Assembly (NCBI RefSeq): GCF_003144195.1
Contig: NW_020289999.1
Coordinates: 131,544 to 195,543, forward strand
Direction of reading: 5' to 3'
Origin: Ceraceosorus guamensis
Taxonomy: Eukaryota; Basidiomycota; Exobasidiomycetes; Ceraceosorales; Ceraceosoraceae
Length of the DNA stretch: 64,000 nucleotides
The notes under the pieces are model-generated. The model did no database searches. It worked only from the letters and a program-made list of their open reading frames with translations, and was not told the DNA's origin. A program made the translations under genes and the position numbers. This document shows positions 1 to 64,000 of this stretch, in pieces; positions within the stretch are counted from its first letter, which is position 1, and each line of letters begins with the position of its first letter.

Positions 1-301
1 CAGCCACTTTTGCGGTCGAACTCGAAGCGCTATGCATGCCTGGCGGTGTAACACCCTTGGCCAACATCGCCTTGATCGCTTTCTTCTTGAGAGGCTTGAC
101 GGCAGGCGTCGCCTCATTCGAGGTGCCGCTCTCCGGCTCGATGAGGACTTGTGAGTCGCTTTGCGCGATTCCTAGCTTGCTCGCCCCTCCTGTGTCATGC
201 GTCGAGCTTTGCGGCGGAGAGGAAGCATCCACATAGTGACCGGGTGGTAATGTTTTCCCCTCCTGCGCTCTGCGCGCTTTTCGTGTGGCACCAGCTGGCA
301 T
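1..301 (-). CDS. Partial basic hypothetical protein (5' end only)
   Basis: An open frame runs from an ATG at 301 down to the window edge with no stop, giving 100 residues of N-terminus. It begins MPAGATRKARRAQEGKTLPP and contains a lysine stretch (KPLKKKAIKAMLAKG). The start and the basic, Ser/Thr-rich composition suggest a nuclear or nucleolar protein, but no domain is visible and I do not recognise the family. It is transcribed away from the tRNA methyltransferase gene at 787, and the two share a 485-bp divergent promoter. The rest of the gene lies outside the window, so introns and function cannot be judged. Confidence 0.55.
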   Translation of the reverse strand, partial: MPAGATRKARRAQEGKTLPPGHYVDASSPPQSSTHDTGGASKLGIAQSDSQVLIEPESGTSNEATPAVKPLKKKAIKAMLAKGVTPPGMHSASSSTAKVA

Positions 302-786
302 CGTGACGATGTCGTGCCGAGGGGGAGACTGACGCGTGGGGAAGCTGTCGATAGTCGAATGACAGAGCGAGCTTGGGCGAATGGTGAGCTTGCCGGAAGT
401 TGTCAAGGATGAGAGCCAACTGTTGATGATCGAGGCCACCTCAAAGCTTACAGACAGATGATGCTTGCAGTAGTCCAACTCAGTTTCCTGTTTGATCACC
501 CGACGCCGCGGTCCAGACAAATTTCCTGCTCATCACGCGCGTGCTGCTGCGAGCACTTTGCCCCGCGGATGTCCGCGGAGCCCAGCTTTCCCGTGTTGTC
601 CGTGTTGCGACGGAGCTGCGTTGAGAAAGACTTTTTCCTTCTGCTCGGATGGTCAAGCACATTTCTCGCTCCTCTTCCGTCACTCATCGTCCATCACACG
701 TGAATATTGGAAGGAACACATCCAGCGTGTTTGTCATTGAGCATGCGTGGTCGATGGTCTGCACAGGCAGAACGACGTCTTGAAGA
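302..786. promoter_or_regulatory. Divergent intergenic region
   Basis: This 485-bp stretch separates two divergently oriented starts. Short overlapping frames exist on both strands but none carries a recognisable motif. It presumably holds both promoters and 5' leaders. I could not pick out a specific TATA box or factor site. Confidence 0.5.
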
Positions 787-2992
787 ATGCCCAAGGGACC
801 CAAAGGCACGGAACCCAAGGCCGGCACAGAGAATCGCGTGGTGCCAGCTTACCCACCATGCAATGCTCGATTGCTCGTCGATGGCGGGGGTGCAGGCGCA
901 GGCGCAGGCTCGGCGGATATGCTGGAAGAGCTCGACATTCGACTTTCAGGCTTGCCCTTCAAGCAATCGGATAGCTACGAGTCCTCAGGACGCGGGGCAG
1001 GCGAACCATCATGGAAGCATATCGCGGTGGCGGATATGCATACGGCGGTGGAGCACTGGGAGAGCGTCATGCAGGCGTTGGTGGAGCATCCTGAAAGGAG
1101 CAGTTCTTGGATCTCACGCGCAGACATTGTCCAATCCCGCACTTGGGCAACTCCTCCGATGCGCGTGGGTGGGTGGAGCAAGCTGAAAAGCGTACATCGA
1201 CGCATCATACCTCGCAAAGCTCAAGCTGATTGGCCCATCGAGCAAGAATGCTGTTTCTACGAGCGATATCGTGAGATCAAGGCGGCAAATGATGGTGAAG
1301 AATGCAAGTTGAGAGACGCTTTGGTTGTGTATACGTGCTACAGATCTCGCTCAGGCACTACTTCCATTGGACAAATGCGAGATGCCGCCACATCTCATCG
1401 CAGGAATGCCTGGATGGGAGTACAGGCTAAAGATGCAAGTCAGCACGCAGACGAGTCCCAAATTCCACTCGAGCTGCCGACGAGTGTAGATGAGATTCCC
1501 TTCTACCATCCAGCGGTGCGAGCCATTGCTTTTCAATTTCTCACGCTACCAGAAGCAGCGGTCTCTAGCTCGCTCCCAGACGAGAGTCTTGCAGAGAGGG
1601 GCATCGGACGGATCTCCATTGTTCCATTCTCCTCGACCAGCTTTCCACTGCAAGCTACAGACCGTCTCAGTCGGACAGCGCTCTCTCTCCTCACACTTCA
1701 ATCCAAGCATGCCTGGGGCGCTTTACACTCCTACGAAAAGCGAGTGACGCACGATCGTCTAGTTGGCAAAGAAGAGTACATGGACACTTATTCGGAACTC
1801 AAGAGATTGCACGCTGCAAGATTAATCGATACGTGGTGCGAAGTGACGGACGCTGATAAGCACGTCTTTGAAGATTTGGGCATAGCTGCTTGGCTGATGT
1901 GTCTTTGGAAGGACATGTACGCGCATGCTTGCCCAAGCAGCACATCTGGCGAGACCTCGACATCCGCGGACGAGAAAGCAAAACGACCGTGGGATAGCTG
2001 GGGAAGACCACCGGGGGGTTTTGTGGACGTAGGCTGTGGGAACGGTTTACTTGTACATATCCTCAACGCAGAGGTGAGTGGGCATTGGCTGCGATAGCAA
2101 ATTGCGAAACGAACCTTTTGACAAAATGTCCTCCGCTTGGCCCTCTCTTGACTCACTCCAGGGCTACACCGGATACGGTTTCGATCTTCGAGCGCGAAAG
2201 TCTTGGGATGTTCATAGAAGCGCACCAGGCGGAGCAAGCCTACACGTCTACTCTCTCGACGTTCCCCTCTACATTGCTTCCCTTCTCAACCCCGACATGT
2301 CCGATCCAAGCGCCGACACAGGCGGAACTTTCATTGAAGGCAACACGCCTATCTTTCTACCAGGCTGTTTCCTCATCGCTAACCATTCGGACGAACTCAC
2401 ACCATGGATCCCAGCGCTCGCTGCGCTCATCCCTGGCTGCAGCTTTGCGAATATTCCCTGTTGCGCATGGAACATTGACGGCTGCAAATTTGGTCGAACC
2501 CGCTTTCGTGTAGAGAATGAAGAAGTTTGTCATCTGCTTGGTCTGAGCGAAGACTCGGGTGGCGTTCATTGGACGGAAGAGACGAGTGCAGCTGCACGAC
2601 TACGGAGCAAGATGACGAACGAGCTGGTACAGCAAACGCAACAAGCTTTGCTTTTGGGCCCGTCCAACGCAGGTTCAAACGTCACGTCGACCACATCAGC
2701 CTCTCGAAACATAGCCTACATCCACTACATTTCCCATCTGCACCTCAGCGCAGGGTTTCAGATAGAGAAGGAGGTATTGAGGATACCCAGCACGAGAAAT
2801 TGGGCTCTGCTCGGTCGTCGAAGAACATGGGAATTGCTTATAAATTCGGAAACAGAGGAAGAGCAAAGCCAACGGAGGAAGCGTGTGGAGGATGCTGTGA
2901 GGGCCAGAATGACGCGGGATGTAGAGTGCGCTAGGAACAATGCGTGGAAAGCTCGGATACCTGAAGGCAATGCCGGCAAGAATGTACACTAG
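787..2992 (+). CDS. TRM44: tRNA (uracil-2'-O)-methyltransferase, Trm44/METTL19 family
   Basis: Exons 787-2073 and 2162-2992 are separated by an 88-bp GTGAGT...CCAG intron and encode 705 residues. The SAM-binding motif (VDVGCGNGLLVHILNAE, about residues 413-429) ends exactly at the intron. It continues in exon 2 as GYTGYGFDLRARKSWD, the typical Trm44 glycine-rich motif I and following acidic loop. The family signature HSDELTPWIP is at about 504-513 and an IPCC cysteine pair at about 527-530. Yeast Trm44 makes 2'-O-methyluridine-44 in tRNA-Ser in the cytoplasm. The N-terminal 400 residues are more diverged, and the length is somewhat above the yeast protein. The start is the first in-frame ATG before continuous coding sequence, and frame continuity across the intron supports the model. 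Few alternatives fit the paired motifs. Confidence 0.88.
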
Positions 2993-3074
2993 GACTACCT
3001 TTGCGTGAATAATTCGCTCGCGCCTCGCGCTGGCAGCAGCTCTGACTGGTCTGCCCTTCGATCGCCGACCTCGA

Positions 3075-5254
3075 TCATTTCTTCTGATCCTTCTTCCATG
3101 CCTCGAACTCGTCCTTGACTTGCTTTCTGAACTGCGCGTCGATCAAAGCCTGTGCGCCGACCGTAGCAATGCCCGCAGCCGCTTCTTTAGTACGCTCGTG
3201 CGCTTCGAGCGTCTTGGCGGCCTAGAAATGCAGTACGGCGCAGAACTTCAGCACACACGTCGGGCGCAAACCGTATGGCGCCCGTAGTGCCCAGACACTC
3301 CTGGTTTCGATCCGCCAGACCGACCAGACTCACGTTCGCAAATCCGATGGTGTGGTTGCCATCCCCTGCGGGGTTCTCCAACTTGATGGCGTACGTAGGA
3401 TGACAGCCTGGCAGCGCATGCGTGACATTACCAAAATCTACGAAACATACGAGGGACGAAGGGACATTGGCGTTGAGCGCATTGCTAGACTTGCACGCGA
3501 TGTCCTGGACGCATCCACTCACCGGTGCTTCCAGATACGCTGGCAGTGCTATAATCCGCATTGTAGACCGATTTCATAAGAGCTCTGTAAGCCAAGCTCA
3601 AAGGAGCGCTGTTCCTAGTATCCTCATAAGTCTTGCCCCACGTAATGTCGACCTTGCAACCTGTGGCCAGAGAAGCCGCTTCAAAGCACTTGTGCACCCT
3701 CTCGCGCAGGGGCGTGAGAGTGGCAACGTCGGGAGCTCGAACGTTGTACGTCAGGCGAGAAGATGATGGGATCACGTTGCTGTGTACAGAACCAGAGGGG
3801 TCGATCAGTACTCACGCGCTCCGAGAGGGACAGGCCTGTACACAAAGATCACACCCCTCTACTTACGGTGCCCAATCGTTTCCACTGATTATGCCGTGCA
3901 CTCGGCAATCGGGTCGGATCTGTTGACGCAACAAGCTGATGTTGTTGTACTTTGGGCGACAGAGGGCGGCGAATAAAATCAAAATGACGCGCATGACGCG
4001 CTGCATGGTCCAATGTGAATGCAGCACTCACGGCAAGCACAGCAGCGTCGAGAGCATTGACACCTTCCCAAGGAGCCATGCCAGCATGAGCCGTCTTGCC
4101 GGAAAAGTCGACCTGTCCGATGAGTTAAGCACGCGAATCAGCGCTCATCCGAAAGCACTCGTGTGAATGCTCGATAAGCCTATCTGTTGGCTGCCGTGGT
4201 CCTACTGGTCGACTGCGGTAAGGCGACTCACCCTCACGGGCACGACGGCCAGGAAAGAGCCGACGGTGTTCGCTGGTGTGGGATGCACCATCCTGATTTC
4301 GATCGAGAAGGGCAGCATCTTGCTTGTGAGCTACAGCTTGCGTATCGAATTAGATAGCGCGGCGGCACCCACAAGCACGCGTCCATGCCGTCGTAAGCGC
4401 CCTTGGCAAGCAGGTCGATCTTTCCTCCATCGCGCTCCTCCGCAGGTGTTCCTAGCAGGGCGACCTTACCCGCAATACGCTTTTCTACAAGATGCGAAGC
4501 GACGGACAATGAAGCAGCAATGCCAGCGATTGCGATCAAGTTGTGTCCACATGCGTGGCCAATGCCTGGCAAAGCGTCCAGCTCGCTAGATGAAGGTTGG
4601 GACAGATGGTCAGGCCACCTCGGAATTCCCACCGGGGGGTCAATGTATCGGCCACGCACGAGTTGAAACCGACGCAAGGGATATCTTTGCTGGCCTCCCC
4701 ATTTGGCGCGTTCACAAACTCTGCCCTCCAGGCCGTCTCAAATCCATGAGCGTGCGGGGTCAATTTCCACTTAGGTGAGCCATTCGGGGCACGCTTGTTG
4801 AGGTCGGTAAAGTAGTCGATGAAGAGATCGTGCGTTTTCCTTTTTAAAGCGAAGGTGGATCGGTTTGAAGTCAGCAATGATGTGCAGCATATCAGTGAGG
4901 CTCTGAGCTACTGCTATGCTCTGCGTATACACCCCACGTGCGCATACTTGCACATCGAATCGCCTACGTCCGCTCCGATGCTAAGGCAGAAGCGTAACTG
5001 GCTACTGCTCACCTCTCTTCCCACGCGACCTCCTTCAGGTCCCACATCTTGAGACTCAAACCTCTAAGCTCCTTGTCGAGAGCATTGATCTTTGCTTGCA
5101 GGTCCTCAAACAGCTCTTTGGTCTCATCGGAAGGCTCCGGCAAGTCGGTCTGCTGTACATGAGCCGAGATCGTTCCGTCATGAGCGGAGTATACGGGTAG
5201 CGGTGTGAAGTCGCAGCAGCCCGTGTGCGAGTGCGAATGAGATTGTATGCTCAT
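3075..5254 (-). CDS. M20-family amidohydrolase/dipeptidase (PM20D2-like)
   Basis: Nine exons: 5254-5013, 4839-4660, 4585-4373, 4292-4232, 4112-4032, 3949-3867, 3779-3523, 3437-3334 and 3221-3075. All phases are compatible, giving 455 residues, the usual length for this family. The zinc-binding motif HACGH is at 151-155 after DALPGIG, and the catalytic Glu pair of GTPAEER is at about 190-191. GKTAHAGMAPWEGVNALDA marks the dimerisation-domain start, followed by a conserved RQQIRPDCRVHGII segment. The family hydrolyses amide bonds of N-acyl or dipeptide substrates (Xaa-Arg dipeptidase, amidohydrolase). The exact substrate cannot be read here. The N-terminus, with a His/Ser-rich leader and no signal peptide, suggests a cytosolic enzyme. 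Intron 1 (173 bp) uses an unusual purine-rich AAAAAG acceptor, chosen because it restores the family's WEE-x-THD continuity. Confidence 0.85.
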
Positions 5255-5922
5255 ACCACCCTTTTCCTCCTGAAGAGAGGGCGCGACCCCCTGTGTGCAT
5301 GGCCGCTGACTGGGGCCTTCTTGGGGGACATGAGAGCTCCGGTCGCGCTGAGGCACCAGCACAGATCTCAACGACGAGAGACAGGACGGCATGTTGAACG
5401 GGTGGTCGCAGCTGGCTTGGCAAGGCAATCAGTCAGAGAACAGTCAGAGTGCTGATGAAGTCTGTAACAGTCGGTATTGAGGATGGCCATGCGGTTTCAT
5501 AGTCATTAGAGTCGTGAGCCGTGAGCTCATAGACCGCCCATGCAGTCGTGAGTGATGCACGCACGAGCTTTGATACCTCACCAAGACCCCGATCGGCCGA
5601 ATAGCGCCGATTGCACTCACAGCAGCACTCTCGATCGTCCCTTGCCGCCGGCGGGGCCAGCCCGCTAACGACTCACGCACTCATCACCATGGCACTCACG
5701 ACTGCGTGATGATGATGCAGAGCTTCAAGTTGGTTGCATGCAGACTCTTGATTGAACGGCTCAGCGTCACCATTGACTTGCGGTCACGACTGTGAGTCTC
5801 GGACGTGTTACTTCCCATTCTTCCACGATTGTCGACTACGGCAGCGGTCAGCTCTTGCTTCCAATCTTCGAAGCTGGACCTTCGAATCTTCGTTTGAGAC
5901 AAGACAGAAGTCCAGCTCGACC
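5255..5922. promoter_or_regulatory. Divergent intergenic region
   Basis: This 668-bp stretch lies between the amidohydrolase start and the TLDc gene start. It includes several GTGACTC/CACGACTG-type words and likely holds both promoters and 5' leaders. In-frame codons upstream of 5923 are open but lack protein-like features, so they were not included in the TLDc gene. Confidence 0.45.
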
Positions 5923-8326
5923 ATGTCGTCCTCGCGAGCCAGCGGCTCGAGCCCGACCAGAGCCGGAGCGCAAGCGCAAGCGCAGCCTTCCTTGATCACC
6001 TTCGAAGCTGACGCTCTCGACAAAGAGGAAGATGGAGACTTTGGAGCGTTTGTCGATCCTACAGAGGAAGCGAGCTTTTCTCCGTCCAAGGCTCAGCACG
6101 CTGTGTGGAGCACAAGTCAGGTTGCGGGAAACGCTGCAGCCAGCTCTTCTCGGACGAGCACCAGTACGAGTCCAATTCATCGCGCAAAAGTAGCATCTGT
6201 CCATCAACCACCATCAACACCACCATCATCATCAGCAGCAGCAGAGGAGGAGGAATGGGCCGACGCTTCATATGTGGACAAATTCTCCAGCCCTACGCAG
6301 CCTCGTGCGTCTGATCTGCCAGACTGGGACGATCCTGGCTGGAGTGCGGCTCACGAAACTCGCAAGGCTGGCCAGAGCTCGAACCATCAGCCTAGCCCCT
6401 CGCGTAATGCTCACGGTCTATCGAGCAACTCGGCAGATGACGAGTTCTTTGCAGCATTCGAAAGAGCGGCGCTGGATGCGCATGCTCAAGCCAGCGCAAG
6501 GATTAGTCCTCCCATAATAGATCTTCGCCCTACGGAGCGCAAGTTGGAAGAAGCTCGCAAGAAACGGGCACCGTCATCCGCGACGACAATGACGAACAAT
6601 GCAGAGGAGGATTTCTTCGCCATGTTTGAAAGAGCGCCGCAAGAGACGTTGAGAAGGAAGAGAGAGACAGGACCTGGGCTCTTGGGTGATGATCTAGAAA
6701 ACATGCATGACGCGAGATCGAGCCCTCTGGAAATCAGATCCAGCGCATCCGGCACCGCTCCGCACGCAAGTAGCAGTCGAGACTACTTTGGTGCTGTGGC
6801 CGACTCGAACGGGGGCGAAGGTCAAGCTCGCGGAGGAGGAGCGAGGGGTGAAAAGGAACCTGATCACACGTCTGAACAGGTATCTACGCCTTCTTCTTTG
6901 GGCTGGACAGGAAGCTTGAGGAAGACGTGGGGCTCGATCAGAGGCTTCCCAGCAGGACTGGCTGAACATCTTCCCGCTGCTTCTGACTTCATCGTCCCCG
7001 CCACAGAAGGGTTCTCAGACGACGGTGATGAGATTGGCCACGAAGGGCAGGCTAAACCCGCTTGGTCGGCTAAACAACCGCAGCAAGCAAACGCTGGCCG
7101 AACTCCGTCCATGGATCAATCGAAGCGAGGGCATTCACCGCTACCTGCTCAGTGGACTGATCGAGCGACTTTCAACAGTAGCCCGAGCCAGAGCCGGAAT
7201 CACAGCGCTGCTTCGCTGCAAGTCAATGTGCCGGGTCCTAGCCGCAAGTCTAGCTCTGCGTCTCGCTCATATTCCACATCATCGACCAGTCTTGCGCCAG
7301 CGCCCGCCCCTGCCATTCCAATTTCTGGAGCACCGGGTTTTGACGCAAATTCGACGAAGCGCTGGAACACAGGCTCCTGGTCTCTTTCAGCAGCGGGTGA
7401 AGCGGAAAGAAGTCGTCGACCCATCGAAGTGAAGCTGAATGGACGGTCAGATGACATCGAGGGAGTCATAACAAATTGGCACGCCTCGCGAATCCAGGCT
7501 TCTTTGCCTGCCCGATCGAGGTTGGGAAAGAGCTGGAAACTGCTCTACTCTTTGGATCAACATGGTATCAGTCTTGGGACGCTGTACGGCAATGTGGAGA
7601 AGGGACTGGACCCGAAGAGGAGTAAACCTCTCGGGGGGGAGGACAGGACAGAAGAGCATGCGGAAGGCTGGATGAGGGGCGCGAGTGGAGCTGCCATGGC
7701 CGCTGCTACTGGCCATTCCATCTCGCCTTCCAATGCTAGTAGGAATGGCAAGGTGAAAGCTGTGGGTGCAGGTCTACAGCTTCAAGATGCTGGAATCGTT
7801 GTGGCGGTTCAGGACGGAGATGATAACGTCTTTGGTGCCTATGTGAACGAGCGACTGAGGCCTCAAGCGGGCTACTATGGCAGCGGTGAATGGTGCGTGC
7901 ATGGAAGAGATGAGTTGATAGCAGTTCTGCCCGCAATCGTGCTGATGCAAACCCCCTTTTGTGCTGTGCAGCTTTCTCTGGAGAACGTGTCGAGCACCAA
8001 CTGACGAGGGTGTGGATCTGACAGACGGAGCTGCAACATCCGCCAGCGCTTCGCTCAAGGTGCAAACCTATCCGTGGTCGGGAGCCAACGATTACATGGT
8101 GTTGACTCAGCCAGAATATTTATCCTTTGGAGGTGGAGAAGGAAGGTATGGGCTTTGGATAGATGGCAAGTTGGAGAAGGGCATCAGCTCTAGGTGCCCG
8201 GCTTTTGACAACGATCCGCTTTGCGACGATGCGCCACCTGCTGCTCCCTCGGCTCGACGGAACAGCACGACCGAACACCGCTTCGATTGTGTGGGTTTGG
8301 AAGTTTGGGCCGTAGGAATCGATTAG
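5923..8326 (+). CDS. OXR1: TLDc-domain oxidation resistance protein (Oxr1-like)
   Basis: Exons 5923-7892 and 7972-8326 with a 79-bp intron encode 774 residues. The first 500 residues are disordered and Ser/Ala/Glu-rich. They contain repeated short acidic-aromatic blocks, EEDFFAMFERAP and DDEFFAAFERAAL, that look like linear binding motifs. From about residue 500 the TLDc domain begins: SRLGKSWKLLYSLDQHGISL, GAYVNERLRP, and, across the intron, GEC-FLWRT. It ends with the diagnostic C-terminus CVGLEVWAVGID. Oxr1 proteins bind and help disassemble the V-ATPase and protect against oxidative stress. That role is inferred from the family. The start at 5923 has a good ACCATG context. The long disordered N-terminus is larger than in yeast Oxr1, and its paired F-x-x-F-E-R-A motifs are worth noting. 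Confidence 0.88.
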
Positions 8327-8808
8327 ACTTATTGCCCGAACGCGCGGAATGGGATGATGGAGCAAATTCGAGGCTTTCCTTGATGTAGCCCTACCTCGAC
8401 CTTGCGCGCCACGTATTCCTCTTTTAACCATTCACCTCGCCCCCTTGTGCTGAGTCTTCATCACACCTCGTACCTTTATCCGATCTACACATCTAGACGC
8501 ATGAGCAGTTGATAGATTTAACATCCCACTCGAGGCTAGAAGAGGACATTCGTGATGGAAGGCTACGACAAGTGTTCTGAACGCAACACTGAGCTCATAT
8601 TGAGGTGTAAAGAGCATTGCATGCAAGAATGGCGAGACCGTGCACCTCCAAGTACCTAGTGTCATGCTGCGCAGGCCAGAGGAGCACATGAGCGCTTACC
8701 CCAACGAGTCAATTTGGCGATGCTGCAACACACTCTGGGAAAAAGCTGCAGGCGCAGCATACGAAAGGGATGTATCCGTGTGGCTCTGCGCTTGGCGCAT
8801 ACATGACC
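8327..8808. other. Convergent intergenic region
   Basis: This 482-bp region holds the 3' ends of the TLDc gene and the uL1m gene. No convincing ORF or repeat is visible. Confidence 0.5.
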
Positions 8809-10273
8809 TTAGTAAACTTCTCTGAGGTCCAGCTTGATGCCCGGTCCTTGTGTGCTGCTGATGTGAACACCGCGAATGATGCTTTGAGCTGCAGAGCAGC
8901 GGTCAGGAACCAAAAGGGGAGGGTATATGTGGGTCAGCGATTGAGGATTTGGTGGCCTGTAACGTAGCAAGCCGCAATTGCGCTTCTCATTGCAAAGCGG
9001 CCGAGCAAAGGTGTAAGTCCCTTGTGTGCTGACTCACCCTTCTTTAGCTCAGCGGGCGTCCGTTTTGCGAGCTCTATGGATCCCTGCACCAGTCCTTGCT
9101 GGTTCGATGCAGCTTGAGAACCCAGCCCTGAGGAAGCTCTCTCGACCACGGCTGCAAGGAAGGAAGAAATGTTGCTCCGCAGGGCAGGCAGAGGATGACT
9201 GACGCGGGCGATGGCTATAGATGGCAAGCAGCAAGATGTCAGCGGTCATTTTCGCTTCAGCTACCCGTAGGCAAAAGCCCAATGTTCAGCCTGCATAGAC
9301 ACTCACAAGTCCTGACCACACCTTGTTTGTCTCCTTTCCAGTCCAAAGCGCCTCGCGCCTCTTCAATTGCCTCTCTCATGCCTTTTCGCGTCTGGACGAT
9401 GGTCCCCCTTTTAGCGTTCGGCATCAGACCTTTCGGACCCAGACTCCTTGCCAAAGCTTTTGCTACCGCTCCTACACAATCCGGCGTAGCCAAAACTTTT
9501 GTGAAGCCTGCAATTCTTCCAGAGACGACATCGGGAATGATCTCTTGACCGCCTACTATGATTTCGTTGGACGAAGAGCCTGCGCTGGATGAAGAAGAGG
9601 CTATTCGGCGCGCTTCTTGACCCGCTTCGTTGCCTTCGCCTGCAAAGATCAGAATCACTTCAGGCTTGGAACGCGTAGTGTAGGGTAAGGCTATACGTCC
9701 TCGCAGGGCATTTGCTACTCCTCGAGAGATGGAAGTCGCAATGTGGATCTCGAATGCTGCAAAAGGGCGCGAGACTTCCGTTGCCTGCATGGCGAAGAGG
9801 ATCAGGACTCGGGCTTCAGTCTAACTCGTATCGGCTTCGGGGTGGAGAGGCGGCGCTCAGATGCTCCCGGGTGCGCTGTCGGTGTCTGCCCGGGCAGCGG
9901 CCCTCTGGCCACGAGTCGCATTGCGCATGGCACGACAACTCACAGTGAGCAGTTTGAAAGCATCCTCCAAACTGGCCGGCTCTTCCCTCTTCTTTTTGCC
10001 CCTCGCGCCCATTCTGGACGTATCCTCCTGCAACGCGCTAGCAGGCGAAGATCCATCCGGACGTAAGTTGTTCACTCGAACTTCCTGTCTAGCTTTTCTG
10101 ATTGCGTTTCTACCAAAGCCTGGTCTGTGCTTGCCCGAATTGCTTGCGGTGATGTGCAAGGAGCGCGCGTGGGTGATGTGAGATGATTGAGCTTGGGCGA
10201 GAGGTCGGGAAGAAGTGCTGATACGTTGTACAAGAGATCGACATGATGAAGTGCTGGGAAGCATCGTCGACAT
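8809..10273 (-). CDS. MRPL1: Mitochondrial ribosomal protein uL1m
   Basis: Exons 10273-9944, 9784-9307, 9214-9038 and 8888-8809 join in frame to 354 residues. The first 60 residues are rich in Ser, Arg and Thr with few acids (SRPLAQAQSSHITHARSLHI), a typical mitochondrial targeting peptide. The L1 fold follows: ATEVSRPFAAFEIHIAT, the core PEVILIFAGEG, the second-domain KALARSLGPKGLMPNAKRGT motif characteristic of L1, and the end SSTQGPGIKLDLREVY. Ribosomal L1 binds the L1 stalk of the large-subunit rRNA, here in mitochondria. The first acceptor (ATGCAG at 9785) was chosen over a nearby TTGCAG because only it keeps the frame. Each other junction uses GTGAGT or GTGAG with CAG/TAG. It shares a promoter region of about 1 kb with the chromatin remodeller. 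Confidence 0.88.
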
Positions 10274-11260
10274 GGCTGAAGGTGATTTGACCTGCAAGTC
10301 AACGAAGGGTATGGAGCGAGCAGCTGCTTGGAGTCCACAGCTCTACTGTAGCTTGAACGAAGATCGTTCGTCTGCGAGGGCACTCGATCTGGATGAGATG
10401 GCGCTCCTGACAGTTTGATGAAGTCGTACGGCGAGATGCTAAGTGACTATTCCTGTGTCCACTGTGACTGCTCGTCCAAGTTCAAGCAGGTGATTCCTTG
10501 ATTGCACGTGTCTGTGATTCGTGAATTGTTGGTCATTCAAGATGCAAGATTGACAGATGCTGTGAGTCGAGAGTTAAGAGTGTTGAGTCAGAGTACCGGT
10601 AATCGCAGATCAGCGCGCGCATCGCCGTGCCAATCGAGAATTTGAATTTGAATCGTGAATCTGACTTGTCTGCATCGACCCACGTGGCACACCTCACAGG
10701 CAGACTTCTGCTGCACAGAGGTATTCGTGGTTTCTATATGAAGACCTTTACGCGACTCGTGACTCTCGAGACGCGCGCGCGCGATTTCAAACTCAAGACT
10801 CAAGACTCTTGACACAAACTCGTTCGCCTCGATGCCGCGCAGTCTCGTGACTTTTGATCGCACGCGCACGCGTCTCGTGACACAGCTCCGTCGTGACTCC
10901 TGGCCGCATCGATCGATCGATCATTCATCAAGATTCGTGATTCAAGATTCATCAAGATTTCAGGACTCACGCATCGCGGGCAAGGCTGCATGCATGTACT
11001 CTTGATTGTAAAGTACCGGTGGTCACAAGTCAAAAGTATGGTGCGGCGAGCCTTGACATCTCGATCGCGTACCACACGCACGGCTCTTCTTGCACAGCCA
11101 CGACCCCCTCCCGCCTCCGACTCTTGACTCAGAACTCGACCCATTCGGTCAGGTAGACTTGTTGCCCCAACGGTCAGGCATCAAGCTAGAAGGCTCCGAC
11201 CAAAAGGCTATCCGATACTCGCTCCTCGTCGCGTCGCGTTGCTGCCATCGGGGAGCAGAT
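10274..11260. promoter_or_regulatory. Long divergent intergenic region with degenerate repeats
   Basis: This 987-bp spacer lies between uL1m and the remodeller. It is dense in short related words: GATTCGTGAATT near 10517, AATCGTGAAT at 10651, GACTCGTGACTC near 10754, CAAGACTCAAGACTCTTGAC near 10796, and ATCAAGATTCGTGATTCAAG near 10927. An ATCGATCGATCGATCA tract sits near 10908. No gene is seen. It must contain both promoters, perhaps with long 5' leaders. Confidence 0.55.
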
Positions 11261-14200
11261 ATGCCACCTCGACGTGGAACGCGTCAAGGTGCGCGTGCAG
11301 CTGCACCGAGCAACACTCGACAAGACGACGATGATTCAGATCAGTATTCCTACGGAGAAGCGGCGAGGAGCGACAATGAGGAATTTATGAGCGCAGATGA
11401 GGAGCTTCCAGAGATCATCACGCGTCGCGATGCGTCCTCGTCCTCGCGCGCTTCCCGTCCTCAACCCGTGCCCAAAGGTACTGGGCGCCCTTCTCGAGCA
11501 TCAACTTCGGGAAAGGCTAAACCTGCTTGGCAGCCCGCTTCGTCGGATGACGAACAAAGCCCAGGTGTAGAAGAGGTCCAAGATGTGCATTTGCGCTCAA
11601 ACAGAGGACCGCCTCGAAGATCTGCGGGAGTGAGGTTCCAGACGACGCCGGCTGCGAGCGAGGATGAAGAGGAAGAGGATGTGAGACCGCTCAAGACGCG
11701 TCGCATGGCCTTGGGACGCGCAGCTGCTGCTTCAACACCAGCTGTCCGCTCGAGTCGTGGTCAGGCAAAGGCCAAGCAATCAGCGGGACCCAGCACTAGG
11801 AGCGCTAAAGCTTCCGCACCTCACAAGCGGAAAGCCAGTCGTCTGTCTGCAGCTGCTCTTGCCAGCCAATTAGCCGCTTCTGACCAGGAAGACGAGGAGG
11901 AGGAGGAACAGGAGGAGGAGGCGGAGGAGGAAGAGGAGGACGAGCTTGAAGAGATTATTCAAGTGGACGAGTCGTCTGAGGATGACCTTCCGCGGAGAAA
12001 ATCTCGCCGGGGTGCCCAGAAGTCTAAAGGCAAGGCTGGCACTCAGACTCGCGCGCGATCAAGCGCTAGCACGAGCCGCAGAGCACCACGAAAGAGCGCA
12101 GCTGGTGCAAGCTACGTCTTGGACCCAATCGTCCTTCCAGGCGACTCCGCAGAGGAGGCAGAATCGCAAGGAGAGTTCGACGGCGCTTTCAGACCCGGCA
12201 AAGGTCAGACCAAACGCAAGCGCAAGAAGTTCGTGCCGCTCTATCCTTCGAGCGATGAAGATTTCGTGTATGGAGACTACGGTTTGCCCCTACATCAGCG
12301 ACGAAAGGCTCCACCCCTCCCATCCAAGCAGAAAGTCAAGATACAACCTCACATCGACTTTGAGATTGACCCGCTCAGCGAGGATGCTCTAGCCACGTAC
12401 GGCAAGCTGCGCGACGTTTCCCCCATGCCCAAAAAGAGCTCCGCTAGACTTGTCGGATCGGATGATAGCTCACTTCCCGACGCTGCGGACGACTCCGGCG
12501 TGGACGCCTACTTGCAGGACAGTTCAGATCTGGAAGACTCGGACGATGTCAGCGTCGTTTCGGACGAGTTGGACAAGTCTACGCGCGCTGCGCGTCATCG
12601 TCGCAACTCGGTCGAGATGCTCTCCGACTCTTCGGACGGAAAGTCGCGCAGAAGGCGAGCCAAGAGCGAGGATAGCGCAGAGGAGCACTACCACGTCTCG
12701 GAAGACGAGGAGCCCAAATTTGATCAGGATGGTCTGCCCGTCGAGAAGAGTCTGCTGGGAAAACATTGGCCTACTTGTCACAAGTGCGGTGAAGAGTCTG
12801 CACTGAGCTTGATGGGTGGCCTGCAGCGCTTAGTCGGCAAACTGCATCGTGAGGGCAAACTCCGAAAGGGGCGATTGATGGAGCGCAAGACGAAAGGCGG
12901 ACGCGTGTCGAATCTGATTGGAGAATTTGACGAGACGGAAGCGATCGAGGGAACATTGGAAGATCGCGTGGAGGAGAGACGACAGGGCATTTTGCAAGCT
13001 GGAGGATGGCTGGAATGTTGCACCTGCTCCGCCTCTTTCCACTGGGGATGCCTCGCCGCCCCTCGTCAGCGCCGTATCCTGGACGAGATCAACGCCATTC
13101 ACGAAGCAGCCCAGAAGGCCCTCGAACCGGGCAAACCTTTTGTAGAGAGGGAAGGGCTAAAGTGGAACGAGTTCGTTTCCTTTGTCGAATGCTCGGATTG
13201 CTTTACGGAACATGGAAGGAGGTGCATGCTTTGTCATTCGGACGAGCCGCGCGAGCTGGACGCGCCACCCATGTTCCGCTGTCATCGGTGCAGGAGGTGC
13301 GCCCATTACGAATGCTGTCGACAAGTCACTGGCGATTCGACTGTGGAAGAGACGGCTGTAGCGAGGCAGGGCGCCCAGTGGCAATGCATGGACGTGAGTA
13401 CCCTCTGCCCTCGAGTGTATATCGTGGAACGCTTGCTGATTCCATTCTGGTCGCGCCATTGCAGTGCGAAGTCTGGGGTAGAGTGGCGTCCATCATCGCT
13501 TGGCGTCCCTCCGCCGAAGCGGCTGCCGAACCAGAGCCAGAGCAAGCGCCAGGCGAGCCATTGCCGGTCCGAAGTTTCAAGGAGAATCTGCACAGAGAGT
13601 ACCTGGTCAGATTCGTCGACGTATCCTTTCGCAACACCCAATGGGTACCGCACGCATGGCTCAGTGTAGCCAACTCTCACCTGCTCAATCACTTTTTGCA
13701 AAAGGGCACTCGCGTCGAGCTGGAAGACAAGGCGATCAAGGGCGTAGGAAAACCCATCATTAATGCTCAGTCGGCAAGGGCTGGTGTGGCAGGAACGCTG
13801 GCACGCGGTCGCAAGAGTGCTGTGGAGCTGCTCTCGCAGGCTCCTGCCTTACGCAGGCGTCGAAGGCGCAGGAGGCTCGAGCTGGTCGAGGATCAGACGA
13901 ATGATCAGGTGGCCATTGTCGCTGATGGACCTCCTCGAGCGGTCCCTGATGCTCAGTTGCGAATCCCATTCCCTTGGCGCACGCCAGATCGAGTGCTGGA
14001 CTGCTTCTTCAAGGTAGACATTCTGGGCGCTGCAGGTCGCATCGCGGCACGCAACAAGGAGCCGCCAAACCCCAATCGTCGTCCACGAGCCAAGCAGCAT
14101 GCCGAAAATCGTCAAAAGTATCGCGAAGATCCCAACATGATCCACATTGATGATTTGGACGAAAACTTGCTCGACCCCGAGAGTGCTCTCGAAAGCTTGC

Positions 14201-17200
14201 CGTACGTCGCCAAGATCTTTGTCAAGTGGGAAGACATAGGATACGACTTGAGCACGTGGGAGGATGGACCGAGCCCTTTTGATCAAGCGGACGTATACGA
14301 AGAGTTTGTGGCTGCTTATCGTCGGTACTTGCAAGGTCGAAAGGTTTTCGTGCCCTGGCTCAGCACCAAGCAGCTTCAAGACCTTGACAAGAGGAAGGGC
14401 CTCTCCTTCAAGCCGTTCCGCGAGCAACCACGCTATGTCTGCGAGGGGCAGCTGCTGGACTTTCAGCTCGAAGGTCTCAATTGGATGCGCTTCAACTGGT
14501 TCAATCATCAACCTGGCATATTGGCAGACGAGATGGGTCTGGGCAAGACGATTCAAATGATCTCCTTTTTGGGCTCGCTGTACCACGAGTACAATGTGTC
14601 TCCCTTCTTGATCGTCGTCCCCAACTCGACGATTGGCAATTGGGTCAGAGAATTCGAAACGTGGATGCCTTCGATGCGAGTCGTGCCTTACTATGGCGTT
14701 GCGGACTCGCGCGACGTCGTCGAGAACTACGAGCTGTTCCATGAGAACAAGGTGGACGGCCGACAGGCGCTCAAGGCTCACGTCGTGCTTGTGTCTGACA
14801 CGACGGCTCGTGCGACGCCGGCCGTGCTGCGCAGAGTGCAGCAGTGGCAAGTGATGGTGGTGGACGAAGGTCAGAGTTTGAAGGGAGGAGAATCCAACAA
14901 GCTCGTCAGGCAGCTCAACGACTTGCCTGCTGAACATCGCATGATCATGACCGGCACGCCGCTCAACAACAATATTGGCGAGCTCTTCAATCTGCTCAAT
15001 TGGCTGCAGCCTGGCGGCGATTGGTCCCGCATCGAAGATCTCAAGAAGGAATACGAAAGCCTCACGCCGGCGCTCATCGAAGAGCTTCAACCTCGCCTGC
15101 GACCTTTCTTCCTTCGTCGGCTCAAGGCGGATGTGGTCAACTTGCCTGCAAAGACGGAGCTCATCGTTCCCATTTCTCTCAAGCCTGTGCAAAAGCAGAT
15201 CTACAAGAGTATCCTCGAGGCGAACATCGAGGATATTCAAGGTCTGCTCAACGAGCGGCACGGCAAAGGCAAGAAGAAGAAGATTGTGCTCAACATGAAT
15301 GGAATCCTCTCTCAGCTTCGCAAATGCTGCCAGCACCCTTATCTGATCGCTCCGACGCTCGAGATCCGAGAGGGCGATCGCAAGTACGTGGCGGAAGAGG
15401 AGATGAATCGCTTCGTGGATGCGAGCGGCAAGCTGGCCTTTCTTCGAGAGCTGCTGCCCAAGCTCAAAGCCCGCGGACATCGCGTCCTGCTCTTTTCGCA
15501 ATTCGTCATCAATCTCAACATTGTAGAGGACTTTTTGGAAGATGCTGGTTACAAGTTTTTGCGACTTGATGGTAATCTGGGCCAGAAACAGAGGCAGAAG
15601 GGCATCGATGCCTTTAACAAGCCCGATTCGGAGTACTTTATCTACATTCTCTCCACTCGGGCTGGTGGCGTCGGTATCAACCTGGCTACAGCGGACACGG
15701 TCATCGTAAGTACAGAATGACTTTTGCTTTCGACTTCGTTGCGCACGTGCACTAGTGCTCACTCATCGTTGTTCGCATCGCGGCCCAGGTCTTCGATCCC
15801 GACTTCAACCCACACGTCGACATGCAGGCCATTGCTCGTGCACACCGCATCGGTCAGACGAAGCGCGTCCTTATCTTTGACCTGGTGTCAAAAAACACCG
15901 CCGAAGAACGCATCATTCAAAATGCTAGAGGCAAGATGGTGCTGGATCATCTCATTGTGCAGAATCTCAACAATGAAGAGACGCAAGCTGAAGAGATCGA
16001 AAGTATCATCAAGTACGGCGCTCAGGCTCTCTTTGCGGAGCAAGGAACGGAGGAGACCGCCCAGGACATACGCTACACCAGCGATGATCTGGACAAGTTG
16101 ATAGAGCGTGCAGAGACAGAGGATCAAGACAGGCCACATGCGGCCACGGAAGGCGATGGCGGCTTTTCCTTTGCACGCATCTGGGAGACCGAGAATGCAA
16201 ATGGCGAGTCCGATGTTGTTCCAGCGCAGAACATCGCAGACAGTGACTTCTGGCAGGATCTGCTGGAGAAGACTCGCTTGGCAGAGGATGCGCGCCGAGA
16301 GGAGAAGGCCAAGCGCGAGGCAGAAGAGCTGGCTAGCGGCAAGAGGCGCACGCGAAAGCAGACGAAGTACGATTTGGATGGTGAGCAGCAAGACGACGAC
16401 GACGAGGAGTGGGTCGCTCAGCGCGCTGGCTCCGAGGCATCCGATCACGCCATGCCTGCCGCTGCGGAAGTCGCAGCAGAGGCAGGAGATCTCGTGGCGA
16501 AGCCGGCTCGCAAGCGTGGTCCTCGGAAGTCTCAAGGCGAAGGCGCTGCGCGTGCACGTGGCCGTCCAAGAAAGTCGCAGACCGACGCGGCAACGCCTGG
16601 AACCCAAGACGGCGAGGCAGGACCGTCCCAGCCCAAACCTCGCGGCCGTCAGGTGCTCATGCCAGATGGCGAAAACATCCCGACACCTGCTCAAGCGCAG
16701 CTCATCCTCGAGACCATTCCGCGCAACGTCATGATAGAGGTGCTGGACAATGTTCTGGTCAAGAAGACGGACATTGAAGCTTTGCAGCCTTCTAATAAGC
16801 GTCCGCAATTGACCCATCTGCATGCAGTAAGTGCAGAGCACAGAAGCTCGTGCTTGGGATTTCGCTGATCATTCACTGCGCTGTGCACAGGTCTATTTCG
16901 AGAAACAGCTAGGCATTCCTTATGCGTGCTTCAAATTTGCATTCATCTTCATCGACTCGTCGCAGCTACCTGAGAACGTTCGAGGCTTGGACTTTGATGG
17001 GGCAGTATTCCTGGACGCGGGCATCGTGCGGGAACATCTGATCCGCGCAGTCGCGAAGATATGGCAAGTCTGGAACAAGGGCAAACATGGACGCAAGGCA
17101 AGACTGTTGACCGATGCGGAGAAGCAAGAGCTTATGCAAGGCTTCAGCTCGCTTCGTGATCTAGGCGCCACAAACATTGATGGTGTCATGCATGCGGCCG

Positions 17201-18224
17201 AGATCATGTTTGGCACAGCTGATGTGGCGCAAGCAAGGAGCATGCTTAGGGTTTTGCGAGACAAGTTGGTAGAGATGATGACGATTCTCGGACCATTCAA
17301 CGACGACCAAAATCGCAGACTTTTGGCTACTTCCAGGAAGGTGCACGGCGCGAGCGAAGCTTTGCTGCTCGCTACTAGTCCCGAGGCGCCGCCACCGCTC
17401 GGTAACTTCGATTACATATACCGCCCTCGACCATCGATGACGAAGGCTGAACGAGAGCTTGCACGTCAAGCTGCCGCACCGCCTATCGACCCAATGTCTG
17501 CTGGAGTAATTTCCCTCGAGCAAGCGCATCTGCTGGAGAAGAAGAGACAAGAGTTGGGACCGGCCAGGTTGAGCCAACTGCAAGCTCGAGCGCGAAAGTC
17601 GGCGGGATCTGCGTCACAATCTGCAACCTCACTGTCACAGCCTGCTCCTTCTGTTCCACGCTCCGATCTGGCTCCTCTTCCTCCTCCTCCGACTTCGCAA
17701 ATGCCAGTGTCTGCCTTCTCCAGGCCAAGCACATTGCAACCGCCGCAATACGCTCAGAGCCAACCCGTGCTGCACCATTCGCCACCCAGGCATCCGGCTG
17801 CAAGCCACTCCCAAAGTGTTGCGGACCCCTACGCAGAGATTGCTACGAGAGGAGAACCCGCGGCCAGGGCGTCCTTTGCCATCACGAACCGAGGTGGTCA
17901 GCTTTGCGAAATTTGCGAAGGTCCATTCCACTTTGTAGTGAGTGTAGCTGCAACATCAGGCTCGGGAGAGGTGTTCTAGGCGACATAAAACTGACACGTC
18001 GAACCTATCGTTGTTCTTGTTCACCTCTTTCTCCTTTGCTCCGTGTGCAGAACAAATGCCCAGTCATGCAGCCTGGCAACGAGAAGATTGCTACGCAAAG
18101 GTACCGGGCTATGGCGAGGGCTTTGGTCGCGAAGCCTTCGAACATGACGAAGAGGACCCTTACGTTCATGCGTCAGGTGCTACTCAAGAGAGATGTCGTC
18201 GCAGCTCAGGTGCCTGCTGTATAG
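11261..18224 (+). CDS. Mi-2/CHD3-type chromatin remodelling ATPase (Mit1-like)
   Basis: Exons 11261-13393, 13465-15705, 15789-16826, 16891-17937 and 18051-18224 encode 2210 residues. The first 500 residues are acidic/basic, disordered and nuclear-looking (EDEEEEEQEEEAEEEEED stretch). Zinc-finger clusters of PHD type follow: CHKC at about 507, CCTCSASFHWGC at about 586, and CMLC...CHRCRRCAHYECC at about 655-686. Two chromodomain-like segments come next (about 756-780 and 960-980). The SNF2 ATPase has DEMGLGKTIQ (about 1066) and VVDEGQSLK (about 1177), with helicase-C HRVLLFSQF (about 1383) and ARAHRIGQTKR (about 1472). A C-terminal CX2CX4HX4C knuckle (C2143, C2146, H2151, C2156) spans the last intron. 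PHD plus chromo plus SNF2 with DEGQ instead of DEAH fits fungal Mit1/CHD3-like remodellers that space nucleosomes in silent chromatin. Chd1 is less likely given the PHD-type fingers. The SNF2 core is certain. Confidence 0.88.
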
Positions 18225-18538
18225 ATGCGTGGACCCATCTCATCAAGCTTGATCTGAATCGACAGAAATCGCTACACAATGAAGGTTTATCGCTACCCAC
18301 CTTGCTCTCACGAAGATGCTCTACTTTTTTCCGCCTGCACATAATCTCGAACATGTAATGCTACGCGAGTAAGACGAGATTTCGGCGATCGGTCTCTAGG
18401 GCTGATCGATGTGAGATTGAGTATGGATGCTCGATTCAGTCGCAGTGCAGGAGGACGCTGGTCACACAACGCAAGCCAGGCAACCTTCAGATCGATGCGG
18501 CAAGCTGCCAGATATCCCGAGCGGAATCATGCCATCCT
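18225..18538. other. Convergent 3' intergenic region
   Basis: This 314-bp region lies between the stop of the remodeller and the stop of the Rrp47 gene. No ORF or repeat of note is visible. Confidence 0.5.
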
Positions 18539-19669
18539 TCACCGCAACGTTGCCTTTTTGGCCAATTTGGCCTCTTTGAGCTTTTTACGAAGAGCTTTTG
18601 CTTCCTGGGATAAAGGATCAGAGTCGGTCGAATTGACCTTTGCAGCGGACTCGCTCGATTTGCGCTTCTTGTCGCTGACCTCCTGTTGCGTTGAGGAGGC
18701 AACTTTGTCCTTCTTGCTCAAATTCGCATCCAAAGCTTTGGACTTTTGGTGTTTCTCATTCTTCTGTTTGGGGAGAGATGAGGTAGATGGAGATGCACGA
18801 CTGGAATTCGGAGCATCATCGTCATCGTCTTGATCCTCAAATCGCGTATGAGAACCTTTTGAGTCGAATTTGGAAGACTTGGAAGAGGTGGATTTGCCTG
18901 CTCCTCTGTCCAATGCGGCCTTGACGAAACGTCCAGCTGCTACACCATCCACCGGCATTCTCCGCTCCTCTTTTCCAAAACCGGCAGCTTTCAGCTTTTC
19001 CAATCCTGCGCCGGCATTTGTGCCATCCCCTCCGCTCGAAGCTGGCGGTGCAAGTCGCGGCAACTTTCGTTGAGCAACTGCGACTTTTTGGAAATAGTTC
19101 TTGACGCGTTCCAAAGAGGCTGTGACGTTGTGCGTCTTGGGATCTTTGGAGTTTACTCTGAGATACACTGTGAGAGGTAGTTTGCAAGAAGCGCATGAAG
19201 AGGAGGGGGTGGGGGAGTGAGGGCTAGGAATGTCAGATGGCTTGTCCGTAGTCAAGAATAAGACACCATCGTGTTGCTCTGGCGCTACTCCTTGGCTAGA
19301 GAGAAAGAGACACGAGCGCATATAGGCGCTGATTCATCGCTCTGGTTGCCAATAGCTGAAGCCACACTCACTCCATACCAGGTCTAACAAGACGTACGCC
19401 GCGCTGATGTTCAATCTGGCACTGTCCAACCTTCCACCCGATTCTTTCCTATTCGCTGCGTCATTACTCTTGCTCCTGCTCGATTCCGCTTGACCATTCG
19501 AAGCGTGGTCGGAAGCAACTTGTACGTCGGATTGGGAAGATCCACTCTCTAGTTGTTGGCTCAGCACCGACAGCTTTTGGCAAAGGACAGGGTCGAGAAC
19601 GTCAGAGAGGTGTGCGATGGATGATTGGAGGGATTGAAGAGTAGCCGTGGGATCTTGAGGCAGGGACAT
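18539..19669 (-). CDS. LRP1: Exosome-associated nuclear cofactor Rrp47/Lrp1 (C1D family)
   Basis: Exons 19669-19372 and 19167-18539 flank a 204-bp intron and encode 308 residues. The Sas10/C1D fold is recognisable: an N-terminal helix with LQSSIAHLSDVLDPVL, then NISAAYVLLDLVW joined across the intron to MYLRVNSKDPKTHNV and LERVKNYFQKV. This is the canonical C1D core. The C-terminal half is a lysine-rich disordered tail ending KKLKEAKLAKKATLR, as in yeast Lrp1, where the basic tail binds structured RNA. Rrp47 forms a heterodimer with Rrp6 and helps the nuclear exosome process 5.8S rRNA, snRNAs and snoRNAs. The intron is longer than others in the window, and an in-frame reading through part of it is possible. 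The family alignment around YLRVN supports the chosen acceptor. Confidence 0.85.
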
Positions 19670-20353
19670 GTTGTCTCGAATGCGCTTGTGGTCGCGGCTT
19701 CTTTCGTGCAATTCTTGTCAGAGCGTGGGAATGGACAGGTAGCTGATTGACTCGGGGCTGCTTGCCAATCTTCAATGCACACACACGACCGTCAGAGATC
19801 TTGAGGACCGTTACATAGAAATCACAAATGTGACCGACGACGAGCGAGGACCTTGAATGTATAGTAGTGGAGAGGGACTCTTGACTTTCTGTCGATGCAC
19901 GATGCATCAGGTGCACAGCCAAAATTTACGAGAGTTGAGTGGCGAAAGGGAAGCAGATGTCACGTGATAAAAACGCGCGTGCGCGTTGAGCGCGTGTTGA
20001 GCGGCGGAGGTGCATGCAACGCCGCGGAGTCAGACTTGTGAATTGAATGGCCGGGATGCTGCTGATGCATGCTGAGTCCTTCAGCGCGTACCATATACGA
20101 TCCGCGGTACGACAGCTTTGAGACCCAAAGGGGACAGCACATGTGTTTGGCTGGCTTCTTCAAGATCACGTCCATCCACCAGCCAGAAAGGATGAGACTA
20201 TGCAAAACGGGCACCTGTGTCGCGCGAGGTTGAGAAGGGAAGGCAAAAATTTGGTACGCAAGACTCAGAGGGTCCGGACGAGCCATTCCCTGAGAACAAA
20301 TCACAATCCAACACGATTGGGCAGCACGCTAGACGGTGAAGAGAAGCAAGACC
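19670..20353. promoter_or_regulatory. Divergent intergenic region
   Basis: This 684-bp spacer lies between the Rrp47 start and the hypothetical gene at 20354. It contains a GCGCG-rich patch near 19974-20000 (ACGCGCGTGCGCGTTGAGCGCGTGTTGAGCG). No coding sequence was recognised. Confidence 0.45.
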
Positions 20354-21568
20354 ATGTCCACTCCATTTCAAGAAGATTGTGATGGCCGAGGTGCATTCCT
20401 GCAAGTCGAAGCGACAAAGTATCGCAACGATGCGCACGGATTTGCTGGTGTCTATCAGGATCGTGGCATTGCGCATGCAGCAACGCATCATCCTCATCCA
20501 TCCGACGAGATGGATGCAGATTTGCACACGCAAGCCATCAATCTAGCCTTTGATGATTTGTGAGCATATTGAAATCACCCTGCGCAACGGCATGCTGTAG
20601 CGACGAATGCTGATCCTGCATCTCGCAACCCTCATTGCGACGTTGCTCGAGCTAGCTATGCGGATTTCATGAGGGGCGGTGGAGGTACAACGGATGTGTA
20701 CGGGCATCAACAGCCACAGGCCGGTCCATCCACGCATGATGATGCGCTTTTCCCTTCAGAAACCCATCACCATCAAGGTGCTAGGCTGTCAAGACCTGCC
20801 ATCCTCTACACAACGCACGAGTCCGCGCACAAGCCTTTGGTTCCGGCCTTCTCCCTGGTGGACAAAGACGTGCCCTCCTCTCACTCGTCGCCGACCAGAT
20901 GCGGAGCAAGCGCTGATGAAGAGGGACATGGAGCAGCGCAAAGCTCGAGTCCAAAAAGGATTGATTCGACGCATGCACCACCCGCCAGTCAGATACATCC
21001 CTGGGCTGCGCCATTCTCTTTGAGGGTGAAGGAGGAAGCAGAAGAGCCGGAGAACAACGACGTACCGAGTGCTGCTGTAATTCAGCAATCACACGAGCAA
21101 GATGTGTATCCTTGCTTGGCGCAAGAGACATCGTACGGCGCAGCACCTGACGAAGTACCCGTTCATCCAGCTATCCATTCGTTTTGTTCGAAAAGGCCAG
21201 CTTCTGCATCGTGGCCGGAGTGGAAGTTGAATTACGCTCAAATAAGGCCAAGCAGGGCAACTTCCGACGGCCCTACTCTGAAAGATCTCACGGCATTTGT
21301 CGTTGACCACGACAATCCATCGATGGGTCAAGGCTTTGACAGAGCACCAAAGCCTACTCCGCAAGCCCCGAAGGCGCTCGCTAAAGCTCAACTGTATGCG
21401 CAAGAGACCGGCACGAGGTTGGACTTGAGAGCATTATGGGCCCATAGAATACGAGTGGAGGCCAAACGTCGCAGTCTGGGCAGTCGTCACGTACCTACGC
21501 AAGATGGATCGATGACGAGCAGGGTATACTTGAGGCGCAATGTCAGATGGGCAAAGGAGAAGCGGTAG
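20354..21568 (+). CDS. Hypothetical protein, 372 aa
   Basis: Exons 20354-20559 and 20656-21568 join in frame across a 96-bp GTGAGC...CTAG intron. The ATG at 20354 has an ACCATG context. The N-terminus is MSTPFQEDCDGRGAFLQVEA. The middle is low complexity (His, Pro, Ser). The C-terminal 110 residues are more ordered: SWPEWKLNYAQIRPSR, LKDLTAFVVDHDNPSMG, then a basic helix-like end TRLDLRALWAHRIRVEAKRR and RVYLRRNVRWAKEKR. No signal peptide or membrane segment is visible. I do not recognise the family. Base composition and codon use look like the neighbours. It is probably a nuclear or regulatory protein, but that is only an impression from composition. Confidence 0.6.
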
Positions 21569-21996
21569 TGGTGGTTGAGATTGAAATGTTAAAATGGACA
21601 TTCACTCGGTGCTGCGCTTTTCAAACACAGCGACGCGAGCTCAAGAGGCCTCTTTCTTCGCGAAGCAATCAACGCCAGTCGCGCCTCGACAAACAGCGTT
21701 GCATCTGACCGTAATGCGTGGTGAACGCGACTGTTGACTCGGATTCAGATTGCGTAGCTGTAGGCGGAGGGGATGCTCACAAAATCTTAGTGTGGAGAAC
21801 ATCAAGAGCGGAGAATGAGGGCCGAGATGCTGGGCCGGCGGATCGTCATGTGCCAACCCTTCGAGAAAGAACGTTCTGAAGCGAGAAGGAGGAAGCGGGT
21901 CTTTTGAAGAGTTCGTCTTTCGCGGACTTCAATCCCCTTTTCAGGCGCTCGAAGCAATCCTTTTTAGACGAGTATTTTCCGCGCGAAGCGACTCAT
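21569..21996. other. Convergent 3' intergenic region
   Basis: This 428-bp stretch lies between two convergent hypothetical genes. Nothing is recognisable in it. Confidence 0.5.
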
Positions 21997-23399
21997 TCAC
22001 CAGGCGTATCGCTTGTGCAACTCATCGACGCGTTTTTGTAGCTGTCTAGGAATTCTCGCAAATTCCGCGCGCAGCACCGCCGATCTGGCAGCTAGCTCCT
22101 GAGAAATGGGAATCTGGCAGTCCAGGCTCACACCTCCCGGACCTTCCATCGAGATCCTAACGACGCAATCTTGTCGACAAGATCGCTGCGTTCTGAAGTC
22201 GGGCGGAGGTGAGGCTGAGAGGGCAGTGAGGCCTGATTGAGATTGCGCTGGCGAAGCGGTGCGGCACGAGGTGATTTGGAATCCGTCGCCGTCGGATGAT
22301 GAATCGTAGCCTTCATCCCGCATGCCGATGCCATCTGCGTTGGCGATGGAAGCAGAAGCGCGGGTTGGCAGATGAGCCGATGCTAATTCAGATGGCGGCG
22401 CTGTCTGGCGATTGGTGCTGCTGCTGGGCGCCGCAGAGGCTCGACGAAGCGCTGCTGCGCGCGAAGGGGAAGCCTCGAGAGCTTCGAGATCGATGGATCG
22501 ATCTGCTCCCAGAAGACGAGCCAATGGAGAATGCGGTGCACCGGCACCGGCAGCGTCGACATTGACGTTGCTATTGCGTGCTTCTCGTCTGTGAGGCGTG
22601 CTGGGTGGAGCCATTGAGCCTCGGACGGACCGAGGAGATATGCTCGGCGTACGAGTCCTGGCGATGCTGAACATCGACGGAGATCGAAGACGGTGCTCGC
22701 CCAGAGAGGCAAGCACGGAAGGGTTGAGCGAGCTCGCTCTCAAAACCGAAGTTGTCCTCGGCGCTACGGATCCGCTTTTGCTCCTGCTCCTCCTTCTTAT
22801 TGGAGAGGGAGTGGAGGGCGTAAAAGGCCTCTTGCGCGGTTTGGGAGTGCTAAATCGCCCACGGAAAGAAGCGGGCACGGACTGTCCTCGCTGTGCGGAA
22901 GAGGAAGACGAAGAGAGGCCGACTGAAGAGGCTCGAAAGCTTGATGTCACTCTTGCTCGTGTAGCGTCAAACGCGGATCGGGCGGGGGTGGAAGGTGAAG
23001 GGGCCGACGCTGCCGTGCCTGTCCCAGGCTCAGTCTTGATATTGGGCTCAGCCTTGACAGGGACTGAGAAGAATGACGGGCCGGCCAAGACCTCGGAAGC
23101 AGAGCGCTGTGCGCATCGAAAGGAAGGAACAGCAAATCAAAGATGAAAGGAGAGGTATTGAGCGGGACGACTGGGGGGTGAATAAGGAAGGTCAAGGCGA
23201 AAGGGTGCACTCACAAAGCTCGAAGCTCCGACGCTCGGTGCTCTGCTGGTGCTCCTGGCCCGAGTGGCGATGGAACGCTGCGAGGATGCAGGGACATCAG
23301 AGTGATGCGCCTATCTACCAGCTTGCGCAGTATTTCATGACGACTCGACACCACAACCCTAAGTTCCACAGGCGCACTTACAAAGGTGTGGTCTTCCAT
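21997..23399 (-). CDS. Ser/Arg-rich hypothetical protein, 396 aa
   Basis: Exons 23399-23382 (18 bp), 23277-23215 (63 bp) and 23106-21997 all meet in phase 0. The start reads MEDHTF, then RSIATRARSTSRAPSVGASS, then a large exon. The first 300 residues are disordered and rich in Ser, Arg, Pro and Thr, with SPIRRRSRSKSGS and several S/T-P sites (possible CDK targets) and two KxEP blocks (VKAEPNIKTEP) that resemble sumoylation sites. The C-terminus is compact and charged (ISQELAARSAVLRAEFARIP, then LQKRVDELHKRYAW), probably a coiled helix. No known domain was recognised. The Ser/Arg-rich composition suggests a nuclear, phosphorylated protein. The very small first exon is inferred from frame and splice signals only. 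Confidence 0.6.
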
Positions 23400-25798
23400 T
23401 CTGCCTTTCCGCTCTTTTGTGCCCTGTGAAGAAGAGAAGTCGTCTTCGAAGGAGGCTGGAATGCACACAAAGTGTGGATTATGGATGCAGAAGCAATGGA
23501 TGAGAAGTCGCTAGATGACGAGAGGTGAGATATGGATGGCTTAGTGGACGAATGGAAGGTGGATGCATGGGTAGAGAAAGCGGAGAGCCTGAGGGTAGAA
23601 GGCTCGACCTTGATCGCTCGCGTGATGAGATGTGAGTAGATGCGCGAGTCAATTGGCGTTGCTTCCACTCGCGACTGCTGTCTACTCCTCTCCTGACTTG
23701 ATCTTGATGAAGCAATTAAGATCCAATTCGGAGCGAGTCAGAGGTGCAATCAAGTATCGATCGAGCGCATATGCTTGCGGTGCGTGGACCTCCATGGCAT
23801 GGCATACATGTTCCATCACAACAAAAGCTTGCATGAGCGCTACGATCATCCTGATCGCCTTTGCGACTCAATCACTGCTGCTGTCCGCGCTCGCTCAAAG
23901 CTGCCGGACGCACGTACGATGATAGTCAAAGTCCAATCAAGCTCAGTCAGCCAGACTCGCCTGCTGCTGCATGGAGCCCTCGCTGCGGATCTCGACTTTC
24001 CCATGGCAGTGGTCGTCTTTTCGTAAACATTGCTGAAGAATCTGAATCAAATTCGCCAATCAAGGAGCATAATAGTGGGTCCTTTTGATTCATGCGATGC
24101 TTCATGTACAGCTGAATGAATCAAGAATCATGGGGCTTTGGAATTCGAAGTGGATCGATCAAGGTCGCGTCTCTTGAGCCGACGATCAGAGGCTGTGTGT
24201 GCTTGGGCTGAGATTCTGCTTTTCGCAGAGGCTCTCACTCATATACTCACACTCACACTGTGACTACTCCGATACACACCGCGAGCAACCGCACATTCCC
24301 GACTCACGCTCTTCATCTCTTGACTACTGCTGATGTGCCCCGTCTGCGCAAATGGACCACATCTCGAGGTGTACCGTGTATAGCGTATTGAGAAAGGGGC
24401 CGTGTTCGCCGCGCCGCGATCGATGAGCGAATCTCGAATCAACCTTGTACAGTGCGACAAATCTAGCTTCGGCTTCGGTACGACATTCGTGATTCAAGAG
24501 TCTAGCTATTAGCTGCCTCATCAATCATGCATAGGCTCATATAGCGACGCGTAACACAAATTTGATCGGATCCACGAGTCGTGAGCCGGAACCAAAATCT
24601 AAAATCAAGAATCTTGAATGTGAATCAAGGTCATGCAACTCATCGACTCACACTCTCGACTCAGCATTGACTCATCATCAGATTCAAATTGCAGTTGTGA
24701 GTAGATTCACGTTCACATTCAAGATTCAAATTCAGACCATATTCTATGAACAGGCGCGGTCAAGACTCTTGACTCAAACCGTGAGTCGTGACTGTCAATC
24801 AGCAGCTAGCAGCAGTGCCTCTTACGTGCAATCACAACAACATTTGATTCTTGGTTCGTGCTTCAGTGTTGACTCGAGAAGCTCTGTGCTCAAGACTGAG
24901 GGAGTCAAGAGTCAAGCTATATAGAGGTACGTACGTGCGATTTCAGCTACATAGGCTGGGTGAGGTCGGTCCGCGGGAAAATGCAAGCCCATATTATGCT
25001 GCCTCTTCTCTTCACCTGTATAGCTGAGATAATTCGACTCGGGTGAGTCAAAGTCAGGCGCGGTCGAATTCGCCCACAAGAAGGCCGACAGCATGCAGTC
25101 TGAGTAGTATATTTAGCTAGAATAACATCGATCAAGATTTCAAACCCGAGGCACAGCAGTCAAAGTGCATATCTAGATCGAATATTCCGTCTGAGTTTGG
25201 AGACGAGTCAAAGGGGTCATATATACCATCGATGCACCCTCGAATTGTCCACGCTTCTCGCAGAGCTCGTCGCTCAATTAAACGACCTTCACATTTGATG
25301 ATCCCCAAATCAGTGAATGCAAATGCAAATGTTTGCGCTCTCTATAGCATCGTCCACCGGTCTCACTACTCGCAATCTTGAACCGTGACTGATGATCACC
25401 TCCTCACCTATAGCTTTCGCTGCTTCTCTCCAGCATCGCCTATTCACAGCAGGCGGACAAGCTTGATCAGTCACGAGTGTCAAAATGATCCCGCATAGGC
25501 TTTCCGCAATCGTGAATTTTGGACGAACAACTTGGTCCAGAGTCACGAGCACTCTGCCATCGCAAGAGTCCGTGCCTGACATCGAGTCGCATCCTTGCCA
25601 TCCTCACAATCGTGCATTCCATATATCAGGCGGGAGACTGAAATTTTTCCATGCCGCAACTTGTCACATTGAAGAGGTCAAGCCTCCGCTCGAGGAGACT
25701 TTGGGTCTGGAAGGTCAAGGGGATGACACCTGAGCTTTCCACGCTGTGCCGCCTGCCAGCCCATCCTGATCTTGATCTCCCTCTTCAAATACTTTGGT
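23400..25798. other. Gene-poor region with degenerate repeats, 2.4 kb
   Basis: No gene is supported on either strand. Small ORFs occur (for example 23632-23922 and 25310-25582) but lack domain-like or compositional support. The part from about 24440 to 24900 is crowded with related words: TTCGTGATTCAAGAGTC near 24485, TCAAGAATCTTGAATGTG near 24605, CAAGATTCAAATTCAG near 24720, and CAAGACTCTTGACTCAAACC near 24761. The left part is presumably the promoter and leader of the Ser/Arg-rich gene. Confidence 0.5.
24440..24910. repeat. Cluster of degenerate GACTC/GATTC words
   Basis: At least ten imperfect copies of GACTC, GATTCA, TCAAGA and GTGACT-type words occur in about 470 bp, in both orientations. 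Some form short inverted pairs such as CAAGACTCTTG and CAAGAATCTTG. The same vocabulary recurs at 10500-10960, 38850-39240, 53320-54560 and 57105-57140. Confidence 0.55.
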
Positions 25799-26791
25799 CT
25801 AGTGAGCTGCGTAGGGAAGGAAGGAGAGCGCACAAGTGTTAGAGAAGACGTGCGGCAATGTGTGATCTGGCAGCGCAGAGCTTGTATGCGCCAAGCTGCA
25901 GTGGAGCCATCGTAGCAATGACCATGATACAACTGATCACTCACCATCTGGAGACTTGGAGACGTATTCGATAGCCTGCTGAACAGTCGTGATGTTGTCC
26001 GCTTCCGCATCAGGAATTTCCTATTCGCACAGATCAACACACATTTTAAATCGATGAGCATGATGTGCGAGCAAAAGGTCGGATCTAAGCAACGTAGAGA
26101 CCCTTCTGAGATCGTCTTGGGCCCCTCCCCTACCCCCCATTGCGTTTCAATAAATCAAGCGCGACCACTCACGATGGAAAACTCCTCCTCGATGGCCATG
26201 ACGACTTCTACTGCGTCCAGGCTGTCCAATCCCAGATCACCGGTGAAAGAAGCGGTGGGCGAGAGCTGCTAGGAGGAGAGAGAGGAAGAGAGGCGAAGAG
26301 CAGACGTCAAACGTCAGCGCATACACAGATGGGAAGTGATGCCCAGCGATGTTGCTCTTCTGGATGGAAGACAAACGAGACTAGTTTCTACCGGAAAGTC
26401 CTTCTATTCCGAAAGCGCCAGACGAAACCGCCGATCTTGCATCTGCGTACTGCTATCTTGTCCGCCTGCAAACTCTACAGGCATATGTTGCATGCTTTGC
26501 ACCCTCTTCTAGACCAGAAGCACGCACCTTTGCAGCATCGACCTTCTCGAAGCTCTTGAGCACCTCGGAGATTCTGTTCTGGATCTCGGCTTGCGAAAGA
26601 CCAGAGCTAGCAGCGTAAAAGCGTTGCTGCTGTTGTTGGATCTGGAATGAGTTGACTTGCAATCTGGGTTTAGCTGAAGAAGATGCTGCGATGGGAGAAA
26701 TGTTTGCCAATCGGGGAAGCGAGATGGATCGACTGGAAGGTACGCTCGCGCTCAGACGAGCGGATCGGACCAGGTTGCGTGCCATGACCAT
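25799..26791 (-). CDS. ACP1: Mitochondrial acyl carrier protein
   Basis: Exons 26791-26528, 26268-26173, 26020-25945 and 25806-25799 encode 147 residues. The first 60 residues are a mitochondrial presequence ([14 protein letters not shown], with a Gln run just before RFYAASS). The carrier domain follows with the 4'-phosphopantetheine site [20 protein letters not shown], where Ser104 is the attachment serine, and ends [11 protein letters not shown]. Mitochondrial ACP serves type II fatty acid and lipoate synthesis and is a structural partner of LYR proteins in complex I and Fe-S assembly. The last exon has only five coding bases plus the stop. It is accepted because it yields the near-universal fungal C-terminus ending in AH. 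An upstream in-frame ATG near 27001 would add 70 residues and is less likely. It is divergent from the Cqd1-like gene. Confidence 0.88.
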
Positions 26792-27420
26792 CGTGGATAC
26801 GAGCTGCCTTGAACACGTTCGAGATGTTGCCAGCAATGCGCGCAAAAGATAAAAGTCCCCTTGATACTGGCACAGGGCGTTCAAGGCGAGTGGAATGTGT
26901 AATGAGGTTGCTGGCCAAGAAAGAGGTGCAGGTGCGATGATGGCGAAGCTGTGAAATGCACGCTCGCTGGGAGGTTTGAGCCGTGCAGCATCGATCGTCA
27001 TCCATATAGCACGGCGCACGGTGGGTGGCGCACGCGTCTTCTGCTAAGCTTGATACGATTCGATTGCTACGCGCACGTGGCACTTGTCGAGCCGAGCCGG
27101 ATGAAATCTGACTCCCGCGCCCACATGCACCCACAACTCACGACTACTTACTCCACATGCGGTGCATGGCTGCGATGCGCATTGTGATTCGTGATTCACT
27201 AAGCTGCCCCCCCCGTTCGTGCCTGGGCCTCCCTCGACCTGGCCCGACGAGGCTCGCCAGCGCGTACCTTCACGGCCAAAGCATCTCAAGGGCCTGCTCT
27301 TCATCCCTCTTACGAGCAGGGCAGAGGACGCAAGAGACAAGCTCACCTAGACTGCGATCGGAGCCACGCCTCGCTGCGAAAGGAGCGCATCGAAGGCTCT
27401 TGATTGAGACGCTCCCAACT
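26792..27420. promoter_or_regulatory. Divergent promoter of two mitochondrial genes
   Basis: This 629-bp region separates the starts of the acyl carrier protein gene and the Cqd1-like gene. Open frames continue from both genes into it without ATG codons in good positions. A poly-C tract lies near 27207. Co-regulation of the two is possible but not shown by any recognised motif. Confidence 0.4.
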
Positions 27421-30293
27421 ATGGCTGGGGCTTTCAGGTGCAATGCTCCGGTCCTCGGACGTTGTTCATCGCCTCTCATTCCTACACATACAGCGTCACG
27501 ATTCAGACGGGTCGGTCTCGCAAGCTCGACAATCGAGCCCTGTGTAAGCCCTCAGCGCGTATGCGAGCATAGCCGCTTTTGCAGCACCTCGCGGGCACAG
27601 CGACGTCTGGGCCCAGCACGACATTGGCAAAAAGATGAGCAAAGCCACGTCGCAAAGGGCATGCAATCCTCCATTCGACTTCTGTCGACCTCCTCTTCAT
27701 CTCATTTCAAATGGTCAAGAGCGCAAAGATGGTGGACCGTAGCTTTACCTGCTTCTGCAGTTGGACTTGGCTTGACGATCTACTTGCAGAGCGCGGTCAA
27801 GGCAGAATCGGACGAACCTGAAGACGCAAAGTCAAGCCCGCACGAGCACGAAGATTCCAAGGCGTTCGCACCCTCCGTCGAAGCGCTGGACAATGAGCCA
27901 TCCGCCCATCTCATCATCCGCATTCTTAGTTCCATTGGGTCGACTCTGAACATTTACATCATAGAGCCACTGGGCACCACCAAGAGATTCGTTGTGCTTT
28001 TCTGCTTGTTCATGCCAGTCCTTTTGACCATACCCATGATTTGGGTGGGAAGCAGGAAGAAAAAGGGACCTTTGGGAAGGAGGAGAAGAGTCAGAAAGGA
28101 CGAAGAGGGTCAGAGATGGGGCGCTATTTGGTGGTACGGCTTCCTGGTCAAGCAGATGGAGAGAGCAGGTCCCACATTCATCAAGGTGAGCATCAACTGC
28201 ATGAATGCTCCGCGCAGACCTCCCACCCTGTCACCACGAGTGCTGCCGACCAATATCAAGTCGCTGACCACTCTTTGCTTCGCTTCTCACTCCCCTTCGC
28301 CAGCTCGCTCAATGGGCCGGCTCGAGGCGAGACTTGTTCCCCGAAGAGCTGTGCATGCTGCTCGGCAAGCTGCACAGCAACGGCAAGGCGCACTCATTCG
28401 CATACACCAAGAAGGTCATCGAGCGCGTCTTTGGCAAGCCTTTCGATGAGATCTTTGAGGAGTTCCCGCACGAGCCTTTGGGCATCGGAGCTGTGGCACA
28501 GGTGCGTCACAAGGGTAGCATTCGCCCTCCTCCTCTGGTCTAACACATGTAGCGGCGTTGAATCACAGGTGTACAAGGCGAAGCTCAATCCGGAGCTCTT
28601 GCCCCCCGCTTACCTGACGGAAAAGCGAGAAAGGGCGCGATCTACAGAAGTGTCTCGACAGCTCGCGCTGACTTACGAGGATGACTCGGCGCCGCCCGCA
28701 GTGCCTACCGCATCGGTAGCGATCAAGGTTCTTCATCCCAAGGTTCACAGGACGATCAATCGGGACATCAAGATCATGTCCTTCTTTGCCAACCTCATCA
28801 ATCTCATCCCCGGCGCCGAGTGGCTCTCTTTTCCCGAAGAAGTCGATGTCTTCGCTTCGATGATGTTCAGCCAGCTGGACCTGCGAAACGAGGCGAAACA
28901 TTTGAGGAGGTTTGAAGATAACTTCAAAAAGAGGAGAGCTGCAGTCTCGTTCCCCAGACCTCTCTTCGAGTTCAGCACGCGCGAAATCCTTTTCGAGGAG
29001 TACGAAGATGCGCTTCCACTGAAGCACTTTTTGAACTTGGGTGGAGCTGCGTTCGACCATCGTATCGCTACGCTTGGTCTGGATGCTTTCTTGGTGAATG
29101 GTCGATGACCTCTGTGTGTGGCAATACCACTGCTGACTCTTGCCAAACACTGCCTGCAGAACATGCTCCTGATCGACAATTTCACGCACGCGGATCTGCA
29201 CCCTGGAAACATCATGATCAAGTTCTACAAGCCGACAACCTCTTCCATGCTGCACGACCTCTTTTTGCGCATCCTGTCTCGATTTGACTCGGACTATGCC
29301 AGAGGAGCGAAGAAGGGAGCACCTTCGGCGGATGATCAGGTGGATCAGAGCGTCGTTGAGCGATTGAGACCGCTTAAAAACGATGCAGAGGCGTGGCTGG
29401 ATGAATTGGAAAGGCTGGATGCGCTTGGTTATCAGCCCGAGTTGGTACTCATAGACGCCGGCTTGACGGTGGAGCTGACTCCTCTGAACAGGCGAAATTT
29501 CTTGGACTTGTTTGGAGCGGTGGCGGAATTTGATGGAGCGTTGGCTGGAAGGTTGATGGTGGAAAGATGCAGAAGTCCGGATCTGGTGATTGATGAAGAG
29601 ACGTTCGCGCTCAAGATGCAGGATCTGGTCTTGAGCGTCAAGAGCAAGACGTTTAGTCTGGGCAAAATCAGGATCGGAGATGTGCTCAGCAACGTATTGC
29701 AGAGTGTGAGGAATCACCATGTCAAGATGGAGCCGGACTTCGTCAACACCGTCATTAGCATTTTGCTGTTGGAGGGTATCGGCAGGTCGTTGGATCCCAA
29801 TATGGACGTGAGTACAAATTGTGCTCCCAATAAGCTTCGCTCCATCTCATCTTCTCTAAAACTCTTGCTTCGTTGCGTGCTGCAGCTTTTCCAAGCCGCG
29901 TTGCCCATCTTGCGCGGTGGCTTGCGCACAGCAGATGCAAAGACCATGATGACGCATCGTCCTGACATGAAGCACTTAGGACCTATGCTCAAGGTGAGAA
30001 GAGCGCTACACATCTCCATCCGTGCTCTTGCTTTGCTCAAAATAGAAGAAATCGCTAACGTGCAACGTCCTCCCTTTTTCTTCGCAATCAGATCTGGCTT
30101 TGGATGGAGGCGCGATCATGGATGTGAGTAGCGAGCGCACGCAGACGGCGCTTCGAAGAGGTCAGAGTGGCGCTGACGCACGCATGCTCGCTCCATTCCA
30201 TCCTCTCCGCTCCACGTCCTGTGCAGCACCGCGCTTGCCGACCCTACCCTCGTCAACGGTTTCACCCGCTATGGTTGGCTGTCGGGCGACTAG
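27421..30293 (+). CDS. CQD1: UbiB/ABC1 kinase-like mitochondrial protein (Cqd1/ADCK2 type)
   Basis: Seven exons: 27421-28185, 28304-28501, 28569-29093, 29160-29807, 29886-29993, 30092-30123 and 30227-30293. They encode 780 residues. The N-terminus is Arg/Ser-rich (mitochondrial targeting). Two hydrophobic segments follow: WWTVALPASAVGLGLTIYL near 100 and FVVLFCLFMPVLLTIPMIWV near 190. UbiB motifs are then visible: FIKLAQWAGSRADLF starting at about 253 (the KxGQ motif, here KLAQ), PLGIGAVAQVYKAKL across intron 2, VAIKVLHP (about 371), HADLHPGN (506-513), and LIDAGL at 593-598 replacing DFG. QWAGSR is typical of the ADCK2/Cqd1 branch, which in yeast influences coenzyme Q distribution and phospholipids at the inner membrane. 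True kinase activity is doubtful in this family. The ACP gene is its divergent neighbour. Confidence 0.87.
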
Positions 30294-30654
30294 ATCGAGG
30301 ATGCTGAGAGTGCAAAGCTGTCGAAAACATTCCTCACTCATCACTTGGCATACTTGCAAGCAATCATCATCTCCTTGTATCACGCACACGCAGGTCCGCA
30401 GTGTGCGAGCGATGTGGGGCAGAACAGCGGCGCTGATGTATTTCTTTTGCATCGAAGATGAAAGAAAGATCAGTTGACAAAGAGCGTGGGACCAAGCTGC
30501 GTGCGATGGCGGGACAGTATATAATCTACATGACATGTTTGTTGCATTGGGGAGTGCGCTCGACAATGTACAGATCGATGGATAGCAGGAGTGGCGAATG
30601 AATCAAAGGAAGCGTGTGATTTTGTAAAGTTGGACAAACACCTGATGGAAAGCT
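30294..30654. other. Convergent 3' intergenic region
   Basis: This 361-bp stretch lies between the stops of the Cqd1-like and RhoGEF genes. No ORF of interest was seen. Confidence 0.5.
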
Positions 30655-33600
30655 TTACTCGCTCAGGGAAAAGGCGTTGTTGATGATGCTGCACCACGCA
30701 CGGGCGTCTGCTGCCTTGCCGCAATCCAAATAAAGTATGCAAAGCTTTCCCACCACTCTGATGGTCGTTTGGCCCGTCACTTTGACTGGCACGAGCGGTT
30801 GGATCTCGCTGTACAGCTCAATGGGCGCAGGCGACTCTTTGCTTGTGCAAGTCTCCGCAACTGCAACCAGCAAATCGTTGCAAAGAATGAGCTGGAGAGC
30901 CTTGGCAAAGAGCTGCTGTTGGAGCGCAAAAATCTCGATCAAGTCTGCGCCTGATGGTGTCCTTGTCCGGCCGATCGCACCGTCCGAAAAGAAATCCGTC
31001 TCGTCCACATTGGCGAACATTTGTGCAGGTACGGCGACTGACGCTTTGCGCTTCACCACGCGCGTCAGAGTGACGGGACCATCTCGAAGCAGACGGCGGT
31101 GAGGGAGCACCAGTGGGTTAGGCCATCGACCTACAGCACGCGCCTGCCAAGCCAACAAGCGTTGATCTTGCTCGTTCTGTCGCTTGGCTTCATTGACGCC
31201 ACGCGCGAGCTCCGTGATAGCTTCGAGAGCAGCGACCATGGGATTGAAGCCGTTCTCACCGTACTGCACGCGATGAGCAGGCGTGTACCGGACCAAATCC
31301 TCCAGCAGCAAGCGATAGCGCGGCAATCGCTGCACCGGCAACAAGAGGTAAGACTCGAGATTGATCTGACTGTGGCGCTGGTCTGCCTTGGCATGCTGCA
31401 AGAAACTTCGTACGCGCTTGACCTGCTTGCGCGCAAGTGCGCTCGGCGTCGCTTCCGATGCTGTAGAGGGCCTCGGCGTCGATCCCCGCCCTGATGTTGC
31501 CACTGTCGGCATGGACTGTAGCCAGGCCGCAACCCTGACCTGGGCGCCATCTAGACCGTTGACGTACCTGCAGCAAGCAAGGAAAAAGGGACGCTCACGA
31601 ATCAGCGTGACGTTCGTCAAAGAAAATAGAGGCCCTGCCTGCACTCACTGCCTGTACATCTTCATGAATGCAGCATGCGAGAGGAAAGTCTGCGCTACGC
31701 TTTGAGCCGCAGCTGCTGTAAGGTCAGCGTCATGTGACGCATTCGGTTGAGCGTTCGTGCCGAGCAACGGTTCGACAGCAGCGCGAAGTGATGGCACAAG
31801 GGAGCGGTGCAGCTGAGAAATGCTCTCCACGTTCATGAAAATTAGCCCGTGCTCCAAAGGTGGGACCAGAGGCACTCCGTTTTGATCGAAAGCTCTCATG
31901 GGTGCAACGTAGAGATCTACGAGCTCTTGCAACTGACGCGCATAAGTCTCTTCGGTGGACAAGATCTCCTGCAAGATGCGCGCACGCCTTACAGAGTCAT
32001 CTTTGGCTAGCAGCGTAGAAGCCGCTTCATCAGATGCGGCGCTCTTTGGACTGTTGTCGCCGCGCGAATGTACCCGAGTAAAAGTCTGGCGGGGCAAATC
32101 TCCTACTTGCGGATCTTCAAGCGGACTCGATACGCCGGCATCAAGCATGCGACTGGAAACTCCCGAAAGGTCGTGCAGATCTTTGAGGTAGTGCATCAGA
32201 GCACGAATGCGCCTCGAATGATCAGGTGATATCTGGCGCCATTGCTCTCGCTTTTCGAGGATTGCGGTCTCGCTCTCATGAGCGTCGGTGGCGATGTTAG
32301 AGAGGCTATGCTCCATCTCTGGCGATAGCAGGGTTGGGCTGGGTAGAACTCCTTGTATAGAGGGAGGAAGCTGCGGGATCTGTATTGGCATTGGCGGTGG
32401 CTCATCGAGCATCGGCGATCCCTGCAAACCAGCATTGGATTGCTTGCGGCCGACGCGTCGAAGGAGCGTGCTAAGACCGTTGCCCACGCTCGGTCTGCGC
32501 GCCGATGTGAGGGGCGGAGCGAGCTCCGTGTGCGAGTCATTCGTCGAGCTCATACTCCGCGCTGGAGCAGATGAGGGCGTGAGGAGCGGAGCTTTTTCGC
32601 TCAAACTTCCAACCTTGGTCGACGTCCTTCCGCGCCAAGATTGGCTATTGAAAGATGCCGCGTTTGCTGATGCAGGAGAAGGCGGACCAAGCGGGGCGGC
32701 CACGATTGGCAATATCGGATCAGCACGAGAGATGGGAGCTGAGTGCGGTCCACTGAAATCCTCCGACGAGACGAGTCCTGTCACTCTATTCTTGAAGAGC
32801 CCCTCCTTGAACGTTGATGTCGAGCTCGTATGCAGCGAGGGTGGTCGTTGTGTACGAAGCGAAGCACCATGCGATAACAATGGCGTTACGATGCGCACCC
32901 AATTTGGCTGCATTGGATTGCCATCGATACAGAGACGCTCCAGCTTCAAGGTATGCATCCAAGAGGGCAAATGTGACAATTCGTTGTCTGCGACGCTCAA
33001 GCTCTTCAGCTCTTTCAGTCCTCCCAGAAATTCTGGCAAATGATTCGCACCAACTCCGTCGGCGATCAGAGTGGTGAGAGCTTGCAAGTCCCCGACGACC
33101 GTGGGGATCCTACCAAAATTGTTCCTCGAGATGTTGAGAGTTTGAAGGGAGCTGCACATTGACATGGCAGCGGGAAGCTCCCACAGACCGGCTGACGAGA
33201 TGTCGAGATCGCTGGTGGAGTGCAAGGAGGAGGCAGCGGACATTGGCTCAGCGGCCTGCCTTGCGCTTGGCGGCCACGTGTACTCACATCAACGTGCTAG
33301 ATATGTAGGGCAGAGAAAGTTTGAGCCAGTCAGGCAGTGCCATGTTTTGACAACCTCTCAAATCCACCGAAGAGACATCCTGGGCGATGAGCTGCTCGAC
33401 TGGCGGAAGAGGTGTTTCCACCATGGGAGCATTAAACACTGATACAGGTGCTTGGTAGAAGCTAGGAGGCGAGCGCTCGTGCGGTGATGTGGCAGGACGA
33501 GCCGCGAGGCTGAGTCCAGCTGTCCTCATCCGATCATTGTCCACGACGATGTTGTGCGCTTCCTGCGACTGGTCGAATGTCTCTGCATGCTGGGCTTTAG

Positions 33601-35863
33601 CGTCAGCTGCGCGCTTTGTGGAAGCAGAAGACGCTGCAGAATTCGAGCGCCATCGTCGCAACGTGGACGATATGGACGGGGTCAAGCGTGAAGAGCTGTC
33701 TGGCGATTTTCTTCCGTAATCACTCGGTTCTCTTGCCAGCATCTCGGAGGGAGATACCAGCCGCGTTTGCAAGCTGCTACTGGTACTCGGCCTGTGAGCA
33801 GGCTGCGGTGAGCTCAAGCCGCGGCTGGAGCGAATAGTGGAGGTGTCATCGTTGGCAAATGTAGGAGACGTGGATTGCTGAAAGCTTCGGGGCGAAGCGA
33901 TTCCCATGCTTGTGCTAGGTCTAAGTGAGTCCGCATGACCCTCGTCTTTTGCGCGTGTAGTATTTGCACTGGGCACATCCTCGAGAGGTTCTTGAAGCCA
34001 GCCGTGCACTTTCTCAAGGGGCTTCTCAATGGTGACGCCACTGCTCGTATTGGGTCTGGGTGAACGCTGTCTGTTCAGAGTCGTCGCGACTCTCGGTTGA
34101 GCGGGAGTCCTCAACTCAGCCGCAGAGCTGCTGGTCTGCAGGCGAGAGGGAACGCGCTGCTGCAGAGAGCTCGTTCGCTCCCTCGGAAAAGGTCCCGCAG
34201 AAAGTGGCGCTCTGGTTGAGCTTTTGCCGCGGCGTCGCGGTTGACGGTCGACCGCAAAGCCGTCGTCAGAAGCTTCATAAGATCCACCGCAAGTCGAAGT
34301 AGATGCAGTGTGCTTGTGACGGGTTTGAGATGTGTACGAATCTGAGCGTTTGAGAGTCTCTAGCTCGCCCAGGTGCCTGTTGAGCTCCGGCCCATTGAGA
34401 GCTTTGGAGGTGCGAATCTTTCGAGAAGACGAGTTAGACAATGTAGGGGAAGCTGGGACAGCTTCTAGAGGCTGGGCTCCTGCTGAAAAGACTCTAGCGT
34501 ACGGCGCTGTGACTCTGTCGGGTCGTGAGAGGCCGATCGAATGCAGACCGGTGACTTGGGAAAGCTTCATACTCGTGGTGGTCGGGCCTGTGTCGGACTG
34601 CATGCGCAACAAGTTTGGCCGTGTCAGACGAGCAGGAACCGGGAGAGGCGGCAACGGACCTTGCGGAGGCGGAAGAGCACACGCGTGCCGCAGTGACGGG
34701 CTTGTCTGGTGATGGAGGCGTGTCTGCGGGCTTAGTTCTCTCAAGGCGTCTCCTCTCCCTGGCGAAGGTATCAACACGCCATCGGGCTGACCAAGCAGAT
34801 TTGGCGGTGAGCGGTGTGGTGTGATTTGAAGACCGAGCCCAGCAGTCAGGGCATCCAAAGTGGTCTTTTCGAATTCACCGTGGTTCGCCAGGCTGACTTC
34901 GCAGGTTGGCGAAGGCTGCGCTGTAGAGGCCACCAAGTCGCTCTGTGCGCATGTCAGGTCGGTGCATGCAGACGTGGTACGACTAGTGGAAATGGTATCG
35001 CTGGGCGGCGTTATGCTCATGCTGCTCTTATCGGTCCAATTGGAACTTCGGGAGAATCGGTTGGATCCCGCATCAGAGTCGCTAGAAAACCACTGGGAGG
35101 CGTGCAAGACTGACCGTGGCGAGTCTGGCGAGAAAGGCATGGCGAGGGACGACTCGGATGCAGTCGTCGAGAGAGCATTGGTGGATATCTGCAGACTCTT
35201 GCTCGCATCTCTGCGACGCGTTCGACCTCGATGAGCCCGCAGAGCCTCTGGCGAGATCTGCTGCCGGACAAGCTGGCATGGTGTGGTCGCTTGTACCGCC
35301 ACATCAGGAGACTGGGACGACGTGGCAGGAGTACATTGACCGAGTGTGTCGTTGAACACCTGGCCGAATCTGTGAGATAGCAGCATTGTGTTATTTTGTG
35401 CGGGGTCGTGTTGAACCATGCTGCCGAGCGGCACGGTTGCTAGAGGCCCTTCAAGCTCGCTGCTGGGCCGTTCAAGGGAAGTTCGCCCGCTCCAAGAAGA
35501 ATGGTCGAGCGGGCCTTCCAACGCGTCCACATAATCTTGAGAATCTTGTTTGCGATGCCGCAGCTCGCTCAAAGATCTTCTTTGAGTTCGCTGCATCTTT
35601 GGAGTTGGGGAGGGGACAGCAGCTGCCGATGCTGAGCTGCTAGGCGTCGGAGAAGCGGGTCGCGACCGAGAGTGAGCACGAGGTGGTCGAGCGGGAGGGC
35701 TGCTGAGATCGACGCGAGCCTGCGCTCCCGTTGGGCTGTCGTTCATCGTCTCTGATCGCTGCAAGGGACTGCCGACAGCGCCAACGCCTTTGACATTCCG
35801 CGTCGAGGCCGAGCGTTTAGGGGTACCAGCAAAAAGCGGTAGCACCTCAACACGAGGATCCAT
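30655..35863 (-). CDS. Leucine-rich-repeat RhoGEF (DH-PH)
   Basis: Exons 35863-33288, 33211-31649 and 31567-30655 encode 1683 residues. The first 830 residues are disordered and Ser/Pro/Thr-rich. A short leucine-rich-repeat block spans the first intron (SSVDLRGCQNMALPDWL, then LIDLDISSAGLWELP, LQTLNISRNNFGRIP, LKSLSVADNELSHLP). After a second linker comes a Dbl-homology domain from about 1265 (RARILQEILSTEETYARQL ... LESYLLLPVQRLPRYRLLLE). A PH-like domain from about 1535 to the end includes GPVTLTRVVKRKAS and ARAWCSIINNAFSL. DH-PH proteins load GTP on Rho/Cdc42 GTPases at sites of polarised growth. The LRR block may anchor it or sense a partner. The first acceptor (33212) was chosen because it restores the LRR pattern. 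The GTPase partner cannot be told. Confidence 0.88.
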
Positions 35864-37556
35864 ACTTGTCACCTTGAGGCGACGACAAGGGTCGCGTTGA
35901 TTGTGTTCCGCCTGGCGAGGCCGAGCAAATCGGACGCTGGTTTCGTTCTTCTGCACCCACACGCTCGAGCAATGTTGATGCAGGAATCACTCAAAGGTGT
36001 TGTGGTTGTGAAGACGTACCGAGAGAAATGTGTGCAAGGCGCTTGCGCTCGATCTCGCTCGGAAGTGTCGATGTAGCTCAGACTGCAGCACCTCTTGTGA
36101 AGGTCAGCACGGCAATCGTGCTGCTCCTCGGGTTGTTTGGGACCGAGGTGGAACGGAGCGGGAGGTGAGTGACCTGACGTTAGGGCGTCGTGCCGAGGTC
36201 TCGGAGGCCCTGATTCTATGCTTGGAAAAGGCGGACCAAACGTGGGTTTGTCCGCTCGTAACAGCTCCGTCTGATGCAGAGGGGCACTTGATGATCAGAA
36301 CGTGGCGTCCGCGATTCAACCCGACTGGAGGTAGTATCGGCCGGTTGCCAGAGGCTACAGGCGATTGGACAGGCGGATCTGCTTCGCCGCTAGACAAATG
36401 ACATGTGTGCGCGAATTACGAGCGCCGTAAACCACGAGTTCGGGTGGCCGTTTCGGTGCAATTGGGATGGATGACAAAGTGCCCTCAGAAATTGATCTTT
36501 TCGGCGGTTCGATTGAGGCCGGGGTACCTGTATGCGAGTTGCCCACCTCGTCCAGATCTTCATTCACTAGTCACGCTGGCCTTTCCCAGGTCGAGCAGCG
36601 GCTTCAAATGACCTTCGAGACTGAAAAGTATATGTAGAGCTCGCTCTTAGTGAGAAGCGACCTTGCAGGAGGGGAGTCAGGCACGTCAACGAACGTCGCA
36701 GTTCAAGTGTAGCCAGCACGGATCTTGCGCCACCCTGAGATGCAAAACCCGCGAAGATGTTGATCTAGCGGTCGCGAGGAAGTGTAAGAGGAAATCCGTA
36801 AAGTCAGCTAAGCAGTCCTAACGTAGAGCTTGGTCAGCAAAGACGGTCATCTGCGGAGAGAAGTGTGCACCCTCAATAGACACAACCGGGGCTCACGCGG
36901 GATCCTCCCGATCCGCGGCCGAGTGGACGCTTCGCAGGCACTTCTCGAGTTGTTTGCCATCGACGATCTGAGAAAGGCGATCGAGCCGCACGCACCTTGT
37001 TGTTGCCTCGCTGGCTGATTGCTACTTGCGCTAGTGAGCCGTAATGCTCGATGGAAAGCCGAAGATCCGCAGTTTGGCGGGATGAAGACACTTTCGTTGG
37101 TTATATCTACCTCGGATCGAACAGGCAGATAGATCCATCTACTCTCGCGAGTCTGCGCGTATAAATATATGGACGTCGGTGCAGCCTATATCCGGATCAC
37201 CGCGGTCAGCGGATTGCGTGTTTTGTGCCTGTGGTGTGCTTAAGTGGCGGACGCTCGGAGCTGGATCGAGGAAGCTGCCTTGATTAGCAGAGCTGTACTT
37301 GTAGCCCACTGCTAGCCTTTGGAGACAGAGCAGCAAAATTCGCGAACCAGCGCGATGGATTGTCTGCAATGTGTATATGTTGCACTGAAAATGTGTTCGT
37401 TGGTGATGTTTGATTCGATAAAAGGAAAAAGGAAGACGTTGTGGCAGCTGCTGGTAGCAGTCACTAAGTACCAGGTGCGATTCAGCGGGCTGATGACTTT
37501 CTCGAAGCTCCAGCAGCTAGGAGACTGCTCCATGGCGCAGCTGCCATGAGGAGATG

Positions 37557-37616
<60 letters not shown>
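37557..37616. repeat. (AGCA)15 tetranucleotide microsatellite
   Basis: Fifteen perfect AGCA units run without interruption in the gene-poor gap. Perfect tetranucleotide arrays of this length are usually polymorphic. No coding sequence overlaps it convincingly. Confidence 0.95.
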
Positions 37617-37617
<1 letters not shown>

Positions 37618-38849
37618 TCAAAGCACTGGCTTGGCTGGCTGCTATCATTTAGCCGTGCGACCTAATTGCCGCTACAGCTGAACCTTGCTCTTCATGTCCA
37701 TTCACGATTGCGGTGCTGCTGCTGCTGTAAGACGTTTGACCGCATTTGAGACCGGCCACTGTCGTGAGTCTTCACTCTGCTTGAAGTGAGACAGCCACAG
37801 CATCCACCAATTGCTCTCCTCTGCGCAGCTCGATCGATCGATCGCTCATGCTGGGTGCAAGACCAGCATGTCCAGATGAGGGCCCACAGTATCAACCGTG
37901 CGCACGGATCAGCCAGCCTCCTTACCCAGTGCGTTTCTGTTCAACTTGCAGAGCGCTCGATTGGAACTTGGACAGCAACGACGGCTGACATTTCATCCCT
38001 CGATCGTTCTTGTCGAATCGTGGGTGCAGCTTTCTGACTTGCCTCATGAGCGATGCAACATGCCATGGAAGCGGAGGTCATCGCTGCATGCTGGCCCGGC
38101 TCGCCTTCCGCCTGCGGCGCTTCTAGCTCGATCTGGCTGAAGCAGGAAACATCGCGGCGTCCGGATGCGGCGCGGCCCTGCATGCTGCATATATGCATGG
38201 CAACAAGGATCAAGGCGCGGGCGCGCTTGCGGAGTTGTGGCTTGCTTGCCTGCTTGGGCATGTTCACTCGATCATCTTGACTCGCGCGCGCGGCCAACCC
38301 CAGCTGGCGTCGGAGGGTGTCGAATAACGAGTATGGGGAAGGTTGAGCCCGGATGTAGGTCCACAAAACCTGTATCTACATCACACTACTCTACTCAGCA
38401 GCAGTAAGTGATGTGTTGCGTGACTATTCAGCGAATCTGCATCAAGTAATCAGAATCGAGAACGGCAAATCAGCACGCGATTGCACGACTCGAGCGCTTA
38501 CTGGATCGAGTGTGGCCAAAATAGAGGGATTATGCAACAACGGGCCAAGCTCCGTCCGGCAAAGGTCCCTGCAGCTAGCTTGCTCTCATCATGGCCATGC
38601 ACTCACGCCTTGACACTCGTGACTGTTGACTTCGATTGGTCTCTGCCCCTCAAAAATTCGGCCTCTCATCCAATGCAGCGCGGAGCATGCTGCATGCTGC
38701 ATGGCGGATGACGGCTGTCGCTTTTGACGCAAAGCTTGGCACGAACCTCCGGACGCTCGACCTCTGCCTTGCCCTGACACGCATGCATCCATCCAAAAGT
38801 CCAGACCGCAGACCCGAAGCGGAGAAATGGCCGTGACTGGAGAATCAGA

Positions 38850-39240
38850 ACCAGAATTTATAGTGACTTTACGCGACTCGTGGCTGTTTAGACATGCAAT
38901 TCTCTCTCTCTCATTCTCACCCTGTTCCTTGATTATACTCGATGAAATCGCCGTTGCTGCTGCTGCAGCGCGTGCCTTTTACCGCGCCCTGCTGCAGCCG
39001 TTGTCATACTCACACTGTGACTACTCGTGACTGTATATTCACACAGCCTTGACGAACTTTGCTGATGGTCTCGGACCTGCATGCTCACCGAACCCATCGC
39101 GGCTGCATGGAAGATCTCGCCATCATCAGCAGCACGATGTCCGCTATGGAGTTCAAGAAGCATCCCGATCAAAGACTCGAGACTCGTGACTCTTCTGTTA
39201 GTTGTTCACTACCAGCAAGAACCAAAAGTTAATCCGTGTC
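38850..39240. repeat. GTGACTC-type word cluster
   Basis: Includes ACGCGACTCGTGGCTG near 38871, CACACTGTGACTACTCGTGACTG near 39010 and AGACTCGAGACTCGTGACTC near 39174. These belong to the same degenerate word family seen in the other long gaps. Confidence 0.45.
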
Positions 39241-40091
39241 TGGTGCCGAGGGAGCGAATGCAATTAAGATGAACGAGGCGATTGCATGCGCACCACGCTC
39301 TTGGAGCGCGCGGACGCGCCACGCCGCGCCGGATACGGACGGCAATTCAGTTTTGAGTCGTGACGAGTATCGCTGCTGGGACTTCGACGCACGCGCCTCA
39401 ATAGCTTTCCACAACCATGCAGCTCAGCTCGACAAAACACACACCGCACACTACTCCACTTCAAGAAGCACAATAGGCTCTCGCAAACAATCACGTGAAT
39501 CGGTACACCCCTGAACAGAGGGACCAGCTTCTACAGGATAATTCGTAATTCCAAGAATCGGGAGAGACGGTCAGAGCCGGAAATTCGAAAGCATCAAGCA
39601 ATCTAGAACATTCCTCATTCTCCGTGAGTAGGTTTGACAGACAGGCTTTTCATATCAACATTGATTCACGATTGATGATGCGTACACGATGACATCGACT
39701 GACGTCCATCCGTGGGCCTTTTGGTCAACAATGCAGCATTATTGACATACTCTCTCTCCATACACGCTATTCGCGCTCATACTTTGCGAATACTCGTTCG
39801 TCGAGTGCAATCCGGCGCAAACGCTTCCCCATTGAAGGCCTGAAAGGCTAGACTTGAGGCACGCCTGGACTCTCAGCTCGTCAAACTCATCTCACGAAGG
39901 TCTTTGGCCCAGAATCGACGTTTTTTAGCGCCGCGCCGACTCTGGCATCTCTCAGCTTGTCGGACCGCGGCGGCGGCAAGGGACGTCTTTCCAACTCCCC
40001 ACGGACGTCTCCTTCCTGGTGCATCGATCGTGGACACTTTGACCCTCAGTTCATCAAGTTCAACCGCCTTGCTCACTGCAGCATCAGCGCA

Positions 40092-40507
40092 ATGTCGGAT
40101 CTAGCAACGTCCGTGATGGACTCGCTGTTCCAGCCAGGTCTAAATACACCCATGAAGAAAGCGATGGATCTAAGCTTTTACGGCTTGTTCATCGTCCTTG
40201 GAGGTCTATCACTTCTAACGGGCGGTAATGTACACGTGCTGGCTTTGCTAGGTATCGCTATTGCGCTATTCTGCAGTATCAATTGGTCAGTTCTGCTTGT
40301 GTGCTTCGAATCTTGTCGCATCCACACCGACTCGTCCAGCTGAAGCCTTCAGGCGTCCTTCGTGCCTTGACCAGGTTCTTGTCGGAGCTTGCCAAGCTGC
40401 CACCGTCAGCGAGGGAAGTGCAGCAGATGCCTTCGGATGCGATAGCGGAAGCAAAATCGGGATCAAATACACAAGACGCATCATTAGAATATAAGAAGGA
40501 GAAGTGA
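40092..40507 (+). CDS. PKR1: ER protein Pkr1 (V-ATPase assembly factor)
   Basis: Exons 40092-40285 and 40375-40507 encode 108 residues. The N-terminus MDSLFQPGLNTPMKKAM is the conserved Pkr1 start (SIFxPG pattern). It is followed by two membrane helices (about 27-43 and 47-65) with a GGNVHV turn and ending in SINW, the family's INWF junction. The intron donor is GTCAGT, and the acceptor CCAG at 40374 was chosen because it restores W-FLSELAKL. The tail is short, polar and lysine-ending (SLEYKKEK). Pkr1 is a small endoplasmic-reticulum membrane protein needed in yeast for assembly of the V0 sector of the V-ATPase. Size matches the family (about 110-130 aa). With the Oxr1-like protein, it is a second V-ATPase-related gene in the window, though not adjacent. 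Confidence 0.82.
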
Positions 40508-41322
40508 GCACCAGAATGGATGCAGGAGCTACGACGGCTAGCGAGTCAGCTCCCTTTAGAATGTCACCCTTGCTTGAGCGCACACATACCCCGCACACAC
40601 ACCGCTCCAGATCCTGTTCAAGCTACCTCAAGAGACTCGGTGCATGTACCTGTGTCTATCAAGAATCGCGAAGGAGGTTCAGGATGCTGAAGGGCACCTT
40701 GACTCCTAGAAGTAACGCCTGGGGTGCGTGCAGTCACAGTGGCGCACTCTCCATGGCCTTCGAGGCGACGTGCGGCGTGATCCGCTCGCGCGCTGACCTG
40801 ACATGCGCTCACATTACTGTCGGAATTTTTGTGACCTCTACCTCCGGACCTTCGGCCTGATCAATCGTTCGGTCAGTGGGTCACAATCGAAAATATATCG
40901 CGCGACGGAATGTCTTGAAGCGAGTAGTAGTGGTATGCGTGTCGCGTGTGAGTGAGCGGGTGAAGTGAGCGGTTGGTTGGCTTTGCCCTACGACTGGCAC
41001 GTGGTCCAGCTATACTGGGAACCAATGCACGTGATGCGCGCCCGCTCCGCGCCCCGCCAGTCGCCATTTGGCAGGACCAATCCCAAGCAGCCCACCTCTG
41101 CGATCGTGATCGCACCCTTCACCTCTGGGTCATCATCCACCGCTCGCTGAGGTTTCCTTTTGATGAATCTCCATAGCGAGCCCAGCACCACGAAGCTTCT
41201 CTGCTCCCATCGCTCGTTGCCTCCGCCATCTTGTTGCGCAAACAATCCATCCCAGCGGACCCACAATCATACTGACGCGCACGCCACAGCTACATTTGCC
41301 GTGACGCCTGCCTCTAGCAACC
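40508..41322. promoter_or_regulatory. Intergenic region upstream of the SKIP gene
   Basis: This 815-bp region lies between co-oriented genes. A 92-codon antisense frame at 40988-41266 looks superficially protein-like but begins without an ATG and overlaps the likely promoter, so it was not called. No regulatory motif is identified. Confidence 0.45.
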
Positions 41323-43340
41323 ATGTCCACGGCCACCTTATCCTCGCTCTTGCCTGCTCCTTCGGTCTCAGTGGCCGATGAACTGGATGATGACAACGTG
41401 CTCGGCAGTGGCGCGTCGCAGCAGAGTCTGTCGATCGCTCCAAAAGCTAGCATCCCTCCGTATGGTCAAAGGAGCAACTGGAAACCTCGTCTAGAGGAGG
41501 ATTTTGCTGATGGAGGAGCTTATCCGGAGTGTCACTTGGCCCAGTACCCTAGAGATATGGGCCGCAAGAAGTCGGTGAGTGCCCTCATTCCTCGAATCGA
41601 TGGGGCTCGAGCAATGGTGGGAAGATGGTGCGAGAATGCTGACTGACGCCTTATCCTCGCCTTGCCACTTCCTCAGGCTAAGCCGGGAAGCCAGCTCTCC
41701 CTGCAGGTAGACGCTGAGGGCAATGTTCGCTACGATGCTATAGTGCAACAAGGTCGCAAGGATGGGCAGATGGTGCAATCTCGCCTGAAAGATACGCTAC
41801 CGATGCATGAGCGAGATGATATGAAGGACGTGTCGCTAGAGAGACCAGACGAGGCATCCGTCATGTCGACCGCTGAGCGAACGCGTTTGGCTCTGGAAAA
41901 GATCACCCAGGGCAAGATCAAAGCTGCTCAACCCAAGCATGTATCCAACACTGCTGGCAACAGCACTTTTGTCAGGTACACACCCGGAGCTCAGGGTGCT
42001 GCGGCTGGAGGATCTCAAAGAATCATCAAGATGACTGAACAGGTAGAGGATCCGCTCGAACCGGCCAAGTTCCGCTTCAAGAAGAACCCGCGCGGCGATC
42101 CGAGCCCTCCTCCTCCTGTGCTCAGAAGCCCTCCTCGCAAAGTCACGGCGGCTGAGCAAAAAGAGTGGATGATCCCACCTTGCATTTCGAATTGGAAGAA
42201 CAACAAGGGTTACACCATCCCGCTCGACAAACGTCTGGCAGCGGATGGTCGAGGCCTGCAAGATGTGCACATCAACGATGGCTTTGCGCATTTTAGCGAG
42301 GCTCTGCACTTGGCAGAGAGACATTCCAGAGAAGAAGTGCATCAGCGCAGCATCATGCAACAGAAATTGGCGCAGAAGGAGAAAGCTGCAAAGGAGGAGC
42401 ATCTGCGTGCGCTTGCTCAGAGAGCTAGGGACGAGAGGGCAGGCATCGCACCTAGCGCTACACCCATGAGCAATGTGGGAGATAGGAGCGACCCGACGGA
42501 TCGCATGACTGCAGCAGGGGGAGGATCGATGCCTTCTGCGCTGGCGGCATACGGCAGCGATAGCGACAGCGACAGCTCGAGCGAGGAGGATGATGAAGCT
42601 GCAAGGGAGCGCGATCGTGTCCGAGCAGAGCGTAAAAGGGACCGAGAGCGCGAGATGCGCATGGCGAGCATGGGCAGCGAGCAACGGGCTCGCATGCTCG
42701 CACGAGAGCAGAATCGCGACATTTCGGAAAAGGTTGCGTTGGGTTTGGCAAAGCCTACCAACACTTCGGATCAGGTGGACTCCAGATTGTTCAATCAGGA
42801 ATCCTACTCTGCTGGATTTGGAGATGATGAGAGCTACAATACGTTTGACAAGCCGCTTTTCCAGGGAAGCAGCGCTGCTCAGACGCTCTATAGACGACCG
42901 GCTGGAAATTCGGCGGTGGACGTGTACGCTGCGACGGAGGAAGCTGCGAATGAGGCCATGAGAAATGATCGGTTCGGTCTTGGTAAAGGAAAGGCTTTTG
43001 AGGGCGCAGATCTGCAAGAGGTGAGCGCGACACTTTTCGACCTTGCCAAGCGGTGCGAAATCTCAAGCCACTGATCATCTTTCTCCTCCCTTTTCTCTTC
43101 AGGAACGTTCGGGTCCAGTCCAATTCGAAAAGGATACCTCGGACCCCTTTGCGATCGATGCATTCTTGGACGATGCGAAACGAGGTACGAAGCGATCAGG
43201 AATCGAGACGTGAGTCAAAGCTGCACCTCGACGGCCGAAGCGCGTCGCCCTTTGCTGACCGGTCACTCCTCATTCGACTCGATGCGCCACACAGCGCCAG
43301 CTCTTCCCGTGCGAAGCGACAGAAGGACGAAGATGACTGA
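41323..43340 (+). CDS. PRP45: Pre-mRNA splicing factor Prp45/SKIP (SNW domain)
   Basis: Exons 41323-41574, 41677-43020, 43103-43209 and 43295-43340 encode 582 residues. The early region has the typical IPPYGQRSNWKPR and a YPECHLAQYP segment. The SNW domain includes IPPCISNWKNNKGYTIPLDK at about 250-269, which contains the family's name-giving S-N-W-K motif, followed by ADGRGLQDVHINDGFAHFSE. A long charged helix rich in Arg, Glu and Ala follows, then DISEKVALGLAKP and a C-terminal EERSGPVQFEKD segment shared by SKIP proteins. SKIP/Prp45 is a component of the activated spliceosome and helps the Prp22 step. Metazoan SKIP also acts as a transcription coregulator. All introns are GTGAGT/GTGAGC with CAG. 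Length is similar to other basidiomycete homologues. Confidence 0.93.
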
Positions 43341-44050
43341 ACGCCGGCATGAGCTTCGACGCATCGCTTTCGGTGTTTTGGAGCTTTGCATCAGCAAAAT
43401 GTCTCACGGCTCGAATCGCTCTCGCCACACTGTTGCTAGCTATATCAATCTATTGCATTTCCAACATGACCTTTGCCCCATTCATTCGTTGTCTTGCAAC
43501 GCTCGCAATGCTTCCAATGCGCTGGCTCCACGCGCGTAGCGCGGATGGGTCTTCCTGCGAGCCCGCAAAACAGGCTTCTTTGTTTCTTTCCTCAAAAAGT
43601 GGAGTGGTGACGTTGCTTCGAGCGGGAATGCTACGTGTTGCTCCTCAAATGGAGAGGCGGCAGCCTTCTCAGACAGAGGGCAGGCGATCCCTAATGAGCT
43701 GCGAATCGCGTGCAGCATGGGCCGGTGGACTTGGCACTGAGTGCCCTCCGAAGTGCATCTTGCACGCGCGCGGCCCTCCAGACGAACGTCAAGGTTAGCG
43801 TCGGCGGATCTCAGCTTGGGCGCTCGCAATGGCAAGGCCGTAGCGAATCGTGTCGAGCACTGCGAGCACATTCGCCAGTGCTGATTCTAGGTCCGTGGTG
43901 CTGCGAATGCGCATGGCGTGGCCCAAATTGCGTGCGATCGGCAAGGCGTTTCGATTCACTGCCTTGACGGGATCAAGCAATGCGCAGCGTTGATGGTGCT
44001 AGCTAGCTGCTTTACGCGAGTCGCGTTGCTGCAGAGTTTGGCGAAACGGT
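43341..44050. other. Convergent 3' intergenic region
   Basis: This 710-bp region lies between the SKIP and ketopantoate reductase stops. A 149-codon plus-strand frame at 43349-43798 and a minus-strand frame at 43795-43980 (start-less, with a well-formed helix-like sequence) are open but show no family resemblance. Confidence 0.4.
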
Positions 44051-45772
44051 TCAGAAAACGCCTCTTCTAATGGGTCCTCTTCCGGCTCTCGTCGCCTTCA
44101 GGGTGACCAAGCGAGCCAAGTTGAGATTGACTGGGGTTGGTATCCTCATCGATTCGCCCAATGCCGCGATATAGCCATTGATGAATTCCACCTCCGTAGA
44201 TCCTCTATTGGATTGAATATCCTGCAGCATGCTGCTGATGTTTTGAGAAGTCAAGCGCGCTACGTCCAACGCTTCCGACAACAGTCCGCCCGGCTTGAAC
44301 ACCTCCTCTGCTTGCGCCAGACGCTCCTCCGCACCCTCGGGATCATCCAATCTGTCCCGTGCAGCTGCAGCTCTCGCCTGGGCGATAAGCACAGTGCTAG
44401 CCTCGGCACATATGCTACGCATCGTGTCAGTTGCGGGGCCGTTCCCAAACAGGTCCCCATTCCTGCATTCAGCTAGAGCCGTCAAGGGATTGATGCAGGC
44501 GTTGACGACCAGCTTCTTGAGCACAGTCAGCTGCATCTCTCGAATCGGCTGCCACGTCACATTGAGTGGCAAGCTCAGTAAAGTCGCGACTGTCCTCTGC
44601 AACGTGAGTGTGGAGTGAGGGTCGCTCGGAATTGCGCCGACGTCCAACAATTTGTGATCTCGATACACAAGGGCGGAACTGGTTGCGCTCTGGCTCGTTT
44701 CCGCTGCGGCAGCTGGCCGAAAGATCTCCCAGCCCCTTGGTCTGCGGGGTGACCTGCGATCGTCATGAGTGCCGAGATTGCCGGCGGAGCGATTCGCCGC
44801 CTCGCGCTGCTGCTCCGCTGCCCCGGCATCCTTCGGACTCTGCACCAGCAAGTGCTCATATCCTCGCGGCGCGCGGGCGGGATTAGGTACAATGGCAAAA
44901 TTGAGGGTGCCAAAGGCCGCGTGAACGACGTGCAGTCGATTCCGTCTGTAGGCGCCATGTGTGGTGCTGGCGATGATGAAATTTGGTCTCGTCTCGGGGT
45001 CTGGGAACAACCGCGTGTTGAGAAGGTCGAGGACTCCTTGCCCGTTCTGAAGCAGCACGACCGTGCTGGCTGGCGTGAGTCGTTTCGAGAGAGATTTGAT
45101 GGCATCGAGTGTTGTATCCGCCTTGCTCGATACGATGAGGCTATCGATCGCATCTCTCCCAAGACCGGCAGCTGCGCAGATTCCGGGAGCCTGCGCTCCT
45201 TGCGATCGAGTAGAGCCCCCTTTCGCTCCCACTCCCGGACCTGAGCTGTTTCCCCCCAGCAGGCTGTCGAAGACGAGGCCTTTGGCATGATGCTCCTCAA
45301 GTGTGAAGCCTTGCTCCTTCCACTTGACATTCTCCCTCTCGTACAAGATAGAGTCCTCCATGCTTTGCGTGCCGATGTGTCCTCTTCGATTTCGTATCCC
45401 TCGCAAGTGTAGCGTAACCTCGCTTTGTTCTTGGAGCGGCATGTAGGGCGCTGCGTGTGGAGCAGGATTGAAAAAGTGCGGTGGACCTCCCGAGGCTCCC
45501 CTTCTCTGCACGCCATCCGAGCTTTTCCTTTCATTGACCGAAGGTTGTGCGAAGTCTTCGATGGCCCCGTCACCGCTGGCGGACGACACGTCGAGACGTG
45601 CGCTCGGATCGATTCCGGCATTTTGTTGCAAGGCTTCGATTGAAGGATTGGATGGCGTTGTCTGAGGGTCGCGGTATTGAGAAAAGTGGACTTGCGATGC
45701 TCTAAGTGTTCTTCGCAAGTGAAAGGCGATGAGAGAGCCGATGGATCCCACGCCAGTGACATGGAAGCGCAT
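44051..45772 (-). CDS. PAN5: 2-dehydropantoate 2-reductase (ketopantoate reductase)
   Basis: A single exon of 573 residues. The NADPH-binding Rossmann start is MRFHVTGVGSIGSLIAFHLR (GxGxxG type). The mid-region has SLIVSSKADTTLDAIKSL and TVVLLQNGQGVLD, both typical of the family. The catalytic region is VLKKLVVNACINPLTALAE (Lys near 419-420, Asn 424), with the C-terminal STEVEFINGYIAALGE. The enzyme reduces ketopantoate to pantoate in pantothenate and CoA synthesis. The protein is much longer than the 350-400 residues of most relatives because of two inserts: about 110 disordered residues after the first beta strand region, and about 60 Ser/Arg/Pro-rich residues near 310-370. The first in-frame ATG directly precedes the Rossmann motif, so the start is firm. 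Confidence 0.88.
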   Translation of the reverse strand: MRFHVTGVGSIGSLIAFHLRRTLRASQVHFSQYRDPQTTPSNPSIEALQQNAGIDPSARLDVSSASGDGAIEDFAQPSVNERKSSDGVQRRGASGGPPHFFNPAPHAAPYMPLQEQSEVTLHLRGIRNRRGHIGTQSMEDSILYERENVKWKEQGFTLEEHHAKGLVFDSLLGGNSSGPGVGAKGGSTRSQGAQAPGICAAAGLGRDAIDSLIVSSKADTTLDAIKSLSKRLTPASTVVLLQNGQGVLDLLNTRLFPDPETRPNFIIASTTHGAYRRNRLHVVHAAFGTLNFAIVPNPARAPRGYEHLLVQSPKDAGAAEQQREAANRSAGNLGTHDDRRSPRRPRGWEIFRPAAAAETSQSATSSALVYRDHKLLDVGAIPSDPHSTLTLQRTVATLLSLPLNVTWQPIREMQLTVLKKLVVNACINPLTALAECRNGDLFGNGPATDTMRSICAEASTVLIAQARAAAARDRLDDPEGAEERLAQAEEVFKPGGLLSEALDVARLTSQNISSMLQDIQSNRGSTEVEFINGYIAALGESMRIPTPVNLNLARLVTLKATRAGRGPIRRGVF

Positions 45773-47051
45773 CACGCGCCGCGAATGGACGGATATCTGC
45801 TCGAGAGGGCGCTGATTGTATGCGCCCTCCTATCACCCTGATGGGTGGCTTGCAAAGACCACCCTGTATAATCGAGACCGATGCAAGCGAGTGAGAGTGG
45901 CCACATTCAACTCTGAGCCGTGTAGGCTTGGGTGGGTAAAAGTATCGCTGACCGATGGGTTACCTCGACCAGTGGCGCATGCTTCGAAAAATGACACCTG
46001 GGAGCTCTGCTTCCTTTGAGCGACGACCTGAGCGCTGCGCTCGCCAGAGAGTGGGCAATATGCAGAGGCGGAGAGCGTGCCAGTGGTTGTGATTGTGCAA
46101 GTTCGAGCTGCTCGAGTGCAAGCAAAAGTTCAACACCTGACTGCGCGGCCTTCGCCTTCGGAAGAGCAAGTCAGCCGATGAGAGGCACTCGATGGTGCGA
46201 GACGAACGTGGTGGGCGCTTGCTGTACGTAAGTGGAAGTGGTCGAAGTGCGGAAACGAGCCGCAAGTCGAATCGTGCAAATCCGGGAACCCTTGTTTGGT
46301 AAGATTCAAATTGTCCGTCTCTTCATGGCCGCTACGGATTTTGATTTCTTCCTCCGTCAGCGCGGCCTTGACCGGCTGACCCAAGCCTGCACGCTTTCCC
46401 GTACGAGAGATGACTAATCACCGCACGGCGAGCGCACACGCACGCGACTTCTTGCATAGCCAGTCGCGACGATTCATCGATTGCATTGTGATTGCACACC
46501 ATCATCACATCAGCCACGCGTTTCGAATTGTTCGTATTCACTTGGGCCTGATGCAGAAAGGAGTGTGGAACATGTGGGCTTCGGCGGGCGATTGGAGGTC
46601 AACCCGCGCTAAGGGTAACGACCTCGCAGTCAGAAAGTGTGCCAGTGAGGAAATGCAACGTTCAAAGTTCGGACATGGATCGAGAAGGCATCAAAGAGCT
46701 GAGACAAGGAACAGGGGTTGGGGGTGGGAAGGAGATGCGAAGAGAAACCGTGTACCATGCAGAGACGCTGAATCCAGCCACAGGCAAGGAAAAGGCCTCG
46801 TCCTGTTGCGAGCTGCAAGAAGAGTGTCGAATGTGCTCAAAGATGACCCTGTATTAGATGGGAGTGCCAGAAAATCAATGTTCTTTTGTAGCGGTTTGGG
46901 TTGGCGACGAGAAAGAGCGAGACCGGCTGCAAACCGCATCCATGCGGAGGGAAGGTCGTTGGATGGGCTGCTGCTGTCGCCAAAAGAAGGTGACGGTGAG
47001 GGCGGAGGCCATTTCTTGCAGGAGTGTGTTGGACCGGCCGGCAGCAACGAA
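45773..47051. other. Unassigned intergenic region, 1.3 kb
   Basis: Lies between the ketopantoate reductase start and the megaenzyme stop. Several overlapping frames exist. The most protein-like is on the minus strand near 46265-46410, with GKRAGLGQPVKAALTEEE, but it lacks a good start or clear splice partners. The right part is probably the 3' UTR of the megaenzyme. No gene is called. Confidence 0.4.
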
Positions 47052-50000
47052 TTATTTGAAGCCCGATCCTGACACGTTGAAGCTACTGCTGTTTGCAGAC
47101 GTATTTCCCAGAGCCGTGGCCTTGGGTCGTCTTGTCCTCAGTTGCCTGGCAGGCCATCCTGCGTAGACCGCGCCGGCTTCCGCAATTTCACCACTGGCGA
47201 CCAGAGTGTGCTCGAGCAGCATCGATCGTGGTTCCATCGATGCACCAGAGAGGAGGCGCGATCCAGTGCGCATAGCACATCCGTCGCCAATCCTCAGCTT
47301 GTTCAGGCTGAAGCGCCCTCGAGAGTTGATGTGCGCAACTACTGAGCAATCGTCTAGCGATACGCGGTCGCCCATGGTCACCAGCTCGGGCTCGGTCAAT
47401 TGCAAGCTTGGCTTGCCACCTGCCCAGATAGCACAATCGCGGCCCACCGTTGCGCCGAGAGAGCGCAAGTACCAGACGACAAAGACAGTGCCCGAAAGAT
47501 TGCCGAGAATGTGGCCGCCGAAACCTTTTCCAAGTAGGCGCTGCATCGTGAGGTGCAGCTGCCAGCGTTGACAGTAGCTGCTCTTGTCCCAGTCGTAGCG
47601 ACCCTCTCGTCTTCTGCCGATGACGGCCCACTTCGTGCCGACCACCCAGGCAAAGGCGAGAAGCATTTGGATGTTGAGAACCACGACGAAACAGATGGCG
47701 ATAAACACGTACACCAATCCAGGGCGGTACCAGTGATCGTCGAAAATCTTGGCAGCGGCGACTTCCAAGTGTTGACGAGCAAAGTTGAGGGTAACGACGG
47801 TAGCGACGGCTGCGCTTGCCCAGTATGCTGAAGAGAAGACAGCCATGACGATGTTGATGGCAACGAGCATGAGATATGGGAAGACGAAGAAGTTGGCCTT
47901 GCGCTTGTAGAATGCTCGACCGAATGGAGTGATGGTCTCGTCGTCATCTCCGGCTGACATGCCCTCCTTGTTCTCCTTGGCCGCCTTTCCGAAGCTGACT
48001 GCCGCGCCGTTCTTAGAGCCCATCCAGACGGTGTTCTCCTCGTACAGGCCGTTGCGAACGGCAAGCGCACCAGAGCCCATGACACACTGCTTGCCAATGG
48101 TCGTTCCTGGCAGCAGCACAACGCGATCTGCAATCATCGCACCTCGGCCAACGCGAACGCGAGCCCAGCCAATGGAGTCGGAGGTGAAGACTTCAGATCG
48201 TGAACCGAAAACGACGTCGTCACCAATCTCCAATAGCTCGGGGTCGGGACAGTAGATTCCGCTTCCTGGCCAGTACACTCGCTTGCCGACCTTGGCACCC
48301 ATGGCACGGTACACAACCGAAGTCATCTCGTAGTGAGTACCAAGAATCGCCATGGCGCGTCGAATGTTAGGCTGCGACAGAAGTTGTCCGTTGATCCAGC
48401 GACGGAAGAGCGTGAGTTGGGTAGCGTTGCGCGTGGAGCCCTCGCGGTTGAGACCGAGCACTCGCTTGACCAGCACACCAAGCACGAGGTTGATAAGTGG
48501 TGGCATGACGTTTCGCATGATGCGCGCGACGTAGTGCCATCCGATACGCGGATTGTATGCAAACCACGCGATGACACCCTTGACGCTGTCGTTGTGGCTG
48601 AACTCGAAAGGTTGGGACAACAGCATGAAGAGAGCTGCAAACCATGGTACATAGCAGATCACCTTGATGATCAGCAGGATCGGCGTTCCGATGAACCACA
48701 CTAGCGCCCAGTGGGGCATTGGCGCAGCGTTCCGATTGTAAGCCGCATAAGCGTCGGAAGAGGGTTCTTCGTGCGAAGAGGCTTGCGGACCCCATACCGT
48801 ACCGTCTGCGAGTCGAGCACCGGGCGAGATCTGAGTGAACGTGTTGACCACGCAGTCGCGTCCGATGATGATTGGTTCGAGACGGAAGTAGCCATCGCGC
48901 TCCACGCAAAAGGCTCGGACAAGCGACTTGTCGATTCGAGCTCCGTCGTGGATGGTGATCAGGTCGTGCTCTGCAATCTTCGCAAACTTGTCGATCTGAA
49001 CGTCAGAGCCGATGGACATGCCCAGAAGCCTGAAGTAAGTCCTGGTGAGGCCCGGTGTCAATGCGAAGAGACCTTTACCGGCAGTGCGCAAAGATTGGTT
49101 GACGAGCCACCAGCGAAGGTGGTAGTTGCACCACATCGGATACTTGCCGGGACGGTACCTGCCAATGACGAGCCACTTGAAGGCAATGGCAGTGACTGGG
49201 CAGATGATACGACTCGTGAAACGGGCGACAACGATGGAAGCGAGCAGCACTCCGACACGTTCCCAAAAGTCGTCGCGGATATAGTAGGCGGAGAAGGCGA
49301 GGCCATGCAGAATGACTGTCCAAGTCCAGGCTGCTTTGAATGGGTAGAAGAAAAGAATGGGCATGAGCTGTATCAACATGACCCAAGGATGTGTCTGGCT
49401 GCGTGGCTTGTATCCGTGAGCAGTGACTGCTGGATCGAGGTCGCCAGCAGCATCATCGTCGTACCGATGCGCGGAAGCGAAGGCGCCCTGAGCTCCGGTC
49501 TTTTCATCCGCGTAGTCCATGTCTCCGTAGTCATCGTCCTCATCGCCGCCCGTCTCGTCCTCGATGAGCGCAGCAATACCCTCGACTGTGGAATTGTTGA
49601 ACAAGGTAGACACTTCCAAACTGACGCCTGTCTCCTTGCGAATGAGGTGGACTAGTCGGCCCAGGAGAAGACTGTTTCCACCGAGCAAGAAGAAATCGGA
49701 TTCGGCCGTGATCGTGCCAGATTCGGTGTCGAGCAGCTTGGCGATGATGTCGCGGACCACAAGCGCAGTCCTCGTCATAGCTGACGCGTTCTGGGCGCGC
49801 ACCTCTTCCTCCATAGTCTCAAAGTCGATCCTGCCGTTGACCTTTGCGAGCGGCTGGCGGAAGACGTGCAGCGGGTTGGGTACGACGTATCCGTGAAGGA
49901 CCTGCGCAAGAGCTCGGTCGATATCCGCCGCGTCGTATTCGGCATTCTCTTCGACTTGAATGAACGCTTCGGGAGCACCGTCCTTTCGTTGCCGGACCGC

Positions 50001-52036
50001 AGCTTCTACGATGCCCGGAATGCGGTAGCAGGCGCGCTCAACAGCTCGAACATCCACGCTGACGAGATTGCAAGGAATCGGGGTAGACAGCGGAACTTCC
50101 TTGCCCGGTGCTCGAGCCTCAAAGTGACGCCTCAAAGGAGGCACATCGTCGGAGAGGGGCCCAATGCTAAGTCGCTGGCCAAGCTTGATACGCAGAGGTT
50201 TGCCGGCCTGATTCTTCGGCAAGTCGTCCATGTAGACGATAGCGAACGGCCACTTGGATGGATGTAAGTGTGATCGCAACAAGTTCTGCAACTCTGCAAG
50301 ACCGATGCGGGGCTGATTTGGAACAGGCACGATGACCACCCCGATAGTCTCTTGCAGGACGGTGTGCTCGATGCTGAACGCGAGCGTTTGCTTGACACGA
50401 TCTTTGCATGCTTGCGTGATGGCTTCTTCGACCTCAAAGGGCGAGACGACTTCACCACCCTTGTTGATGATCTCCTTTGAGCGACCGGTGATGAAGAGAT
50501 AGCCATCCTTGTCCATGTGACCCATGTCACCCGAGTCGAACCAGCCTTCGCTTGAGAATGCAGAGGTGTCCAAAGGCTCGAAGGGATCGGTCGACGTCTC
50601 GTATCCAGAGAACGTCGGAAGTCCGCGCACTGATACCGCTCCAGTCTGTCCGACTGGCAGTTCTCGTTCCCTATCGAAAGGATCTCTGATCGAAAGCTCT
50701 GGGCCGCATGCAACGCCTGAGCATCCAGGACGGTCGAGCTGATAATTTGTGGGTGGCGAAGCAATAGGCATGCTGCATGTGGAGGAGGGGGAACATCAGC
50801 TATCCTGCGTAGGGCGCTGCAAGCTAGAAAAGCGCAACGCACCATTCTGTCATGCCGTAGGAGGGCAGCACGGCGCAGCCACCGAAGGTCTCCTTCAACT
50901 GGACGGCAAGGGATGGCAGCAGACCACCAGCAGCATTCGCAATCATCTTGATCTTCACTTCCCTAGCGACGTTCACGCCCTCCGGCTTTGAGGCCAGAAT
51001 AGAGTGATGCATGGTTGGAGCCGCATAGTACCAAGTGGCACCAAGTTGCTTCGCTACAGTCCACCACATGTTGGCGTCAAAGCCAGCGCAGATGATAGCA
51101 CTACCAGCAGAGAACATTGGAGACCAAAGATTCCTGACAATACCGCCGACGTGGAAGAGAGGCATCATGTTCACTGAAGTAGACAGAGCTATGTGTCAGA
51201 TGCAAAGGTGCAAGGTTATGGCAAAGTCACACTTACTGTTGACGGAGTGTGGTCTAAGATCCCAACTCGAAACGACGCAGCATGTACCGACGATCAGGTG
51301 GCGCAGAGAGTAGGGCACCACCTTCTTCTTACCGCTGGTACCCGAGGTGTGCAGCACAAGCGACTGGTGCTCCAGTCCATGGGGCATGGACGGCGATCGG
51401 CCACCTCGACTAGCAGCAGCTTCTTGGCCAAGACATGCCATGTCGAAGACGCCGCACGGTCCACTTCCACGCCCCTCGACAAAGATGATCTCCATGCCTT
51501 CCTCCTCGTACAAGGCTTGCACCTCCAAGCGTTCTGCTGCATCTCGCGTGGTTACCACAGCTTTGGCACGCAACCTGACAGCATCGTCACGAAGCTCGCC
51601 GGCGGTGCAGCTGGCATTCACAGGCGCACAAGTGTGATAGGCGGCGACTGACATCAGAGCCAATGCGTTCTCTGGACCCGTAGGTAGTGCTGGTAGGATG
51701 ATATCAAGGCGTGTCACAGCTTTAGCAACAGCACTCGGTCACCCAAAGCCCTTCGCGCATGCACTTACCCATCATGACGCGATCGTTGGGACCGAGTTGC
51801 TTGCGAGTAAAGGGCATCGAAAAGCGTTGAATGAAGCGTTTGGCTTCCGCATGGGTGATCGGAGGCCGGTTGAGGTCAGGACTCAACAGCGCAGGACCGC
51901 TCGTTGAGGGCAGCGCGTCGATGAGGGTCCGAACGCGACCCGAATCCGTCACATGCCGGGCCAGATGGTCACCAAGGGACACGCCTCGGTCCGGAGGAGG
52001 GAGGTTGTACAAAAAAGAAAGAGGAAAGTCGGACAT
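47052..52036 (-). CDS. Adenylation-PCP-triple LbH membrane megaenzyme, epsilon-poly-lysine-synthetase-like
   Basis: Exons 52036-51769, 51689-51237, 51173-50843 and 50772-47052 encode 1590 residues. Adenylation domain: A3 loop LHTSGTSGKKK (about 203-212), MMPLFHVGG, SYGMTECMPI across intron 3, FDSGDMGHMDKDGYLFITGR and RSKEIINKGGE (to about 457), then catalytic Lys542 in NQAGKPLRIKL. A second, orphan adenylation C-terminal subdomain follows (about 590-668), ending KVNGRIDF. The peptidyl carrier has LLGGNSLLL with attachment Ser718. Hydrophobic segments (about 813-886, 1038-1071, 1312-1401) alternate with three left-handed beta-helix acyltransferase-like modules (about 935-1016, 1175-1276, 1455-1561), rich in IG/VG hexapeptides. 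This order matches bacterial epsilon-poly-L-lysine synthetase (Pls), in which the three modules join carrier-bound monomers. It predicts a membrane enzyme making a homo-oligomer or an amide conjugate. The monomer is unknown. Confidence 0.85.
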
Positions 52037-55000
52037 CTTGAGGTCGTCGTGGAGTTGTGGGGGTCAAAGTCGCGAGAGGAGCGGGGGCCACGGGGGTATC
52101 AGGGCAGGAGACAGCGCTGCTGATTGCCAGATCGACAGCACAGCTGTAAGAGTGCTACAAGACAAAAAAGACGGCTCTGCGAGACACTCTGTAGTGGCAG
52201 CTGTGCTGAGTGTTGATGGAGCTCGAAGAAGCCTGCGAGCAGCTCTCCCTAGGCTCTGGCGTTGGTTTGCGTTAGATACTCGCGAAACAGTCGGGGTGAT
52301 GTTTCGCTGGCTGCAGGGGCCGTGGGGCGATGACTGAGGCTCTTTGAAGATACCGTCGCAACTCGCGAGGTTCCAAAGGCACGATTGTCTGTGGCAGAGA
52401 TTGCCAGCTCGGCCTGGAGTGGGGTCGAAAGCGAGGGGGGCCAAGCGTGTTTGGTCGTCTGTGATCGTCCTGGAAGGGTAGTGAGCGAGATCTGCCGTGC
52501 CAAGCGCGAGGAATATCGAAGAGAGGCTGGCAACGAACGCAGGTAGTGTGTTCGCACCTCGAGACGGGGTTGATGTGCGAAGGATGATGGCGGGGTCAGC
52601 TGCGAGGCCGTGGTGATGGCAGCGTTGTAGAGGGCACAAGTTCGATGGCGAACAAACGAACAACCAAAAACGGTTTGGCTTGCGCTCGGCATGCCTCGCT
52701 GCACGGCACGAATCGATGCGCTGCTGCTGCTGCTGCTGTTGTGGGCGGATCACGCACTCATGCTCACAACTGCGATCCAAACGAAGCCAGCGCGCGCACC
52801 ATGCTGCAGGAAGGCGCTACGCCGCTCTTGCAGGAATTCTAGCTGATAGCGCGGCAGCTCAGGAGTCACGATGCTGCTGTGTATACCGCTGCTCCCGGTA
52901 ACAGCTCGACAATGCCCTTCGCGCGCGCGTGAGCGCAGTCCTGAATGAATTGAGCTCATGCACTTGCTGCAGGCAGGTCGCGCGCAAGAGCGCTTGCATG
53001 CCACACAGCGCTGTGGTACGCAGGGCGGGTGTTACAAATGGAACAGGTATTTACAATCAAATCTTGAATTGGTGCACTTTTCATTACGCGCGCCGCTCAT
53101 CGCGGCCGCGCACAAAGCGCGAGCGTTGAGTGGAATTCAAAAGAAATGGAGCATTAAAGAAGATCGTAACGGCAAGGGAGCTAGCTAGGGTAATCTCAAC
53201 GTTGAAGGTGCATGCTGCATGCATGGTCTTTTCCGCCCAAAGAGGCATCACAGCCTCAGAGCAGTTGTGAGTCTCGCAACAATCAGAATTACACCCCTCA
53301 ACGGCACCTCCCTACTTTTTATTACAGTTGAGTCTGAGTCTTGACTCGAGAATCTGAATTTGAATCAAGAATGTAAGAATTTTGATGTATAGCTGCTATG
53401 GCAAGCAAGCCGCACTCGTGCCGAAGCTTGTCACTCCGACCACGGTGCGCTTCGTCAAGCTTAGCAGGCTCACACCGGTGATGTGCCCGACTTGTGTGTA
53501 CTGGTAACGGACACTCCGCAGGACTTGGTGGTGACTTTGACCAGCTCCTCCTCACAGCGTGAGTCGCCTCTCTTTGCTTTCTCCCGCATCGGATCATCAG
53601 CATGATCATGAGAGTGACTTCGTGTTGCGAGCTTTGATCTGCCCGAGCGCCTCGACGGCGGTCGCAAACGGTGCTAAAAAGAGGTCGGGACGCGAGCATC
53701 CATCATGCCCCGTGTGCAACGATGATCGTTGCGCCGCCCTCTGCGAGAAAGCAGAGTAACAGCGCTCAGCGGTCGTCGCGGTTTGGTCAATTGAGCGGGG
53801 ACATATCACTTTCCAGCTCGCATCCCCCAGGCTGCATGGACGGTGCTGGTGCTGCACCAATCGACAAAAAGAAGTCACCGTGGGCACAATCGTGAAAATT
53901 GACAAGAGGCGTGCTGCTGTTTGTATAGCTTCGTCATCGGCATCGGACAGCAGACTCGTATTGACGATTCACGATTGCTGACAAGAGGATCGCGCATCAG
54001 GCAGCATGGCTCTCAATCAAGAATCAAGAACCTGGACTTCGACACGCTATTCACTGATTCACGATTGTTGTGAGTCAAGAGTGGAGAACGCCGCAGATGG
54101 CAGATGCCGTTACAAACATCGTCCGTTGTGTCTTACTCGCATGCTGCTGCTTCAGCATGCAGCGTCAAGCTCAGCACCGGCATCGCGCATCGCGCATCGA
54201 GCATCGAGCATCAGAGCCCCTTTTGTGGACCCTCGAAGTTGCTTAGCGTCGCTCGCTTGCATCGGGGCGCAGGGCAAGTCATGGAAGTGCATGCCGCTGA
54301 TCTCCGAGGCCTCGCAGCTGCATGACACGTCATGCACCTGCTTTTCCGCACTCACGACTCGTCCAGCCCAGCATCAAGCATGATGCCAGCCAAGGACCGA
54401 ACTGCTTGGCAGTGCATGTGCACACGACAAGTCAAGAGTCAAGCAGTCTTGAGTCTTGATCTCACGAAGGTGTGTCACGAGTCACAGTCACAAATATCAT
54501 CAGTGTTCCTGAAGCCGGTAGAATCAATTGAAATTGAGATTTCTTGATTGACCCTCAAGCGTACTTCAAATTTCTGGGACGCACAGCACCATTCAAAAGA
54601 AAAGCTTCGAGTCAAGAGTTCATGCTCTTTGCACCGGTATTTCGGGCCTGCAGCGGTCAGGGTAGAAGTTTGAATTAGTGCTGATCTGACCATTTGCACT
54701 CGTGATCATTGCACCCAGACCCCTTGGTAGCGAGCGGATCAATGATCGCTGTAGCTACGATGGAGGGCAAAGTCGGTGAACATCGAAGAGGCCCGAGCTT
54801 GCGCTTGGGGACTGAAGCCAACAAGGTGGCAGATATCGTGACCCGCTCAAGAATGTTTCCCAAAATACGCGCTCGACTCACGACTGACTAGTCATCAAAC
54901 CGCCGTTGTAAAACGAAATTGATGAGTGTCTGCTATTCGCTTCACTCTCCTCACGCTCACCGCGCCAAGCAGACGTCCCGTGCAGATGGGACATGATTCG

Positions 55001-55377
55001 GGCTGCCACATCTTTGTCCAGATACCTTGCCAGGGATCAAGGCAAGCTAGCCCGCATAGACGATTCGTTGAACCACGTGGAGCTCGTGCCAACCCAACGC
55101 CCAAAGCTAGCTTCGATCGACTCTTTTCGCTCACTACTCATGACTTCGAGTAAGAATCCCGCTTGTAGGCTCACCCGGTGATTGGTCATCTTACGACAAG
55201 CGAACGAAGCCCTGCGCGAGCGGATGCTTACGATCGACTCGACGCCAAGACGTGCTGGAATGATACGTCAGCACGATCCTCGGAAGGTCACTCAGTCACT
55301 CAGCGCGCCAAGATTTCGGCCAAGCACTCAAGACTCGGTCAATATTGCCTCGTGCGCGTCACGATGGCCTTGCTAAC
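52037..55377. other. Gene-poor region upstream of the megaenzyme, 3.3 kb
   Basis: No gene is supported. The nearest few hundred bases, including a minus-strand open frame to about 52780, look like 5' leader and promoter of the megaenzyme. A CTG run lies at 52719-52739. From 53320 to 54560 there are dense GACTC/GATTC words. ORFs of 60-125 codons on both strands lack protein-like features. Confidence 0.5.
53320..54560. repeat. Cluster of degenerate GACTC/GATTC words
   Basis: Examples are GTCTGAGTCTTGACTCGAG near 53331, GACGATTCACGATTGCTG near 53963, ACTGATTCACGATTGTTG near 54053, and AAGTCAAGAGTCAAGCAGTC near 54430, directly followed by TTGAGTCTTGATC. They are interspersed with GCATCGCGCATCGCGCATCG near 54180. 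Same vocabulary as the other intergenic clusters. Confidence 0.5.
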
Positions 55378-56514
55378 TTTCAGAATTTGATCAGCCATTG
55401 TTCTGTACGACTTGCGCGTTGTCTTTCGCGACCACAGAGCGCCAATCTTAGACATGCGAACCTGATCATGAACTGTGAGTCTGATTGCTATGAAGTCTGA
55501 GTCACAAAGCATTTGGCTCTCGAGCCCCTGGCACCGCAATATTTCTCTCCATTGCACCGCCTCTACGAGAAGAAAGAAGACCTTGTGAATGACTGAAACG
55601 AATGCTGGAGGTATTGCTGCCATGTAGGCATTTGAACGGGGATCGCGAATGGTGGTAGTTGCCAGGGTGAGCTCTGCTAGAAGTGCCGTAATGATACAGG
55701 TGATGCAGGCCAAGCCCGCAGTACGATCACTGCGAAGTTGCTAGCTGAATCTTCTGGCAAGCACGAGCAAGGAGCTCAGGAATCTTGATGCTTTCGTTGG
55801 CATGCTCGCCGATTGAAGAAGAGGCCCTGGGTAGCCCTCGTGTCCAGAGTATGAAATCTGGGTCAGCCGATCAAGAGCGATGACGGGGGTCTGTTGCGTC
55901 TGCCTGGATGCTGCAAAACGCGTGTGAATGAGGGGAGGAGCGCGTCGAGGCTGCGCCGATTCGTGACGTGCATCGGAAGGAAAGGATAAAATCCTCGGAC
56001 TAGGTTGCTCGCTCCTTCTTCGTACGACGTATGCTCTCGTGTGAGGCCGAATGGCTGCTGCTTTGTGTGGCAGCGCGCACAGAACAAGCAGGATGGTGAA
56101 GATAACTAGGGACATCCAGGAGAGTCTGAGAGGTGCCCTGCTGGCTCTGCGTTGCCTTCTGCGAGCGGCATCTGCCTTCTCTCGAAAGCTTGATCGCAAA
56201 TTTGAAGCTACCGTGCTTTCGCAAAGCCCGAACCGCGTACCCAAGACGAGTGAGGAAGGGCTCGCTTCCACGACGTCAGATGTGCCGGTCAGACAAGGTC
56301 TTGCCTTTGTCTCTGAGGATACCCTCCTTGATGCACCACCGCTCGCAAGTGTGCTGTCAGACGTGCGTCTGGATGCGCTGGATAGCTCTCGCTGCATGAA
56401 GCGGAAGCATTGCTCGTCCATGAATTGGTGGATTGTGCAAGTTGCCCCAGCCTGCTTGGAGCTTGGGTGACTTTGCCTGATGCTGAGTTCAGGACTATCG
56501 AGGTGGGAAGACAT
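55378..56514 (-). CDS. Doubtful membrane-protein gene, structure unresolved
   Basis: A 257-codon frame from ATG 56514 to 55741 begins MSSHLDSPELSIRQ, is Ser/Arg-rich and has one clear hydrophobic segment (MSLVIFTILLVLCALP). Just downstream, a second frame (about 55725-55342) reads like membrane protein, with LACITCIITALLAELTLATT and AFVSVIHKVFFLLVEAVQW, and could follow an acceptor at TTCGCAG (about 55728). No strong GTGAGT/GTAAGT donor links the two, so they may be one gene with an unidentified intron, two genes, or chance. No family is recognised. Confidence 0.3.
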
Positions 56515-57660
56515 GACTGCCTAATACGCAGGATGTAGAGTGATATCGAGGTGAGTTGCCGAACTTGCAAGCAGCTGCGTCGACCCTGGTAGGAGAGTGA
56601 GTGGCCCGAATACAAACGCAGCGAATTGCGACGAAGCGTGTCTGCCTGCGTAGTGCGAGTTGCTAGAGTGGAAAGAGTCGAAATCCGTTCCCGTGTTCGA
56701 GCACTGGAAGTAGCGAGCGCAAGGTGTCAAGAGATTAAGGAGATGGAGAAGAAGTGAGAGGCGCAAAGACGTCCACAAGGCTCATCTTTATATCTGTCAA
56801 CAAGGACCGTGAGTAACGAAGCTGTCAGATTCATTCACCCTACGATGCCAAACCGCTTCGAGTGTTTCCGCCGTCTTGGGAAAGCCAGCCATCTGCATCC
56901 TGACCTCTGCAGATCTCGGAATGTCTCAGAGGTCTTCTGGTGATAATGAACCTGTTAATTGTGGTCATGGCCATCATGACCATTACGGTAGGCGGCATAT
57001 ACAAAGCTTCCGTGTGTGGTGTTTCCTCTTATTCAGAGAATTATCTGCATGTCTTGGCTGTCAAGCAGCAGACGCACGGGATCAAATTCTGCGCGCTCGC
57101 ACAGAAGAATCGTGAATCTTGAATTTGAGACCGCAAAAGGCGCGCGCGGACGCGTATGCTGCGCTCCAAGGCCCGGAACAAATTCTGACTCCGCGAGACA
57201 ACATCGAGATCTTCTTGTTGAATCACGAGCGTTTCTTCTTCTTGCAGAGCTCCAGACCAAGTTGTTGCTTGCGGTACACGTAAGTGGAGACTCGCAAGTC
57301 ATCTGTGTGATGTTGAGATGCTTCTCGCTGTCTGGCCTGACCGTCTCTGAAGATCCTTTATCAGAAGCGGAAGCTGCCCGTGGGGCCTGCCGCTGGCTGG
57401 ATGTGCATGTGCATCGCGATGGGTTTCGCGCGACACGTGACCACGCAGCGAAAAAGTTTACGCGGGTCAGGAATAATCACGAGCAACGCCGGGAGCTTTT
57501 CAAATTTGATGCCGCAAGCAGCTTTCTTCGCCTGATGACTTTGACTGCGATGCTCGACCCTCCTTGCTCTAGGCCGTCAGACACCCCCAAGCTCACACCA
57601 AGTCACACACATCACACACTCCGGCAACGTTCTATCCTATCAGCCCCCTAATCTGGCTAG
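56515..57660. promoter_or_regulatory. Intergenic region upstream of the Sls1-like gene
   Basis: This 1.15-kb region has no supported gene. A 211-codon plus-strand frame at 57016-57651 ends just before the Sls1-like start and has no protein-like pattern. AGAATCGTGAATCTTGAATT near 57108 belongs to the intergenic word family. An ACACAC-rich stretch near 57595 precedes the start codon. Confidence 0.4.
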
Positions 57661-60600
57661 ATGGCGCTTCGTCCGCGTCTCAGAAGCGTCCTTCTGGCTG
57701 CGCATACATCCCGAGGAGCGTGGAGATCTACTTATTCCCTCGACTCGAGGTCTAGCATTGACAGGATCACTCGGCGGCACGCCAGCTCACGAGCGGATGA
57801 AGAGCTAGACGAACAGACTTATGATGAACATGATGATAACGTCTATGGACTTCATGGGCTCGAAGAGAAATCGCAAATCGACGTGGCGAGCTTCTTCGCT
57901 CAAGAGTCTCAAAGAGCTTCCTCGAGCAAGGTAGGCCGACCACGTCAAGGTGCGAAATCCGACCCAACCGTCTTTCAAAAGGCTGCTTATGGCGAGGACG
58001 TGACCGACCCCGCGTCCACGCCAAATGCTTGGCCGCAAGAGACCGACGCGGGCTCCCTGAAGAATGATGCGCCCGATCTCAGCGAGCTTGACGAGGTGAT
58101 CACGCGCGTCAAGACTCTGCATGCTCAGAAGATGCGAGCGGCTACTCGGGTTGGGAAGGCCAAATCCAAAGCGGAATATCAGATGAAGCTCTGGGACGCA
58201 TGTGTGGCTTCCGTCTACTCCGCTTTCAATGTCTCTCAGCTGAGAGCACAGAGAACAGCCGCCTTCAGTGGCAGTCCCATTTCCGCCACCAAGCAGGAGA
58301 TATTGGACCAACTGGCTGGGTCAGAGTCAAAGACTCTCAACAAGCGAAGGTTGGTGGAGCTGCTCATTGTGGGAAGATATGGCATCACACCACTCGTCGA
58401 GGAGCCCGAAACAAACGCTGAAAAAGATTCTCGGGTATCCGCTCCGGTCATTGTTCACAAGGCCGAGGTCGACGTTGCCCTACGCGATGCGTGGCTTTGG
58501 CAGCTTGGCGATGCTCGCGCAACCGTCTTGTCCAACGCTGCTGCGCGCCTACAGCAAAGGTATGTGGAGCAGCAAGAATTGGAGTCTCCGAGCGAAGAGA
58601 GCGACGACTTTTTGGGCCCAGGAGAGTCCAGACGCAAGGTGCGAGTTGAGGCTGGTTTCGCCGACTTGCAGCACAATGTTCATGGCGACGAAAATACGGA
58701 GCCGAATTTTGTCATCCCCATCAGAGGGCGCAATGAAGAGCATGTGCATCTGCTCAAAGAGTGCCTGCAAGGCTGGGTCGACGGCATGGTGAGTGTTGAG
58801 CCTAGCTTGCGGAGAGAGGGAGTCGTCAATGTTAGTTTGGAAAGCTAAATGACTTTGTCTCCTGCCCAACCTTGTAGGCAAGTCTGCAGCCCATCGACGT
58901 AGATCTAGCCACGCTTTTGTCCGACGAGCCCATCGATGTCCCGCCACCTTCGCCCGACATTCTGTTCGCAGTGCGAGATGTGGCAAAAGTCTTCATCGAC
59001 TACGCCCCTTCGCAAGCCTTGAGACAAGCGACGAATCCAGCGACTGACTCGACTTCCGTCCAGCTGGACGCCAAGGACCTCTTGCAGTTGCGAATGTACA
59101 CTCTAGACGAGCATTCCGCCGCTCTAGCGCAGGCTCTGCTGCGGCAGTACGTGTCCGAAGCATCACAAGCTTCATCGCGTTCCCTCATGTCCTACGCCGT
59201 GTCGCCGGACAACGTTGGTGGTATTCCTCCCGACCACCGAGAGCACAAGGGCGCTCTGTACGGCATGGTCCCGAGCTTCGCTCAATCTCAACCGAATTGG
59301 ACTGCTCGTGCGACGGCAGAAGGTCTGAGTTGGCGTGTCGGCAGGCATCTTCGATCTTGGGAGACGGACGCTGGTCACATGCAGATTTCAAACATCTTTC
59401 ATGCATCGAACGAAAGCGGTGCGGAGTATACGTTGTCGCCCTGGTCTTTCCTTGAACGGAAATTATCGACATCTGGTCAAAGCGGGCAGCCCATTTCGGG
59501 ATCTAAAGAGCGCGTGTACAGCGTAGAATTTGGCATCATCACTTTCGATTCGCCGGGTGACTCTCTGCTCAGTGCACCCATGCTCTCGACTTGGCCGCTC
59601 AATGCGCTGCAGGATCAGCTCAGCTCAATGGATCCACCTTCCTTCCGCCCCTCGGTCGCACCTTGGGGCACGCTCTTATTGGCCGATTACAAGAGCGGCA
59701 GGAATGTTACGAGGGGCTTGTCTGGCATAGGAATGCTCGTGGACCAGAAGGAAGATCATCATGCTAGACTAACATATCGCGCCGCTGATGGTCGAAGGCT
59801 TGTGGTCAAGATCGCACACCCGACGCCTGCTACACACAATCCTGCGGTCGAGGCCCGCGCGCTCGAGGCACGTCGTGCGAAGAGTCAGTTTGACACTGAA
59901 CGCTCAGAGCCATTTGATCTGGAGTCTGAAGACTCTGAATGGGAGCCAAACCATGAGGCGCCAGCGTCTACAGCTCCAAGTCTGGACAGCAATGTTGATG
60001 AAGCCCTCAAGAATTCGAGTCACGACGATGCTACCATCGCTCCCGAGCCGGACGCAACCCCGGTCGCACCTGCCGACACGGCCATATCTGCTTCCTGGGC
60101 GAATGCATCAGAAGCGGACGTCATTGCGCCACAGCACCCCGTTGATATGCGCATACAGGCCTTGCAACGGCACTCGCTTTCGCAAGACGATGTCGCAAGC
60201 GTTCGCAGTGCTCTCGAAGGCTTTCTGCAAAGCTGGACCCAGCTTGCGAAGGAGGCGGCCGCGCACGAAAAATCTCAATCTGGCAAGCGTCAGGCTGCAG
60301 TAGATGCAGTGCCAGTGCCGCTCTCAGGCAAAGGAATGCCGCTCGCTCCGTCGCAGCTCGTAGTAGGGGGTGATCGTCTGAAACTCGAGAGCGCAGAACA
60401 TATCGACTGCCTACAATTCTACTATGTGGGCACGTCGGAGCCACGCGCATCGTACGATCCTTTCGGCGAGCCTGCTGACAACCCTGCACAATCTCAAGTG
60501 AGCGTCGAAGACGATGCGCAACAAGCGTGGAAGAGCGTGATGGACGTGCTGGAGGAAATGTCGCAGCAGGATGCGGACGCTACGCAGCGAGAGAGCGATA

Positions 60601-60866
60601 GGAAAATGCTCAAGGAGCTCGCTAGCGTGCCTTATCGACCTCGAATCGTCTTTGAAAACGTAAAAAGAGATGGGGATACACACTCGAGCACCAGGATGCG
60701 TCTCGAATGGTCAGATGAACCCTCTCCTCCGGCGAAACTTGATGGAAGCATTGCATCCGAGCCAGCTACAACTTCTACACCTGCTCTTCCTTGGTCGACA
60801 GCCGCTTACCACATCAACAGCATCTTGTCGCGCAAATTTCGCACCTTGCGCGGCGCCCAAACGTAG
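57661..60866 (+). CDS. Mitochondrial Sls1-like inner-membrane regulator
   Basis: Exons 57661-58788 and 58878-60866 (89-bp intron) encode 1038 residues. The N-terminus MALRPRLRSVLLAAHTSRGA is a clear mitochondrial presequence. The N-terminal half has helical, KH-like segments (LDEVITRVKTLHAQKMRAAT; TLNKRRLVELLIVGRYGITP). The second half contains DILFAVRDVAKVFIDYAP, YSVEFGIITFDSP, HIDCLQFYYVG and PYRPRIVFENVKRDG, with an acidic disordered linker at about 750-860. The pattern resembles fungal Sls1, a matrix-facing inner-membrane protein that couples mitochondrial mRNA delivery to translation and, in yeast, binds Nam1 and the mitochondrial RNA polymerase. I assign it by overall resemblance rather than a decisive motif. 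The presequence is firm and the family assignment moderate. Its stop lies 84 bp from that of the convergent UCS gene. Confidence 0.62.
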
Positions 60867-60950
60867 CCTGGGCGATTACTTGCCCGTGATAGGTACAGCA
60901 GGAAATATCACACACGATCGGAATGCTATGTATTGCCCTGCACCAAGCGG

Positions 60951-63731
60951 CTACTCTCGTGCTTGGTCGAGCGAGATCCTACCTCTTCTGAAGTGCTCTA
61001 TGATCTCTCTCCACATACTTCTTTCTTCCTCTGACATTTCTCGCAGACGTTTTCCTGCGCCAAGCACAGCGTCCACGATTCCGCTCTGAGCCAGTGTCTG
61101 CCCGACCTGATGAAGCTGCGCCGTCTCATGCGTGTCGGCTAGCCAGGTCGCATATTGGCCCAGACAGCCTATACAAGCCAAAGCTCTCGTGCGCAGGTCT
61201 CTTCTTGCTCCAACAGGCCCGAGCGGATGAGGCATGACTTTCGCATCCTCCTCTTCCATCTTGATCTCCTCTTCCGCGCTCAGACTCGTACGCGTCTCGC
61301 TATCCTCTCCCTCTTCCTGCTCCTCCTCCTCCTCCAAAGCCGAGATTTTGGCCGCTCGCACTGATGTGCCCGGCTGCAAAAGACGCGCTAGGATGTTGAG
61401 GCTTCGTGGACGAAGATGCAGCAGTCTTTTGCATCCCGACGGCGAAGAGAGGAGCGCAGCTAGCGCAGCCGAAGCTGCCAATCTGAGTGGCAATGCGCTC
61501 TTACGTTCTTGCGCAGCATCGATCGCATCTGTGCCCTCTTCCTGCGCTGCTTCGCACACGGCGCATAGAGCCAAGAGGATGTGTATGCGAGCCGTAGCTG
61601 CTGATTTGCCAATGTCTACTTTGAGATCCGAAATGGGCCGGTTGGAAGTGGATGCTCTTTCATCCTCCACCTCCCCATTCCATTGCGCAGCAACGCTCTC
61701 ATCTTGGCAAAGGTTGCAGACCAACTCTACGGCCGCTCGGCGCTCCAACAGGTTAGGACTGGCGATGCGATCGTACAAAGCCTCGCTGACCGTCACACTG
61801 TGAGGCTCCTGGAGCTTCGATGCGCTCGCGTTCGTCGAAGCAGAACGGTCCAAGCGGGACTTTGCGACTGTCGCGGCTAGCTCAGGCAAGCTTGCCAAGT
61901 TCGTCAGTGCTAGACAAGCCTCGAAGCGCTGCAGTGCGTTGCTTGCGGGGCTCAAAAAGAGCGCAGCGATGCTCTGAAGAGGGGCGACGGCCAGAGGAAA
62001 CATGAGTTGAGGGGGCAGACTAATGCATAATCGAGCTAGAGCTTGGAGAGGCGCAAGGAGCAGAGCATCTTTATCTTGCGTCGACATTGAACCTGCAGAA
62101 GCAGGCTCTTGCAGATTCGTGACGATAGGAAGCGCCGAAGAGCTCAAAGAGAGCAGCGCTCTGGCACAGCCGTCCTGCACCAGCTTGGCTCTGACTTTGC
62201 GATCTTGCGGCGTCGTCAATCCCAATAGACTCAAGCCTACAGCGATCCTTGTCGCGCTCGTGCCCTTCTCTGTTCCCGCCGACACCGCAGCGATGCTCAG
62301 CCTCGTCAATTGTTGTCCTGCGCCAGTAGCGACGAGCTTGAGCATTCTCGTTTCTAGAACGGCAGGCGACTCTTCAGCGGGTGGGGATGCGCCAGAAGCT
62401 TTGCAGCGAAGTGCTAGCATTTGCTTTTCTTGAGCGGACAGCACGGGTGGATAGGCAGCCAAAGAGCCGAAAAGGCTCGCAAGCGCGTAGATTGCAGCTC
62501 CGTCCGCTCTTGTCTGCGCACTGTAGGGGTCCACAGCATAGCTGGAAGCGTCTCGAGTCCTTGCCTGGGTAGAAGATCCCGACACGTCACTGCCTCGACT
62601 GGGAAAGACTGCTCTTCGTGCGCCCAACGACTTGATGGGACCCAGTTCGCTACTACAAAGTGCTTGTAGAAGCTCATCATCCGCTATAATTGCCACCTTC
62701 TCTTGCGGATCACTAGCGAGATGCGCCAGAGCTTCCAGAGCGAGCATATGTGCCGAGTCTCTTAGCTCCTCGATGAACGCTTTGAGGGATTCCCGCTGCG
62801 CTTCTGATATATGCTGAATGGGCAGAGACGTAGGGCCATGCGAAAGGCTGTCGATCAGCTGTGCCTTTGCCAAAGCTCTGACAGACGTTCTCAATTCCGC
62901 TTCTTCTTTCCTCTTCAGCTCCTTTTCCGCTTCGCTCTCTCCCTTCGCTTGAACACCCTCTGTCCTGATCTCCTCCTCCTCCTCCACGCCTGTCGCTCTT
63001 CGTTTGACCTTCGACGGAGGAAAATCGCCCCGACTGTTCTCCATTGGTGTTGCACCGCTCAGTTTCAGGAGAGACAGACCGACGGCTAGAGCTGCTCGAG
63101 CTAGTACGCTCGATGGCGGAGAATGTTGCAGTTCGGCAGCATCCACCACATCGCAGGCCCATTGCACAAAGTGTGAAGATTGCGAGAGCAGCTTTCTGAA
63201 ATTGGCGTGAGAGCAGAGTGAGCTGAATAGTTGCGCGACTGATTGCAGCTCTGCGCTCGACCAGATGGTCTCTGCTCCGAGGGATGTGGAAGCCTCGGGC
63301 GAGTCTGAGGCTGCGGTTGATGTATCGTGATCCAGTGCTGCCTCTACGTTGCTGAGCAGATCTGGCAAGAGCCGAGATATGGACGCCGCGCATTTGTCCG
63401 GCACAGCAGCAACGAGCACATCGAGCGCTCTCAAGGCCGACAACCTGAGCTTTGGCCCCTCCTCTTCCTCCTTCTCATCTTCACCTGACCTCCTCATCAA
63501 TCTCTTCTCGATCTCCCTTTCCAGCTTCTCATACTCTGACAAAATCTTCGAAGAAGAAGGAATGCTGTCGCTCTTCTGGCTCTCTGCCACACCCACCGAC
63601 ACGCCAGCCAGTCGAATCAAGCTTAGCGTGCCATGGCCAATCTGCTCCCGCGTCGCCAAGGGTGAGAAGGATTGCAAGATGGACGACGCATCTTGTTGCA
63701 ACGACAATCCATCCAGCGACAATTCCTTCAT
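60951..63731 (-). CDS. UCS-domain myosin chaperone (UNC-45/She4/Rng3-like)
   Basis: A single exon of 926 residues from ATG 63731. The whole protein is alpha-helical with armadillo-like repeats: LRLSALRALDVLVAAVPDK, FRKLLSQSSHFVQWACDVVD, DGAAIYALASLFGSLAAYPP, RFEACLALTNLASLPELAAT, NLLERRAAVELVCNLCQDE, and RTRALACIGCLGQYATWLAD. FEACLALTNL and LERRAAVELVCNL correspond to conserved UCS-domain repeats. These proteins fold and stabilise myosin heads for actin-ring and polarity functions. Like other fungal UCS proteins it lacks the N-terminal TPR domain of animal UNC-45. Two acidic inserts (EDEKEEEEG near 85 and EEEEEQEEGED near 805) interrupt the repeats. An upstream exon ending at a CTAG acceptor just before the ATG cannot be excluded, because that area runs into the (GAGT)n repeat. 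Confidence 0.8.
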   Translation of the reverse strand: MKELSLDGLSLQQDASSILQSFSPLATREQIGHGTLSLIRLAGVSVGVAESQKSDSIPSSSKILSEYEKLEREIEKRLMRRSGEDEKEEEEGPKLRLSALRALDVLVAAVPDKCAASISRLLPDLLSNVEAALDHDTSTAASDSPEASTSLGAETIWSSAELQSVAQLFSSLCSHANFRKLLSQSSHFVQWACDVVDAAELQHSPPSSVLARAALAVGLSLLKLSGATPMENSRGDFPPSKVKRRATGVEEEEEIRTEGVQAKGESEAEKELKRKEEAELRTSVRALAKAQLIDSLSHGPTSLPIQHISEAQRESLKAFIEELRDSAHMLALEALAHLASDPQEKVAIIADDELLQALCSSELGPIKSLGARRAVFPSRGSDVSGSSTQARTRDASSYAVDPYSAQTRADGAAIYALASLFGSLAAYPPVLSAQEKQMLALRCKASGASPPAEESPAVLETRMLKLVATGAGQQLTRLSIAAVSAGTEKGTSATRIAVGLSLLGLTTPQDRKVRAKLVQDGCARALLSLSSSALPIVTNLQEPASAGSMSTQDKDALLLAPLQALARLCISLPPQLMFPLAVAPLQSIAALFLSPASNALQRFEACLALTNLASLPELAATVAKSRLDRSASTNASASKLQEPHSVTVSEALYDRIASPNLLERRAAVELVCNLCQDESVAAQWNGEVEDERASTSNRPISDLKVDIGKSAATARIHILLALCAVCEAAQEEGTDAIDAAQERKSALPLRLAASAALAALLSSPSGCKRLLHLRPRSLNILARLLQPGTSVRAAKISALEEEEEQEEGEDSETRTSLSAEEEIKMEEEDAKVMPHPLGPVGARRDLRTRALACIGCLGQYATWLADTHETAQLHQVGQTLAQSGIVDAVLGAGKRLREMSEEERSMWREIIEHFRRGRISLDQARE

Positions 63732-63800
63732 CTGCCCGCCCTTTGCGATCGTGCGCTAGATGATGGATCAATTGCGGAGAGTGAATGGGTGGGTGTGAAT

Positions 63801-63909
63801 GAGTGAGTGAGTGAGTGAGTGAGTGAGTGAGTGAGTGAGTGAGTNNNNNNNNNNTGAGTGAGTGAGTGAGTGAGTGAGTGAGTGAGTGAGTGAGTGAGTA
63901 AGTGAGTGA
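63801..63909. repeat. (GAGT)n microsatellite containing a 10-N assembly gap
   Basis: Tandem GAGT units flank ten undetermined bases (63845-63854). The true array length is unknown, since gap size 10 is likely a placeholder. One variant unit (GAGTAAGT) occurs near 63896. It lies about 70 bp upstream of the UCS gene start, within its probable 5' leader or promoter. Confidence 0.95.
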
Positions 63910-64000
63910 ACGATGAAGAGGTTGATGGACCAGCTGCGGGCGCTGTTGCGCCGCTGTACACTCAAGACTGCATGAGGTGGAGGAGAGGATATGCACACAG
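63910..64000. other. Window end, unassigned
   Basis: About 90 bp beyond the repeat, with no recognised coding sequence. It may belong to the leader of the UCS gene. Confidence 0.3.

Follow-up and report, generated by a model that had tools for sequence, protein, structure and literature searches.

PMC9210645 and PMC11905612 describe an NRPS, encoded by a gene of 5049 bp, as the polymalate synthetase of Aureobasidium melanogenum (QHD40385.1); it has A-like, T and C-like regions and six TM helices but no thioesterase. In the first of these papers, the six TM helices are placed N-terminally, the synthetase is said to have been sought for more than two decades, a deletion in Aureobasidium is reported, restoration of the gene recovered only one third of polymalate production, and a separate malyl-CoA ligase route is cited. 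The second classes the polymalate synthetase as NRPS-like and lists an NAPAA cluster of A. pullulans separately. An epsilon-poly-lysine synthetase (Epls) from Epichloe, mentioned in the first-pass annotation of the locus studied here, is indeed on record in PMC7179176.

We analyzed a window of 64,000 nucleotides from Ceraceosorus guamensis (contig NW_020289999.1, positions 131,544 to 195,543) and, within it, a gene of four exons with GT-AG introns and no internal stop that encodes a protein of 1590 aa (Table 1). The closest relative is a Ceraceosorus bombacis protein of equal length with 6 residue differences. Pfam, motifs and a structure model confirm the earlier claim that one gene encodes an adenylation (A) domain, a carrier with Ser718, and membrane segments alternating with three beta-helix modules, and the layout of Pls, a carrier followed by three helix pairs that alternate with three beta-helix-like repeats, is recognizable as had been proposed. 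The structure models cover the C region and a C-lobe/carrier piece, and the VIA-align check of the C region bears almost solely on repeat C2. Lys542 is invariant across 30 aligned fungal proteins, while a second C-lobe-like domain (residues 588-677) shows weak conservation and is probably non-catalytic. Neither a thioesterase nor a reductase domain was found in the protein by Pfam. With moderate confidence, we read this protein as a membrane-bound single-protein carrier synthetase, in which a Pls-like engine is combined with a different loading domain and malate, as the most likely substrate, would be joined by ester bonds.

Table 1. Features of the synthetase gene and of the flanking frames with a Pfam match, in window coordinates.
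Feature	Position	Strand	Remarks
Whole gene	47052..52036	-	exons 52036-51769, 51689-51237, 51173-50843, 50772-47052
Adenylation core, residues 60-408, acyl-CoA-ligase type	50601..51859	-	Pfam AMP-binding; introns within
AMP-binding C-lobe, residues 464-542, with Lys542	50199..50435	-	Pfam
Second AMP-binding C-lobe-like domain, residues 588-677	49794..50063	-	degenerate
Carrier (PCP) domain, residues 690-754	49563..49757	-	
Ser718, predicted phosphopantetheine attachment site	49671..49673	-	GGNSL motif; invariant in 30 aligned proteins
Membrane helix pair 1, residues 813-886	49167..49388	-	
Repeat C1, beta-helix-like, about residues 930-1030	48735..49037	-	motifs and model only
Membrane helix pair 2, residues 1039-1123	48456..48710	-	
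Repeat C2, left-handed beta-helix, about residues 1170-1300	47925..48317	-	
Membrane helix pair 3, residues 1317-1402	47619..47876	-	
Repeat C3, left-handed beta-helix, about residues 1455-1565	47130..47462	-	
His1498 in C3, candidate catalytic base	47331..47333	-	common to Pls (QTHLF)
SKIP/SNW	41647-43071		Pfam
Ketopantoate reductase	44054-45829		Pfam
RhoGEF with leucine-rich repeats	31648-33288		Pfam
ABC1 kinase	29109-30128		Pfam

Three observations relate the C-terminal modules to Pls/PosA, as the first reading of the sequence had supposed: a profile match, a plasmid search and a shared histidine. The NCBIfam profile for the Pls/PosA terminal domain (TIGR02353) matches the protein in three stretches with an E value of 1.3e-54, at 185.8 bits, which is below the curated cut-off of 423.1. 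When the C region was compared with plasmids by tblastn, 51 records matched, and in 24 the match spans 80% or more of the query; identity was 21-26% in the 25 of 51 records listed, and the product names given for listed matches are Pls/PosA, non-ribosomal peptide synthetase or amino acid adenylation protein, mostly Pls/PosA. His1498 is invariant in all 56 rows of an alignment that combines 12 fungal Pls with 44 rows of the window family, one of them the window piece. It is likewise kept in 31/31 acyl-type and 13/13 readable Pls-type rows, a count that leaves out a 14th Pls-type row with a misread frame, and its Pls-type counterpart is the His of QTHLF, QTHLW or QTHLY. A pattern for the C3 histidine matches 192 of the 232 acyl-type proteins listed; four of the 40 misses were aligned (P0271, P0284, P0292, P0309), and the His is present in each, flanked by different residues. 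By likeness to hexapeptide acyltransferases, His1498 is a candidate general base. Among the best 60 of 222 solved sequences matched by a bacterial Pls there is no Pls C region, as these 60 extend over no more than the first 629 residues of that Pls. We consider a Pls-like engine in the window protein to be well supported.

A phylogeny with bacterial Pls and fungal homologues, which the first-pass annotation had suggested, places the window protein outside Pls. In the C-region tree (44 rows), the 31 acyl-type rows are split from the fungal and bacterial Pls with a support of 100/100. Rhodococcus and Azospirillum are long branches in this tree, which omits a Streptantibioticus row that was misread from a stop-to-stop frame and had an end branch of 8.7; in the 45-row tree that includes it, the groups required two changes.

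The loading end of the protein is of another kind than that of Pls, and the earlier mention of a different adenylation domain was correct in that the domain is of the oxalyl/malonyl-CoA-ligase type. Seven solved relatives reach 1e-30 or better: the oxalyl-CoA synthetases come closest, the malonyl-CoA synthetases follow, and two malonyl/benzoate chimeras are also among the seven. The alpha-amino-binding Asp of the A4 motif (FD...), present in 13/13 readable Pls-type rows, is absent from the window protein; its column holds Gly250 in the MAFFT alignment, or Val249 in a gap-free pairing of the motif with Pls that would follow the numbering of related enzymes. The amino-acid-adenylation profile TIGR01733 is not among the best 25 of 106 NCBIfam matches of the protein, and a search of the genome (23.8 Mb, 199 contigs) with this profile gave 12 matches, none inside the window. 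As a control, the Aureobasidium amino-acid-type protein P0163 scores 338.9 against a cut-off of 317.4. By these comparisons the A domain of the window protein is of the acyl type, not the amino-acid type.

We noted that the same genome has a second gene with a Pls engine, on contig 8, which encodes about 1485 aa and scores 571.1 bits with TIGR02353. Both of its exons match TIGR01733, and its A4 motif reads FDMS. Judged by these profiles and this motif, it is the genuine Pls of C. guamensis, and it is the gene in this genome that may make poly-lysine. Aureobasidium and Tilletia likewise show both types, at the genus level. The nearest plain paralog of the window protein (contig 7, 27% identity) resembles acetyl-CoA synthetase by inspection and was set aside as a reference.

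A protein search with the window protein gave 923 matches, of which the best 120 range from Malassezia and Tilletia (Ustilaginomycotina) to Agaricomycetes; their organism-labelled rows are all basidiomycete except for one fern record. Limited to proteins of at least 1640 aa, the search gave 689 matches, and the best 120 of these begin with 18 basidiomycete rows and include Ascomycota (Aureobasidium, Fusarium, Colletotrichum, Trichoderma, Metarhizium and others), Mucoromycota (Absidia, Gongronella, Umbelopsis) and chytrids (Geranomyces, Polychytrium, Thoreauomyces). Among the matches listed, relatives from these last three groups are 35-39% identical to the window protein, and annotations of relatives include 'acetyl-CoA synthetase-like', 'peroxisomal-coenzyme A synthetase', 'Oxalate--CoA ligase' and 'NRPS-like'. 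Schizophyllum commune has a homologue as well (P0084). A hand-picked alignment of 30 proteins, made up of the window protein with 9 rows from basidiomycetes and 20 further rows, shows no variation at 209 window positions, which include R254, S345, Y346, C351-I354, K542, S718, H1498 and H1539, and the motifs PLFHVGGIVRN, WYYA, NAAGGLLP and YGMTECMPI are nearly constant, Aureobasidium included. Patterns made from the four motifs match 217, 215, 227 and 220 of the 232 acyl-type proteins listed, fragments included, and 0 of the 120 Pls-type proteins listed. Given that the pocket motifs differ from those of oxalyl-CoA synthetases and are kept over four fungal groups, they point to a distinct, retained pocket, and we infer that the family shares one substrate class. 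On sequence grounds this is a distinct fungal family, found in Basidiomycota, Ascomycota, Mucoromycota and chytrids, and apart from Pls. Judged by titles and abstract openings, the papers listed in our literature search contain no account of the family from basidiomycetes and no link between the polymalate synthetase and Pls. Nor did a basidiomycete product appear: the 15 papers listed in the pertinent search are silent on polymalate, which is weak evidence of absence as that search was dominated by general basidiomycete papers.

The acyl-type proteins of Aureobasidium have 1688-1690 aa and a coding sequence of about 5.07 kb (P0257 has 1690 aa, and P0262, a metagenome protein of 1688 aa, is 88% identical). 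They fall on the same side of the tree as the window protein, and we likened them to QHD40385.1 by size and layout description. The amino-acid-type P0163 has 1423 aa and scores 565.6 bits with TIGR02353 and 338.9 bits with AA-adenyl-dom. The acyl type fits the polymalate synthetase in size and class, and P0163 fits the NAPAA. The window protein and the Aureobasidium protein are most alike in the C-lobe, at 55% identity, and least alike in the second C-lobe, at 30%; the A core, the carrier and the repeats lie between, at 35-47%. In layout, the window protein agrees with the published polymalate synthetase in its A-like, T and C-like regions, in its six TM helices and in having no thioesterase. 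Matched by architecture, size and class, the polymalate synthetase probably belongs to the family of the window protein. Three statements in PMC9210645 speak against this: the N-terminal placement of the helices, the recovery of only one third of production and the separate malyl-CoA ligase. The modest identity to the Aureobasidium protein likewise weighs against malate as the substrate.

In the mechanism we propose, the A domain would, as its fold suggests, activate a carboxylic acid without alpha-amino recognition and form the acyl-AMP; by extension from Aureobasidium, the acid would most likely be L-malate or a close hydroxy-dicarboxylate. The acyl group would move to the phosphopantetheine on Ser718, as the invariant motif suggests, and the three beta-helix repeats, fused and anchored in the membrane, would pass it to the hydroxyl of a growing chain or to another acceptor, His1498 being the candidate base. 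The product would be esters, while the counterpart engine of Pls forms amides, and we consider an acid ester or polyester more likely than poly-lysine. Malate and the substrates of the A domain's nearest relatives are all dicarboxylates, and our guess from the sequence is that Arg254 could meet a second carboxylate; its place in the pocket is presumed from the numbering of related enzymes. Carrier-bound malate joined by a Pls-like engine would tie a widely annotated, functionally empty gene family to a testable product, would supply the polymalate synthetase with a structural model and with a catalytic residue for testing, and would show that a loading domain of other than the amino-acid type can be borne by the polymerizing engine of Pls. 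The expectation that the window gene makes poly-lysine is corrected as well.

More tentatively, the family could be an ancient membrane synthetase, present from chytrids to mushrooms and skin yeasts, that makes an unrecognized acid polyester (polymalate or a related poly-hydroxyacid). If this were true, a single engine with exchangeable loading domains would underlie both the polyester and the poly-lysine synthetases, and the polymalate of Aureobasidium would be just the instance of production in bulk. Few fungi have been reported to make polymalate, whereas the family is widely distributed, so its other members may have a different product.

The same engine might instead make a single transfer of another conserved small acid, with a lipid, sugar, amine or wall component as the acceptor; the product would then be a capped ester or amide rather than a polymer. 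Pocket motifs that are near-constant from chytrids to mushrooms would suit such a core function, and repeats C2 and C3 have single-step O- and N-acetyltransferases as their solved relatives. The surroundings of the gene also bear on this. Of ten flanking open frames searched with Pfam, four were matched (Table 1) and six were not; within that scope no transporter, as first claimed, and no depolymerase was recognized alongside, and no gene cluster is recognizable, which suits an enzyme acting alone. However, a three-repeat membrane engine is a feature of homopolymer synthetases in PMC10522769 and PMC7179176, and we regard a single transfer as rather unlikely.

It is improbable that the protein is an oxalate enzyme, activating oxalate and passing it to the carrier for oxalate turnover. 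The nearest solved A domains are those of oxalyl-CoA synthetases, and two relatives among the matches listed are named Oxalate--CoA ligase (P0300, P0312), but in the 30 aligned members the FHVHG of AAE3 and of a second oxalyl-CoA synthetase is replaced by HVGG (HIGG in two), and RSCSAS (RSCSSA in Pcs60) by NAAGG or NAGGG. Catabolic ligases are not known to have a carrier or a membrane engine. Least probable, and rejected on the type of its A domain and the separate Pls on contig 8, is the basidiomycete Pls making poly-lysine or another diamino-acid isopeptide that the first-pass annotation had entertained: the Pls layout, the homologous C region and the retained His1498 agree with it, whereas the acyl-CoA-ligase-type A domain lacks the alpha-amino-binding Asp, TIGR02353 gives 185.8 bits vs the cut-off of 423.1, the protein lies across a 100/100 branch from Pls, and the genuine Pls, at 571.1 bits, is elsewhere in the genome.

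Compared with known systems, the window protein shares with Pls, PosA and fungal Epls (TIGR02353) the A-PCP order, then three helix pairs and three beta-helix-like repeats, and His1498, but those enzymes have an amino-acid A domain where it has the acyl type, and the four Pls rows compared are 17-24% identical to it in the repeats. With the oxalyl-CoA synthetases (AAE3, Pcs60) and malonyl-CoA synthetase it shares the A-domain fold and motifs; these are free-standing CoA ligases with no carrier, whereas the window protein has a carrier and other pocket motifs, FHVGG and ANAAGG in place of the FHVHG and RSCSAS of oxalyl-CoA ligase. The fungal NRPS-like A-T-TE and A-T-R proteins have the single A and T in common with it, but a TE or R was not found in the window protein by Pfam. 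The helices of the polymalate synthetase are described as N-terminal, whereas those of the window protein are C-terminal. The Aureobasidium members of the family are about 100 aa longer than the window protein and about 39% identical to it overall, and they share its pocket motifs.

The second, degenerate adenylation C-lobe of the window protein (Table) shares 17-30% identity with the corresponding region of the five acyl-type proteins from outside Ustilaginomycotina that we compared. In the protein family, we noted a C-terminal RING finger fusion, detected by its C3HC4 pattern, in 41 of the 130 proteins of the basidiomycete set (which takes in rows without an organism name) and in none of the 102 acyl-type proteins outside it, in both cases among the matches listed. 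Agaricomycete homologues such as P0049 and P0106 carry it, and in these two the RING finger is also seen by Pfam.

Two chytrid proteins, P0274 (Geranomyces) and P0350 (Thoreauomyces), were placed with support within the ascomycete rows of the 44-row C-region tree, whereas a third chytrid, Polychytrium, falls outside them. The placement of the first two suggests lateral transfer from an ascomycete. The protein P0013, in a record of the fern Adiantum nelumboides, has 83% identity to the window protein, with 60% of the window protein covered, and is probably a fungal contaminant in the plant assembly.

Features discussed in the text
Feature	Location	Strand	Details
Second adenylation C-lobe, degenerate	window 50063-49794	-	order: A domain, C-lobe, carrier
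Ketopantoate reductase (pantothenate pathway)	window 45829-44054		adjoins carrier-protein enzyme gene; Pfam match
Pls/Epls-like gene (L001)	own genome (G000) contig 8, 345000-352500		about 1485 aa; TIGR02353 571 bits

The position of the ketopantoate reductase gene beside a carrier-protein enzyme gene is probably a coincidence. The contig 8 gene is genuinely Pls/Epls-like, a second Pls-engine gene beside the window gene in the Ceraceosorus guamensis genome. Its A domain is of the amino-acid type, and as the source of a cationic homopolymer it is a better candidate than the window gene.
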